This document shows, in pieces, positions 1-64,000 of a stretch of DNA of 64,000 bases; position 1 is the stretch's first letter; every line of letters starts with the position of its first letter. Source of the DNA: Parietichytrium sp. I65-24A (taxonomy: Eukaryota; Sar; Bigyra; Thraustochytrida; Thraustochytriidae); assembly GCA_012862575.1 (NCBI GenBank), contig BLSF01000006.1, forward strand, positions 558,001 through 622,000. Direction: 5' to 3'. The position numbers were made by a program, and so were the translations under genes. Below the pieces are notes generated by a model. It did not search any database and had not been told where the DNA came from. It saw nothing but the letters and a program-made list of their open reading frames with translations.

Positions 1-2043
1 CCGATGACCTACATGCGTTTCCCGAATTCACGCTTATTTTCTCCGCTGCAACGCTACGCCGCTTCCTGTACTTCTTCGCAGTACGTCCTGGGTACTCGGA
101 CCCCATCTAACGAGGACAATGTGCAGAAAGCAGAGACAGGAAAAGGAGAGACAGGTTAAGACAGGTTACGTTCTCAATAATAACTATAGGATAGGCTATT
201 TTAGGTGTTAACATCAAACTCCTACAGCTTCCACTCTCTCGTCTGTGCACAAAACCTCGTGGTGATCGTGGTGATCGTGGTGACGACTTTGTTTCCGCTG
301 GCATTCGTAACTGACTTGCACAGTGAAAATTGGACACCTCGAAAACGCTCTGGTCCTGGCAACTTGTCTTCTTTCACAGGCAAGAATTCCAAGTTAGTTT
401 TACCGCATTCGTCCTCAAGTGAGGTACTATATCTATTCAGCTAACTGGATAGAGAACTGTACAGTACTTACAGTGACAGTGTTAGTTGTATTAGTGGTTC
501 TTTTAGACTACCCTAATCAGTCTATGGAAGAGGTTACCGGATTCCACTATCACTTCCACTTGGGTTCTTATCATTACCGGTAATTGAGCTGCTTTGAGTA
601 ACTGGATAGTAGAGTGTTAACGAGCCTTTCCGACCTGATTTATATTCTGAAAAGGCCTAGATGAAGTGTCTAGGGCTTGTCTGTGAGCTGTCTATTGGAA
701 AGTTTGGTAGTTCTCGAACCCACGCCAATGGACGCATCGCTGAATCCTGAACTCTGGTCCAGAGAGACCGCAACTTGTTGTGTCATACGCTTTTCGCCTA
801 TATCGAAGCAGAGGCCAGGAGCGGGGTTAATTTCGGTGTAAAAGAGGGTCGTTTTAGAAACCCCAAGAACGCCGCGATTATTCTCCGCTCAAATTTCCCA
901 AGGAGTGTGCTTTACCGAACCCATTAAATGACCGATAGGATCGTGTACTCTACCATCGTGTACCACTCACATCTTGTTCTCCTCGAAATCCGTTCCGTTC
1001 TAGTGAGTAGTACTGATGGCAACGTGACAGTGTCTTCAACTCCGACCTGCGATGCACTGTTTCGTGCAGGTGCCGGTGCGCCATTGCGAGTCAATCCCAC
1101 GGCAAGCGCTTCGCACCCACGGTCTGCAAAGGGCAAGTGCGGCATCTGATATTTTGGCCAAATAATGTACCCACTAGCAATGCAGGATGAAGCTGCCTAG
1201 ACTCTCAAAGCAGCAAGTGAAAGTTTTCGACTCCCAATCGCCCGCGATGGACCATTGTCCAGAAGGCAATCACAGAGCTGTGGCCATATTGTATAACAGA
1301 ACAAGATACAGTCCCCGTCTTTCACAGTCGGTGCTACTAGGGTACCACCAGGTTCCGAGAGCTCCGAGTGATTCTTCTGAACCTAGAAAACGGAAAACAT
1401 GGAGCAAATGCCATGCAAGAATCACGTCGAGAAATGGAGATTGAATGGAGTTGGTTGAAGGCGTTTCGCGGTTGAATTGTGTATGGTCTGAACAGCGATT
1501 GACAGAAGATTGACGCACCGAGTCAGTCGGACTTTCTGTTGCTTCAAATGCCGTGACTTCCCATTCAAGTATACATTCATGTTAGTGGAGTGGAGTGTGA
1601 GTTCAAAGTCAACGCAAATACTACTCCGAACCTGGTGGCACTATGTAGTATCGGTGCTCGGTCCAGAATTAGATGATTTGGACGATTTGGACGATGCCAT
1701 CATATGCCATCCCACTCAACGAAAGACATTTAGTGGCTAATGCACATGTGGTCGGTCTGTTTTCAGATTCCGGTACTTCACCTGGCAACGAATTGGCTTT
1801 GCTCAGTACCTATTGGACGCACGATTGCACTTACATGACTTAAGTTCACGGAGTTCACGTGTACTGGTCTAGCTCTTCGAACAGCGAGTACTGTACTGCT
1901 CCGTTACATCGCTGGCTTGCCAAAGACAGCCTTTGAGCGAAAGTGAAGTGAAAGCAAAACCCAATCACCAATCTCAAGCTCAAATCGCAACTCAAATCAA
2001 GCAAGCAAACAAACAATAGAAGTGGAAAAGTTAGCAACTGAAA
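1..2043. other. intergenic, no gene seen
   Basis: Only short open frames occur here, on both strands, and none has domain-like composition or a convincing start. The last 100 bases are rich in CAAGCAAGCAAACAAAC-type repeats and probably form the 5' leader of the secreted-protein gene that starts at 2044. Confidence 0.6.
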
Positions 2044-2451
2044 ATGAAGGTCTCCGCAATCGTAGCAGCAGCTGTTGTCGTAGTCGCGGCAATTCATGAC
2101 GTCGAAGCTTTTCGTGGACTCGGCAGCCGTGGAGGCAAGGGTGGAAGCAGCAAGGGAGGAAGCGGCAAGGGTAGCAGTGGTGGCAAGGGAGGCCATGGTG
2201 GCAGCGACTCTCCACTTCTTGACTGCACCAACAGCACTTGTGGCTGCAGGCCAGGATGGAACAGCACTGAGGAAGAGGTGGCAGAATACGCTACCTGCAA
2301 ATGCGACGCGCTGTGGACCTCTGTTGACGGGGTCTTCGTAAGTGAGACCGCAGTCTGCGATTGGTGTGAGGAAAACTACTCCAACTCGACCAAATACGGA
2401 AAGGCAACCCTCGGCGAGTTCTGCTCTTGCTGCTCTCTTTCCAACGAGTAA
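2044..2451 (+). CDS. small secreted cysteine-rich glycoprotein, function unknown
   Basis: The 135-residue protein begins with an ATG in good context (GAAAATGAAG). Residues 1-22 form a clear signal peptide: a Lys-2 start, an Ala/Val hydrophobic core and a likely cleavage after VEA. Residues 23-53 are a low-complexity Gly/Ser/Lys stretch (SRGGKGG, KGSSGGKGG). The remaining 80 residues hold ten cysteines, several in CxC, CxxC and CxCC arrangements, and four N-glycosylation sequons (NST three times, NYS once). This is the build of an extracellular or vacuolar protein stabilised by disulphides. I do not recognise the family. It converges on the aminopeptidase gene that ends at 3001. The call as a real gene rests on the signal peptide and the cysteine pattern, which chance would rarely give. 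Confidence 0.7.
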   Translation: MKVSAIVAAAVVVVAAIHDVEAFRGLGSRGGKGGSSKGGSGKGSSGGKGGHGGSDSPLLDCTNSTCGCRPGWNSTEEEVAEYATCKCDALWTSVDGVFVSETAVCDWCEENYSNSTKYGKATLGEFCSCCSLSNE

Positions 2452-3000
2452 GGTGTTGTCGCAAGAAACCTGTTGTCTTCAGGAGTAGGTTCGGTTTGTG
2501 GCAGAGGAGGTGGATAAACTTGCATCTTATTCTTCTTCTTTTGGCCGGTTCTTCTCCAAGTAGTACGAGCCCATACCCTTACCGCTGCTGGAGTTCAAGC
2601 TGGCAGATACTCTAGCTAGTCAGTATCAGCAACTGTAAAATTCACAAATAGAAACTACATTTTCATCCTTCCTTTCTCTTGCCTTCTCGCTTCACGAAAA
2701 GACTGGATGCTCTTTTGCTTGACAGATTGGCCGGTCTCCTCGAGAAAGTTGTCAGAACTCAGTACAATTATTAGCATTCGTGCGTGTCAATCCCGTGTCT
2801 TGCACCGGAGCATCTCGACTCACCCAACCCAGCAATTGGTTTTTGGTCCATGGAGATCCCTTTGTCGACAGTAGCGACGACCGCTCCGACTTCACCTCGC
2901 TCGCACACGGATCTGTATGGACGCATTGTGCTGGATGTAAAAAAATAATTCACTTGCATATTTTTATTTCGATGTGAAAATGTTGAAGACCTGGCTCTCC
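2452..3000. other. intergenic between convergent genes, nothing recognised
   Basis: This is the 3' space between the secreted-protein gene (+) and the aminopeptidase gene (-). I see no coding frame, repeat or RNA gene. Confidence 0.6.
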
Positions 3001-5883
3001 TTAGAGGGTCGAGAGATATTCTGCCATTTGGCCTCTCTCGCGAGATAGGCGATCGATACGGGCTTGCACTTTCTCAAGGGCAGAATTTAGCGCACGCGCG
3101 GCACAACCCTTCTCATGAGTCTCGAAAAATGCTTTCACTTCTGCGATATCTTCCTTCGTTCGGAGACCTCCCACAACGCTGCCGACAATATTACCCCACA
3201 GAAATGCAACGGAGGAATACTTGTTCCACATAGCCGGAAAGTCGGACGTAAACTGATCCCAGAGAGCGCGCGCGGCTTCCTTTGAGGAGGCTGCGATGCC
3301 ACTAGTTACAAGAGGAAAGTCTTGCACTCGAACGTCGTTCATCGCAAAGTAAATGACGCGGTCCAACATATGCTCGTGCCCAGCAAACCCAGCAAGAGTG
3401 TAAAGAAGATCTCTTCTCTCTTCAGCTGAGAGCTCCTCTCGTAGATGGCGTGCATGCATTGTCGCAAAGAGGGTCTCGGATGAGTCCTTATCCTTGGACG
3501 CCAGTTGGAAAACTGCGAGGCGCTGGTCTGGTGCGATTAGTCTTTCCCCTTCACAATGAGATTTCACGCGCTTCACAGCTTCCGCGACGAGAGACTCTTG
3601 CTGCCCGGCGGCTGCTTCTGCGATGTGTTGAGGAACTTTCGCAACTGCCTTCAGAACAGCTGGTCTTAGAAGGATCGAGTGAAAGTTCTCTTCGGCTGCA
3701 GAGCGTGGTTCCCACGTCAGATGCTGGACCAAAGGAGCACAGCATGGAAATAAGATTTTTGCGGCGTACATCTCGAAGAACTCTTCGTCGCGGTAGCTCT
3801 CTGCGAGAGAGCTCAGCCAAGACACAAGCTCTAAGAGAACCGCGGAATCCTTTTCGCGGGTTCCCTTACCCAGCAACTCCATCGCAAACTTTAGTGGGAT
3901 GCTCATGGATTGGTAGCCACTTGTGGCGCAAGAGAATGCATCACGGATCAATCCCAGGCGATCCACGCCACTCAGACCAAAATTCTCTGGGTCAGGGCTC
4001 GGGAAGGAGGCCTCCATGTCCGCTCGATCACACATCTTCGCAAGGAGCAAATCCCATTGTTTTGGCGAATAGCAAACCCTGAAGAAGCCGGTCACATCTG
4101 CATTCAACGTGACCCACTCGTCATTCTGAAGGCTGGAATTCAGGCGCTTCTGAAGCTCTGCCAGTTGTTCGGCACCACGAATGGTTTCACGGCAAACTTC
4201 ATCGTGAGATGATCCAGCACGGATCTTCAATGGAATCTGCCATTCCGGGCCAGCTTTTTTGGCGCTTTCTCTCAATGCTTCATCTGACGTGTTCAGAAGG
4301 AATTTCTCCAGCGTAATTTTAAGTTGGCCATCTTCTTCGGAGATCAAGACGACTGGGTATCCAGTTTTCTCGGTCCATGCAGCCATGAGCTCGCGAATGC
4401 TGCCAGACTTTACCTCGTCTTGGTTGGCCTCCTCGATGCATCGCCAGAGGTCATTTGTCACAGCGTTCTGGTACGCAAACGTTTTCAAATAGTGCTGCAC
4501 GCCTTTCATAAAACGATCATGGCCGAGAAAGCTCTCCAACATGCGAATGATAGATGCCCCTTTTGCGTAGCTGATGGCGTCGAAGATCTCGCTGATTTGG
4601 TCTGGGGTTTGCACCTCTACGCGCACTGGGTGTGAGCTAGACATGGAGTCAAGTTGTAGGGCCAAACTCTGAATGCTGTGCACAAACTCAGTCCAGGCGT
4701 TCCAAGCAGGGAAGAGATGATTTACACAGTTGAACTCCATAAAACGAGCAAAGCCCTCGTTAAGCCAGAGGTCTGTCCAATACTGCATCGTGACAAGGTT
4801 ACCAAACCACACTGCACAAGAAGCACAACGAGAGAGATATTAGTTGACCAACTTTTCCCAGTCCAAATCGAGCATTGAGTACAGCCAATACACGAGGGAA
4901 TTTCACATTCATCAGCCCAAATGGCCGCTCATCCACTGCGAGAACTTACTGTGTGCGTTTTCATGGGCGACAACCCTGGCCACACCAAATTTGGCAGCTT
5001 CTGAGGTGGAGGAATCCACCAAAAGCCTTTGTTCGCGGTAAGTGACGAGACCCCAATTCTCCATTGCTCCAGCAGCAAAATCGGGAACGCCAGCGAGATC
5101 TTGCTTTTTCAAAGGGTATTCAACCCCGTACTCTTGTTCATAGTAGTCGAGGGCGCGGCAGGCAACGTCCAGGGCGAATCTGCCCTGCTCGGCACAGCCC
5201 GGCCTCGTGTAGACGGACGTGAGCACTCCGCGCTCGGAGTACCCCGTGATTACATCAAAGTCCACAATCAAGATCGCATACAGGTACGAGGACATGAGAG
5301 GGGTCTCTTCGAATTTCCAGTATTTGGTTTTCTTGACAACATCTGTTTTGGTGAAGACGACAGGGGTGTTGCTCACACAGATTCGGTCTGAGTTTGTGAC
5401 GACAGAGAGCTCCATGGTTGCTTTTAGATTTGGCTCATCAAAGCATGGGAATGCTCTCCTTGCGTCGGTAGACTCAAACTGTGTCAAGGCGATACACCGT
5501 TTTTCACCAGCTTCGTTTGTATAATAAGATCGGTACAAGCCAGCAAGTGAGTCATCCATTTTGCCCGAGAAGCTCATACAAACAAACTCGATTTTCTGAA
5601 GCGCTTCGGTTTCCTCAAATTCGGCGGCCACGACTTCATCCTTGGGGAGCAATTCGATCTTCTTGGCAACCAGCTTCTCATTCGAGGTGGTTAAAGCCCA
5701 AGCTGCATCCACTTGCAGCAGCTTGGCGTGCAGCTTGATTGTTGCATTCGGGGTCTTATCCACCTTGACCTGAACTTTGACTACACCAGCAAAGGTGCAA
5801 TCGTCAAGATTCACGCTTGAGTAATCGAGAAAGTACTTGATTGGAGTCACCCATCGATTGGAGTCAGTGTCCAGCCTACTCAT
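3001..5883 (-). CDS. M1 family zinc aminopeptidase, puromycin-sensitive type
   Basis: The gene has two exons, 5883-4950 and 4811-3001, separated by a 138-bp intron (donor GTAAGT, acceptor TTGTGCAG). They encode 914 residues, the usual size for puromycin-sensitive/aminopeptidase N-like M1 enzymes, which remove N-terminal residues from peptides. The protein shows the exopeptidase motif GAMEN (272-276) and the zinc motif HENAH (307-311). The third zinc ligand, Glu330, lies in WLNEGFA exactly 18 residues after the second His. The intron falls inside the Met codon after HENAH, and splicing restores HENAH-M-WFGNLVT. The family sequence is normally HELAHQWFGN, so the Leu-to-Asn and Gln-to-Met changes are unusual but do not touch zinc ligands. 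The C-terminal half fits the ERAP1-like helical domain. There is no signal peptide, so it is likely cytosolic. Confidence 0.95.
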
Positions 5884-6832
5884 TTTGCTCGCACAAAACC
5901 GCTCTCCCGCTTTCCGTGCTCGTACTCAGAAAAGACTTGAAGAAGAAAGTGGGGTTGCCCAAAGTCCCGATTCTCTCGATTCTCTCAGGTTTCTCGATTT
6001 TCTCGTTCAAGAAGGATAGCTACGCGTGAACGCCACGCTTGCGCGCTTCGGGCGAATAGTCTTGGTGGCCTCGCGGGGGCTGCCAGGGCGTCAAGGTCTG
6101 CCAGGTCCGACGTTGTGGTTGGCTTTGAGTCGGAAGATGGATTTGTAATGCATGCCACCTCTGCCACCTCACAACTTTCAATCAAATCAACACAAAAAGG
6201 AGAGAACACGCGATCTTTCTCACGCACCATCACTCACCTATTGGAATGAGTGAGGACTCTACTGAGTATTAGTACTTGGTACTAATAACAGTAAATCAGC
6301 ATTACAATTTAGCTCTAAGCAGCTAGAAATCACAGCCAGAGTTCCATTCTGCGATTCTGACTGATCTTTACTCGCTCTCGCTAATAGTCTTTCTCACAGA
6401 TAGGCCACGGCGATGTATCATGATATCACTTGGCAGTAATTTGGAGGGACGGGAGGCAAAGGGAGGGTTACCTTCTCCCTGGGTACAAACCGGTGTTAAC
6501 CCATCGTAATTAACTGTAAGTCTATTCAACTTGTCGAGCAGGGAGTACTGACTGTGAGTAAGAGTAGATAGTAGCTTAGGTCATGGCAACGTTTAGTAGC
6601 TATTAGCTCCCGTATTGGGTCTCTGGATATCTCTGGATGCCGAGAATTTAGGAAGGACACAAAAGTGGCCATTCGATGAGGCAGGCACAAGTTACACTGT
6701 AGAATACTGAATTCTTGATGTCGCAATGGATGCATTCCACGAGCTCGCAAAATTGCACAATTTGGAACAAAAGTTATGTGGTACGTACTGTCAGTCAGAA
6801 CTCGACCATTCCGTCATGAATTAGTTGGACAT
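5884..6832. other. intergenic, nothing recognised
   Basis: This gap probably holds the aminopeptidase promoter and the RNase H1 3' region. A short TCTCGATT-like reiteration lies at about 5970-6005. No coding frame is supported. Confidence 0.55.
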
Positions 6833-8081
6833 TTAGTCTTTCTTGGTGTGACGAGCTCGCTTGGCGGGAGGAGCGCGATCACTCAAGTGGCGCGTGGACC
6901 GTGTATTTGATTTTGGCTCCATTGCAGCCATCTTCGCCCCCATCGACGCTAGATAGTCAGCCCTGTCATTCATGGGATCGTTGCTGTGCCCTTTCACGTG
7001 CTTAAAGTGAACTGGCCTCGTTGCCCGAGCTTTTGCTAAAAGCTCACGACAGGACTTGATCAATTCAACGTTCTTCGCGCCGTTGAAGTATCCCTCGATC
7101 GACATAGCTGCGTATTCAGAATCGTACCTTACATACGCAGGGTGCTTGTTCCACTTCGACGTGTCCTCTACAAGCTCTTTTAAAGCGTGGCCAATAGCGC
7201 TCAGCTCTCCGGTATTATTCGACGGAGCGTCAGCGCCAAGGTAATCTTGATGCGTCGGGGCAGTTATCACTGGGCCATATTTCTCAACAATGAGCTCTTG
7301 ATTTATCTTTTTGGAACCAGGCTTTTTCTCAACGCCGCGTAAGAGATATCCCCTGTATGGTCAAACAACATATCAGACAAACGTCTTCAGGCCCTTTCTG
7401 CACGTGGAACCCTCTAAAACAAACAAGAACTTACCATCCAGCAGGCGGATTAGTTTGCGCCACACTTTTGTTTCCAAAACAAGATCCGTCTGTGTACACC
7501 TCCACGAACTTGTTGAATTCTGGAACTTGCACACTTCTGAAAGTATCAACCTTTGCTGTGATTGCTGATTTCTTGGAGGTCTCTCTGCTTGTTCGTGGAG
7601 CCTCTACCGCCTTCTTGGACTCGCCGGAGAGTGACGGGTTGGACTCGCTACTGGAGCGGGACGGCTTAGACTCTGAAACAGACGGCGATCTGCTCTTGGA
7701 TTTCGCGCTTGAAGAGCTTTTTGACCCTGAGCTGAATGCGCGGCTGCCGACAGGAGACGAGCTCGACACAGTTGCTCGGGGGGATTCAGACGATCTCCAT
7801 TCGACGCTTCGAGGTTCAGAGTACCGAGGCTGGTACCCGCCCCCTCCATAATATCCAGAATCTCTCGTCGCTCTCGTCGTGCTTGAACCAGAATCCCTCG
7901 TCGTGCTTGAACTTCCACCAAGAAACGCCTGCGCCTCTGCTTGGGTCGCAAAACCTTTAAACCTCGCACCACTAAACCCTTTCACTTGCGACTCGCAATC
8001 CGACCACGACGTGTAGAGCCCACTGCTGCGTCCGTTGAGCACCGCGTAAAAGTTTTTCTTGCCCATTCTCCAAAATCGCAT
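6833..8081 (-). CDS. ribonuclease H1 with hybrid-binding domain
   Basis: Exons 8081-7435 and 7352-6833 flank an 82-bp intron with a GTAAGT donor and give 388 residues. RNase H1 cuts the RNA strand of RNA-DNA hybrids in nuclei and mitochondria. Residues 8-55 form the N-terminal hybrid-binding (viroplasmin-like) domain (FYAVLNGRSSGLYTSW). A long Ser/Arg-rich linker (about 56-190) follows, then the catalytic domain with the full D-E-D-D set: Asp198 (YTDGS), Glu265 (NNTGELSAI), Asp293 (RYDSEYA) and Asp348 (NDRADYLA). Splicing completes Trp216 and reads on as GYLLRGVEKK. The tail is basic (PPAKRARHTKK) and may be a nuclear localisation signal. Two in-frame ATGs, at 8081 and 8066, precede the first domain; the second has the stronger context (AGAATGG). 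The open frame continues upstream without an ATG. Confidence 0.93.
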
Positions 8082-8385
8082 CGCCACCAAACCAAGACCC
8101 GCGAAAAACAAGCAGGCGATTCTGCCTTCAAAATCGAAAGGGACGTACGAACGCTGGGAGATGCTGGGAGAAAGAGAAAGACTCGCAAGCAGAGTCAGTC
8201 GACCACGCTTCCCTTTCCACGACACAGTATATAACACTAAAAGTAAAGCACAGACTGCAAGATTGTATTACGAATCATTAAGGGTATGCGCTACGAGAGA
8301 GTTCCAGTTATTCCAGTTCAGATATGTTCAGATGCACCAGAACCAAGCCGTGGAGTGCAATGTGAAGCGTGAAAACGAGTTCTCT
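8082..8385. other. short intergenic, likely RNase H1 promoter
   Basis: About 300 bp separate the RNase H1 start from the stop of the next minus-strand gene. A TATATAA-like stretch lies near 8227-8234. I see nothing else. Confidence 0.4.
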
Positions 8386-11076
8386 TCATGGAGAAAGAAA
8401 CCGACTGAGCAATGGAGGTCTGACCCACGAATAGTCGCCAGTGCGGGTGTCCACGTAATAAAATGCGGAATACGAAGCGTCCCACAGAATTTCGTACCTT
8501 TCCAACAAGAGCTCTCCAAGAAGCTTAAAAGCGGTACGTTGTCGAAACCAGCACTGCAACCTCACTGCTGCATTTTCCCGCTCGCGCCTCTTTAGTTTAA
8601 GAATTCTGGACTCAACTCCACGGGCGAAGGCGGCATTCCAAAGCGCCTTGGAAAGAGTGAGTGCGCATCTCTGCCGCTCTGCTTCTCGTAGCGCACATTG
8701 GTAGGAGACCCAAGCACGCATATTCTCTTCTTCGGCTTTCATGAGAACTCGGTTCCTCCTGTAAAAAAAGCTGCATCGACTTAGATAAGAACGCACTTGA
8801 GCCTGAATCCTGATTGCTGCGGTCCGGTCACGGCTTCTTGCTGCACACTTTTTCAAAATATGCTGTGTTTTCAGCATCTGCAACAGCAGAGCGGGTAGGT
8901 TCTTCTCTATTACAACACGAGCCAAGAGCTTTACGGAGTACAACCAAGCAAGGAGTGCCCATCGATCCTCTTCTCTGCGAGTCCCAGCCTCTACGGCTTT
9001 GAGAGGGATGTAGACTTTGTCATACAGGCGGCGGTTGAGACTATACCAAGTGTGCAACTTTTCCAGGGCTCCGATGGGAGTGTCAACGGATCTCGATTCC
9101 AGGAGCACGCAGAGACTCCACGCCTCCAGAACACTCTGGAGGGGCTCCTCACTTTTCCCCCAAAGCACAAGCAAGGAGTAGCTCTCTTCAAGATCCCACT
9201 CAGTGCTAAATTTTTGCGCTCTCTTTTGTCGTCGTTCCTCTATGACAAGCTGCTCTTGGGCCGAGTCGTGATAAAACTCAGTGACTCTAGCCAAAAGCTC
9301 GGTGTGAACAAGTCGAACTGCACTCTGGCGCAATTTTTGGGTCGTCTTGTAGCTGGGAACAGCTCTTAATTTCGTTATTAAGGATGTGTTCAGCAGATTC
9401 TTCTCCTTGCCGACGTGAGCATCCCACCAGTTTTCGATCTCGCTGTAAAAGACGATCCCAATAGCGCTTGAAACCTCGCTGAGTTTTTTGATAGAGAACG
9501 ACCAGAGTTGATCCAAGTCGCCTTCTAGGCCACTTAAATCGTTCGCCAGCAAATTCTGATACCTGCGCTTCCTCTCTTCAAGGTCGTTCAATTCGCTTAT
9601 TCCCTCAAGCACCTTGAGTTTGGCCCGATGGCTTTGGCGGAGCTTCAGGTCTCTGTCTTGCCTCAATCTCCTTGCCATACACCTGGACAGTCTCCCTCGA
9701 GCTATGCGTTGAATGTCTGCTGCAGCCCTGTTTTCACAAATTTCCAACATTGTGGTCTTGATCGATGAAGCGATCCATTTCTGCGCTACATGTCGAGCTG
9801 TAGCCTCGCGAGCCTTCTTTTCAACCACGTAATATCTGCACCAAGCTTGAAACGCTACAAGCTTCTTCCCGTGCAAGAGCATTTTCGCGTACCGTTTCGC
9901 ATTGCCAATTTTGTTAGCCCACGCTCGCCAACCTGAGAAAACCCGCAACATCTGTTGGCGTCTTCTTCTCGCAAGAGAAAGGACCAATTTGGCTTCTCGC
10001 CCGTTCTTTTGCGAAATGGAGTTGTCCCGCCACTGCATAATGGCCTGAGCACGATCACGGTCTAAGGCACGTGAGCATAAAATCTTGACTCTCTTTGAGC
10101 GCTTGGTGTATAAAGTCCAAGAGCTGAAAGATTGAAACATTTTCGCCTGAAGCATTCTATTGACATATCGGCGGACATTCTTCATCATTACCACTCGCTT
10201 TGCGAAAGCTGATCTGCCTTTGTAACCTCGAAAAACTCTTTGCAGCAGATGCGCAGCAGCTCTCAGACTAGCAAGTCTTGGTGGCCAGAAACGCTGCCAC
10301 AATCGCTGTAGAGACAGAGCGCCTCGAAGCAGTCGACGGCGAAATCGTTTACCTGGCAAACGACCAAAGCGTTCGTGCCCAAAGTAGAAGACAGCCCAGT
10401 CTGGCTGCGGGCCATAAGTAGCCGTGAGTTGCATGAACTCAATAAAGTCATCTGCTTCTAATTGAGCGCGAATCGCTTCATTCGTGAGACGCTGGCAAGT
10501 TTCCTCCCACTGCATCGCGGTTCTCTCTAGCATCTGTATTGTTTCCTGTTCAGAGCACTTTTGCCTGTCTATTTCGCCTTTGAGGCGAAGAATATGACCC
10601 GACGCCCAGTAGGGTGGCTGCCCAGACTTTGATGTCGATACTGTGCTGCGCTGAGTTGTGCTCTGTACAATAGTGGACACCCCGAATGCCCTTGGGTCGG
10701 TCCAAGTATTTCGACTTCTTGCACTTGAGTCAGTCAAGATCAACGGATCGCTTTTGTGGCGGCTTATCTTGCACAGGAGGGCGACAGCAGAGAGTGCCGA
10801 TTGGTCGCATTTGGCCTCCTGCAGCTTGAGTCGAGCTGAGTGTCGCTTACCCTGCAACTTTTGAAGCATCAAAGATCTCCATGATGGGTCCAAGCAGCTC
10901 TTTTGTAAAAGGCTATCCTGAAACGTTGAGTTGTTGGAGGGTTCATTTTCTTGCTGCTCGTTCCTTTTAGCCTCGAATTGCGAGTGAAATTCTTCGTAGG
11001 ATAAAATGAGCTTCGCGCCCGACTTTCTTGGAGGCTTCAGCTCTCTTCCGCGCTCTTCGCGTTCGTCTTGATGCAT
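8386..11076 (-). CDS. IQ-motif, SFI1-like and WW-domain protein, probably centrin- or calmodulin-binding
   Basis: This intronless gene codes for 896 residues from an ATG at 11076. A charged N-terminus precedes several IQ-type helices that bind calmodulin or centrin: LLQRVFRGYKGR, IQRIARGRLSR, IQAQVRSYLSR and LQCWFRQR. Between the first and second IQ helices lies a run of SFI1-like repeats with the F-x2-W spacing (FSSWTLYTKR, FSGWRAWANK, FQAWCRYYV), typical of centrin-binding proteins of centrosomes and basal bodies. The last 30 residues form a WW domain: a first Trp in ILWD, the YYVDTRTG core, a second Trp in YSWVRPP and the closing prolines. The combination suggests a basal body or spindle-pole scaffold. 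That role is inferred from domain types only, and I cannot name an orthologue. Confidence 0.88.
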   Translation of the reverse strand: MHQDEREERGRELKPPRKSGAKLILSYEEFHSQFEAKRNEQQENEPSNNSTFQDSLLQKSCLDPSWRSLMLQKLQGKRHSARLKLQEAKCDQSALSAVALLCKISRHKSDPLILTDSSARSRNTWTDPRAFGVSTIVQSTTQRSTVSTSKSGQPPYWASGHILRLKGEIDRQKCSEQETIQMLERTAMQWEETCQRLTNEAIRAQLEADDFIEFMQLTATYGPQPDWAVFYFGHERFGRLPGKRFRRRLLRGALSLQRLWQRFWPPRLASLRAAAHLLQRVFRGYKGRSAFAKRVVMMKNVRRYVNRMLQAKMFQSFSSWTLYTKRSKRVKILCSRALDRDRAQAIMQWRDNSISQKNGREAKLVLSLARRRRQQMLRVFSGWRAWANKIGNAKRYAKMLLHGKKLVAFQAWCRYYVVEKKAREATARHVAQKWIASSIKTTMLEICENRAAADIQRIARGRLSRCMARRLRQDRDLKLRQSHRAKLKVLEGISELNDLEERKRRYQNLLANDLSGLEGDLDQLWSFSIKKLSEVSSAIGIVFYSEIENWWDAHVGKEKNLLNTSLITKLRAVPSYKTTQKLRQSAVRLVHTELLARVTEFYHDSAQEQLVIEERRQKRAQKFSTEWDLEESYSLLVLWGKSEEPLQSVLEAWSLCVLLESRSVDTPIGALEKLHTWYSLNRRLYDKVYIPLKAVEAGTRREEDRWALLAWLYSVKLLARVVIEKNLPALLLQMLKTQHILKKCAARSRDRTAAIRIQAQVRSYLSRCSFFYRRNRVLMKAEEENMRAWVSYQCALREAERQRCALTLSKALWNAAFARGVESRILKLKRRERENAAVRLQCWFRQRTAFKLLGELLLERYEILWDASYSAFYYVDTRTGDYSWVRPPLLSRFLSP

Positions 11077-11513
11077 CTGTCCATCCGCACGCCGTCAGGT
11101 CGAGTTTGAGCCAGGCTTCGAGTCACTTTAGAAAGGATGACCACGTGCTCAACGGAGATGTGACAGACCCTTCCACCTTGCGAAACGCGTGTGCAATGCG
11201 CAGCCGTGTTATAGCGCCAGCCAGAAGTTGCTCGCTGAACCACTCACGCCCTTTGGTTGCACTCGGAACAACGTTTGCCAGTGGCACTGCACGTCACACT
11301 GCACTGGACTGGATGAATTTTATTTATTACCGGTTACATTTTATTAGTGCTGGCTTAATGGAACGTCTAATCAGGAAATACTGGAAGAGTGCTGCTACCC
11401 ACAGTACGATCTGTGATCATCGATTTCATCATATGGTATGCCGTGAGAGAGAGATGCTGGCCCCGCAAACAAGAGAAAGGGAGACCAACGTGGCCAGGGC
11501 GAGATGGACTATG
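11077..11513. other. intergenic, nothing recognised
   Basis: This is upstream of the IQ/WW gene and downstream of the zinc-finger gene. No coding frame or repeat is supported. Confidence 0.5.
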
Positions 11514-12011
11514 TCAAGCCTCGGCTTTTTCACACTGCTCAATTTTTGTAGCTGATGGCCCCGTCTCCACCTTTGCTTTCTTTGCCACTTTGGACGTCGT
11601 CGGTTGCTCCTGGGACTTCAAAAACTCTTCAAAACTGAGAAGGAAATTCTTTTGCAATGGCTCGGGCAAGTCTTTGTACCCCTCGAACTCGCTCAGAGAC
11701 TCCACTTTGGACATCTCGGGGTGTCGCCAAGCACATGCTTCGTGGACGAAACCACGGTTCTTGTACCCTTTGTGGCATTGCAAGAGCAGCGCAACCCGCA
11801 GGCTGCTCTGTGCAATTTTCTCCCTACAAACGTGGCACTGAGCCCTGCCGTTGGGCGACACCTCAACTTTCACATCATAAGGAGTGTGCTCGTGGGAGCG
11901 CCGAGCTCCAGGGGTGAGTTCAGAGATGTCCGTGAACCGCTTCAACTTCAAGTGCGACTTGAACACCCCGCCAGAGGCATCCTCGGCGCGGCGTTTTGAA
12001 CCGCAGCTCAT
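11514..12011 (-). CDS. small PARP-type zinc-finger protein
   Basis: The 165-residue protein starts at the first in-frame ATG, 12011. Residues about 46-104 match the PARP-type zinc finger, a nick-sensing DNA-binding fold. The ligands are Cys59, Cys62, His90 and Cys93 (CHVC, 27 residues, HEAC), followed by the family's W-HP element (AWRHPEM). The C-terminal 60 residues are charged, with a Lys-rich KVAKKAKVE run that could be a nuclear signal. No catalytic ADP-ribosyltransferase domain or BRCT domain follows, so this is a stand-alone finger, not a PARP. A role in recognising DNA breaks is inferred from the finger type. Confidence 0.85.
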   Translation of the reverse strand: MSCGSKRRAEDASGGVFKSHLKLKRFTDISELTPGARRSHEHTPYDVKVEVSPNGRAQCHVCREKIAQSSLRVALLLQCHKGYKNRGFVHEACAWRHPEMSKVESLSEFEGYKDLPEPLQKNFLLSFEEFLKSQEQPTTSKVAKKAKVETGPSATKIEQCEKAEA

Positions 12012-12516
12012 CCGGCAAAGTCGAATTGGCCAGCCAAGCGACACACTATCGCACGCCTCAAGTTTCTCCAGGCCTCGGCTTTTCCTCTCGGCCGCTCTGC
12101 GTTTGCGTTGCCGAGCTTTCGAGCTTGTTCCACGGTTCTGCAGTTCTGCGGTTCTGCCAGTGCCCGCGGCCTCGTGAAGAAAGCGCTTTCATTGGCAGAG
12201 TGTTAGTGTGAGACATAACCAAGAACCATAATAAAAGAACCGCACCAAGCGAAGGGATGAAGGAGAGAGAGAGAGGAGAGAGTGCCGTCAATGAAGAGAC
12301 GATGAGTGCGTGTGCCTGCCAAAGAGGAACTATGCGAACGAATTAGAAAGTGGTGAAGGGCTGGAGAGAATTGGTTCGAGGTCGAGAGGTGCGATCAAAG
12401 TTATATATATTATTATGCTATTATAAGAAAGACGAAACGAAGAGGAAGGCGCCTTCAGCAAGCACCTGTCCAGACATGTGATCATATTGCTAAAACGGAT
12501 ACCATTGCAGAGGAAA
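12012..12516. other. intergenic, includes the conserved 3' flank of PiT copy A
   Basis: A GAGAGA-rich patch lies at about 12256-12282. The stretch nearest the transporter (about 12430-12516) is almost identical to the 3' flank of the second transporter copy. No gene is seen. Confidence 0.55.
12430..12516 (-). repeat. 3' flank shared by the two phosphate transporter genes (copy A)
   Basis: The ~85 bp directly after the stop codon of copy A match the ~85 bp after the stop of copy B (15112-15198) with only a few differences, then similarity fades. This marks one edge of the duplicated or converted tract and probably covers most of the 3' untranslated region. Confidence 0.8.
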
Positions 12517-14265
12517 TTATTCCAGAACTGCGTAGGTGAATGCACCAGTGACGGAGTCACCGACAAGGACGGTGCTGTCTGCAGCAACGGTGATGGTGGT
12601 GCTTGCGTTGAAGTCAACTCCGTACTCTCCCATGCAGTTTTGTGGAGCAAGAAAGCGAGTCTGACTTGGGGAGAACGCGATCGTGCCAAACAGGGCTGCG
12701 GAGAATGCAGCTGCAACAACGATGGTGAGGACCCATCCAAGTACAACCTTTCCAAAGAGCTTGAAGTTGATTGCTCCGCGACGGCCCTCAGTCAAACCTA
12801 CTCCAATAGATGCACCGACCATGGTCTGTGTGGTGGAGACAGGAAGACCAAAGATGGAAGCGATGACGACGACAAAGGCGGTTGCGAGCTCGATAGATGC
12901 TCCGCGAGATGGGGTGATCTTGATAAGCTTTACACCGAGAGCGCGAATGATCTTGTGGCCGTAGACGAGAAGACCAACGGTGAGCCCAGCACCTCCGAGG
13001 ATGAGAACCCAAAACTGAACCGGCTGCTTGTATTCCACCTTGGCGCCGTCCTTGAGGTAGTAAGTTCCATTCTCATACCTCTCGTATCCGATTGTGGCAC
13101 CGTTGTTGTCATAGATAGAAACGACAGAGGAGAGCGGTCCGATAGCATTTGCAACATCGTTGGCGCCATGTGCGAAGGACATCATGCAAGCGGTGAAGAT
13201 CTGAAGGTAGCCAAAAGCGCGCTCGGTGCGGTACTCGAACTTCTCAGCAGACTCGTGAATCTTTGCGACACGCTCGTTGCGGATGGTGTGGATCTGATCA
13301 TTGCGTCCCTTGGCCCAGCCAGTGAGGCCGTGCTTCTTGTCGCTCTCTACAGCAACTGCCTCGACATCCTCTTCGTTTTCCTCAATCTTTGCTTCGATGT
13401 CCTGGCTGTCCTTCTCGGTGAGGTTTTCGAGCCTCTTGCGAATGATAGGAACAGCTGTTAACTGGAGAATGACCGCAAGAACAGCAGCGACTCCAGCTGC
13501 GACTCCAAGAGAAGCAAGATTACCGCCGAGTTTAGAGCTCCACTTGTAGGCTTTGCCACCCTTGATGATGACGAACCAGGTGTTGATGGTCACCACAACG
13601 AAGACGAGGATTGGGAAAAAGCGGAGAGCGCGGTCGAAAGAGTTCTCAGCCCGAAGAATGAACTTGCGCACCAAGCTGAAGAAAATTGCCGAGCTCACGC
13701 CAGCAAGAGCTGGGGTTCCAACCCACGAGAGAACGATGCTGGTAAGCTTGGTCCACTGAACCCTGTCGACACCCATGCAGATGGCAAATCCGAGAAGCGC
13801 TCCGACGATGCTGTGGGTAGTGGAGACTGGAAACTCCTTGACGGTCGCAAAGGTGAGCCAGAATGCCACTCCGATGAGAGCGACAAACATACCAGTCATG
13901 AGCAACTCTGGCTCCTGTTCAAACTCGCTCTGCTTAATAATTCCTCCCTTGATGGTCTCAGTGACGGAGGCTCCAAGGAGAGCAGCTCCAGCAAACTCGA
14001 AAATGCCGGCAATGACGACAGCCTGAAGAAGAGTGAGGGATCCAGAACCGACGGAGGTGGCGAAACTGTTTGCTACATCGTTGGCTCCAATACCTGCTGC
14101 AGCGTAGAATCCGACGACAATTGCTGCAATGTACATCCATCTCAAATCGTTGTAGAAAGGAAAGTCAATAGCTTCCTCGCTGTCTCCGAAAGGAAGAACA
14201 TCCTTGTTGATTCCAACAAGGGGGTTCCACGGATGGTACGCGATGGCATCTTCGACGACAGACAT
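12517..14265 (-). CDS. PiT/PHO4-family inorganic phosphate transporter, copy A
   Basis: This intronless gene encodes 582 residues. PiT proteins import inorganic phosphate across the plasma membrane together with Na+ or H+; the coupling ion cannot be read here. The diagnostic GANDVAN signature occurs twice, near the N-terminus (IGANDVANSFATSVGSG) and in the C-terminal half (HGANDVANAIGPL). This reflects the family's internal duplication. About ten hydrophobic spans are visible, with a long charged hydrophilic loop (EENEEDVEAVAVESDKKHG) between the two halves. It is a tandem twin of copy B and differs mainly in the first residues (SVVEDA) and in residues ~377-415, between hydrophobic spans after the second signature. 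The upstream DNA is unlike that of copy B, so the two may be regulated differently. Confidence 0.96.
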   Translation of the reverse strand: MSVVEDAIAYHPWNPLVGINKDVLPFGDSEEAIDFPFYNDLRWMYIAAIVVGFYAAAGIGANDVANSFATSVGSGSLTLLQAVVIAGIFEFAGAALLGASVTETIKGGIIKQSEFEQEPELLMTGMFVALIGVAFWLTFATVKEFPVSTTHSIVGALLGFAICMGVDRVQWTKLTSIVLSWVGTPALAGVSSAIFFSLVRKFILRAENSFDRALRFFPILVFVVVTINTWFVIIKGGKAYKWSSKLGGNLASLGVAAGVAAVLAVILQLTAVPIIRKRLENLTEKDSQDIEAKIEENEEDVEAVAVESDKKHGLTGWAKGRNDQIHTIRNERVAKIHESAEKFEYRTERAFGYLQIFTACMMSFAHGANDVANAIGPLSSVVSIYDNNGATIGYERYENGTYYLKDGAKVEYKQPVQFWVLILGGAGLTVGLLVYGHKIIRALGVKLIKITPSRGASIELATAFVVVIASIFGLPVSTTQTMVGASIGVGLTEGRRGAINFKLFGKVVLGWVLTIVVAAAFSAALFGTIAFSPSQTRFLAPQNCMGEYGVDFNASTTITVAADSTVLVGDSVTGAFTYAVLE

Positions 14266-15111
14266 TCTCGCGTTCTTTCACTTTTGTGTTGCGTACTAAA
14301 CTTTTCTGATTTGAGTTTCGGGTTTGCCGAGTTTTCGTTTTGGCGACCCTGCCGACCTTGGTGTGAAGGCTGGGTACAAGTGTTGCGTCCAGATAGCTGT
14401 GGCAAGAGACTTAAGGAGGGTCACTTTTAAAAAACCCATTACGACCACAGCAGCGATATTGATGCATGGGTTGGCATATTCCCAGTGGTGAGGGATTGAA
14501 TCTTGCTATTTTGACGTAAAGCTCGCCACTGTACTACACACACCATCCACTGGCTGTGCTTGGTGTACCATGCTCAGCGACCTGGAATCATCCATTCGAG
14601 GTGATACCTCCGCACGGAATTGTTCACTCAAGTCACTCGGGTGGTTTCGCAAGAATAAAGAAGTGATCATTTCCATTACGTCATTGCACACGATTACACG
14701 TAATCTGCTCTAGTGGTTTTGACTAATAGTACATGTGAAACTTCTTTTGGTGGATTAAGCTTTCAAGTTCTTGCGGAAAATAACCGATACCTCGCAGTCA
14801 CAATCAGATCAATACACAATTGGAGAGTATCACCGGTCGTACAGAAGTTTTTGGTCATTGCGGATTGTGCCCAAGACCTCGAAAATACATTCAATTCGGA
14901 ATCTGAGTGAACTGTCAATCGATACATTGACAATGTCCAGCTCTCAGTCACCGCCGGCATATTGCCACCTGCGATGCTGTGCCGGGAACCAAGGACCATG
15001 TATGGCAGCAGTTCCTCGTTCCTTTTCACGGGCCACTCCAGAGGTTAACGAAAGCGAAGAGCAAAAGTCACGACGAGTAGAATTGAGATTTATCATATTA
15101 CTAATATAAAA
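14266..15111. other. intergenic between tandem transporters, promoter of copy A
   Basis: This DNA shows no resemblance to the region upstream of copy B. It contains a TTTTAAAAAA stretch near 14427-14436. No coding frame is supported. Confidence 0.5.
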
Positions 15112-15198
15112 AGACGGAACAAAGAGGAAGGCGCCTTCAGCCAGCACCTGTCCAGACATGTGATCATATTGCTAAAACGGATACCATTGCAGAGGAAA
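15112..15198 (-). repeat. 3' flank shared by the two phosphate transporter genes (copy B)
   Basis: This is the counterpart of 12430-12516. The GAGGAAGGCGCCTTCAGC block and the following ~65 bp up to the stop codon are nearly identical between copies. Confidence 0.8.
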
Positions 15199-16950
15199 TT
15201 ATTCCAGAACTGCGTAGGTGAATGCACCAGTGACGGAGTCACCGACAAGGACGGTGCTGTCTGCAGCAACGGTGATGGTGGTGCTTGCGTTGAAGTCAAC
15301 TCCGTACTCTCCCATGCAGTTTTGTGGAGCAAGAAAGCGAGTCTGACTTGGGGAGAACGCGATCGTGCCAAACAGGGCTGCGGAGAATGCAGCTGCAACA
15401 ACGATGGTGAGGACCCATCCAAGTACAACCTTTCCAAAGAGCTTGAAGTTGATTGCTCCGCGACGGCCCTCAGTCAAACCTACTCCAATAGATGCACCGA
15501 CCATGGTCTGTGTGGTGGAGATAGGAAGACCCAAGATGGAAGCAATGACGACGACGAAGGCGGTTGCGAGCTCGATAGATGCTCCGCGAGATGGGGTGAT
15601 CTTGATAAGCTTTACACCGAGAGCGCGAATGATCTTGTGGCCGTAGACGAGAAGACCAACGGTGAGCCCAGCACCTCCGAGGATGAGAACCCAGTACTGA
15701 ACCGGCTGCTTGTAGTCCTGCTTGTCACCATCAGAGTCAAGGATGTAAGTTCCGTTCGCAAATCTTTGGGAGCCGATGGTTGCACCATTGTTGTCATAGA
15801 TAGAGACAACTGCAGAGAGCGGTCCGATAGCATTTGCAACATCGTTGGCGCCGTGTGCGAAGGACATCATGCAAGCGGTGAAGATCTGAAGGTAGCCAAA
15901 AGCGCGCTCGGTGCGGTACTCGAACTTCTCAGCAGACTCGTGAATCTTTGCGACACGCTCGTTGCGGATGTTGTGGATCTGATCATTGCGTCCCTTGGCC
16001 CAGCCAGTGAGGCCGTGCTTCTTGTCGCTCTCTACAGCAACTGCCTCGACATCCTCTTCGTTTTCCTCAATCTTTGCTTCGATGTCCTGGCTGTCCTTCT
16101 CGGTGAGGTTTTCGAGCCTCTTGCGAATGATAGGAACAGCTGTGAACTGGAGAATGACCGCAAGAACAGCAGCGACTCCAGCTGCGACTCCAAGAGAAGC
16201 AAGATTACCGCCGAGTTTAGAGCTCCACTTGTAGGCTTTGCCACCCTTGATGATGACGAACCAGGTGTTGATGGTCACCACAACGAAGACGAGGATTGGG
16301 AAAAAGCGGAGAGCGCGGTCGAAAGAGTTCTCAGCCCGAAGAATGAACTTGCGCACCAAGCTGAAGAAAATTGCCGAGCTCACGCCAGCAAGAGCTGGGG
16401 TTCCAACCCACGAGAGAACGATGCTGGTAAGCTTGGTCCACTGAACCCTGTCGACACCCATGCAGATGGCAAATCCGAGAAGCGCTCCGACGATGCTGTG
16501 GGTAGTGGAGACTGGAAACTCCTTGACGGTCGCAAAGGTGAGCCAGAATGCCACTCCGATGAGAGCGACAAACATACCAGTCATGAGCAACTCTGGCTCC
16601 TGTTCAAACTCGCTCTGCTTAATAATTCCTCCCTTGATGGTCTCAGTGACGGAGGCTCCAAGGAGAGCAGCTCCAGCAAACTCGAAAATGCCGGCAATGA
16701 CGACAGCCTGAAGAAGAGTGAGGGATCCAGAACCGACGGAGGTGGCGAAACTGTTTGCTACATCGTTGGCTCCAATACCTGCTGCAGCGTAGAATCCGAT
16801 GACAATTGCTGCAATGTACATCCATCTCAAATCGTTGTAGAAAGGAAAGTCAATAGCTTCCTCGCTGTCTCCGAATGGAAGAACATCCTTGTTGATTCCA
16901 ACAAGGGGGTTCCACGGATGGTACGCGATCGGGTCCTGATTGGCAGACAT
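15199..16950 (-). CDS. PiT/PHO4-family inorganic phosphate transporter, copy B
   Basis: This intronless gene encodes 583 residues, one more than copy A. Both GANDVAN signatures are intact. At the DNA level it matches copy A almost base for base: I see roughly a dozen substitutions outside one patch. The exception is 15705-15820, where about 116 bp encoding a loop differ heavily (copy B has GSQRFANGTYILDSDGDKQD where copy A has GYERYENGTYYLKDGAKVE). The N-terminus also differs (SANQDP). The pattern suggests recent duplication or gene conversion with the loop and promoter left out. Different promoters on near-identical proteins could give high- and low-phosphate versions of one activity; that is inference. 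Confidence 0.96.
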   Translation of the reverse strand: MSANQDPIAYHPWNPLVGINKDVLPFGDSEEAIDFPFYNDLRWMYIAAIVIGFYAAAGIGANDVANSFATSVGSGSLTLLQAVVIAGIFEFAGAALLGASVTETIKGGIIKQSEFEQEPELLMTGMFVALIGVAFWLTFATVKEFPVSTTHSIVGALLGFAICMGVDRVQWTKLTSIVLSWVGTPALAGVSSAIFFSLVRKFILRAENSFDRALRFFPILVFVVVTINTWFVIIKGGKAYKWSSKLGGNLASLGVAAGVAAVLAVILQFTAVPIIRKRLENLTEKDSQDIEAKIEENEEDVEAVAVESDKKHGLTGWAKGRNDQIHNIRNERVAKIHESAEKFEYRTERAFGYLQIFTACMMSFAHGANDVANAIGPLSAVVSIYDNNGATIGSQRFANGTYILDSDGDKQDYKQPVQYWVLILGGAGLTVGLLVYGHKIIRALGVKLIKITPSRGASIELATAFVVVIASILGLPISTTQTMVGASIGVGLTEGRRGAINFKLFGKVVLGWVLTIVVAAAFSAALFGTIAFSPSQTRFLAPQNCMGEYGVDFNASTTITVAADSTVLVGDSVTGAFTYAVLE

Positions 16951-19282
16951 CTTGGAGGTGCGAGACGGTTGTGCTGTAGCCGAAAAGTATTCCTTCTTAT
17001 CTGCAAGTGCTCTGAGTGAAGAAGCTTGCTCTTGCGTTTGGTGTCTGGTGGTCTCTCGTGACTCGGATGGTGTCTCGCCTCTTCGTGGATGTCCAATGCA
17101 GTGTCCATGAATTACTATGTGTGAAACGATTGTGTACCCTCGTGCCTCGGATGACCCTAACTAATCCTACACCACTGTGGTGCTTCCTGCCATGTTGTGC
17201 ACTCAACTTTGTGCTTTAAAGGAGGGAGATTCGAAGAGGGAGCATTTGAATCTTGACGCATTGCCTTCCATTTTGTGGAAGTAACCCTTAGGAGCTACTT
17301 TACGGCAATCGGATAATGTGTACTTACTCGTTCACGGCGAACTCGTGCGGAAATACCGGGCCTAAGTCACTCTCCATACAGAAGGTTAGTCGCTCGTGGC
17401 GCTCTAGTCCACGCGTAGACCGAATCTGACTGTGCACCGGGAAATTACCCATTGGACCTTGAAATACGGGTGTGTACTAAGATTGTAATTAGTAATATCA
17501 ATATGGTTCGAAAAGCCACCAGCTAGAACGCAGTCACAACGCTGTGGGAACAAATGAAGCCAAAGAAAAGAGAGCCAAACTTTTAGAAAAAGGAGATGCA
17601 GTCATTGCTGTGCATGGGTCTCCTAATAGCTCACTTAGTAAATTCCATGATATGTAACACATGGCCAGCTTTCAAGTTGACATTGAATCTTCGATTTGAT
17701 GTGACGACCTGTGCGCACACCGCACTAGTTGAACTTCGGGCTGCGCAGCCTACAGGTGAAGTGAAAGAGGATAGGGAACCGTCCCAACTCTTCGTGAATA
17801 TGAATATGCCCAAAACTGATTGTGAATAACCTCGAGCCTGATGCCTTGGAGGGAAGTCGATTTCTCCACCGTCAGTTGTACGCAGTGCCATCTTCCGTCC
17901 TCTCATTCTCCAAGTGCGAACTGGTACCGGAACTCATTGTCAATTTCCAGTTCGCTCAGAAGATTCATTTTACATTTGAATTGTGAAGTCAACGTTATGC
18001 GTGTAGGTCGTCGAGGAAGTGCGGCAAGTGGAATGAAGAAAGCGTGGAAAACCCATGAGATGTTTCCGCGACCTTCGACGGATGCATGATTCATGAGTCA
18101 TAAAGTGCCACAGAGCACAAATTATCGAAATTCGACAGTTGTTCCGAGTCCACCCTTCAGAATCCAGGTGTTACAGGAACAACAAAGAGTTCCACGCGAC
18201 CCAGGTCGTGATTCTCTTCCCAAAGACTTTGAATCATGTAGCTCCAGTGTTTCTGAGACGCTTGCTTCAAATTGCTACAACAATGGGTGCATTTTGTACC
18301 GCTGTCGTTTTTGGCACAGAGAGCCCTCACATATAAGCTCGCGGTAGTGCAGTGCCAGAGCATTCTGCGTTGTGCAATCAACTCCGAATTCGCTGTGATG
18401 CTGTCCATTCTCAAGGTCACACCATGTGCCGGTTCCTGGGTGCTGTGTACTCGAGCAGCCAGCACTTCAGGAACTCGCGAAGTAAAGCTCAGTCAGTGTG
18501 AAAGGTTGACCTGTTCACTTCCAAGGCTATTTGCTGAGTGAAGCGCAGTATTCCAACACAATGTGTTGCACGCCAAGCCGACTGGGGCCCCTGCGATTTC
18601 CGCACGTTTCTTGGCGACGTGAAACGAATGTCATTCCGATCGAAAGCTCTTATAGAGGCACCAATACAGTACTTTGCATTCTAAACAGCAGCAGAGGATT
18701 CTCTCATCACAAAATCTGGAGCCTTAACGATTGAACTGGGTGCTCAAGATTGTATCCGGTCCGCGGTCCAATATAATCTTGCACCCTTTGAAGACAGTCT
18801 TTCAATGTGGCTGCCATTCGTCGCAGAGTCGTTCACGACTCACGCCTGTGCCCCGGATGATTGACGCGGAGCCCACTTCCGGCATTCGCCCGCTTGGTGT
18901 GCAAGATTCGATTTTGCGGATTCCCTTTCTGTCAAAACACCATCATCGAGCCCAGTAGGCCGTTGTATAGTGCACAAGACACTTTCCTCCTGCAGAGATA
19001 TCTGAATACACGCACTGGCGCATAGGCCTATCACAAAACACCAAGATTCGACGGATCTGATCGCGTTTTCGCCGCTCCTCTATGTCGGGTCAGCCTGACG
19101 AAACCTGCATACAACGGTGGCTTCGGTGCGGGCAAGTGTTTCTCGCCACCAGCTTGCAACGGACCCACCGGATCGTTGCACTCAGCGCGCCAGCACTGCA
19201 CTGCATCTATCAAAGGGCTCGACGCGTCACTACATTGCCTCATGCCATGCCTCCGCAACCAACCATTCAAATCAAGCGAAAC

Positions 19283-19395
19283 TTGTCCTCATCCTGTCGC
19301 CTCATGTCTGCTAACTGCAAGTGAGTGCAATGGGATTCCAACTGACTGTGAGTAGCGAATACAAACCCTGTTGGAAGGTGGGGTGGTGCCCAGAG
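19283..19395. repeat. diverged direct repeat, first copy
   Basis: This shares an ordered set of words with 19638-19735: TTGTCCTCAT, GATTCCA-CTG, AGTAGCG/TGTAGCG, ACAAAC and the 14-mer GGAAGGTGGGGTGG. The order is kept but the spacing drifts, as in an old duplication. Confidence 0.5.
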
Positions 19396-19637
19396 CGACC
19401 TTCTATTCCAGGAACGTCGCACGCACTGTGGTCAGACTTTTGTGCATTTCACTGTCACAATGCTTACCGGTGCTTTTGCTACGTGGCGGTCGTAATGTGC
19501 TTTTCATGTCAGTGGGGTGCAAAAGCACCTTTAATTTGTGATGGACTAGCTGGATCTTGCATAGCCCCCACCCCGGCAAGGGTTACAGCTGCTCACTGTC
19601 CTTCGCCTCAGCTGGATAGCCTCTGTTACGGAGGTTT

Positions 19638-19735
19638 TGTCCTCATTTGTACTACAGCAGCCAGATTCCACTGGAGCCACGAGGTCACGAGTGTAGCGTA
19701 AACAAACGCTATCGGAAGGTGGGGTGGCCACGTTC
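19638..19735. repeat. diverged direct repeat, second copy
   Basis: This is the partner of 19283-19395, about 345 bp further on, ending in the same GGAAGGTGGGGTGG. No gene or transposon ends are visible around the pair. Confidence 0.5.
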
Positions 19736-20978
19736 TTCTCTTGTGAGCTTCGAAACCCATTTTCGTAAGCACCCCAAGCACGCCAATGACCAAGTAGTCA
19801 AATGTACTCGATGGCGAATGGAGGAGGAGATCTCATCAACAACAAAAATTATTCTCTTGTTCATGAATGAAGATCCATCCCTCAAGACCAGAGTATTAAA
19901 AACATCGCTGTTGTCAGTGACGCAGCGTAACCGCCCAAAAAGTTTCCGTCGGTTCTCACGGTTGTCAATACTTTGTCTATCAACAAGACAACACAGAGAT
20001 GCCAACAGTATAGTGGATTCGCAGACAGGCGACCACGTTGTCCATCCACCCGAAGCGTTCTGCTTCTGTGGAACCCGAACCCGAACCCGAACGAACCGAA
20101 CGATTGTTTTCCATTTCGTGCGTCCTCGATTGGGACCGGTAGGTTTAGAACCGGAAGGCTCGAGCGGGGTTTTAGATGTCAAGTAGATACGTGTGCAAGC
20201 CGCAATGAGTCGATCAACGTCACTCGGCACACCCAGACCGAAACGTGTTCACCAACAAATGTTGTGCGCGACAATGCATATCATTTATCACAGCTTCCGT
20301 TCCTAACTCATCCGCTAGAGCGAGGATGCATGACACAAAGTACGCGAGGACACCGAACGAGAGTCCTGTCCGCAGCATAGCGAGAGCCCACACTTCACCC
20401 GGCAGTCAACCGCACTCTCTGCGCCCCCTCCCCGCCTCCGCGGCAAGCTAGCTCTAGCCACGTAGCTGCGCAGGCATCTTGTCCGTCAACTTCAGCCAAT
20501 AGAGTTTCCGTCACTCTCAGCGCGAGAGAGTAGCTACTCGAGCAGCAACTCACCGAGCACCCGACAAGCGCGGAAAACCGCTCGTCAGCGAGCGGGCTAC
20601 GGCGATCGCAGGTATAGTCAGTCGCTGGAAGCTCGCGGGCCACTTGGCCTTGGGTGCCTTGGGAGCCTTGGGTGACAGACGGTTACGCCTGGTCATACCG
20701 GTCACCGTGAGCATACGAGACTCGTAGCGTCGACAGTGTCGACTGCGGACTAGCGGACTCGAAGGACGCGAGACCTATCGAGCCCTGAACAGTGGGAGCC
20801 CAGCTAGCCTAGCTTGGAGGTCGCCGAGTGGAGCGAAGAGCCGTGGACCTCCACACTGAGAGAGTGCCTCCTGCAAGCGAGTGCAGGCAAGTCCCTGCGA
20901 GATAGTCAGTATCTGAGCGGCGTCGTACTGGTCGGGCCCTGCACAGAAGAAGGCCTTTACACTCGTGGCGCAGGTGGC

Positions 20979-22425
20979 ATGGCGGCGCAGTACGTCTTTC
21001 GCAGCGTGACCGTCCGCGTTCCGCCAGGCGTTAGCGGCGGAGAGGACTTTGTGGTGGCGCTGCCTAGTGGAGAGGCGCGGAGCGTGACGGTGCCCCCAGC
21101 CACGGAGGTGGGTGACCTTGTCACAATCCCTTTCGACGGGTATGCGGTGTCAGCGCGCTTCGGCGTGGTGTTCGAGGATGAAGGCAGGGTCGCCACGGCA
21201 TCAAGGCAGGAGGACAGCGCCGAGAGGAGGGTGGACAGGCTGGTGTTTTGGCCGCAATCTTCCGAGCATCGCAAGATGAGGCTGGCACCAGAGGAGAGGT
21301 TGCTGGAGCTCTACAGAAAACACAGCCCAGTAGAGCGTGATGCCCAGGTGGAACGGTCCAAGCACGGGTTTGGCGTCAAAGTGTACGACGGGGAATTTGG
21401 TGTACATGTTCACCATGCTGCTTTTGTAGGTTTGCAAACCACGATTGCTGCGGACGATGTCATCGTTGCAGTGAATGGCAACACTGTTCAAAACTGCGAT
21501 GAATTTGTGTCTGCAATGGCTGCTGTTGGCGAAAGCGAATTTGCTGGCTTGTCGCTCCTTCGCCCATCTGCCCCTCCAACGCAGAAGTGTCCAGAGGGCC
21601 ACGCTTTGGTGTTACTCGGTCCGCGCGACCCAGTGCCCATTGGCTCTCAGTGCAATCGCTGTAACAAGCGCCTTTGGGACCATCCACGGGTGCATAGATG
21701 CGATGAGTGTGATTGGTCAATGTGCGATCAATGCTACGAGAATTTTTTTGAAACGATGAACACCGCAGAAAATGCCAACCGTGGTGAGCCGGCATGGGCG
21801 GGAGATTACGAACAGGATCTCTCTGGTGTTCTAACGTTCAGCTCCTTTGACCGCGGCAAAAAGTTGAGAATATTTTGGCCGGTAAGTACTCCTGTTTTCC
21901 TTGTTTTCACTTAGCTGTCACTGAAAATTGAGATCTGGTACCTCTCTGACTCGGAACCGGGGGCAGACTACCGGAGAATGGTGGCTTGGAGAGGTGGTTG
22001 GGTACCATTCTGAGAAGGGTCATGAGATTCTCTACGAAGAAGGTGCCCAGGACAATAAGCAATACTCGAAGCAATCGATCCCGGACATGTCCCTGTACAC
22101 TTACACCGTCTTGAAGCGAAAGCCTGACGTTGCCAGCACCGAATCTCATGGTCAGACGAGTTCCTCGACATCCAATATCGACGCTCAGGCGGAGGGGCTT
22201 CTCGATATGGACTCACAATCGACGGAGGCGACCGCCGAAGATGACATCACAGACAATGCTGTCTATGACCAGAGCTACCCGCGGGACGACCTCGATCTGG
22301 AAGGCCTCCCTGAAGGATACATGCCAGGGGAGGAATATGCGTTAACGGAGGACGAAAGCTCGTTGCTTGAGGGAATCGCGGCGGACCTCTCAAAACTGGG
22401 GAAGGCAGACGGAAAAATTTTGTGA
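20979..22425 (+). CDS. PDZ-like, zinc-finger and Tudor/Agenet-like domain protein
   Basis: Exons 20979-21881 and 21967-22425 flank an 85-bp intron with a GTAAGT donor and encode 453 residues. The start is the first ATG; the open frame extends upstream without one. The N-terminal ~80 residues (VRVPPGVSGGEDFVV, VTVPPATEVGD) form a beta-rich module. A PDZ-like domain follows (GVHVHHAAFVG, ADDVIVAVNG). Next is a cysteine/histidine-rich zinc finger of C1/ZZ style: CPEGH, CNRCNK, HRCDECDWSMCDQCY. Splicing joins RIFWP to TTGEWWLGEVVGYH, giving the W-G-V-Y-D pattern of a Tudor/Agenet-like fold (FWP, EWWLGEVVGYHSEKG, ILYEEG). The C-terminus is acidic. It may be an adaptor or chromatin reader, but I cannot name the family. 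Its stop lies 39 bp from the stop of the converging ABC transporter gene. Confidence 0.85.
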
Positions 22426-22464
22426 TCAATCAAGGGAGAGTAATATACTGTAGCTCGAGTAGTG

Positions 22465-24899
22465 TCAAGTTTGTGTCGTCGGATCCCGCTTGACTGCTTG
22501 GGGAATCATGCGATCTTGGTTGATCTCTTGATTCCAGAGCGCTGCGTACAGACCCTTGGCTGCCAAGAGCTCGTCGTGCTTTCCAGTTTCGGCGACTTTT
22601 CCGGACTCCAAGACTATGATGCGATCTGCTCCTTGAATAGTCGACAACCGATGAGCAATCTTTGCAGTGCAATTGTAATTATTTTCCGGTCATTCCAAGT
22701 CCAAGCAAAAGCAATAAAAAGTTAACAATACATTCTCTTCGGCGAACACTCTTGAACACAATGCCACGGTGAGGTGGAATGTAACTCACAATTATTGACG
22801 TTCGGTCCTTGGCAAGTTGCTGAAGCGATTCCATGATATTAAGCCCCGTCCTACTATCAAGCGCTGAGGTCGCTTCATCCGCCAAAAGGCTGTGACGTGG
22901 TTTGTCAACTGTATTAGTGTTTGCCTCGATACTTATCGTTGAAGAGCGGAATGCACTTACATTGGAGCGTTTTTCAACATCACTCGAGCGATTGCTACAC
23001 GCTGCTTCTCCCCACCAGAAAGCTTCAGACCCCTCTCTCCGACATTGCTATGGAACCCTTCTGGAAGCATCTTGACCAGCGAGCTCAAATTAGCAAGGCG
23101 AACAACATCGCGAACTTTTTCCTCGGTTGCGTTTTGCAAATCTCCGTAAGCGATGTTGTAATATAGCGTGTCATTGAAGAGGACAGTGTCTTGCGGAATG
23201 ACTCCGATGTTTTTCCGGACACTGTCCATCGTCACGTCCCTGATATCCTGACCATGGATCTGAATGGTTCCTGTTTGAGGCTCGAAGAAGCGAAACAACA
23301 CTGGCAAAAGCCCAAAAACACATGATTGCATTGCCAAGTCAGTGTTATTCTGCTGGCAAGGGAAAGATGATACAGAGCGCAGAACTTACATCGCAAAATT
23401 GTGGACTTTCCACATCCACTTGGTCCAACGATCGCCACGGTTTCACCCTTTGGAACCTTCAGATCCAGACCTTGAAGAATCTGCCGCTTATTGTCGTAGC
23501 TGAACCACACATTTTTGAATTCTATCTCCCTCTCCAAGTCAAACGTCGTCGACAGGTCCAGAGGCCGCGCGTCAGGCTTCTCCACAATGAGAGGCTGCTC
23601 TTTCTGCAAACGAAACATCTCATCCATATCTATCAACGCCTGCCTTATCTCGCGATACACGGAACCCACAAAGTTTAAAGGAACGGACAGCTGGAAAAGC
23701 AGACCATTTACCAGAACAATGTCACCGACAGTCATGGTGCCAGCAGCGATCTCGTTTGCTGCCATGTACATGACTGCAGTCAAGCCTGCGCTGAAAATTG
23801 CATTTTGTCCGAAATTGAGGAACGCTAGTGATGTTTGAGTTTTCAACGATGCCTGCTCGAAGCCCTTGAGAGACTCGTCGTAGCGGTTTGCTTCGTGCAT
23901 CTCATTCGTAAAGTACTTTACAGTTTCGTAATTGATTAAGGAGTCCACCACTTTTGCGCTAGCGTCATTTTCCAGCTGGTTCATGTTGCGCCGGAATGCG
24001 GTGCGCCACTGAGTTACAGAGATTGTGAACCAAACGTAGCCCACCAACGTAAGAACTGTGACGCCTGCGTACTGCGGCCCACTCTTGGTCAGCAGCAATC
24101 CTGTGACCAGACTGAGTTCGAGCGCTGTGGGAACCACCCTGAAGACCAGACTGGACAATACAAAATCGATGGAGCGTCCACCTCTATCGATGATGCGCGA
24201 GAGCTTCCCTGTTTGTCGATTGAGATGAAAGCCGAGATCCATTGAATGCAAGTGAAGAAACACATTGCGCGCAACCTTTCGAATTGCCCTCTGTGCGACA
24301 GATGCAAAAACTGCATTCTTAAGCTCCTGGAACCCCGCACCAGCAGCGCGAGCAAGGCCGTACATGGCGACTAGTGAAACTGGAACTGCAACGATTGCTT
24401 GAGGAGAGATGCCGTGCTCGTCTGCTCCTCGCGTTTCTTCATTCAAGTGATCAACTAGGCTTTTGAAAACGAAGGGGACTGACACTGTCGCGATTTTACC
24501 AAACACAAGAAACGCGAGAGACATCACCACCCGAGCTTTGATGGATCCCGAGCCTGGCTCACTTGGCCAGATATAATGCATCATCAGTCGCAGGATATCC
24601 TTTTCATGAGCAGCCCGGCCACTCTTCGGTCCGGCCTTGGAGCTCATTGGGGCCGCAGCCCACCTCGTCGGCCGACCAGGTCGCATTCGCATTCCGCTCG
24701 ACCACAGACATTCTTCGCCCCGCCACTGTCTCCCGTGTCTCCACGCCCTCGCGCTCGACCTCGCGCCCACGCCGCCGCTCCTGAGCGCCGCAGACGCAGA
24801 CGCAGACGCAGACGCGGGCTGGCACACGGCCAACGCGCTCCAGTGCAGGCCCCTGCTGCGGCGAGCCACCTGCGCGAGCGCGTCGCAGCTGCAGAGCAT
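22465..24899 (-). CDS. ATM1: mitochondrial ABC half-transporter, ATM1/ABCB7 type
   Basis: Four exons (24899-23390, 23300-22961, 22889-22790, 22659-22465) encode 714 residues. The three introns are 89, 71 and 130 bp. ATM1/ABCB7 exports a glutathione-linked sulphur compound from the mitochondrial matrix for cytosolic iron-sulphur protein assembly. The first ~90 residues are rich in Arg, Ala and Ser with almost no acids, as in a matrix targeting peptide. [13 protein letters not shown] then opens a six-span ABC membrane domain typical of this subfamily. The nucleotide-binding domain has Walker [10 protein letters not shown] (492-500), C-loop [13 protein letters not shown], Walker [13 protein letters not shown] and the switch His in [13 protein letters not shown]. 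Splicing is phase-consistent at each junction ([33 protein letters not shown]). Confidence 0.95.
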
Positions 24900-24938
24900 C
24901 TCGTCTCCTTACGTCCCTCTCAAGTTGCCTCCTCACGG

Positions 24939-25052
24939 CCACTGCCACTGCCACTGCCACTGCCACTGCCACTGCCACTGCCACTGCCACTGCCACTGCC
25001 ACTGCCACTGCCACTGCCACTGCCACTGCCACTGCCACTGCCACTGCCACTG
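24939..25052. repeat. perfect hexanucleotide array (CCACTG)x19
   Basis: Nineteen uninterrupted CCACTG units end in one imperfect CAACTG. The array lies 40 bp upstream of the ABC transporter ATG, so it is in that gene's 5' leader or promoter (CAGTGG on the sense strand). In the transporter's frame it would read Gln-Trp repeats, but a stop at 24933-24935 separates it from the start. It is probably length-variable between individuals. Confidence 0.95.
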
Positions 25053-25630
25053 CAACTGCGAGAGCCTTCCGCCGACGCCACACGTGCTCGCGTGCAAGTG
25101 TACGCGATTAAAGTGCTCGAGTACGTGCAAGTATATACTTGTGTGAGCTTCTCGTGAGAGTGAGTACAGTACTCAGTACACGTACTGACAGCGAGTACAC
25201 TCACGCTTCCATGCAGCTCGAGTCTCTCAAAAGTCTCTTGCTAGCTACGAGCTACTACCTATTACCTACTACAGGCTATTATGTAGCAAGAAAGGGAGAC
25301 TATGCAGCGTCGGCTAGTCTAGCTACTAGAGGATAGCTAGTAGCTACTACTAGTGATGAGCGATAGAATTCGGTACTGATAGTACTGAAAGTGCCGATTG
25401 AGCCGGGTCCGGTGGGAGAGGTCTCGGTGGATTGCTGAATGCGCGACCTCGCGGGGAGAGTAGGCACCCTCCCGGGTGGTGCCAGTTAGCAAGCTTTACA
25501 GTTTCTAAATGTCCTTCCTACAGGGCTCTAACAGTAGTCACTGGAAGCACTGGAGTTGAAGTTCTTGTTCTTGTTTGTTTTTCGACTTTCAATTGAACAA
25601 AAAGTCAATGAATCAGCCCACTTGTTTCTG

Positions 25631-25647
25631 TTTCCGGAGTCCGGAAA
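25631..25647. promoter_or_regulatory. 17-bp palindrome TTTCCGGA-G-TCCGGAAA
   Basis: This is a perfect 8+1+8 inverted repeat about 680 bp upstream of the first Aurora kinase start. It looks like a dimeric binding site, but the factor is unknown. Confidence 0.35.
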
Positions 25648-26325
25648 TAGAAATACGAACGACCTGGTCATCCCAAGGCCCACTCTATCCATTTTTTCTT
25701 TAGATGAAAGCAGAGGGCGAGAACGATTCTCCTGTTGTTCAAATTTCGATGAAAAGAGTTCCCCGCACGATGCGGTTCTCGATCTCAGCGAAGAACTCGA
25801 AGAACTCAAAGATGCTCGAAGAACACGGAGGCCACTCCGACTGTCCATCTCGGTTCCGACTGGGTCCGCGCGCGCAAGGTGACTCTTTCGTCATTCATTT
25901 TCATTTTCATATTCATTTTCATTGTTGATTGACACTGTGAGTTGATGATTGATTTGATTGAACAACTGCTGACGAACAGTGGTTGCAGTAGCAGTATGTT
26001 GCAGTAGTGGGTACCGGGTACTGACAGTGGTTAGGTAGGTGCGTTAAAAACTTGTTAGATAGAGAATAGTGACTCATGATGCTTGGAAAGAAAACGAGTT
26101 GTTCAACTACCGAGTTTGGTTTTAATTTTTTTCGTTTGGTCTGTGTTTGGTTTGTTTGGTCTGTTTGGTCACTCGTGCCACAGTGAGTCGTGTGGGTCAC
26201 TGGCAGTCAGTGTCGTCCCGCGGCGACTCGCAAGCCGAATAGCAGAGGCGCGCTCGGATAGTGTTTGGAACGTACAAAGGAGTTCGTCTCGATTCACTCG
26301 CTCGCGGTCGAGGCGGGTTGGCAGG

Positions 26326-27494
26326 ATGGACTTCGCTCCGCGCGACAAGGAGAATGCAGTGAAAAGCAACGCTACAGGGATGAAGCTGGCCAAGATGGGC
26401 GGCGCCAAGAGAGTCCCGACAGTGAAAACAAAGTACACCGTAAACGGCACTTTCCCGAAGGGACGCGGAGGAGCGCAGAAGGACGAGCAGTCGGAAGACT
26501 CGCGGCCGCGAACCAGCGGAGAGGAAACTTCTTCATCAACAAACAAACAGGCAGGAAAAAGCGCACGGCCAAGAGAGAGTCTGATGCCAATAAATCCATT
26601 CGCTGACTCGGCAACCCCTCACTGGACACTTGAAGACTTTGACATTGGCAAGAAACTTGGAAGTGGGAAATTCGGGAACGTATACCTTGCACGAGAGCGC
26701 CGCAGCGGATTCATTGTCGCTGTCAAAGTTTTGCACAAGTTCCAGCTCACCAAATCAAATGTTGAGCATCAGCTTCGGCGCGAGATTGAGATCCAAGCGC
26801 ATCTTCGGCATAGAAACGTGCTGCGGCTATACACGTACTTTTGGGATGACAAACGCATCTTTCTCGTCCTAGAGTACGCGATGCACGGCGAGCTCTACAA
26901 AGAACTTACAAAGCGCGGGAGATTTTCCGAAGACAAGGCTGCGGACTACATCTATCAGCTTACAAAGGCATTGATCTATTGTCATGCAAAGCACGTTTTA
27001 CACCGAGACATCAAACCTGAAAACCTTCTGGTGGACTATGCCGGCCAAATTAAAATCGCAGACTTTGGATGGTCAGTCCATGCTCCCAGCTCCAAGCGCG
27101 AGACACTGTGTGGGACACTAGGTAAGTATTCTGTGCTATTGCATGGGGAATTCTGTTTGCACATTTCTAACAAATCGATGTTATTCCAGATTATCTTCCG
27201 CCAGAAATCGTGCTAAGAGAACAGTACGACCATCAGTGCGACATTTGGAGTCTTGGGGTTCTTGCATACGAATTTCTCTGCGGAAAACCACCTTTTGAGG
27301 CTGAGGGCCACTCTGAGACTTACCGCAAAATATTGAAAGTTGACCTTGCCTTCCCTTCTCATGTCTCACCGGAGGCTAGAGATCTGATTTCGAAGCTCCT
27401 TAAAAGGTTGCCAGAAAACAGATTACCCCTCGAAAAGGTTTTGCAGCACCCTTGGATTTTGAGCAGGGTAGCAGCTGCACGGGCGGAAAAATAA
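26326..27494 (+). CDS. Aurora-family serine/threonine kinase 1
   Basis: Exons 26326-27121 and 27190-27494 flank a 68-bp intron (GTAAGT donor, CTAAC branch-like site) and encode 366 residues. Aurora kinases drive centrosome maturation, spindle assembly and cytokinesis. The leader starts [10 protein letters not shown], with a KEN box at 8-10 (a destruction signal read by the anaphase-promoting complex), and includes a [10 protein letters not shown] motif at 84-93. The kinase domain has G-loop GSGKFG, Lys134, catalytic HRD Asp228, DFG Asp247 and the Aurora hallmark [11 protein letters not shown]. Activation-loop Thr260 lies in ETLCGTL-DYLPPE. The intron splits the Asp266 codon. The C-lobe ends with HPWIL. 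Its closest relative here is Aurora 4, which shares the leader. It is the first of four Aurora genes in this stretch and converges on Aurora 2. Confidence 0.95.
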
Positions 27495-27782
27495 ATGACA
27501 TGATAGAGTCAGACAGAAAAAGTGTCGGGCGATCCCATGAATTTCAATTCTAAATTTCATACGACTAGAGTTATATATAATTACAAGGCAGGAAAGCAAA
27601 GATAAATGAAATGTACATGACTTGCAAATGAGACCTTGCTAGTATCGCTCGACCCACAGCAGACTTGGCGGGATTGCGCCTGCGTTCCTCAAGTGGTCTT
27701 GCATGATCTCCAAAGACCTCTTGACTTCGACACAGACACAGTGAATAGCCCATAGCCCTCTGCTTCTTTGGCGGCTTGAGCG

Positions 27783-28766
27783 CTAAGCTGTGATCCAGGG
27801 GTGCTCTTGAATCTGCTCTAAAGACATCCTTTCGTGCGGATTTCGCCTCAAAAGCTTTACAATAAAGTCATGCGCAAGCTCCGATATGTAATCCGGGAAC
27901 TCGAGCTGTACGGCAATGATTCGATTATAAGTCTCAACCTGGCTCGGATGCTCAAATGGCGGACTTCCCGTAAGCAGTTCGTAAGTCAAGACGCCAAGAG
28001 CCCAGTTGTCCGTGAATTCGTTGTACTGCTTGCCCTCCAACATTTCCGGAGGAATGTAGTCTACATGATGCTAATCGTTAGTTTTTTGTGCTGCTCCTAC
28101 ATCTACTCTCCTCCTCCGAACTTCTTCTTTCAAGAAGGTCAACGTACCTCGGGTTCCACAGAACGTTTTCCGGTTCGAGCTAGGGGCATGCACAGAGGAT
28201 CCAAAGTCCGCGAGCTTGAGATCGCCTTTATGATCCAGCAACAGATTCTCGGGCTTGATATCGCGGTGTATCACGTTTTTTTGGTGGCAGTACAATAAAG
28301 CGCTAGCTAGTTGGCAAATATACTTTTTCGTATCTTTCTCACCAAGGCGCTGCCTTTCCTTCAAGAGATCATACATGCTCCCGCGCCAAGCAATCTCCAA
28401 AATCAAATATATTCTGCTATCGTCGAAAAAGAACCCATAAAGCTGTAAAATGTTAGGATGATCCAGCCGAGATTGAATCTCGACCTCGCGCCGAAGTTGG
28501 TGGCACATATTCGATTTTTCCAGGTTGGCTTTGTGCAAGACCTTCAGTGCACATGAAAACCGACTCTGCTTCTCTTTCGCATGATACACTGCACCGTGCT
28601 GTCCTTCCCCAATCTTTTTACCGATCAAAAAGTCACTCAACTCCCAGCACTTGAGCTCCTCGTGCTTTGCGGCAGCAACTTTCTTCGCCACTCCCCTTTC
28701 TTCCGTCGCGTCTCGAGCGTTCGCCACGTTGCCCCTATTTTCCTCGCTCACCCGTGGCGAAAACAT
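27783..28766 (-). CDS. Aurora-family serine/threonine kinase 2
   Basis: Exons 28766-28148 and 28060-27783 flank an 87-bp intron (donor GTACGT, branch-like CTAAC) and encode 298 residues from the first in-frame ATG. The leader is short (about 40 residues) and lacks both the KEN box and the RESLMP motif of Aurora 1 and 4. Catalytic residues are present: GEGQHG loop, Lys75, Asp169 in [10 protein letters not shown], Asp187 of DFG and Thr201 in KTFCGT. The normally invariant Trp after DFG is Ser ([11 protein letters not shown]), and the usual GTLDY reads GTRDY. The intron sits at the same place and phase as in Aurora 1, splitting the Asp codon of DY-PPE. This supports descent from a common intron-bearing ancestor. 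It should be active but looks specialised. Confidence 0.93.
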
Positions 28767-30164
28767 TATCTCAAGCCGCCAGCCGAACTCTTGCCTTGCC
28801 ACTGCCACTGCCGCTCGGCGCAGATGCGCAGATGCGCGCGGACGCCCTTTCCGTCGCTGCCTTCTACGATACTCAGTACCCTCTTCAGGACGGTGCCCTG
28901 TGTGCCCTGTGTGCCCTGTCCTCCAAGTCCTCGAAGAACGGTTTTTCACTCGAAATATGAAAAGGCGAAAGCTGTGCGAAACGAAAACTGGCGACACGAT
29001 TATACGCTCATCTCTGGAAAACCTATAATACACGGTTGGCGAAACGCAGAGTTGACACTAGTTTGAGTAGTTTGTCTCAGCGAGCAACGTGAGCAACGTG
29101 AACAACGAATGGGTCGCAAAGTAACGCTCAACGAATTCGTGTTTTTTGTTTTTTTTATTCTCACCTCTTTTATTCACAAACGCTCCACCAAACTATAAGA
29201 AACTAATTTAGATCTCATCAATCTCATCGCATCTCGTCGCATGCAATCAGGGCGTCTTCGTTGAGCTTGCTGCCCTCAACTTTTCAGAACGCATCTTCGC
29301 GTGGCGATCGCAACCATGGCTCAAAAGCGATTGGTTCATCGCCACATTCAGAGTGTGAGAGGAAGGAAACACCCCCCCACTCACTCCTTGCGTGGAGTTG
29401 AAGAGTGAGTGCTTGGTGTTTGGATGGGTGCTTGGATGTGTTTGGGAGTTTGGAGCTAACACGCAAATTTTCAGGCTGCCTCTGCTTGCCTCTGTCTCGT
29501 GCTAAGTAGTGCATCCGCCCATTGGCTCACTGTTGCATTGAGCGACTTGATCGAATGAACGAACCAGTCACAATGCAACGAAGCAAGGAGATCTGCGAGC
29601 AATAAATAAGAATTCTGCTGAGTCTGCCTGCTTCCCAACCAAGCTCACTGGGCGCTTGGCACTGCATTCAAGTTGGCATTGGCAACATTGGCAGGCAACA
29701 ACATTGGTTCAAACGCTGGCATTGATGCCAGCAATGCATGTTCAAACACAACCGCCTTCTTCTCCCTATCTGAACAGTCGCAGCTGCTACTCCACTAGTC
29801 GGACTCGCAGCTCGCGTGCTAGTCCGTCTGATGTCAATCTTCTTCACTCACAACTCACAGTCCTGCGGCTTGAGCACTTGAACCTCCCCAGAGCTCAGCT
29901 TTAGCTTTTGCCGCAAGCAAGCACGCCAGCGGAGGGCCAACCTGTGCTGCTTCCTGTTCCTGGCTCTGCCCGCTCCTCCTTTCGGCCTCTCAGACCATAG
30001 GATTTGCTGCCTTGCTCGAGTTGGCCGGCCAGCTGTTCTGCTCCCGCTCTCCTGCCTGAACAGCAGCCGAGCGAGTAGGGCTGCCGAAAGGGTGACTGAC
30101 CACTTCATCGCGCGACTGACCGACTGTCTCTCCGTCTGCCTGTCTGTTTGTCCGGCGAGAGTCC
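28767..30164. other. intergenic between divergent Aurora genes
   Basis: A run of T with few interruptions lies at about 29139-29160. The sequence nearest 30165 (CTGTCTGTTTGTCC-like) probably belongs to the promoter and leader of Aurora 3. No gene is seen. Confidence 0.5.
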
Positions 30165-31112
30165 ATGAGCTCCGTGCGATTCTCGGCTGCGTCGCAGCCT
30201 GCGAACCAGGAAAATGCTGGCGGCGCAGGAAACGCCAACCCGGCGAGGCCGGCGAAAGGCAAGGAGCTCTGCCTGGCGGACTTTGGCGTGGGCAGGCAGC
30301 TCGGAAAGGGCAAGTTTGGGTTTGTGCATCTAGCCAAGGAAAAAAAGTCAGGCAAGAAGGTGGCGCTCAAGATCATGTGGAAAGCGGATCTGGAAGAAGA
30401 AGGGTACATCGAGCAGGTGAAGCGGGAAATCGAGATCCACTCGCGTATCAGGCACCGCAACATCGTACGGTTGTACACCTACTTTAGCGATGCGCAAAGG
30501 GTCTACCTTGTGCTCGAGTACGTGCCCAACGGCAACGTGTGTACAGAGATGAATAAATACCCTGCAGGGAGACTCCCGGAAGCCAGGGCTTCACAGATCA
30601 TGCGCGAGCTGATAAGCGCGATTGCGCTGTGTCACAAGATCGGAGTCGTGCACAGAGACATAAAGCCAGAAAACATTCTCATCGCAGCGGACGGATCCAT
30701 ACGGCTGGCTGACTTTGGGTGGAGCGTGAGCAATAAAAATGCCCATGAAAAAATGAAACGACTCACTCTGTGCGGAACCCTCGATTACATCCCACCTGAG
30801 ATGACGAGGAAGGAGCAGTACGATGAACGTGTCGATATCTGGATGGCGGGTTGCGTCGCAGCGGAAATGCTTGTTGGGATCGCCCCTTTCTATAACGACG
30901 ACTGGAAAACTACAGAGAAGAATATACAACTGGGCGAATGGAAGCTTCCCGCGGATTGCTCAAGCGAGGCAAGTGGGTTCGTTTCCAAATTTTTGGTGAA
31001 AGATCCTGCGGGAAGAATTCATCCGATTAAATTGGCCCTTTTTCATCCTTGGATCACTATGCACGCACCAAAAGAAGACATGGATAGGTTGATGAAGAAA
31101 CCGGAGCCTTAG
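30165..31112 (+). CDS. Aurora-family serine/threonine kinase 3, intronless and divergent
   Basis: A single exon encodes 315 residues. The short leader contains QEN where Aurora 1 and 4 have KEN. The kinase domain is complete: GKGKFG loop, Lys69, Asp165 in [10 protein letters not shown], Asp183 of DFGWSV and Thr201 in LTLCGTLDYIPPEM. The activation segment carries an altered, slightly longer stretch (SNKNAHEKMKR) in place of the usual HAPSS-RR. The C-lobe departs from the family (DIWMAGCVAAEMLVGIAPFYNDD instead of a [13 protein letters not shown]-type sequence), though it ends in the normal HPWI. It is the only Aurora gene here without an intron, so it may be a retrocopy that diverged or an old intron loss. 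It is divergent from Aurora 2 and convergent with the RIB43A gene. Confidence 0.92.
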   Translation: MSSVRFSAASQPANQENAGGAGNANPARPAKGKELCLADFGVGRQLGKGKFGFVHLAKEKKSGKKVALKIMWKADLEEEGYIEQVKREIEIHSRIRHRNIVRLYTYFSDAQRVYLVLEYVPNGNVCTEMNKYPAGRLPEARASQIMRELISAIALCHKIGVVHRDIKPENILIAADGSIRLADFGWSVSNKNAHEKMKRLTLCGTLDYIPPEMTRKEQYDERVDIWMAGCVAAEMLVGIAPFYNDDWKTTEKNIQLGEWKLPADCSSEASGFVSKFLVKDPAGRIHPIKLALFHPWITMHAPKEDMDRLMKKPEP

Positions 31113-31506
31113 AAACATAGCTACTTTGTTGACATTGGGCCGGCCGCCTACTAAATTTTTCTCGTTTTGCCTTTTTTGAAGTTTTCTTTCGAGTGCATTG
31201 GCTGTTTTTGAGAGTTTCCTTTTTTCTTGACGGTCGTTTGTTAGGGATCATTGGTGAAGAACGTTACCGGGGAGCGAATTGTGACATCATAGCCGTCTTG
31301 CAAGGCATTCAATTGTGAAAATAGGCTGGCGGGCGTGGGATCAGAAGACCATCTCGATGAATGGCGGTGGGTTCAACTGCGCTAGCTACACTTCGCATAG
31401 GCTTCTGGCCAAACATACGTGACAATCATCAAACTCCCGCATTGAAAATGCGCAGTCTGTTCTACAACAAGGAAAATATAAAGAAAACACACACAGAGAT
31501 TATAGT
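31113..31506. other. intergenic between convergent genes, nothing recognised
   Basis: This is 3' flanking sequence of Aurora 3 and of the RIB43A gene. No features stand out. Confidence 0.5.
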
Positions 31507-32622
31507 TTAGCGGTCGGTAGCTCCAAAGGGCCACCACACCGGGTGCGACTCTTGGTCGACGGCACGCTGCATCTTCTTATTTTGCTCAAACAAGTTCCGC
31601 TGGCCTTTATGGTACACGCTGGTGTTGATTCTTGCATTTCGACGTTCCAACTCCTGAGCGTTGTGAACAAATACGGCGACTTGACGATGTTGCTCCATGC
31701 TGGCGTCGCACATATCATTGAAGTCTCTTTCATCCTTATTCAACTGCATTCTCTCCTCGCGTTGAAGTTGCTGAACCATCCTGATGTGATCTAGTTCTGC
31801 TGGAGTCATTCCCTTCCACTCCTGGCGAATAGGTTTTCCATCAGCGGTGTACATATTGACCCTGGACTCCAGGTGTAAAGCAGACTCGTTTATCATCTGC
31901 CACTCAGTCCTGCCAAATTGATCATGGATGGTTTTCTCACCAATCTCTCTCTGGCGCTTTATCTCTGCCAGGACTTCATTGGTTGCGCGAGTCTCCTGAT
32001 TTCGCTTCATTCTATACAGGAGCTCATCCCGTTCGATCTTGGCGCGCAATTCCGTTTGGTCCCGGATCTCTTTTGCGTTGCGCTCCCTCTCCTCGCGCTC
32101 CCTCTCGCGTGCCAACCTTTGCTCTTCAATTTTGTCATCAATAAATCCACGCTGCTCCTGCTGTTTTTGCCGCTGCACAGACTTTGAGTTGTCAAGCCCT
32201 GTAATGAACTGCGCGGAGGATGGTCCCGCCTTGGACTCCGACACGACCTGGTCCACTTTTAGCTGGTTTGGGTTGCTGAGATCCCACTCCGCCCTGAACT
32301 GTCTCTGCTTCGCCTGCAACTTCCAGACATTCTGGAGGCTCTCACGCGCTCGCCGGCGCTCGTCAAATTCGTCCTTTGCTCTTTGTTTAAGGACATTCGA
32401 GAGATGGATAACATGCGCATCATTCAAATCTTTTTCATGACGCTCCTCGCGCTGCGCTTGCAGGTTCTCTTCTCTCTGAGCATCGAGTGTCTGGAGATCG
32501 AGGCCAATAACTCGATGCTTGGCCAAAAGAAGCCGCGGTCTGCGCTCCTCGCTTCGTCCCTTTTTGTTCTCGGCGCGCACGTGCGCAGCCAATTCGTCGC
32601 TAGACTCTGCTGGGAAAACCAT
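31507..32622 (-). CDS. RIB43A-like axonemal protein (RIBC family)
   Basis: The first ATG (32622) gives 371 residues, very near the ~375-380 of animal RIBC proteins. RIB43A proteins lie inside doublet microtubules of cilia and flagella at the protofilament ribbon. The whole length is charged coiled coil, rich in Glu, Arg and Gln (EEQRLAREREREERERNAKE). It contains family-like blocks: LLAKHRVIGLDLQTLDAQ near the N-terminus, the GLDNSKSVQRQKQQEQ segment and the Trp-rich end (HPVWWPFG). Its presence says the organism builds motile flagella at some life stage. The open frame continues 47 codons upstream without an ATG, so no longer start is supported. It sits between Aurora 3 and Aurora 4. Confidence 0.9.
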   Translation of the reverse strand: MVFPAESSDELAAHVRAENKKGRSEERRPRLLLAKHRVIGLDLQTLDAQREENLQAQREERHEKDLNDAHVIHLSNVLKQRAKDEFDERRRARESLQNVWKLQAKQRQFRAEWDLSNPNQLKVDQVVSESKAGPSSAQFITGLDNSKSVQRQKQQEQRGFIDDKIEEQRLAREREREERERNAKEIRDQTELRAKIERDELLYRMKRNQETRATNEVLAEIKRQREIGEKTIHDQFGRTEWQMINESALHLESRVNMYTADGKPIRQEWKGMTPAELDHIRMVQQLQREERMQLNKDERDFNDMCDASMEQHRQVAVFVHNAQELERRNARINTSVYHKGQRNLFEQNKKMQRAVDQESHPVWWPFGATDR

Positions 32623-33321
32623 CTTCGCCTTCTCCTGCACAAGTCGCCACAAGATACTCTGTCGCGAAGTGAAGACCCGTGCAAAACGCGCTCTAATGCA
32701 CTGCACGCAGCTCTCGCTTCGGCCCCTCTGTGCTCCGCTGCACCGTATCGCACAGCCTGCCAAGACCCAGATGAAGATGTGCTTGGTGCAAGAGCGTGCT
32801 CACGGTCAGTCCCGCCACTTCCGCAGACACTGAATGATATAGGCGTCGATAGGCCCTTGCAAGCTAGTCCCAGGTCCCTGTTCCCAGCTCTGTTTGCTGC
32901 TTTGCTGCTTGCTCTAGCTATAGATTCTTGCCACCGTCATGTAGCTCAACTTTGAGCTTCCGACTTTGCTCGAAATTGAAGGATTTATTGCGTAGCCAGA
33001 ACGGCTCTGGCTATGTCCCTTTAAGCGCCTGCCAGGAAGTGGACCCAACACGTGACTTGGCGGCTCTGGAGTGACAGGAGGCTGACTATAAATCTCTGGA
33101 ATACATTGCCCTTGCAATCTCACTTTGCTTTCCATCGCGCCTGCTCTGCGCTCCGTCCATGCTGCCATTCCCTTCGAATTAACATTGTCTGTGTAGGCAA
33201 TGACAAAGACAAAAACAATCCACACAGCTTCCTGTAAGGTAAACTTGGCCGCCGCAGAATTGACAACAACGGGTCGGAAACTAAATCGTACCTTTTGGCG
33301 TATATAATATCTTTAGGACTG
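32623..33321. other. intergenic, nothing recognised
   Basis: This is the promoter side of the RIB43A gene and the 3' side of the next minus-strand frame. A TATATAATAT stretch occurs at about 33301-33310. No gene is seen. Confidence 0.5.
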
Positions 33322-33648
33322 TTAACGGATAAATTGTTCCATGCTTTCTTCTTCAAATTGAAATAGTTTAGAATTCACAGTCGGAACAGCATTCAGATGT
33401 TTTACTGCGGCCATCAAGGAAACCTCGCCGCGCGGGCCCGTTTTTGCTTGAAGATCTGAATTAATTGTATTCACGAACGGAAAATTCGAAGCACAGTTGA
33501 CGTCGCAAGCTTCGTTGCGGATGGGAGCCGGGCGATACAGTCGAAGCTTCGGAAGGACTTCGCGAGCCCATTTTAGAATTGCACAAGTGCCAAGACGCAG
33601 CTTTGCTCCAGCTTGACTCTTGTTGCGCACTGGTACAGCGTCGCTCAT
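33322..33648 (-). CDS. small protein of unknown function
   Basis: The 108-residue frame starts at the first ATG (33648). The composition is balanced and protein-like, with a predicted amphipathic stretch (CAILKWAREVLPKLRLY), then PAPIRNEACDVNC and an acidic end. There is no signal peptide or membrane span. I do not recognise it. The Lys/Arg-rich first half would suit a small mitochondrial or ribosome-associated protein, but nothing proves this. It is given because its start and length are plausible and no competing gene overlaps it. Confidence 0.45.
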   Translation of the reverse strand: MSDAVPVRNKSQAGAKLRLGTCAILKWAREVLPKLRLYRPAPIRNEACDVNCASNFPFVNTINSDLQAKTGPRGEVSLMAAVKHLNAVPTVNSKLFQFEEESMEQFIR

Positions 33649-34462
33649 GGGGTCAGAGTTACTGATTTGACAGCAAGGCGGTTTGGGCGCGCGCGTATTC
33701 AGGGCTCTTGGCAAGCTGAAATATATATTGCTCTTCGCGCTCTAGTCGAGCTAGCAACCAAGCAAGATGCTTCTTTACATTCATCAGCCACTCTACTTTC
33801 ACACAACCAAGCTTCCCGCACCTCGCCTTGTGTGGTAGACCTTGCCATCTACACTGCTGACTTCACAACTGAGAACACCTACTAGTGACTAAAGCTCGTG
33901 GGGTTCGTATGACTCTTCATTCGGAAGATCCCGCTCGATTACATTTGCGTGAACTGCAGATCCAATAATTTGCGTCCAAGTGTTTGCAATCGAGAGAATA
34001 TGCTGCTCTACCTCATGCGAGGACGAAATGGTATTTGAATGAAGTGGACATCGCCGATAATTTCAACATCATTAAAGGAGCTAGAAAGATTGCAGTGCGG
34101 TGCAAGGGCTCCATGTGGGCTACTCTCGTGGATGGCTATACCCGCGAAAAATGGATGTTTTCACTGACATCCACAATTTGCATACGGGCTTGCACATGTC
34201 GGCTGCGACACTTGTGCTTGTTTGAAGGGCTCGTAGATCAGTCTCCTTATGGATAAACTTTTAATCGAATTTCAATGGCGAAACTATTCACAGATTCTGC
34301 CGCGCGCATTCACGCCTTGGACAACAACGCGGCTTGCAAATACATGCCCCTGGTCAAGAAATCGAGAAATATTTAGCTTTATATTGCGACGTTCTCTAGC
34401 TACTCGCTACTCTGAGTATTTCTCCTCGGACCCAAGGAGAAGACGGGCTATCACTTTAAATT
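33649..34462. other. intergenic, no gene supported
   Basis: A 90-codon plus-strand frame at 33984 lacks an ATG and recognisable motifs. I see nothing else. Confidence 0.45.
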
Positions 34463-35940
34463 TTAAAGAATAGACGCGTCTGAAGAGGACTTGGTCTCTG
34501 GTCTGCTCGACTCTTTGCTCACCTGGGTGCAGTGGCGTCGAATCCATCGATGCCTTGGAACGTATTCCAGCGGCAATCGGCTCTCCGGTTTGCGCTGAAG
34601 AAGACGGGTTATGAAATCTCGAGCTTCGGGTGATACAAACTGGGGGAACTCGTAAGAAACAGAGACAATGGCGCAAAATGTAGCTTTTTGGCCCTCCTGC
34701 TCAAACGGCGGCTTCCCCACCAGGAATTCATACGTCAGCACACCAACCGACCAAATGTCGGCGCGATGATCATGCTCCTCGCGACACACCATTTCAGGGG
34801 GAAGCTGAGTAAATTTGAAGGTTAGAATATAATGAATGGTATGCATGTCAAACCATTTCCTCCTTATAACTTACATACTGCCGTTCCTCGAGTCACAGGA
34901 CGAGAATGAAATGTTGGAGAATAAAGGCGCGAACGCATATTCGTAGAGACACATACGTTAGAATCTGCACCAATGAAACTCAGTGTGGCATGATCATTCT
35001 TCAACTCACATCAAGTGTTCCGCACATGGTGGCGCGCCTCGAGCTTGGGGCATGAACTGACCAGCCAAAGTCAGCAATTTTTACAGTGCCATCCATACCT
35101 AGCAAGAGATTTTCTGGTTTGATATCCCGATGAATAATGTGTTTGGTGTGGCAGTATGAGAGCGCAGAAGCGATCTGCTTGATATAACCTGCAGCTCGTT
35201 TCTCCCCAAATCTACCGCGTCTGCCTACAGATGCGCCAAACGTTCACTCAGCCCCAAGGTTAGCAGAATTCTTGCGCATGATCGAGTAGGCTCCACACAA
35301 ACTTACGAAGCTCCTTGTATAGTTCACCATAGACTGCATACTCGAGCACAAGGTAGATGCGCTTTTCATCCCAAAAGTACTGGTATAAGCGGAGGACGTT
35401 GATATGTCGCAGGTGGGCTTGAATCTCGATCTCACGGCGAAGCTGGTGCTCTACGTTGTTCCGCAGCAATTGTTGCTTGCGCAGGATTTTTATTGCAACG
35501 ACAAACTTGCTTTTCTTCTCACGGGCAAGATAGACGGCGCCAAACTTCCCTCGGCCAAGCTTACAGCCGACGTCAAAATTGCTGAGATTCCACAGTTTGC
35601 TCGCGTCTGAGGTGAAAGGATTTACCGGCATCAAGCTTTCCCGTCTCGCGTTGTTGTTGTTGTTGCTACTGGAGCTTGGGTTCTTTTGTTTGGCATTAGT
35701 TTTGAAACTCGGGATTCGAACTGCGTTTCCCATACGAGACAGCTTGACTTTGGTCTTCGCAGAGCACAAAGTTCACACGCAAGGAAAGCTGGGGTTGTGA
35801 GTATTCGCTGTATCGACGAAATCCCATCCACATTCCAATCCCCATCCCATCCCATCTGAATCACTCACCTTCGACTGCTGCCCCGTCCCCGAGGCATTTT
35901 CCCCGGTCTCATTTTCTTTCCCAGCCACGTTGAAATCCAT
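34463..35940 (-). CDS. Aurora-family serine/threonine kinase 4, with a predicted 3-nt microexon
   Basis: I read five exons: 35940-35869, 35754-35307, 35224-35010, 34877-34875 and 34804-34463, giving 359 residues. Introns are 114, 82, 132 and 70 bp. The leader parallels Aurora 1: [10 protein letters not shown] (KEN box at 8-10, same position), then [15 protein letters not shown] and [11 protein letters not shown]. The kinase domain has the GRGKFG loop, Lys113 in [26 protein letters not shown] and activation-loop Thr239 in ATMCGTLD. Exon 3 ends exactly after Asp245 and the last exon opens with LPPEM, so a direct join would delete the invariant Tyr. A CAG-TAT-GTAAGT context between them supplies it. 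The C-terminal tail after RHRWIRR is Ser/Lys-rich. Confidence 0.9.
34875..34877 (-). other. predicted 3-nucleotide microexon (Tyr246 of Aurora 4)
   Basis: On the sense strand TAT is preceded by CAG and followed by GTAAGT, the commonest donor in this window. Including it restores LDYLPPE, as in Aurora 1 and nearly all Aurora kinases, and keeps the frame. Skipping it leaves LDLPPE and a 205-bp intron, longer than any other here. It needs transcript evidence. Confidence 0.7.
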
Positions 35941-36756
35941 CGCGCGAGTCAAACCTCACGACTTGGTGCGGAAGAAAAATTCTCTAGCACAAACGCTTGT
36001 GGCAGGGACAGCTTCGTATTTCCCTTCGCCGGCGACTTGCACGACCCGCCAGACTTGCGCGTACTCCGCACCGCGACAAGAGTGTAGCTCGCGATGCACG
36101 CACCTTTCTTCCACCCACTCGCGGATCTCCGAGTCTCTGCTGGCAGCATGGGCTCTCGGGATTCATCAGCGATTCACCTCGGCTGCTCGTTCACTCACAC
36201 TTTAGAGTAAGTTGTGGCGTGTACATACGGTTCATTCACACGCACGCCAGGGAGAAAGAACGTTGGAGCGACTGAGTGCCACAGTGCCACAGTGCCACAG
36301 TGATTGATTACTCAAAGTCAGGACAATCACAATCACTCAATCTATCAATCAATCAATCAGTCGCCGGGCATTCGTTCCCTGGGCCGCCGTGCCACGTTAC
36401 CGGTGAGCCAAGGTTCTACTCCTACCTACCTCATAACGCTAAGCCAGCCTGACGAGAACGTCGCGATGGGTGTCCTGAATCAGGGACTAAGACGCGGCTG
36501 TCTGATCGAGTAAGAGTGGAGCCTGGGAGAGACGGTCCCTCCCTCCCTCCCTCGCTCTCCGCTCTCCGAGGCAGTGAGGACGGACCTGAAGTCGCTGAAT
36601 GAAACATGTAGTGGAGAAGAGGGAGTTAGCGATCAGTAGCTTCACTGGCACTAACTTGCATTGTGGGCTTCGGAAAGGAGAAATCCCTCGCAAAAGTCTG
36701 GAATTGTTGAATTTGCTTGATTTTCGATTCTTTTTTAAATAGGAAAGGTATACAGA
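35941..36756. other. intergenic with simple repeats
   Basis: CACAGTGC reiterations lie at about 36278-36302, CAATCAAT at 36342-36360 and CCCTCCCT at 36536-36556. No gene is seen. Confidence 0.5.
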
Positions 36757-37671
36757 TTACTTGACTGGGATGTCGGCGTCCGAGCCGCCCAGGAATTTGA
36801 ACGCCGAGGAAAAGTCCTTGCCGCCATATCCGTTCGCAATCATCAACTGGTAGAATGCATGTGCACCTTCCCCAAGGGGGATTGGAGCGTGAACAGACTT
36901 CGCGGCGTCCTGAACGAGACCCAGGTCTTTGAGCATGAGAGCGCTTCCAAAGCCTCCAGTATAGCCACGCGAAGCAGGGACACCGTCCATGACCCCGGGA
37001 GCAGGGTTGTAGGTGTCAGAAGACCAGCAGCGAGCGGTTGAGGTATTGAGAATTCCAGCCAATTTCTTTCTGTCCATGCCGAGCTTGCTGCCGAGGTTCA
37101 TTGCCTCAGACACTCCAATCATAGAAATTGCCAACACCATGTTGTTGCACAATTTTGCCACTTGGCCGGTGCCAACGTCTCCGCAGTGCACGATGTTTTT
37201 GCCCATACCTTTTAGCAGTGGCTCGCAGCGAGTAAAAGAACCTTGGGAGCCACCGACCATGAATGTGAGGGTACCCGCCTCCGCGCCTCCGACGCCTCCA
37301 GAGACAGGGGCGTCCACAAATTCTGAGCCCTTGGACAACACTTCGGCGGCGACCGCACGAGAAACATTTGGATCAATCGTGCTGCTGTCCACACAGAGCG
37401 AGCCCTTTGGAAGGGTTTGCAGGATTCCCTCGTTCCCAAGGTACGTGTCCTTCACGTGCTGGTTGCCCGGCAACATGGTCACGACTGCATCGCAGCCTTC
37501 TGCCATCTCAGCAGGAGTTTTGGCGACCAGTCCGCCCACGTCCTTGAACCGGTCCAGTGCCGACGGTACTACGTCGAAGGCGACCACCTTGTGGCCCTTG
37601 GCAACCAAGTTGCGGGCCATGTGCCCGCCCATGTTGCCCAGGCCAACGAAGCCAACTCTAAGCGATGCCAT
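36757..37671 (-). CDS. 3-hydroxyisobutyrate dehydrogenase
   Basis: The 304-residue intronless protein starts at the first ATG. The enzyme oxidises 3-hydroxyisobutyrate to methylmalonate semialdehyde with NAD+ in valine breakdown. It shows the dinucleotide-binding GFVGLGNMG (7-15), the substrate-binding DAPVSGGVGGAEAGTL, the catalytic Lys173 in GTGQVAKLCNNM, and the C-terminal GGFGSALMLKDLGL and KDFSSAFKF blocks. All of these are typical of HIBADH rather than other beta-hydroxyacid dehydrogenases. The enzyme is normally mitochondrial, yet the protein starts almost at the Rossmann fold with no room for a targeting peptide. The frame stays open upstream (Arg/Ser-rich) but has no ATG there. It may be cytosolic or use an upstream start. 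Confidence 0.94.
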   Translation of the reverse strand: MASLRVGFVGLGNMGGHMARNLVAKGHKVVAFDVVPSALDRFKDVGGLVAKTPAEMAEGCDAVVTMLPGNQHVKDTYLGNEGILQTLPKGSLCVDSSTIDPNVSRAVAAEVLSKGSEFVDAPVSGGVGGAEAGTLTFMVGGSQGSFTRCEPLLKGMGKNIVHCGDVGTGQVAKLCNNMVLAISMIGVSEAMNLGSKLGMDRKKLAGILNTSTARCWSSDTYNPAPGVMDGVPASRGYTGGFGSALMLKDLGLVQDAAKSVHAPIPLGEGAHAFYQLMIANGYGGKDFSSAFKFLGGSDADIPVK

Positions 37672-38180
37672 TCTCCCGCGCCCTTCCTTTCTCTTCCTCT
37701 TTCGCTCCCACTCGCAACTTGAACTTGACTCGGCGCGCCACTCTGCCAACACTGCAGATACAGCAGAGTGTCTACACTACACGTCACAAATTGCATTGAA
37801 TTATGTTGAATTCTAGCAACCGCTATCCAATCGATTACCAGCCCTAATCGCTCGCCAGCCAGCTCTCCATTCTCTCCATTAAGGGAATTAAGGGCCACTC
37901 GAGTTATGTGGAGCTTACTATAGCTAACTGCGAGGCAGAGTAGGGCTTCGTTTACACATGATCGCTTTTGTAGCCCCGACTCCGCATAATCCGCATAACA
38001 CTGTTTAAAGTGACAGTCGACAGAGATCGACAGAGGACAGTCGAATGAATTGATGATGAATGAAAATTGTTGAAGAACGAAGAAAAATAATTCAGGTTTC
38101 TGTCTTCGAACTGCTATGGATGAATTCCGGTTCACAAGCATTCGCGTACCCTGATCTCGGACATACAGTGAATCGGAACA
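37672..38180. other. short intergenic, nothing recognised
   Basis: This is the promoter side of the dehydrogenase gene and the 3' side of the RND-type gene. No features are supported. Confidence 0.5.
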
Positions 38181-41099
38181 TCAAGTGCTCTTCTTGCTCG
38201 AAGGGAAGATGGAACCGGTCCTGTTTTCTGGGCCGATCTGGAACATCAGAGCCGGGAAGAGAAATAGAGCGAAGATCAAGCTGAGGACAATCGTGACGAA
38301 TATGAACGTTCCGAAGAGGACAAAGAATACAATCTTCGGAAAGAACAGGAAAAAGCATGCTCCGGCAGTTGAGACTGCTCCGGACACGACTGAAACTCCC
38401 ACATGACTGATGGAACCAGACATTCGCCCGATCCGATCAGTTTTGGAGGGCGTGCTTCGGCTCTCCGCTATGTAACCTTCGGCGAGATGAGCCACGAAAT
38501 CCACGCTTAAACCAGGTGACATGGTCAAATTAATACTCTCGAGCATCCCTAGTTTCTTTCCCGCAATTACGATATAACCCATGACGCACATGACAATAAG
38601 AGCGATGCAGAGCGTGGCAATGGTGGACACGATAAAGTTTCCAGAGAATAGTGTCAATACCACAAATGCCAAAAGAAGGGACATTGAAATTCCAGAAAAG
38701 GCCTCTTTCACCAACTGCTTTGCAACGTAAAAGTTATGGCCCCACCTTGGAATAGCGAGAATGCTTGCTTGCTTTGTCGCAACCTGCTTGCACTGTGGAA
38801 GCTCCTCGTGATACAATCTCTGGAAGGCCTCCTCCCACATCTCCATAAAGGCGATTCCCTCCTCGTAAGGTACATTGTACGCCATCGTCGTCTCTATACT
38901 CAGCTTGGAGAGCACGGGAACGCCAGACAGATAGATGAGCATACTCCGGTAGGGCACACCAGCTGTGCTGGAGAGGAATTTCAGCAAAAGTCCATCCCAG
39001 ACAGTCTTGTTCCCAAGTGCCGTGTTCCAAAGGCCCTCGCCGGCAATCTCTTCCTCTACAGAACTCGTTACAGCTTCGTAAAATGCTTGTGGCCAGCAGC
39101 TGAGTTTGTTTTTCCCGGGTGCGAGAGTCTTCAACGTGCTATTCGGAGAATCCATGTAAGCGCATATATCCCGCAAACAGTTCACCAAACTCTGTGCGTC
39201 AAAGTTCTCGTCATACACTGGCTTGCCTAGATCAGAAGGGATTGTCGGGTCTGTGTCATTCCGGTCAATAGGATGGTCATGGAGCCCATGAACGACGGTC
39301 ATTGTGATCGCGTAAGGACTGGCTACAAGCGCCGAGGTGAAATACTCTTGAACCGCAGGATAGAATTCTGTCAATGCAGTTCCTTTCGGAAAGAGGTAGG
39401 GCGGCTCGGGGTCCACTTCTATCTGGGAGGCCAAGTATGCAAACACTGCGATAATGACTGCGAAGACGATCAAGACCAGGTGTCGATACTTTTGCACTGC
39501 TGGGCCATGTTTCTCTTCAAAATATACAACCAGCGGGTTTTTTGATTCAACATGCTCTGCATCATCACTCGCCTTCTCATTATTTTCCTGGTTGGCAGCC
39601 CGTGCGGGCGCGACTTCGGCGTTATCCGAACAGGATGTACACCAGCACTTGCCCTTGCGAATATACCGATGGTACATGCTCATTGCCGCTGGGAAAAACG
39701 TACATACTGCAATAAAATTGCAGATCACCAGCGCTCCAGCCCATTTGCCAAAAAGACTGATGCCAGGAAATAGTGAGCGCGCTGTAGCAAAAAAGCTGGT
39801 CATGGTCGTGAGACTGGTTACTAACATGGCGCCACCTGCCCTCTTCATTGTCCACTGCATTCGGGTGACTGCGTTCTTCTTGGCAGTTTCAGCGTGCGCA
39901 GAGTGGTCCCAGGTATCAGCGAAAACGAAGACATCATCAGCCCCAACTCCGAGAATTATAAAGACGCTTAGAAAGTTGAAAACTCCAAAGTAGGTCTGGC
40001 GAAATATGGCCCAGTAGATCAGGTACGCTGGGGCAAAAGAGAGAAGAATGACACCCATTCCCATACATGCGACCCACAAGGACCGTTTTGTCGCCGCCAT
40101 GGAGACAAACACAAACACAAAGCTGAAAAGCGCCCAGGAAACGTCTGCAGGAACCTGTGCAGTCAGCACGGCATTTCGCATCCCAGACATGTCGTACCAG
40201 AACGTTATTCCTTGCTCTGCGAGACTTTCGTGTGCCTCCTCAAAGGTCTCCAAGTAGTGATTTAGCACCAACTCTTCAAATGCGCTGTCCTGGCTCTCAT
40301 AATCATCATCGGTGTTGTTGTAGCCAGGGAGGGGAGCACCAAGGTAAAATATCGACTGAATACCCATGACTTCTCCAATGCCTTCTGAGAATGTGAGATT
40401 GCTCCGCTGCGCACCGAAGTTTCCTGCTGCACTTGTATAAAACGCAGGGGCTTGAAGCTCCTTTATGACCCAGTATTCTTCCAGCATGTTCTGAACGTGA
40501 CTTTCTTCAAGCACCTTCTCAGAGAGCTCGCAGTCGTTACCCGTGGGACACTTTGTCAGGTAGCTTAATTGGGTTATTGGTTCCTTGCAGTCGGGATAGT
40601 TGTCGGTGTCTGCATTCAGGGATTCCACTTTGTCGTACTCACCGTCGTTCATGGCACTGAGGGCCTCGGCGCCCCAATCCAATTGGCAGTATTCCCTGTA
40701 GGCCGACTTGGCCCGGAAGCTCTTCTCAAACTCTAAGATTGCTTGCAATCTGTCCACGTCGTAGATACTTCCTTCTCCTTCGGAAATGTAAAGCAACGTG
40801 ATGCGCAGCGACGTGTGCGACGGGTTCTGCGAATTTACCCTCGCCAGCTCAAGCTTCGGGGCCATGGAAGTCTCCGAAGCTTGTTTGACGACCAAGCTCA
40901 TCGCATCGTCTCTCTCTTTGAACCGGTTGTCCAGCAGGTACAGAGGCGCGTCGACTTGGTAATTGAAGAAATCCGTCCCGAGCGCTTTCATCAAGACCAT
41001 GCAGATTAGAATCAGTCCAAAGTACGCAGCACAGTTGCAGCAAAAGGCCCTGCACGGCCTGGACGCCACCGTGGCCGCGTATCGATCGATGGCGGACAT
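38181..41099 (-). CDS. Patched/Dispatched-like RND membrane protein with sterol-sensing-type domain
   Basis: The 972-residue intronless protein has the RND transporter layout. One hydrophobic span lies near residue 30, followed by a large extracytosolic domain. A membrane block (~325-490) contains GVGADDVFVFADTWDHS, the GxxxD/DD proton-relay motif of transmembrane helix 4. A second large domain has a matching membrane block (~820-960), with SPGLSVDFVAHLAEGY as the counterpart in helix 10. The first block resembles a sterol-sensing domain. Patched, Dispatched and NPC1 relatives move sterols or lipid-linked cargo using ion gradients. Protists without Hedgehog often carry several such proteins of unknown cargo. 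A short cysteine cluster (GKCWCTSCSDN) follows the first block. It is divergent from SEC63. Confidence 0.9.
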   Translation of the reverse strand: MSAIDRYAATVASRPCRAFCCNCAAYFGLILICMVLMKALGTDFFNYQVDAPLYLLDNRFKERDDAMSLVVKQASETSMAPKLELARVNSQNPSHTSLRITLLYISEGEGSIYDVDRLQAILEFEKSFRAKSAYREYCQLDWGAEALSAMNDGEYDKVESLNADTDNYPDCKEPITQLSYLTKCPTGNDCELSEKVLEESHVQNMLEEYWVIKELQAPAFYTSAAGNFGAQRSNLTFSEGIGEVMGIQSIFYLGAPLPGYNNTDDDYESQDSAFEELVLNHYLETFEEAHESLAEQGITFWYDMSGMRNAVLTAQVPADVSWALFSFVFVFVSMAATKRSLWVACMGMGVILLSFAPAYLIYWAIFRQTYFGVFNFLSVFIILGVGADDVFVFADTWDHSAHAETAKKNAVTRMQWTMKRAGGAMLVTSLTTMTSFFATARSLFPGISLFGKWAGALVICNFIAVCTFFPAAMSMYHRYIRKGKCWCTSCSDNAEVAPARAANQENNEKASDDAEHVESKNPLVVYFEEKHGPAVQKYRHLVLIVFAVIIAVFAYLASQIEVDPEPPYLFPKGTALTEFYPAVQEYFTSALVASPYAITMTVVHGLHDHPIDRNDTDPTIPSDLGKPVYDENFDAQSLVNCLRDICAYMDSPNSTLKTLAPGKNKLSCWPQAFYEAVTSSVEEEIAGEGLWNTALGNKTVWDGLLLKFLSSTAGVPYRSMLIYLSGVPVLSKLSIETTMAYNVPYEEGIAFMEMWEEAFQRLYHEELPQCKQVATKQASILAIPRWGHNFYVAKQLVKEAFSGISMSLLLAFVVLTLFSGNFIVSTIATLCIALIVMCVMGYIVIAGKKLGMLESINLTMSPGLSVDFVAHLAEGYIAESRSTPSKTDRIGRMSGSISHVGVSVVSGAVSTAGACFFLFFPKIVFFVLFGTFIFVTIVLSLIFALFLFPALMFQIGPENRTGSIFPSSKKST

Positions 41100-43303
41100 C
41101 TCCTTCGCGTTTTAGGAACACAAAGTGCTCTTTAGTTCACCCACCACGCGGGCTGTGTTGATGAATTGGTGCTGCTTTTGCAGAGCAAGACTGGGATCTA
41201 GAAGGTATCGCTGACCTGTGGTAAGTTGTACAGACGACGATTTGGTACGCAGGCAAGGCACGTGAGTTGTACATGAACAAACTATTCTTGCGGCCAGTAG
41301 TAATTAGGCTTGAGAGCACCAGGCATGGAGTCATCTGCAGGCAAGCTGCCAAACCTGCTGGGTTGTACTGATGAGAGCTAGAATTTGGTCGTTGAAGTTG
41401 CGCTCTGTTCGACCTCCCGGCGAGCCGGACTTTGAGTCATCATCGCATTCGACCAGCAACTCCCACTGACTAATCTTTCCTTGGCTCGCACCTTGAGTGT
41501 TTGTGCGAAGCACGCTGTCGTCGTCATGCTATTTAGCTTCGTGCTGCTCGATCGTTCTATTTGCAGTCCTGGCTCATACATTCGCTCTCAGCATATGCGT
41601 TACAATTATTCAGAGTTGACACTTCTCGCTACTCGCAAATGCCATTGTCAACTTTAGTTCTTTATCTTCTTTATCTTGATTTTTACAGATGAAACAAATG
41701 ATAATAAGTACAACAAGTTTTGCTCATCATCATACCCGGCCCGGGTGGCCCAGACCTGAGGCGGCTCGTCCGGGTTCAACGGTCAGCTTTGTTCACACCC
41801 CTTTTCGAATAAAGCCTATGTCACGCCATAGGAACCGAATACTAACAATGACGGCAAAGTGCTAAGTCCCACTATGGCAGAGGTTACAGCGGCTCATCAG
41901 CGGTAAGCTTAGCGTTCGCTTCTGCTGTTTTCGTACCGATACTAGTACAGATAGCTATACCTAGTGTAAGTGTGCTTTGAGCTATTCAATAGCTACCGTG
42001 TACCTATAGGACCGGAGTTCAATTCTGAAAACGAAGAACCAGAACCAAAACTAAATAAATACTGAGTTCCACCATAGTAGGCAGCTGGCAAGCTGGAGCA
42101 AACAATGAGCATTACCAGTACTAGTACTCATACCGAACTTGAAAGTCCGGTTCGCGTCAATGTTCCATGTGACGCAAACCTGCGCTCCGGACTAGCAACT
42201 AGTGCACAGAAGACGTGAACGTTCTCTCCCACATGTCTGTGGGCCCATCTGACGCATGAGGGGGCAGCCGTCGCGAGGGGCGCATTCATTTTTAGTTGGT
42301 CCCCTCTCCCCGGTTCTTGGCTTACGTGGCAAATGCGGAACTACTACGAAACTCACTACCTTTCATATAGCAGTACTATTGGTGCGTGCCCAACCAGGAA
42401 AAGACTAGCACTCGGCAAGGTTCACTAGGACACTCCTTAGGTCTAGCAGTAGATTACGGACAGCCTACGTTTTTTGACAGGTTGGAGGCTTTTGGCTATC
42501 TCCGAGCTTTGAAAACAAGGAATCCCGACGAAAATCTCGCGCCTTGGCATGAGTTGGCCGGGTCCTGAGCGGAAATGGAGAAATGGAGCGGTGCTGTTAT
42601 CGCAGCAAAGTGGATGCTGTGCTACGTGGTGTACGTGGAGTCATCTCGGCCACTTCACGTTCTTTTAGCTGCGTATTTCTAAAAGTATAAAATTAATTGG
42701 CTCCGAGTCCTTCGAGAAAAGTCACGCTGGCAAATCACATCTTCTCAATGGACGCGCAGCTACTGTTTACTATAGCCGACTCCCACTCCGCACTCCCAAA
42801 CTCCTATTCCCTTCCGCTACCAGCAAACATAGACCCTATTAGGCCTCCATACGGAGACTTCCTAGCGACTCGTGCAGGGATCTACTAGGAGGGCTAGCGA
42901 GGATGACGAAATGGTAAGGGGTCATAGGGAAGATTGCGAAGTGTAGCAGGGAATGCAGGAGTATTAGCACGCGGCCTAGGGACGTGTCTGTGGGGGAGAA
43001 GAGAAGGAAGAAAGAAAGAGAGAACGAAAGAAAGACAGAAAAAGAAAGAAAGACGGAAGAGTACGCGGAGAGAGTGCGACGGTAAAAGTGCGACGGTAAA
43101 AGTGCGAGCAGGGACAGTGGTAGCGGCTTGGTGTACAGTTGTGCAGTGTTGTGCAGTGCGGTCGCCTGAGTATAGAGCATAGAGAGCATAGAACGAACAT
43201 AGAGCGTAGAGCACAGAGCATAGAGTCTCGCAGGCGGCTGGCTGGCTGTGGTACGCGGCAGTGAGGAACAGGAGCAGGCAACAGGGAACAGGGAACAGGC
43301 ACG
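41100..43303. other. 2.2-kb intergenic between divergent RND and SEC63 genes
   Basis: This holds a purine-rich GAAAGAAAGA tract (about 42995-43065), a repeated TAAAAGTGCGACGG word (43066-43106) and an AGAGCATAGAG reiteration (43175-43228) just before SEC63. These probably lie in its promoter or leader. No gene is supported. Confidence 0.5.
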
Positions 43304-45265
43304 ATGGGCAGGCTCGAGTATGATGACGCGGGGTTCGCGTACTTTGGGATAGGGCTGGGAACGTGCTTCTTGGTGCCGTTCACGATGAGCTTCGGCATGT
43401 CGGTGTTCCGCGCGCTGACGGGCAGCTCTAGCGCAGAGTTCTCCAGTTTCAAGGCGCGCACGGCGCTGGAGAAACGTAAGGTGGAGAGCGTGGAGAAGGA
43501 GAAAGGGCTGAAGGGACTGCTGACGCAGTCATTCTACGTGCGGCTTGCAGTGGTCGTAGTGGGTTGGCTATTTGTGGCGTATCTGTTTTCTACGGTGCAA
43601 GGCGAGCATGGGGAGGTGGTGCAGTTTGACCCGTGGCAAATCCTTGGGTTGGAAGAAGGGGCCGCGGAGAAAAAGATTAAGAGCGCATACCGCAAACTGA
43701 GTCTGGTTCATCACCCTGACAGAACGCTTAACAAGGACCCCGATGAACGCGCGAAATCTACGATGCTTTTCGAACGCATCCAAAAAGCGCACGAAATCCT
43801 CACCGATGCTGACGCATACCAGAGGTTTCTTGAGACGGGCAGCCCTGATGGCTCACGGTCGATGGAGGTTTCCATCGGGCTGCCCAAATTTCTCATGGAG
43901 AAGAGAAACCATAATCTTGTATTAGTGGTGTATCTCTTGGTCCTTGTCGTTGTCACACCCATCAGCGTTGGTACTTGGTACATGAACTCGAAGCTCTACG
44001 GGGACCGCCTCATCTTGAATGACTCGTATAACTTATTCATCTATCTCGTGGACAAAGGCATGCCACTCAAGTACCTCCCCGAGGTGTTGGCTCTTTCTGC
44101 AGAGTTCCGCAAGATGGAGGTTCGCAGTAAGAAAGATCTGCAGTTGATTGAAAAGCTCCGTAGCGATTTGATTGCGAAGAACAGGATGGCCACTGAGCAC
44201 TGCAAGAAGGTTGAGCAAGGCCAGATGTTCCAGCGCTGGCCCGCTTGTGACCGTGCGAACGTCTTGATCCACGCGCATTTGTCTCGCATGACCGATGATC
44301 TTTCGCCAACTCTTCGCGAGGACCTTGATTTTATCTTGAAAAAGTCCAAGCTATTGATCGGCGCTATGTACGATACCATTAGCCAGTCTCGGCATCTGCG
44401 ATCCGTAGAGAACATTATTGAATTTGAGCAGTTCATGTCCCAAGCTCTGTGGGTGGGAGACTCCTCCTTGGAGCAACTCCCCCATGTTGATGCAAAAGTC
44501 GCTCGCCGGGCTGCGGTTGGTAAGATTAACAGTGTTCGCGATCTCGTCTCCGCGGACGACGAAAAGCGTGAGAAGCTCCTGAAGCACATTGAAGGATCGC
44601 TGGAGCAAAAGGATGTGATCGACACCATCCCGTTGCTTCCAAAGGTGGAGTTTAATCTCCAGGTCGGTGTCATCGCTCATGAAAAACCTGATGGTTCTTT
44701 GGAGTTCGAGGAGAAATCCTGTGAAGGCGACATTCTGACGGCTTCGGTGGAGTTAGTACGCTCCCACCAGCTTGGGCCTGTACACGCCCCATACCTGCCG
44801 TTCTTGAAGGAGGAGGAGTGGGTGGTTATTTTTTGCAAGGCTAACGACTCAAATATTCTGGCTCAAGTGACCTTGAAAGGCACTACTCCAATTCTGCGCG
44901 AGAAAATCCAGTTCCCGTCAAAAGGCTTCTTGAAGCCAGGCAATCACTCCTTCGACTTTTACCTCATGCCAAACGGGTACATGGGGTTGAACGAGAAGGT
45001 CGTGGGCAAACTCGAACTGTTGCCAGAGGGTTCCGTGAAACCAGCTGAAGTCCACCCTGATGATCTTGCTCTCGAAAATGAGCCAACTTTGTTTGAGGAA
45101 GCTTTCGGAAGACCGCAATTGGAAGAAGACTCTGACTTTGCAGATTCGGACAACGAGGATTCCGCCAATACTCCTGGGCCCGCCAAGAAAAAGGGAGAAG
45201 CTAGTGCCAACGATGCCGAGGCTGATGACGACCTTACCGACACGGAGCCGAAGAAGGAAAAGTAG
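43304..45265 (+). CDS. SEC63: SEC63, ER translocon J-domain protein
   Basis: This intronless gene encodes 653 residues. SEC63 works with the SEC61 channel and recruits the ER Hsp70 BiP to pull or ratchet polypeptides into the ER. The layout is canonical. Two membrane spans (about 11-31 and 75-97) come first, then a lumenal J domain (FDPWQILGLEEGA through HEILTDADAYQRFLE) with the essential HPD triplet at 137-139. A third span (about 203-226) follows, then a cytosolic SEC63/Brl-type region and a strongly acidic C-terminal tail (EEDSDFADSDNEDS, DDDLTDTEPKKEK) as in yeast and animals. Length matches the yeast protein closely. A run of A residues follows the stop within 30 bp. Confidence 0.96.
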   Translation: MGRLEYDDAGFAYFGIGLGTCFLVPFTMSFGMSVFRALTGSSSAEFSSFKARTALEKRKVESVEKEKGLKGLLTQSFYVRLAVVVVGWLFVAYLFSTVQGEHGEVVQFDPWQILGLEEGAAEKKIKSAYRKLSLVHHPDRTLNKDPDERAKSTMLFERIQKAHEILTDADAYQRFLETGSPDGSRSMEVSIGLPKFLMEKRNHNLVLVVYLLVLVVVTPISVGTWYMNSKLYGDRLILNDSYNLFIYLVDKGMPLKYLPEVLALSAEFRKMEVRSKKDLQLIEKLRSDLIAKNRMATEHCKKVEQGQMFQRWPACDRANVLIHAHLSRMTDDLSPTLREDLDFILKKSKLLIGAMYDTISQSRHLRSVENIIEFEQFMSQALWVGDSSLEQLPHVDAKVARRAAVGKINSVRDLVSADDEKREKLLKHIEGSLEQKDVIDTIPLLPKVEFNLQVGVIAHEKPDGSLEFEEKSCEGDILTASVELVRSHQLGPVHAPYLPFLKEEEWVVIFCKANDSNILAQVTLKGTTPILREKIQFPSKGFLKPGNHSFDFYLMPNGYMGLNEKVVGKLELLPEGSVKPAEVHPDDLALENEPTLFEEAFGRPQLEEDSDFADSDNEDSANTPGPAKKKGEASANDAEADDDLTDTEPKKEK

Positions 45266-45592
45266 ACAGAGCGTGCCTATTTGTGCTTTATCCATTTAAA
45301 AAAAAAACTCTATATTTCGAAATTTCGTGATTGTGCGCATTCTTATTGCACAATTTGCATTCGACATACTTGAACAATAAACCAAAGGCACGCTGAATTG
45401 TGTGAATCTTTAAATCTACAAATAACGTCTTGTCATTACTACGGTCTTGTATGACAGGACGAGTCAAGGCATTTCATGCTCGCTGCACCACATCACAGTG
45501 TTTGCCGGGTTCCAATTCTCAAAGCCTGATCTTTGTTCGCCATCCCAGTCTCCTTGAACTTTTCAAACTCGTGCTGCGCAACTTTTCAGCAC
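45266..45592. other. short intergenic between convergent genes
   Basis: An A-rich run lies at 45297-45308 in the SEC63 3' flank. Nothing else is seen. Confidence 0.5.
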
Positions 45593-47689
45593 TCAGGTAG
45601 CGCATTCTTCCTTCCTCGGGCGCTTTTGAAGGTCTTTGGCCGACGACCTGAGCTTTCTCTTTTTTTTGAGCTTCTTCTTAACCGCTTTCTCATCTTGAGA
45701 GAATGTCGACTTGAACGCCATGACCTTTTTCCGTTCAAACTCAGTAAAATGACTGCATAGATCGTGTAGAGATGCAAATCTGTGCTTGATTTGCTGAGTC
45801 GAACCTGACCCAGATATGACAATCTCTTTGTTTTGGTTGATCGCCTTGAGAACCTTATACTTCATTTTTTCAAACGCCATCTTCTTGGGACCCTTGGGGC
45901 CTTTGATCAAGTCGCTCTCCTGCAAGTTCACGGCCTCGTTTATGCACTCCAGAACCCGTTTTGCAGCAAACTTGGGCCGTTTGATTGCCGGGCTAACCTG
46001 ACGGACGGTTTTCAACAAAGAGTAATAAGCACTTTGGTTGAGTTCCTTCAGCTCTTGCTGGCGCCCCAAATCACCAGCTGCTTCACTAGATAATCTTTGA
46101 AAATGGTCAAGCATATTTTTGCACCATTCTCGCGAAATCACATCAGGCCTCAATGGCCGCACTGTTACTGGACAAGAAGATGTATTCGGCGACTCCGTTT
46201 GATTCTCAGCACAAGCCTCTGTCTTGGGGTCTTTCTTATCGCTCGAAATTGGAATTTCAAAGTCACTAGCGATTGAACCCATGTTTTCAGTTTTCACAGT
46301 CTGAGTTTGAGAAGCAAACGGAGTTTGTGCATCTTTCTCCGCTGCCTGAGGTACATGCTCTCCAGCACTTAAAGAGTTTGGGGCGCCAAGTTTCGGTGAA
46401 GATGCAGAGGTTCCAGAAGTGTCTGAAGATGCGCTCGATTGTTTACGAACCAAGAACCGCATGTCCAAAATAGGCGGTGGATCTGATGACCTTGGGTTCG
46501 CCGTTTCTGTTGAAGCCTGCTGCGCCCCTAGATCGCTTGTGGGCACAGTCCCCACGTGACTAGAATCAACAGAACCTTGCTTCACTTGAGGAACGTCCAA
46601 AATTGTTGCATGGAGATTCGTCGCGGTTGGCTCCACTTCCAAAGTGGCGGACGGAGTTTCAAATGCAGACACTGGCTCTTTCTTCACTGCAATACGGCTA
46701 AAATCTGTGGCTCCATCAGCAGACTGACGCTGTTTGTGGAACACACTTTGTCCGTCGTCCAGATAATCTTCGAAATGATCTGGTAGCTCCTTCTTGACCG
46801 TTGGCTCGCTCTGTATTACGCTTTGCCGAGTAGCAGCGGAGTTCTCATGCTGATCGAAAGATTCCTGAACGTCCGTCCTTTCTTCCTCTTCATCAGTGGA
46901 CTCATCATCGCATTCCAGCCAAGGTTTGCCAGTATATGGCTCCCAAAAGCATGTGCCGAGAGACTGCAAATACTCTTCAGTCTCGTTCCATTTATGGTCC
47001 TCGAGAGAGGGCCACTCCAAGATGCCATCCTGACAAAGCACAACTCTAATCTCCTCTTGAAAAGGTTTGTTGAGTTCAGCTTGTTGCTGAATCAAACAAA
47101 CATGATCGTTATTCTCCAAAAAACTAACTACAAAACCTTCACGAGTCACACAAGGCCATTTAAGCGTGAAGTACTTTCTGAGAACTGACTTCTGCCCTTC
47201 TGCGCGTGCTGCGAGAGCCCTCGCCCTTAACCCCTCCGTTTCCTTCGCTTTGGCGGGGGGAAAAAACGTTGGATTAGTGCGCTGGAACGCCGCAAGTATA
47301 AATTCAGCATTCTTCAACGCTATCGACAAAACTTTCCCACATACTGGAGCAGATATTCTCAGCTTCTCCAGTTCGTGCAAAGCCGACTCGCTTTGCACAA
47401 TGATGTCATCACCATTGCACGCCGCAAGCTGTCTGGCCAAGGAGTGCACGTTCGCAAGTGAATCCCGATGCTCCTTCTCCAACATCTTTAACTCTGCTTT
47501 CAGCCCCTCTTGGATGCTTTTTCGGTACTCTTTACTCTTGAGTTCAAAAGATGCGGGTTTCGCGGAGCGGAGACTTGCTCTTTCTTCAATATCCACGTGG
47601 TTCAACAACATGTTCCAACGTCCCGCCGTTGTTGGCCCATCTCTTGCATCGAGATTTCGCCTAGCAGATTCATCGGAGATACCATTCAT
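45593..47689 (-). CDS. basic, probably nuclear protein of unknown function
   Basis: The first in-frame ATG gives 698 residues with no intron. The N-terminal third has coiled-coil-like helices (SIQEGLKAELKMLEKEHRD). The middle holds a compact module with Trp-Pro motifs (LKWPCVTREGFVVSFLEN, GILEWPSLEDHKW, CFWEPYTGKPWLE) that could be a beta-rich fold. A long acidic, Ser/Thr-rich disordered linker follows (~300-500). A conserved-looking helical C-terminus (REWCKNMLDHFQRL, SAYYSLLKTVRQVSP) then ends in a strong nuclear-type basic cluster (KKKLKKKRKLRSS). I do not recognise the family. Its promoter faces that of the EI24-like gene across 2.3 kb. Confidence 0.75.
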   Translation of the reverse strand: MNGISDESARRNLDARDGPTTAGRWNMLLNHVDIEERASLRSAKPASFELKSKEYRKSIQEGLKAELKMLEKEHRDSLANVHSLARQLAACNGDDIIVQSESALHELEKLRISAPVCGKVLSIALKNAEFILAAFQRTNPTFFPPAKAKETEGLRARALAARAEGQKSVLRKYFTLKWPCVTREGFVVSFLENNDHVCLIQQQAELNKPFQEEIRVVLCQDGILEWPSLEDHKWNETEEYLQSLGTCFWEPYTGKPWLECDDESTDEEEERTDVQESFDQHENSAATRQSVIQSEPTVKKELPDHFEDYLDDGQSVFHKQRQSADGATDFSRIAVKKEPVSAFETPSATLEVEPTATNLHATILDVPQVKQGSVDSSHVGTVPTSDLGAQQASTETANPRSSDPPPILDMRFLVRKQSSASSDTSGTSASSPKLGAPNSLSAGEHVPQAAEKDAQTPFASQTQTVKTENMGSIASDFEIPISSDKKDPKTEACAENQTESPNTSSCPVTVRPLRPDVISREWCKNMLDHFQRLSSEAAGDLGRQQELKELNQSAYYSLLKTVRQVSPAIKRPKFAAKRVLECINEAVNLQESDLIKGPKGPKKMAFEKMKYKVLKAINQNKEIVISGSGSTQQIKHRFASLHDLCSHFTEFERKKVMAFKSTFSQDEKAVKKKLKKKRKLRSSAKDLQKRPRKEECAT

Positions 47690-48268
47690 GGAGACCTTGT
47701 GGGCGACTCTGCCCGCACCAATCTCCGGCGAAACCTTACTCCTTCCCACCACTCCCTCTTTCCGCTCAGCTACTACCACCACCAACAATACAACAACAAC
47801 CCTGCGCCCACACCGCAACCCTGTCGCCCTCAGTCAACTGCTCCCTTTGGCGCAGTGCGCTGCTCTTACCGCCAGTCCCCACAGTACTCAGTACTCAGTA
47901 TGCGACCCACAGCGCGGACACTTCTCGCGCTTGTAAACGGGACGGGTTCTTCGCTAGCAGAGAGACTAGGACAATCTCCATCCACTCCTATTCAATTTTT
48001 AGAAGCGAGTGAAGAGCACGCTCCGAGGACTACTCATGGCTCTAGCTAGCTGCTAGCTTTGCTGTCTATGCACAGCTACCGTCCTCCTACAGCACGCCGT
48101 AGCGCGATGGGTGAAGGTAGCTAGCTACTAGAGGGGGTTAGTGACAAGGAGAACCAACTGTTTTTTTGAAAACAGAATTTCTTTTAATCTATTTTTAAAA
48201 AATTACATAAATAGCATGACATGAATGAGACATCCCACCCTGTGAAGGAAGGATGTAAGAAGGGAGAT

Positions 48269-48298
48269 GGAAGGAAGGAAGGAAGGAAGGAAGGAAGG
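48269..48298. repeat. GGAA microsatellite
   Basis: About 7.5 uninterrupted GGAA units, flanked by imperfect purine-rich sequence. Confidence 0.9.
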
Positions 48299-49011
48299 AG
48301 GAAAGGAGGAGAGGAGCTCGGCGATCGGTTCTGCAGTGGAGAACCGTATCGGCAAACGAGGAACCAGAATTCAGGACGCAACTAGCGAGACATTGTTCTG
48401 CGAGCACATGCCTCGCCTTCTGTCTCTGCACACGGAGGGTCCCGAAGAGTCCATTGCTTGCTGGGAGCCCAGGGATACGAACGACTCCGGGAACGAGGAG
48501 TTTCAGAGACGCTTGGCTCTTATTCACGGTTTGTTCAAGTACTCTTGTGCGACCGATCGATGCCGGTACTGAGCATCCCAGAGACCCCGAGGTTGCGATT
48601 GGAGCATGTGTAGGTTCCGGGCGACAGCTTGCAGGAATCGAAGCGCTTTTAAAGGTGGCAGGCCGACCAAAAGCTCTGAGCTGCCAAAGTGCAGATCATT
48701 CGGTGCGACTAAAGAAACGAGTTTTCCATGCCAAGACTTTAGTGCGATGCGTTGTGCCATGAGTGGCCGAGCAGAGCTTGAACAAAGACGACTCGCCGAA
48801 CACCAGAGAGTCAGAACTCAACCGTTTCCGAGAGCTTGGACTCGGAGCTTTGTGATGTCGCGGGAAGCTTTCGCGAAGAATTCGGTACACCTTTGCAGTG
48901 GCACTTGATGGATCCACGCTGCTCCAGCATGACTCCACAGCACCAGGCTAGTCGTTTGCTGTGAGGTCTTTCTGAGCACTGTGTCATTTCAGACTCTCAA
49001 TTCTGCACTCT

Positions 49012-49147
49012 TCAGACATTCAGACATTCAGACATTCAGACATCCAGACATCCAGACATTCAGACATTCGGAATTCGGACATTCAGACATTCAGACATTC
49101 AGATATTCAGATATTCAGACATTCAAACGCTCAGACACTCAGATTCG
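49012..49147. repeat. imperfect tandem octamer array (ACATTCAG)n
   Basis: About 16 copies of ACATTCAG, with variants ACATCCAG, ATATTCAG and ACACTCAG, are interrupted once by CGGAATTCGG. The unit variants are grouped (two ACATCCAG together, two ATATTCAG together), as expected from local slippage. Confidence 0.9.
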
Positions 49148-49976
49148 GAATACTTTACGGTCGACCCATCAACGCTGGTTCATGCTGGTTCCCTCGTCTG
49201 GGCTCATTCCAATCTCGCAACAGGCCTTTTGCAGTGATGGGGTTTGATGGGGGGCCTGGAGGGGCGGCAGGTTCCCGAAAAGCTTACTACGAGTGACTCG
49301 TCATAACAACACTACTGGTAATAATCAGCCGACACGATGACTATTCATGCAGTAACGCTCGATAGCAGCTACTCAGAGCGTGCAGCCGGGTGTGTAGGAC
49401 TCACGCTCCAGGAAATTATGTATCGAGCTTACCAGCAGGGATGGGAGTAAACTTGACAGTGAATTCTGTATGGCACGATGGCACGGCAAGGATATGATTA
49501 CTATTAGCTACGAGAAAGATGTGCGTGAGAGAGGGAGTGACTGATAGTAGTACACTCCGTGGCTGGACAACGAGATTAGTAGTGCCCAAGACGTTTGCTG
49601 TACAGTGGCGGTTAGCAGCTAGATAGGCTAGAGCTAGTACCAAGCAGTTGTGAGGGAGGCACACTGTGGCAGGAGACACATGGAGACACAGTGTAATGCA
49701 AACCATCTTGAGGTGAGTGATGAAGGTGCGGACATCGACAAAACCACAATCGACCGGAGGAAGTGGAGGAAGTGGAGAAAGTAAAGGTGTGTAACATTTG
49801 CAGATCCTTTGGCAAGCGATAGGCACTTGACTGACATTGCGTTACATTGAAGCTATAAACTTCTGCCAAGTTGGTGTGAAGCCAAAGACAGAACTTGGAG
49901 ACAGAGACTGACGTCGAGGCCAGACGGGAAGGACAGGGCAGGACAGGGCAGGACAAAACAAGCAAAGCAGAGCAAG

Positions 49977-50903
49977 ATGGGAATGCGACAGTCGGTTCCC
50001 ACGGAGGAGCACGAGGAGCATCCTCTGAAGCAGCTTGTAAACAAGCGCCCGGAAAAGCACCTCAAGCAGTTTGCAAGAGGTGTGCTCTGCGCGCTGCAAG
50101 GATTGAAGGCTAGCTACAAGAACCGCGACGTGGTGGATGCGGAGAAAAAGCTTGTCAAGGCACTCTTGTGGGAGTTTGTGAAAGTGTACGCCATTGTCAT
50201 CACATTGCTGGCCGTTTTCTGGCCCGTCACTGTAACTATCGCCTTCGCATCTCCTGGAACCATCTTGAACATCTTTCAGACAGCACCTGTAGTGGCGCTG
50301 AATTTGCTTCGGAACCCGAAGAATGTCGACCTATTCCAAGACGTGTTCATCAGCGAGCTGAAGGACGTGGATCCTGAGTTGAGCGAAACTTTGCAAGAGG
50401 TCTGGAAAGAAAACCGTCGCCGCAGCCTTTTCTCAAAATTGAGGATGAGCTACCACTTTGCGTTCTGGTCAGCGCTTGCAAACGTCATTGGCATCTTGCC
50501 CTTCGGCAGCATCTTTAGTACGGCGGCACAGTCTATCTTGGTCGCAGAGAGTTTCTCGCACCGCATTTTGGAGCCTTACATCAATTCCCTCAAAGGTTAC
50601 AAGGCAAAGGAGCAGTTCCTGAGGCGCAATTACTTCGTTCTGCTCGGTTACTCGCTGCCAATGTCTTTGCTAAACACCATCCCGATCGTGAACGTTTACG
50701 TCATCGTACATGCCCAAGCCGGAGCTGCCCATTTGCTCAAATACTGCATCAAGAAGCCAGAAGAACTTGAAGAAACTTCGAGCCCAAGGGCCTCTATTTC
50801 CAGCACCACCTCCAAGGCGAGTAAGCGCAAGAGCACCAAGTCAGTGGCTGAGAATCCGGCTGAGGACGAGTGCCTGGCCCAGGAAAGTACTTCTGTGCAG
50901 TAA
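49977..50903 (+). CDS. EI24/CysZ-like integral membrane protein
   Basis: This intronless gene encodes 308 residues. Hydrophobic spans occur at about 65-95, 155-185 and 215-260. The block SHRILEPYINSLKGY, followed by FVLLGYSLPMSLLNTIPIVNVYVIVHAQAGAAHLL, is the pattern of the EI24/CysZ/LDS (RRT8) superfamily: a re-entrant IP-x-N-x region and a small-residue GA motif before the last helix. Members sit in the ER, lipid droplets or plasma membrane. EI24 takes part in autophagy, while fungal relatives are lipid-droplet or spore-wall proteins, so the role here is open. The N-terminus has MG followed by Ser/Arg residues. The C-terminus is a Ser/Lys-rich cytosolic tail. Confidence 0.7.
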   Translation: MGMRQSVPTEEHEEHPLKQLVNKRPEKHLKQFARGVLCALQGLKASYKNRDVVDAEKKLVKALLWEFVKVYAIVITLLAVFWPVTVTIAFASPGTILNIFQTAPVVALNLLRNPKNVDLFQDVFISELKDVDPELSETLQEVWKENRRRSLFSKLRMSYHFAFWSALANVIGILPFGSIFSTAAQSILVAESFSHRILEPYINSLKGYKAKEQFLRRNYFVLLGYSLPMSLLNTIPIVNVYVIVHAQAGAAHLLKYCIKKPEELEETSSPRASISSTTSKASKRKSTKSVAENPAEDECLAQESTSVQ

Positions 50904-51663
50904 CGCCGGAGTACTTTTTTTGATTTTGTTAATAGTCATAATTTTATAATCATCTAATTTTTATTGACGAGCGTCGAGTCTTATTCCATGTGCTCTCATA
51001 TAATAATTTACTCTTCGATGCGCTTGGAAGGGTCGTGCCTCGAGAGCCTGTGCCTTTGAACCAAGCGCAAGTAAACCCATGTTTCCACAGCGAGAACGAA
51101 ACAAAAATTATTTCACTTCAGCGAACGAACATTCACGTATGGCGTGCCTCATGCTCCATGCCTTGTATCATTCGCACTGCGATATATTTCTTTTCACCTA
51201 GCCAGTTACCTGTTACGTGTCATAAACAAACCGTCCCTTAAAATTCCGGGAATGGAACTACCGGTACAAGACCCGGCTCAAAGCGGTAGTTACACAAAGT
51301 TGGTTGTCAGGGAATAGATGAGTTAGGAAAATCAACCAAACCAAAAATAAACCAAACCAAACTAAACCAAACCAATCTGAGAGCGAAGAGTGAAGAGTGA
51401 AGAGTGACAGAAAACAATTGCAGAAAGTTAGAACCTCGAACCAACTGCAATCCCACAACACAGGCGTCTCGCGGAAGGGACGCACCACGCGCGTGGCAAA
51501 AGTCAGGCGCTGCTCAGAGCCTGCCAGGGTGACGCGAACGTACACTTGTTCAAGTTCTCAGACGTCCCAACAAGAAGTTGTGGGGCTGGAGGGAAAGAAG
51601 AGCAAGCTGCTCTCTGGAAGCGAAAGGTCGAGTGGACGAAAGAGAGGAAGAAGCAGAGTGAAA
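50904..51663. other. intergenic, promoter and leader of ASPM
   Basis: AACCAAACC reiterations lie at 51331-51376. The ASPM reading frame is open from 51397 to the ATG at 51664 but has no ATG. This stretch is Ser/Arg/Lys-rich and could be an untranslated leader or, less likely, coding from a non-AUG start. Confidence 0.5.
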
Positions 51664-54600
51664 ATGAACAGCACAGCGTTCGACATTTGCTGGTCGCCGA
51701 CGGCCACGGAGGAGAAGGACCTGATGGAAGAACTGGCTGGGTCCTCCGGAGCAGTGGGCGCTGCTCACTTGCAGGTGCGACTTGGAGATTTGCAGAGTCA
51801 AGGGATCTTGGAATTCGGGGAAGTTGAACCGTTTGTCCCTGGCTCGGACACTGACGTTCAGCCTAGCTATCGCGGTGTCGTGGAGCTTGTTAACGATGAC
51901 CCCGAGAGTTCGGTCGACGTCGGTCTGGACCGCTTCTCCACCAAAAACGGTTTCTTCATCGAAAATGGGGATTCGTCGTGGACTGTTCCGGCAAGTGGAA
52001 GTGTATCCCTTGCGATCTTGTGGAGACCGGAAACTCCTGGTGGCGTCAGGCAAAGCCTGACCTTCTCCTTTGTTAGCCCAAACATTCGCCGAAGGGTTCG
52101 CGTGGGAGCCTATATCTCTGGAAATGTCAAAGCGATCGAACAACCACAGCGCAAAGCAGGTCCCAAAGGCCCTAAGAAAACTTTGCTTCGAAGCGTAGGA
52201 GACAGCCCTTCACCAAGCAAGTTGCGCTCTGCAGCACGAAGCTCAAGCACCCCTTCCCCACTGAAACAACAGAGCGTATCTGGGCGCGTTGGGGGAGGAA
52301 TTCGGGAACGACTCGAAAGGCGTGCCGCAAATATAAACTCTTCCAACGAAGAGAATGCGACCTCAGTTGGTAACACCAAGCCTACATCGAGAACACAACA
52401 ACTCAAAGGAGGGAGCAAAGCCTTGCGAGAACGCTCCCCAAACCAGGCAATCGAGTCTGCGTCAAACGCTCTCGCGGCGAAACGGCCACTCTTAAAGAAG
52501 GCGATCGCGGAGAAACCGCAAGAAGACCGTCGTCCGCTGCCGCCACGAGACGCTGTACCTCCGCCCAAACCAAAACCCACCTCCTCCGCAGCTGCTCCAA
52601 GTCGGACTTTACCTGCATCTCTGAAGCTGCGACAGGCAGCGCACAGCAAAGATGATGCAATCATGAAAGCGACCCGGAAGGAGCTAAAGATGCGTCGTGT
52701 ACTCTTTGATGAGAAGTGGATGGAGAAACAAGAGAAAGGCTTTGCTGCTTGGCTCAACTACCTTGTTGAGCCAGACACCGACTCGAACGCGGAGAGTGCA
52801 GAGACGGCTGTACCCGATGGAGGCAGGATTGTGGCAAATCCTTTTGCCGTTCTCGCTCAGAAGCAGCGACAGGCTGCTATTCAGAGGGTATCCTATACAA
52901 TTTACCATTCAACGGAGGTGGAAAACGTTGCCTTCAACGTTGATCGCGAAATTGCGAGTGGTGGTATTGCGATCAGAACGGACAAAAACATCTTCAAAGA
53001 CCTTGGTCTGCGCAGGCTTGTGCTGGATCTCCTTTGTAGTTACAACGCTCCATGGCTTAGACTTGGTCTTGAAATTGTATTGGGGATGGATGTCCCTGCC
53101 CACCATCGCTCCATGCGCAAACTCGCCTCAAACTACTTCTTGGGGGATCCAGAGTTGGACGAAACTTTCAAAGACACAAAGAAGGGGATATTCGACGAGA
53201 ACCCAGAGTACAAGAGCGAGCTTCGTCGTCGCACGCTCCGAAGATTCCTTATGCTCGTGCTCTTTTTGGACAGAGCAAAGCAAGCAAGCGTCATCGATCA
53301 CCCAAGTTGCCTGTTCAGCTTGTCCTCCAACATCAAGTCATCCAACGAGATGATTATTAACTTTGCTAAGGAGTTTCTCTCTGGCGAAGGCAATGTCATT
53401 CGCCATCTACAACACTCTTGCTCATACGTTGTTACTCACGCGCAGACCGTTTTGGATGAGTTCGACTTTAAAGTACAGACCCTTGCTGTGGATCTTCGCG
53501 ACGGGGTGCGTATCACAAGGGCAGTCGAGCTCCTGACAAACAACAAGGATCGTACTCTGTCGCAAAAGCTTCGAGTTCCGGCTGTCTCTCGACTTCAGAA
53601 ATTACATAATGCTGGAGTTGCTTTGCAAGAGCTTGAGCAGAATGGCATCGACCTTGGAACAGCCGAAGCTCCTTCTCAGCGAAGTTTCAACTCAACTTCT
53701 TCGCGAGACACAATTACCGCCAAAGATATCGTCGACGGCAACCGACGGAAAACGCTCGGACTGCTGTGGAAGATGATTACGAAGTGGAGGCTAGCTCTTA
53801 TTCTGCCACTGGACACTGTTCGCGACGAAACCCAAAAGATTATGCGTCTACATGGCCGCACTGCAACTGCCATAATGGCTGCTTCTGCGAATCAGGCCGC
53901 CCAACAAAAGCGGGACTCTTCCTCAAAAGAGTGCCCGGAACAAGACAATTCCGAAGCCGCCGTTGCGTCCGAGGTGTTGCTAAAGTGGTGCCAGGCGGTC
54001 TGCGCTCACCACGGTGTTCGTGTGAGTAACTTCACCACGTCAATGGCTTCCGGTCGCGCTCTGTGCCTTCTCATTCATCATTATCACCCCAAATTGCTCG
54101 AGCGAAGCAATATCTCTGCGACTGCGGTGGATATGGCTCACGAACAGAGCCCAGAATCTGTAGAGGGCGACCTGGACTGGATTCCCTTTGAGCTTCAAAA
54201 TTTGGCAAGGAACAGCTTTAAAAAAGCGATGTCCAATGAACAAGCGAATTTCCGTCTTGCAAATGAGTGTGCCAACGCGTTAGGCTGCGTTCCGGTGCTA
54301 TTGCCAGAGTTTGACTCGGAAAACGTTCCGGAAGAAAAGCTCATGCTTTTGTTTTTGGCTTACCTGTGTTCTCGCTTGCTTGTGTCAAGAGACCAGATTG
54401 CAGCAGCCATTAAGATTCAGCGCGCATGGCTTTCGAAGAAAAGAGCAGAGTACTTGCGCAAGATTGGCCAGCAGGGCGATTTTGGTGCGCGGAAGATTCA
54501 AGCGATATACCGCGCTCACTGTGCCCGACGCAACATACGGAAAATTCGGTGCGCGAGAGAAGTACAGAGGTTTTATCGTGGGTACGCGTCACGAATTTCC

Positions 54601-57600
54601 TTGGCCAGACAGCGTCAAGCCATCGTAAAAATTCAGGCGATGTATAGGTCTCGTTCAAAGCACCAACTTTATGAGCTTTTGAGGGATATGATTATCGTGG
54701 TCCAGAGTGTTGTTCGAAGGCATCAAGCTCGCAAATTCGCTGAACGGCTAAAGCTCGAAGGTCTCGCTGCCACGAAAATTCAATCAGTCTTTCGGAGTAA
54801 GCATTCTAGAAGAGCATATCGTGCACAGATCACTGCCTTTACCCATTTGCAAGCTTCTATTCGCGCAGCTCGCGAACGTAGACTCTTTGTGACGAAGCGG
54901 AAGTCTGCAGTTCAAATACAATCACTTCTTCGCGGCCGCACGATCTACTCTAGGCAAGGATTTCACAGAGTTCGCCAAAGCGTCTTGGTTCTGCAATCAT
55001 TTTTTAGAAATGTGCAAGACCGTCGCGACATGGAAAGGAGATGTAGAGCGGCTACAAAGATTCAGTCTTGCTACAGAGGCCACGCAATTCGATTCCACTA
55101 TCACATCATTCAGGATGCGGCACTGATCATTCAAGCCTCTCTACGTTCATGGCGAGAAGTGAAGGCTCTCAAGACCGCGAAGGAGGCAGTGTTGAAGCTA
55201 CAGGCAGCTGCAAGAATGCACAAGGAACGGCGCGCTTACTTAGGCAGCATCGCCTGCATTTGCAAGCTCCAATCTTGGGCAAGATCCCGCAGGGCTACCA
55301 AACAATTTCAACAGACGAAAACAGCTGCATCCAAAATCCAGGCTATGGCTCGCCAGATTGCGTCACGACGAAGCTACATTGATTCGAGGAGACATGTTGT
55401 GCGGTTGCAGTCAGCTATTCGCAGGTCATTGGCACAGAAACAGCTTTCTTCCGCAAGGAAGTCTGCAGTTCAGATTCAATCGAGGTTCAGAGCATTTCAA
55501 AACCAGGCAAAATATGAGGCACAGCGTACTGCAATCATACGTGCACAGTCTTGTGCTCGCCGTTGGCGTGCGATATGCTTCAAGCGTTCGGCGACTAAAA
55601 ACTGCATTCTGATTCAAGCGACTTGGCGAGCGTACAGGGAGAAAGCCAGGTACCAGCTTGACTACTCTCGTGTTTGCACAATTCAAGCCATGTTTCGCAG
55701 GGCAATCGCTCGTGCCGAATTTGAAGCCAGTCGTCAAGCTGCAACACGCCTTCAGTCCCTTTACCGCACAAGGAAAGCTTCTCTGGCGTACGCTAAGGTC
55801 TTGAATTGTGTGATGAAGATCCAGTCCGTGTGGAAGGGTTATTCGGCCCGTTGTGCATATTCTACTTCTCGTATCAGAATTTTGAGAATCCAAGCATTTG
55901 TTCGGCAAGCGCTGCTGAAAAAACGCTACAACATCCAGCGGAAACAGATCGCACTGATTCAAGCTCAGATGCGAGGCAAGCTTGCCAGAAACAAATTTCA
56001 ATCGGACTTGAGCAAGGTGCAGATGATCCAAAAGCTCTGGCGCGGTCGTGTGGCGAGGGTGCAGTGCAAAGCACAGGTGATGGGCATGTGCAAAGTGCAA
56101 GCTCTCATCCGCAAATTTATTCAGAGAGTTCGTTATGCGCAATATCGCTCGGCGGTTGTTCGTCTGCAATCAATTGCGCGGGCTCGAACTCAGCAACAAA
56201 AGTATTCTCACACGCTCGAAAAGATAAAGTTGGTACAGTCTCTGGTGCGTGCTCGACAAGCATCCGCTCTGAAATGCAGGGTTGTATCTGCCGTCACAAC
56301 GCTGCAAACAAGATTGAGGGCTAGAACATGCGCTCGTGAGTTTAAACGGAGCAAGGCAAGAGTCGTCAAGGTTCAGTCGATTGCACGAACCTGGAAAGCG
56401 AAGACCAGTTATAAGCAAGAGAGAACTCAGGTCAAACTTGTGCAAGCGTTTTCGAAGCGGGTCGTATACGAGCAGCGCTACAGGAGGCTGCGAAGCTCAA
56501 TTGTTGCGCTTCAGAGCAAATTTCGCGCCAGAGCTTGCCAGAAAACTTTTCAGAGCAGAATTGCACAGATCATCAAGTGCCAAAGCGTCGCAAGGCAGTG
56601 GCGAGCGGTCCGCGCATTCGAGCATGCCAAGAGCGCCGCCGTGGCTATTCAGTCGCAGATTCGCCGGTCTTTATTGCAGAATGCCTTTGCCAAGAATAGA
56701 AAAAGCTGCATTCTTATTCAGAGCACATATCGAGCTTGCGTCGAGCGGAAATTGTACGTCCAAAAAATGCGCGCAGTTGTCGTTTTGCAAGCTGCTGCAC
56801 GAGGCTGGAGTCAGCGTGTCACCTATCGCAAGGCAGTGATGGCGAGCACGCTGCTACAGAGCTGGAGCAGAATGATGATTGCGAGAATATCCCTTGTCTT
56901 CGCGCGCGATGGTGCAACTAAAATCCAAGCCACTGTTCGTGGCTTTGCTGTGCGACAAGTGTTCCTGCAAAAGAGACATTGTGTTGTAGCGTTACAGAGC
57001 CTGTATCGTGGTGCTAAAGCGCGAAAAGCTCTTGAGGACTTTAAAGGGGCTATTGTTTGTTTGCAATCGCACATGCGCAGGCGTGAAGCCGCCCGGCACT
57101 TCCAAGACCGCAAAAACCAACAGCTTTTTGAGAATGCCATTGTGCGTTTACAATCTCACATGCGAAGACGTCAAGGTGCAAATCGCGCTCAGGCGCGCAG
57201 AAACGAGAAGGCCTTTGAGGCTGCGATTGTGCGACTTCAGTCTCACGCACGGAGGCGCGAGGCTGCGAAACAGTTCCAGGAGACCAAGTGCCAGATTGTA
57301 AAGCTTCAATCCTGCATACGCAGGCTTCGGGCCGTGCGTATGCTCAGCATCTCTCGCAGCTCGGCTGTTTCGATTCAGAAGATATCCAGAGGCTGGCGAA
57401 TTCGCAGGCTGGCGGAGAAGAAGAGGTGTGCTTGCATCCGGCTGCAAGCACTTGCAAGGCAAATTTCGTGCATGAACGCCTTTTCTAAGACTATGCGACG
57501 GGTCAAAGTTGCACAGGCTGCAGTCCGCGGAATGCTTGCCCGAAGAAGATACGCCTCGGAGCTTGTGTGCGTCTGCAAAGTACAGGCATTTGCGCGAAAA

Positions 57601-58527
57601 TTGGTGGCATTGAATCGGTATAGCATTGCACTTTCGGGGATAACTTCGGTTCAAGCTCTTTATCGTGGGCAGGCAGTTCGCAAAGACCTCGAAGTTCAAA
57701 GACGTGCTGCAATAAAGATTCAATGGTTTGTGAGGTCGTATTGTTTGGAGGCGCTTCGTCATCGTGACCTCATCTGCAGAATTCAAGCCGTTGTGCGTGG
57801 CTATCAAACTCGGAAAATGCGGCCAAAGGCAGTGGTCCGTGCGCATCGGCGATTGATGGTTGCAACTCAAAATGCACAGGAGGACATGACCCTTGGACAC
57901 CGTACTCGCTCGGCGCTTGCATGGTTGCTAAAGAGCAAAGACCTAGCTCATATTTTGAAAGCTTGTATTACTTTGCAAGCTACCACAGCCGCTTCGCGCG
58001 AGTGCTGCGAAGAGTTTCTTGAGACTGACGCAAGTGACGTGCTCTTCGCTTTGATTCGCTCGTGTAATCGCAGCGAGCCTCACGTTCGCGTTCTGGAGGT
58101 TGCGCTGACAGTTTTGGTGCAGGTTGCAGAGCACGACGTGAAGGTGTCGTATCAACGCGTTTTCGCAGCCGAGAGCCAATCTGTTGGCGCGTTGGTCGAT
58201 CTTCTGCAGATGTTTCGCGACAAGAGCAAGATTTCATCGCTGGCTTTGATTTTGTTAGAGTTCTTCTGTTCTGATATGCGCAGAGCCATGACCTACGTGC
58301 TTTACGACAGAGATCTGCTGAAAAGGCTTCGCTCTATTGAGCAGGTTTTGCAGCGCAAATGCGAAGTCTTGCGCCAGACTCGTCCACCGGCTGCACGAGC
58401 CTCCAAGTCAGTCTCGTTCAAAGAGTCCTCAAAGGGTGCCTCCAAACAGCCCCGTTCTCGCGAGCTCACAGAGAGACAACAATACAAGAGGCTCAAGACT
58501 CTTCTCATCGCAGTTGAGGATCTCTGA
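51664..58527 (+). CDS. ASPM: ASPM/Asp, abnormal spindle protein homologue
   Basis: A single uninterrupted frame encodes 2,287 residues. ASPM/Asp focuses microtubule minus ends at spindle poles with katanin and calmodulin. Domains run in the canonical order. An ASH (ASPM-SPD2-Hydin) domain lies at ~40-160 (FGEVEPFVPG, VELVNDDPESSVDVGL, WRPETPGGVRQSLTF), and a Pro/Ser/Lys-rich linker to ~340. Two calponin-homology domains follow: FAKEFLSGEGNVIRHL with LDEFDFKVQTLAVDLRDGVR, and VLLKWCQAVCAHHGVRVSNF with ASGRALCLLIHHYHPKLL. About fifty IQ calmodulin-binding motifs run from ~915 to ~2045. A helical armadillo-like C-terminus closes the protein (ARSALAWLLKSKDL-type, VALTVLVQVAEHDV). Human ASPM is longer and has more IQ repeats. 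An intronless gene of this size is striking. Confidence 0.96.
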   Translation: MNSTAFDICWSPTATEEKDLMEELAGSSGAVGAAHLQVRLGDLQSQGILEFGEVEPFVPGSDTDVQPSYRGVVELVNDDPESSVDVGLDRFSTKNGFFIENGDSSWTVPASGSVSLAILWRPETPGGVRQSLTFSFVSPNIRRRVRVGAYISGNVKAIEQPQRKAGPKGPKKTLLRSVGDSPSPSKLRSAARSSSTPSPLKQQSVSGRVGGGIRERLERRAANINSSNEENATSVGNTKPTSRTQQLKGGSKALRERSPNQAIESASNALAAKRPLLKKAIAEKPQEDRRPLPPRDAVPPPKPKPTSSAAAPSRTLPASLKLRQAAHSKDDAIMKATRKELKMRRVLFDEKWMEKQEKGFAAWLNYLVEPDTDSNAESAETAVPDGGRIVANPFAVLAQKQRQAAIQRVSYTIYHSTEVENVAFNVDREIASGGIAIRTDKNIFKDLGLRRLVLDLLCSYNAPWLRLGLEIVLGMDVPAHHRSMRKLASNYFLGDPELDETFKDTKKGIFDENPEYKSELRRRTLRRFLMLVLFLDRAKQASVIDHPSCLFSLSSNIKSSNEMIINFAKEFLSGEGNVIRHLQHSCSYVVTHAQTVLDEFDFKVQTLAVDLRDGVRITRAVELLTNNKDRTLSQKLRVPAVSRLQKLHNAGVALQELEQNGIDLGTAEAPSQRSFNSTSSRDTITAKDIVDGNRRKTLGLLWKMITKWRLALILPLDTVRDETQKIMRLHGRTATAIMAASANQAAQQKRDSSSKECPEQDNSEAAVASEVLLKWCQAVCAHHGVRVSNFTTSMASGRALCLLIHHYHPKLLERSNISATAVDMAHEQSPESVEGDLDWIPFELQNLARNSFKKAMSNEQANFRLANECANALGCVPVLLPEFDSENVPEEKLMLLFLAYLCSRLLVSRDQIAAAIKIQRAWLSKKRAEYLRKIGQQGDFGARKIQAIYRAHCARRNIRKIRCAREVQRFYRGYASRISLARQRQAIVKIQAMYRSRSKHQLYELLRDMIIVVQSVVRRHQARKFAERLKLEGLAATKIQSVFRSKHSRRAYRAQITAFTHLQASIRAARERRLFVTKRKSAVQIQSLLRGRTIYSRQGFHRVRQSVLVLQSFFRNVQDRRDMERRCRAATKIQSCYRGHAIRFHYHIIQDAALIIQASLRSWREVKALKTAKEAVLKLQAAARMHKERRAYLGSIACICKLQSWARSRRATKQFQQTKTAASKIQAMARQIASRRSYIDSRRHVVRLQSAIRRSLAQKQLSSARKSAVQIQSRFRAFQNQAKYEAQRTAIIRAQSCARRWRAICFKRSATKNCILIQATWRAYREKARYQLDYSRVCTIQAMFRRAIARAEFEASRQAATRLQSLYRTRKASLAYAKVLNCVMKIQSVWKGYSARCAYSTSRIRILRIQAFVRQALLKKRYNIQRKQIALIQAQMRGKLARNKFQSDLSKVQMIQKLWRGRVARVQCKAQVMGMCKVQALIRKFIQRVRYAQYRSAVVRLQSIARARTQQQKYSHTLEKIKLVQSLVRARQASALKCRVVSAVTTLQTRLRARTCAREFKRSKARVVKVQSIARTWKAKTSYKQERTQVKLVQAFSKRVVYEQRYRRLRSSIVALQSKFRARACQKTFQSRIAQIIKCQSVARQWRAVRAFEHAKSAAVAIQSQIRRSLLQNAFAKNRKSCILIQSTYRACVERKLYVQKMRAVVVLQAAARGWSQRVTYRKAVMASTLLQSWSRMMIARISLVFARDGATKIQATVRGFAVRQVFLQKRHCVVALQSLYRGAKARKALEDFKGAIVCLQSHMRRREAARHFQDRKNQQLFENAIVRLQSHMRRRQGANRAQARRNEKAFEAAIVRLQSHARRREAAKQFQETKCQIVKLQSCIRRLRAVRMLSISRSSAVSIQKISRGWRIRRLAEKKRCACIRLQALARQISCMNAFSKTMRRVKVAQAAVRGMLARRRYASELVCVCKVQAFARKLVALNRYSIALSGITSVQALYRGQAVRKDLEVQRRAAIKIQWFVRSYCLEALRHRDLICRIQAVVRGYQTRKMRPKAVVRAHRRLMVATQNAQEDMTLGHRTRSALAWLLKSKDLAHILKACITLQATTAASRECCEEFLETDASDVLFALIRSCNRSEPHVRVLEVALTVLVQVAEHDVKVSYQRVFAAESQSVGALVDLLQMFRDKSKISSLALILLEFFCSDMRRAMTYVLYDRDLLKRLRSIEQVLQRKCEVLRQTRPPAARASKSVSFKESSKGASKQPRSRELTERQQYKRLKTLLIAVEDL

Positions 58528-59168
58528 GCCGCGTTTCATATTATTGACTGTACTTGCTTTCACCAATCGTATATTCAATTTTTAAATCCTATTTCATGAA
58601 CCAGCGGCAGGACTGCCGTTTTGAAGCGTCTTGCGAATCGATCGGTTGTCTGATGGTTCTGATAATAGCCGCGTTGGTTGGTTGGTTGGTGCGGCAGTTA
58701 AAACGGAACCAGCTGAATTCTGTGAAAGCTGTTGTGGTCTTGGTCCTGACAAACTTGCACGGGCCGCTCATCCAGCCCGATAGAAACCAATAGCAATCTG
58801 AATTCTGATTGTCAAACTAAAAGACAACTCACAGTGCTCACAGTTACAACCGTGACCGTGACCTTGCTGTCGCTACTGGTACCAAGTAGTAGACACTCGG
58901 GTGTAGTCCTGTGCGTGCGTGTAATTTTAGTACTCACCAATTCTCACCACGCGCACACGTAGTACACGTATGTGTGCACAGTGCGCTCACAGCGAGTACT
59001 AGCTACTGAGCTTGTGGGTGGGCTGGCAGCGAGTGTCGTCTGGTTGTCTGGTGGTCTGGTAGTGAGAACAAGTGCAAGCAAGTGCGAAAACTTGTGTTGT
59101 GCTGCGGTTTCCGCTTTGCACGCAGGTTGTGGAGGACTCGGAAACGTTGGCGGAGCGAGAGCGTCAGA
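58528..59168. other. intergenic, nothing recognised
   Basis: This is the ASPM 3' flank and the promoter of the mannosidase gene. AGTAC-rich words occur near 58990-59005. No gene is seen. Confidence 0.5.
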
Positions 59169-60987
59169 ATGGAGGACGTCCCGGAAGGCGCATTCCTTCG
59201 GCGACGACGAGCGGTGGACGCGGCAGAGGCACAGCATTCAGATGACGCTCCTGCTGGTGCGGGCGACAATGGGGACTCGGAGGTGGTAGAGGAGGACCGT
59301 CCGCCTGCTTCGGGGCCCCCAGTGCCGCGCATCTATGCGTATTTTTTGATATTATTGATGCTAGTGTGGCTCGAGAGACGGGCTTCTTACGGATGGGGTG
59401 GATGGGGCGGATATTCAGAGCCATCAATGAGGACAGGTGCTTATCGGAAGTCGGCAGACCATCGTAGCCATATGAGGGCATTGGTGAACGTGACGGGTGC
59501 ATTGGAAAGACAAGGCGCAGTCAAGAACGCCTTTTTGCATGCTTGGAAAGGCTACAAGACTTTTGCGTGGGGCAAAGACACTCTTCACCCACTGTCGCAA
59601 AGAGGTAGCGATGATTTTCTGGGAATGGCCATAAGTATGATCGACTCGATGGATACTGCCCTGATAATGGGCCTAGAAGATGTATTTGCAGAGCAAGAGA
59701 GGTGGGTCCTTAAGAATCTGAAGTTTGTGAATCAGGAGGACATCAACGTGTTCGAGACGACAATGTAAGTTGGTCAAATCTTTGCCTTCCTCGAAGCTCT
59801 AGATGACTCACTTTGTGTAACTAAATATTTGGCGTATCTTCAGACGTGTCGTTGGAGGGTTGCTCAGTGCCTACGCACTGTCCGGTCATAAACCTCTTCT
59901 CGACATATGTGAGGACCTCGGACGGAAACTCTTGCCGGCGTTCGACACCCCCACTGGCTTACCATACGGAACCATTAGCCTCAAGTCCGGCAGGCGCTAC
60001 AATCCTGCATGGGTTAAGGAGGCGAGCTCTGTCGCGGAAGCAGGGACACTGCTGCTGGAGTTTCGGTATCTTTCGAAGCTCACGGGCGATGCGGCCTTTC
60101 GAAATGCAGTAGATCGCGCAGAGCGCTTCTTTGAAAAGAAAATCGCAGAGTCCCCGTCGAATGAATGCGTCGACGGACTTTTCCCGATGTTTATTCACCC
60201 GGAAACTGGCATGGCGAAAAGCACGCCGATAATCACCTTTGGTGCTCGCGGGGACAGCTTATACGAGTATTTTTTGAAAGGGTTTCTTCAAACGAGGCAG
60301 ACAGAACCGTGGCTTTTGAACATGTATGACGAAGCAATGCAAGGCATGTCGAGGTATCTGTTACACACCACAAAAGGCCGACAGGGACTTACTTATATTG
60401 CCGAGGTTGATCGAAACAACATGTGGAAGCCGATTCCGAAAATGGACCACCTCGTTTGCTTCATGCCCGGTCTACTAGCTCTGGGAAGCAAGTATGGAGG
60501 TGGGAGGTACTCCGCGCGATCGCGGAATTGGAACCATCTTGCTATCGCTGAACGCCTGATGAGAACTTGCTATGCAATGTACGAATCGATGCCGTTAGGG
60601 CTTGCGCCAGAGATCGTACTTTTCAACCAGCCCTATAGTCCTGAAATGATCGCCAAGGATGGCGCAAAACACTGCTATTTGCGGCCGGAGACCGTAGAAT
60701 CACTTTTTATTTTGTGGCGAGTCACAAAAAAACAAATTTACAGAGACTGGGGATGGAGAATTTTCGTAAATATTGAGGAGCATGCCCGGGTATCTTCGGG
60801 AGGGTACAGCGGAATAAATGACGTAACTGCGGATGTCCCACTTCTCAACGACAAAATGGACTCTTTCTTTCTCGCGGAGACGCTCAAGTACTTGTATCTG
60901 TTGTTCTCCCCTGACGATGTTATCTCTCTGGACGACTACGTGCTGAATACAGAAGCTCACCCGATTCCAAAGTTTGTGTGGGATTAA
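59169..60987 (+). CDS. GH47 class I alpha-1,2-mannosidase (ER/Golgi type)
   Basis: Exons 59169-59764 and 59844-60987 flank a 79-bp intron with a GTAAGT donor and encode 579 residues. The enzyme trims alpha-1,2-linked mannose from N-glycans in the ER or Golgi. It is a type II membrane protein: an acidic cytosolic N-terminus, one span at about 56-70 (YAYFLILLMLVWL), then the lumenal catalytic barrel. Family blocks are intact. FETT-IRVVGGLLSAY is completed across the splice, followed by GLPYGTISL, GTLLLEFRYLS, ITFGARGDSLYEY, DHLVCFMPG and YLRPETVES. The C-terminal TEAHP provides the calcium-binding Thr. Key acidic residues lie in these blocks. Together with SEC63 it belongs to ER protein handling. 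Its stop lies 180 bp from that of the converging rhodanese gene. Confidence 0.95.
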
Positions 60988-61166
60988 AATATCGTAGTAT
61001 TTGGTGTGCATCATACGTGACCTGATAGTTGAAAAAAATTTTTAAAAAGAGGGCTTCTTAATTCTTACAATTTTAATGATATATACTACATCGCATTCCT
61101 CAAGTAACCCCGATGAATGAGGGACATTCTATTGCACTGATGGCGCTAATTTCATCAACTTTCAGC

Positions 61167-61709
61167 TCACAAGTGTACAAGCTTATCTCTAGGGCCCATG
61201 ACGGGATCAAAGCCTTGTGGGAGTAAGTTCCAAGCCGTCCCAAAAACATGTACAGTTTTTGTTTCTTGGCCATGCTCATCAACCACGATCGCGCCAGGTT
61301 GGTGGCACCACCCAACAATGCCGCCTTCAAGATTCGTTACCTGCAAGCGCGGATTCTGTTTGAGCAGCTTTGCCCCAAACTTTCCGCTCCTGTATCCCGC
61401 CGTGCAAAAGCAGACGACTTGCGTCCCGTCTGCAATGTCTTCAACTTTGACCTCGTCTTGCTGCACAGCTCCTCGAATGGTGCTCACCCTCTCGCCGACG
61501 GGCCTGCAATCAACGAGCAGCAGCGGCTCGCTTCCGTCCATCTTAGTCTTCAAATCAGCAACTGTCAGCGGCGCAACTGCGGGAAAGCTGGCCTGGTACT
61601 TGGCAAACATCTTGTTCAGAGTTCCCAGCTTGTCAGAGTCTGTGGTCGTGGGGCTGAACACCGTTCCGGTGTACACCTTGTTCATCACCCGCGCCACGCC
61701 GTCAAACAT
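61167..61709 (-). CDS. rhodanese-domain protein
   Basis: The 180-residue protein starts at the first ATG. A single rhodanese fold spans ~45-165: LLLVDCRPVGERVSTIRGAV in the first half, then the active-site loop C-T-A-G-Y-R-S with Cys102 as the likely sulphur carrier. LEGGIVGWCHQPGAIV is typical of the C-terminal half. Such domains transfer sulphane sulphur or act as redox or regulatory modules. The first 30 residues contain basic residues and a hydroxylated stretch and could be a weak organelle-targeting signal, but this is uncertain. The substrate cannot be told. It is divergent from the tricarboxylate carrier gene. Confidence 0.88.
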   Translation of the reverse strand: MFDGVARVMNKVYTGTVFSPTTTDSDKLGTLNKMFAKYQASFPAVAPLTVADLKTKMDGSEPLLLVDCRPVGERVSTIRGAVQQDEVKVEDIADGTQVVCFCTAGYRSGKFGAKLLKQNPRLQVTNLEGGIVGWCHQPGAIVVDEHGQETKTVHVFGTAWNLLPQGFDPVMGPRDKLVHL

Positions 61710-62985
61710 TGTGCTGACCACCAGCCTGCCCCGCGATTACAGTTGCAATCGGTCTCTTGCCGCCGCAAGTCGACGGCTCCCTCGTAGCTCTCCAGAGTGT
61801 GTGCTGTCCCCGCGGCCGAGCGTCACACGAATACACACGCGCTGACCTTGAAGCAGCCGTTTCGAGTACACTGTACTGACTGTGAGTACCACACAACACG
61901 TGGCTGGCACTGGCAGCAGCACGAGCCCTTCCCGACAAGAGCGAATCGACTGCGCCCACAACGAATACAACGAAATCGTCACTAGAACTTCTCGTCACGG
62001 GCGGTCCATGGCGGTCCAGTGCGTTCCAACAGCTTTTAACTCGGTGGTCAAGTGGAGAGATGATAACAATAAGAGAGATAGGAGATGATAGATGATGATA
62101 GGATGGGAAGAGCATCTTGCACTGGGCCAGTGCAAGTCGCACGGTGTGACTACTGTGTGACTGCACCTTCGGACACTTACACGTTCAAGTCTCAGACTGC
62201 CAGTATCTGCCAGTGTTGTTTTGCAGTTATACTGTTCTCCCCACCCTCCCATTGTCGCAACTTTCTGGTGGCACCGTCGCCGCGTCAGACCATGTCAGAT
62301 CCGTCGGTCTCAGTGAGCTCTGTCTGGCTGGCACAAGAAGGATCTGTGCAGCTGCAATGGCACTGACTGTGAATTGCATTTTTTGCTGTTTGTCGAACTG
62401 TCTCTGCTCTGCCAGCTGTCGTTTTTCATTCGCTGTCCACCGAGTCCACAATGACAACAATGGTGTCAACATGTGTCAACGATGACGAAGGAGGGCTGAC
62501 TTGCATGCTGGCTTGCTTTTACTGGCTCGTAAGTTGCACGCTGATTGCTTGGCTGCTTTGGGCTGATGCAGTAGCAAGTCGCGCACTACGACGCACCCGG
62601 CGCAGAGTAAGACGCCTGCAAGACCAGGAGCAGTGGCAGATAATGGCAGATAGGGAGTGAATGGATGCCGTACGAGTAGCTTTACTCGTTAGTAAGTGTT
62701 CTTGTTCAATCATCAATGCAAGCAGAAACGAAAAAGGGTGAGCAGCGGAAGATAAGAAAGATAGATTATCTTGGCGCGAGACGACGTCGGAGCGACTCGG
62801 AATCACAGCCAATTGGCACCTGGGAAGAGGCATTTGGTTGTTGCGAGTTTGGTGGGCGTTTGGAATCCGCCAGTCCGTGATCTGTGGTTTGTGATTTGTG
62901 AGCCTCGGTGTGAGTGCGAGACAGTGGCCCCAAGTCCGTTCGAGGAGAACACCCCGACACCGGTAGCTGTGCTGCGGTTTGAGAC
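61710..62985. other. intergenic between divergent genes, nothing recognised
   Basis: Only short frames without family features occur. An ATAGGAGATGATAGATGATGATAGGATG-like AT/GA reiteration lies at about 62070-62103. No RNA gene is recognised. Confidence 0.5.
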
Positions 62986-63837
62986 ATGTCCAAGTCCAAA
63001 GACCCCGTGGTCGCCACTCTGGCGGGCGCCATTGCAGGATGCGTGGAGACCACCGTGGTGTGGCCGATGGAGAGCACCAAGACACAGTTGCAGCTAGATA
63101 AAACGAAACGATACAAGGGCATGGTGGACTGTGCAAGGCAGACTGTGAATAAACACGGCGTGCTTGGGCTCTACCGCGGGCTCCTCCCTGTACTTATTGG
63201 CTCAATACCGAAAGCAGGAATCCGTTTTGGAGGCTTCAACTATGTCCAAGGCCTGCTCCGCAAGGAAGATGGGACGATGTCTCCGGCGAGAAACTTTGTG
63301 GCCGGGCTGTCAGCAGGAGCCCTGGAAGCGATTGTGGCCGTTACACCGATAGAGACAGTCAAGACCAAACTCATTGACGGCAACAAAAGCTTTGCAAAGG
63401 GTATGCAAGAGATTATTAAAACGGAAGGCATTCGTGGAGTGTACAAAGGCGCTCTCGCAACGGTCGGCAAGCAAAGTAGCAACCAAGGCCTTCGATTCAT
63501 GGCTTTTGGCGTGTACAAAGATCTGATTACTGGCGGAGATCCTAATCGTGCGCTCAAATCGCACGAGGCGCTCATCGGGGGAATGTGCGCCGGACTCTTC
63601 TCTACTCTGTGCAACAATCCCTTTGACATGATCAAGACTCGGATGCAGGGACTTCGTGCTTCTGAATACAACGGATTTGTAGACTGCTTTCTGAAAGTTG
63701 TTAGGGAAGAAGGTGTCCTCGCACTTTGGAGTGGTACTATTCCACGCTTGTCCCGTGTGGTACCTGGGCAAGGTGTCATCTTCATGTCCTATACCAAAAT
63801 ATCAGAGCTTGTGGCAACTGGCCTCGGCCGAGAATGA
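62986..63837 (+). CDS. mitochondrial tricarboxylate (citrate) carrier, SLC25 family
   Basis: The 283-residue intronless protein has the three-fold repeat of mitochondrial carriers, each with the PX[DE]XX[KR] signature: WPMESTKTQLQL, TPIETVKTKLID and NPFDMIKTRMQG. The repeat-linked motifs (YRGLLPVLIGSIPKAGIRFGGFNY, FSTLCNNPFDMIKTRMQGL, SRVVPGQGVIFMSY) resemble the citrate transport proteins (CTP1/SLC25A1). These exchange matrix citrate for cytosolic malate and so feed cytosolic acetyl-CoA and lipid synthesis. The start is the first ATG. Substrate assignment is by sequence resemblance and is less certain than the family call. The remaining 163 bases of the window hold nothing recognisable. Confidence 0.9.
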   Translation: MSKSKDPVVATLAGAIAGCVETTVVWPMESTKTQLQLDKTKRYKGMVDCARQTVNKHGVLGLYRGLLPVLIGSIPKAGIRFGGFNYVQGLLRKEDGTMSPARNFVAGLSAGALEAIVAVTPIETVKTKLIDGNKSFAKGMQEIIKTEGIRGVYKGALATVGKQSSNQGLRFMAFGVYKDLITGGDPNRALKSHEALIGGMCAGLFSTLCNNPFDMIKTRMQGLRASEYNGFVDCFLKVVREEGVLALWSGTIPRLSRVVPGQGVIFMSYTKISELVATGLGRE

Positions 63838-64000
63838 GCTCATAAATTCCTCCTCCCCCGGTCTTCTTGTGTGGTTTTGCGCGAACATGCCAGATTTTGG
63901 GCTCGAACCAACTCTAGATCATGGTACCACAGCGCGTGATGATCCGGAAGTTATCGCCCACCCAACCAGAAATGAATTAGTTAACGACAAGGCGGAAAGA

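Follow-up and report, generated by a model that had tools for sequence, protein, structure and literature searches.

Exons of 3 nt and even of 1 nt are already known. In animals, micro-exon 8 of Drosophila homothorax and the microexons of Drosophila troponin T and rodent NCAM are reported as single in-frame exons of 3 nt which are alternatively spliced (PMC7392893, PMC8042270). In plants, the 1-nt exons of APC11 and VPS55 are needed for the normal protein and were missed by annotation; they have been demonstrated in RNA and are conserved across species (PMC4674806, PMC8831610). The APC11 exon is described as constitutive and stepwise, intron-defined splicing was proposed for it (PMC4674806), and conserved GTRAGT donors are reported for VPS55 (PMC8831610). 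Before APC11, as of 2015, the lower size limit on record stood at 6 nt for constitutive and at 3 nt for alternative exons (PMC4674806). A further 1-nt exon, in the fungal CYP621A genes, was inferred from a conserved motif with an intronless homologue as the guide, using 20 orthologues and SRA reads (PMC12940212). Finally, spliceosomal twin introns (stwintrons) are defined by a splice signal that is interrupted by another intron, and their neighbouring introns are perhaps removed in steps (PMC6616335).

The locus described here, the kinase gene Aurora 4, is a predicted additional case, whose exon size of 3 nt appears to lie near the smallest exons known and to be easily missed by automatic annotation. 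As in the animal genes it would be one in-frame 3-nt exon; in contrast to these, it encodes a near-invariant kinase position and nothing suggests regulated skipping. With the plant exons it shares that the normal protein would depend on it, but skipping of 1 nt breaks the frame whereas skipping of 3 nt keeps it, and the Aurora 4 exon is a prediction from genome sequence. In analogy to CYP621A, an intronless homologue (Aurora 3) serves as guide, although the comparison is drawn among paralogues of one genome. The two introns of Aurora 4 may be removed in steps like those of stwintrons; here, however, no splice signal is interrupted and an exon lies between the introns. Among the matches listed in the microexon literature, no title or abstract opening mentioned a microexon in an Aurora gene.

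The window, i.e. the whole stretch of 64,000 nucleotides that was analyzed, comprises positions 558001-622000 of contig C6 of a 42.5-Mb genome in 172 contigs, whose introns and genes mark it as eukaryotic. Four Aurora-type kinase genes lie between 26.3 and 35.9 kb of the window in alternating orientation, Aurora 1 and 3 on the plus strand and Aurora 2 and 4 on the minus strand. Aurora 4 starts with the ATG of exon 1 (35869-35940; this and all following Aurora 4 features on the minus strand), whose MDF..KEN sequence is like that of Aurora 1. Intron 1 (35755-35868, 114 nt) is supported by this N-terminal similarity and its acceptor GAAG is less certain. It is followed by exon 2 with the kinase N-lobe (35307-35754), intron 2 (35225-35306, 82 nt) and exon 3 (35010-35224), which carries the HRDIKPEN and DFG motifs and runs through CGTLD. 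The gene model discussed below recovers only 35307-35733 of exon 2 and does not recover exon 1. The 3' end of exon 3 is the GAT of Asp245 at 35010, followed by a GTGAGT donor from 35009, and the last exon (34463-34804, LPPEM to the stop) starts at 34804 as CAG|CTTCCCCCTGAAATG with the codons CTT CCC CCT GAA after ACTCAG.

The gap between exon 3 and the last exon is 205 nt long and contains CAG|TAT|GTAAGT at 34880-34869, as verified by an exact sequence check. The TAT (34877-34875), the predicted microexon coding for Tyr246, is in phase 0 on both sides and divides the gap into 132 + 3 + 70 nt, namely intron 3a (34878-35009, GTGAGT...GGCAG), the exon and intron 3b (34805-34874, GTAAGT...ACTCAG). 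With TAT the protein comprises 359 aa and reads CGTLDYLPPEM; a direct join of exon 3 to the last exon yields CGTLDLPPEM, whereby the tyrosine of the P+1 loop is lost and the reading frame is kept. These results reproduce exactly what the preliminary description had claimed, namely a clean end of exon 3 after Asp245 with a last exon starting at LPPEM in the same phase, the deletion of Tyr by a direct join, and the division of the gap into 132 and 70 bp. Its further claim that the other three Auroras keep the Tyr of D-Y-L-P-P-E holds as well (3/3), the leucine being kept in 1/3: the sequence is DYLPPE in Aurora 1 and DYIPPE in Auroras 2 and 3. The predicted exon TAT is internal, lies with its 3 nt within the 30 nt allowed for a microexon, and has complete flanking AG and GT. 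Skipping it is in frame and the frame alone does not demand it; the support from reading frame and protein homology comes from the restored motif and a gain of 12.6 bits in the Pkinase model.

Tyr246 is the P+1-loop tyrosine directly before the [AP]PE motif. In Ser/Thr kinases this residue is reported as Tyr in 73%, Phe in 15% and Trp in 11%, and the Y204F exchange in PKA raised the Km (PMC5430542); PKA Tyr204 is also referred to in a review (PMC3415842). A kinase lacking the P+1 Tyr would be expected to be badly impaired. Inclusion of Tyr246 raised the score of the Aurora 4 protein against Pfam PF00069 (Pkinase) from 224.2 to 236.8 bits, against PF07714 from 139.8 to 144.2 bits (+4.4) and against the best Aurora match in the PDB from 356.2 to 365.4 bits (+9.2). 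Aurora 4 is assigned to the Auroras because its whole kinase domain is most similar to Aurora A/B: the best 60 of 2771 PDB matches all belong to Aurora A or B, in part under the name serine/threonine-protein kinase 6 or 12-A. The catalytic motifs and the T-loop are intact, with a Thr before CGTLDYxPPE that is taken to be the regulatory one. A comparison of Aurora 4 with Aurora 1 over 337 codons shows saturation at synonymous sites (p 0.88), which precludes a ratio, and a dN of 0.34; by this comparison the coding sequence of Aurora 4 looks constrained.

For the enumeration of alternative splicing solutions all GT/GC donors and AG acceptors in 35100-34760 were combined, with introns of at least 30 nt, the frame kept to the C-terminus and, in two-intron solutions, a middle exon of at most 60 nt. 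The target motif was CGTx[DE][YFW]x[AP]PE. None of the 31 single-intron in-frame solutions restored an aromatic residue before xPPE, so that another acceptor restoring Tyr, which the preliminary description had named as a refuting outcome, was looked for and not found among them. Within the 778 two-intron in-frame solutions the motif was restored once, by the 3-nt exon, which also obtained the top splice score of the set (28.8), ahead of an 8-nt exon (24.75) and a 12-nt exon (22.9). Evidently, splice score and protein motif agree on one solution, the 3-nt exon.

The splice matrices were derived, leaving out Aurora 4, from a 277-kb sample of the same genome, comprising the window, a 10-kb stretch from the same fixed position of each of 20 contigs and four short kinase loci. 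This sample yielded 42 introns for training, all of them predicted, some doubtful and one without a GT donor. By these matrices the microexon donor GTAAGT scores 10.59 bits, which is both the median and the 95th percentile of the modelled introns, 23/42 of which use this commonest donor. The acceptor scores 4.59 bits, just below the lower quartile of 4.62. As a branch site, intron 3a offers at best the weak candidate GTGAC (34892-34896, A 15 nt from the intron end; 3.29, just below the 10th percentile of 3.31), while intron 3b has the strong candidate CTAAC (34821-34825, A 17 nt from the intron end; 7.62, just above the 90th percentile of 7.54), both being sequence matches only. The description of acceptor and donor as ideal is consequently borne out for the donor and has to be withdrawn for the acceptor. 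Likewise, the 205-bp intron, previously called abnormally long, is indeed long and yet has precedents: the modelled introns have a median length of 82.5 nt (n = 42), and 4/42 reach at least 205 nt, all four with poor donors or doubtful models; among introns with a strict GTRRGT donor it is 1/28. Of the two lengths of 132 and 70 bp, both said to be normal here, the 132 nt of intron 3a lie on the long side (8/42 with at least 132 nt).

How often such a signal arises by chance was estimated by dinucleotide-shuffling the 205-nt span 20,000 times. Some AG|NNN|GT occurred in 7,933 and AG|TAY|GT in 494 of these shuffles, but a 3-nt candidate of any codon with at least the observed sum of donor and acceptor scores was obtained in only 4, and one with TAY or any aromatic codon in 0/20,000. 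In 554,184 genomic letters (277 kb, both strands) this score was reached by three candidates of any codon, two of them with TAY, namely the microexon site itself and one near 39,706 on the minus strand within a 972-aa ORF (38181-41099).

Furthermore, a hidden Markov gene model of our own, trained iteratively on the long ORFs of the genome and working without protein comparison, predicts the 3-nt exon in Aurora 4. After retraining without Aurora 4 the exon was favoured by 2.5 nats at the default setting. It was part of the best path in 11/18 parameter settings; the direct join was preferred in 7/18, those with long or rare introns, so that the preference depends on the intron length and frequency assumed. 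When the interior of the gap was shuffled with its first 6 and last 25 bases kept, the model called some exon in 34/1000, a 3-nt exon in 2/1000 and a TAT/TAC exon in 0/1000 cases. Splice and branch weights were initially set by hand, and those of the branch site kept their starting values throughout. An earlier, cruder model had yielded 20 introns, some without AG, and had left Auroras 2 and 4 uncalled; the stricter model was designed after this miss, with the microexon site already known. We therefore treat the gene model as supporting, not decisive, evidence. The modelled genes are intron-poor (45 introns in 82 genes), and no other exon below 10 nt borders the 45 introns in the 277 kb, the next smallest having 17 nt; there is hence no sign of microexon splicing elsewhere among the modelled genes of this sample.

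The simplest rival takes the 205 nt as one intron and CAG|TAT|GTAAGT as a coincidence, leaving Aurora 4 as a weakened or dead kinase without the Tyr. The direct join keeps the frame and outscores all other single-intron solutions (13.6 bits), and the modelled introns of at least equal length as well as the gene-model settings that prefer it speak in its favour. It would nevertheless cost the 12.6 bits in Pkinase and remove a tyrosine that all three paralogues retain, in a gene whose remaining catalytic motifs are intact and whose coding sequence looks constrained, and it would leave a perfect donor, a CAG and just the missing codon to a chance that none of the shuffles realized at the observed score; we hold it to be very improbable. 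A cassette switch, in which the gene yields both forms and toggles between active and inactive kinase, in the same frame, by including or skipping the Tyr, would fit the 3-nt length, and the weak 3' signals of intron 3a would favour some skipping; in Drosophila, 283/411 (68.9%) of the microexons in exon-microexon-exon arrangement are reported as alternative (PMC8042270). Against it stand the few introns of the modelled genes and the lack of any sign of a regulated-splicing lifestyle, and we judge such a switch to be very improbable. Were it true, one and the same pre-mRNA could also yield an Aurora that is inactive and possibly dominant-negative, and the weak 3a acceptor would tune inclusion.

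A different tiny exon, for example the 8-nt one at 34964-34957 or a 12-nt one at 34886-34875, or a stwintron would be a further reading. The two exons hold the second and third score of the two-intron solutions, but the former adds a long insert before LPPE, the latter inserts ERQ, and neither restores D-Y-x-P-P-E. A stwintron by its definition needs an interrupted signal (PMC6616335), whereas none of the four splice sites is interrupted in the genome, the branch elements being predicted. This group of readings is extremely unlikely. We conclude that TAT 34877-34875 is, with high probability, a real 3-nt exon present in most or all of the mature mRNA. This prediction is supported by the only motif-restoring solution among those enumerated, its top score, the homology-free gene model and the intact Aurora kinase. 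That the exon is real and at the same time supplies the P+1-loop Tyr246 of a working Aurora-type kinase is, taken jointly, highly probable as well. As a separate observation, the 8-nt element just mentioned is a second exon-like element within the 205-nt gap, CAG|ATTCTAAC|GTATGT (34964-34957, minus strand), which contains CTAAC and has the second-best two-intron score with a broken kinase motif.

The 3-nt exon would most plausibly be spliced by intron definition, the two introns being removed one after the other, because 3 nt cannot hold the acceptor and donor spliceosomal assemblies at once; the short modelled introns suit intron definition. Intron 3b would probably leave first, since its signals (GTAAGT, CTAAC) are stronger than those of intron 3a (GTGAGT, GTGAC), whereupon intron 3a, which is longer and weaker, would find its acceptor exon in CAG|TATCTTCCC. 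GAT-TAT-CTT would result whichever intron leaves first. For a 9-nt exon in potato, removal in two steps with the second intron first is cited (in PMC4674806). As the skip product is in frame and one Tyr short, no frameshift would mark such errors for removal.

The paralogues allow the origin of the microexon to be approached: within the same 10 kb, two of them carry an intron at a distance of two bases, and the third lacks one. Aurora 1 (26326-27494, plus strand; exons 26326-27121 and 27190-27494) has a 68-nt phase-1 intron at G^AT TAT, and Aurora 2 (27783-28766, minus strand; exons 28766-28148 and 28060-27783) an 87-nt phase-1 intron at G^AC TAC, i.e. at a common site inside the Asp codon. 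Aurora 3 (30165-31112, plus strand) is intronless with a continuous DYIPPE. Aurora 4 shares 63% identity with Aurora 1 (337 residues), 50% with Aurora 2 (293) and 42% with Aurora 3 (306), and in a genome search with its last exon Auroras 4, 1 and 2 rank first to third and Aurora 3 seventh among the 100 matches listed. The boundaries GAT^TAT and TAT^CTT of Aurora 4 lie two and five bases downstream of the Aurora 1/2 site. From the shared phase-1 intron at G^AY we infer that in Aurora 4 a boundary of the Aurora 1/2 type may have shifted by two bases and a second intron may have been gained three bases further on; in either order these events would trap one codon between two introns.

Two possible origins were considered and rejected. 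Introner origin would predict further copies, but introns 3a and 3b match only themselves in the 42.5 Mb, in a search that skipped very common words. As to a local duplication, the tail of exon 3 shares a direct repeat of 20 nt (75%) with the region of the microexon, which is not significant: 35/200 shuffles reached the score of an ungapped comparison between exon 3 and the 205-nt span. The likeness of introns 3a and 3b was reached in 69/200 shuffles, and the Aurora 1 intron is no more like 3a or 3b than shuffled sequence (167/200 and 150/200). In viral contigs 2 and 45 stretches matched a search pattern and in bacterial/archaeal contigs 103, with no Aurora relative confirmed among them; the bacterial/archaeal and the 45-stretch viral searches used two short peptide patterns each and are weak.

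If real, the microexon would be a 3-nt coding exon at a kinase position that is reported as aromatic in about 99% of Ser/Thr kinases (PMC5430542). An annotation joining the flanking exons would lose the residue without a frame error, and the gene would resemble a dead kinase. Aurora 4 would furthermore be a natural test of how the spliceosome of an intron-poor genome handles an exon too short for exon recognition.

Some additional observations concern the cluster and its surroundings. Auroras 1 and 4 share the N-terminus MDF....KEN (35940-35869 on the minus strand in Aurora 4, from 26326 onward on the plus strand in Aurora 1), which in our view resembles a KEN-box degron. Elsewhere in the genome, a 5583-aa open frame (contig C66, with repeated matches) and a 1965-aa frame (contig C68) matched a PfaA polyketide-type model below the cut-off. 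The PUFA-synthase model gave 13 genome matches, none above the cut-off, and the same search gave matches in 11/14 control genomes. Within the window, a 2376-aa ORF at 51397-58527 (plus strand) combines a calponin-homology domain with a high sum of IQ-motif scores, its ASH match staying below the cut-off; it looks like an ASPM (abnormal spindle) homologue, which would be another spindle-type protein near the Aurora cluster. Two tandem ORFs of PHO4 phosphate transporters lie on the minus strand at 12517-14265 and 15199-16950 (582 and 583 aa, 389.5 and 391.1 bits).
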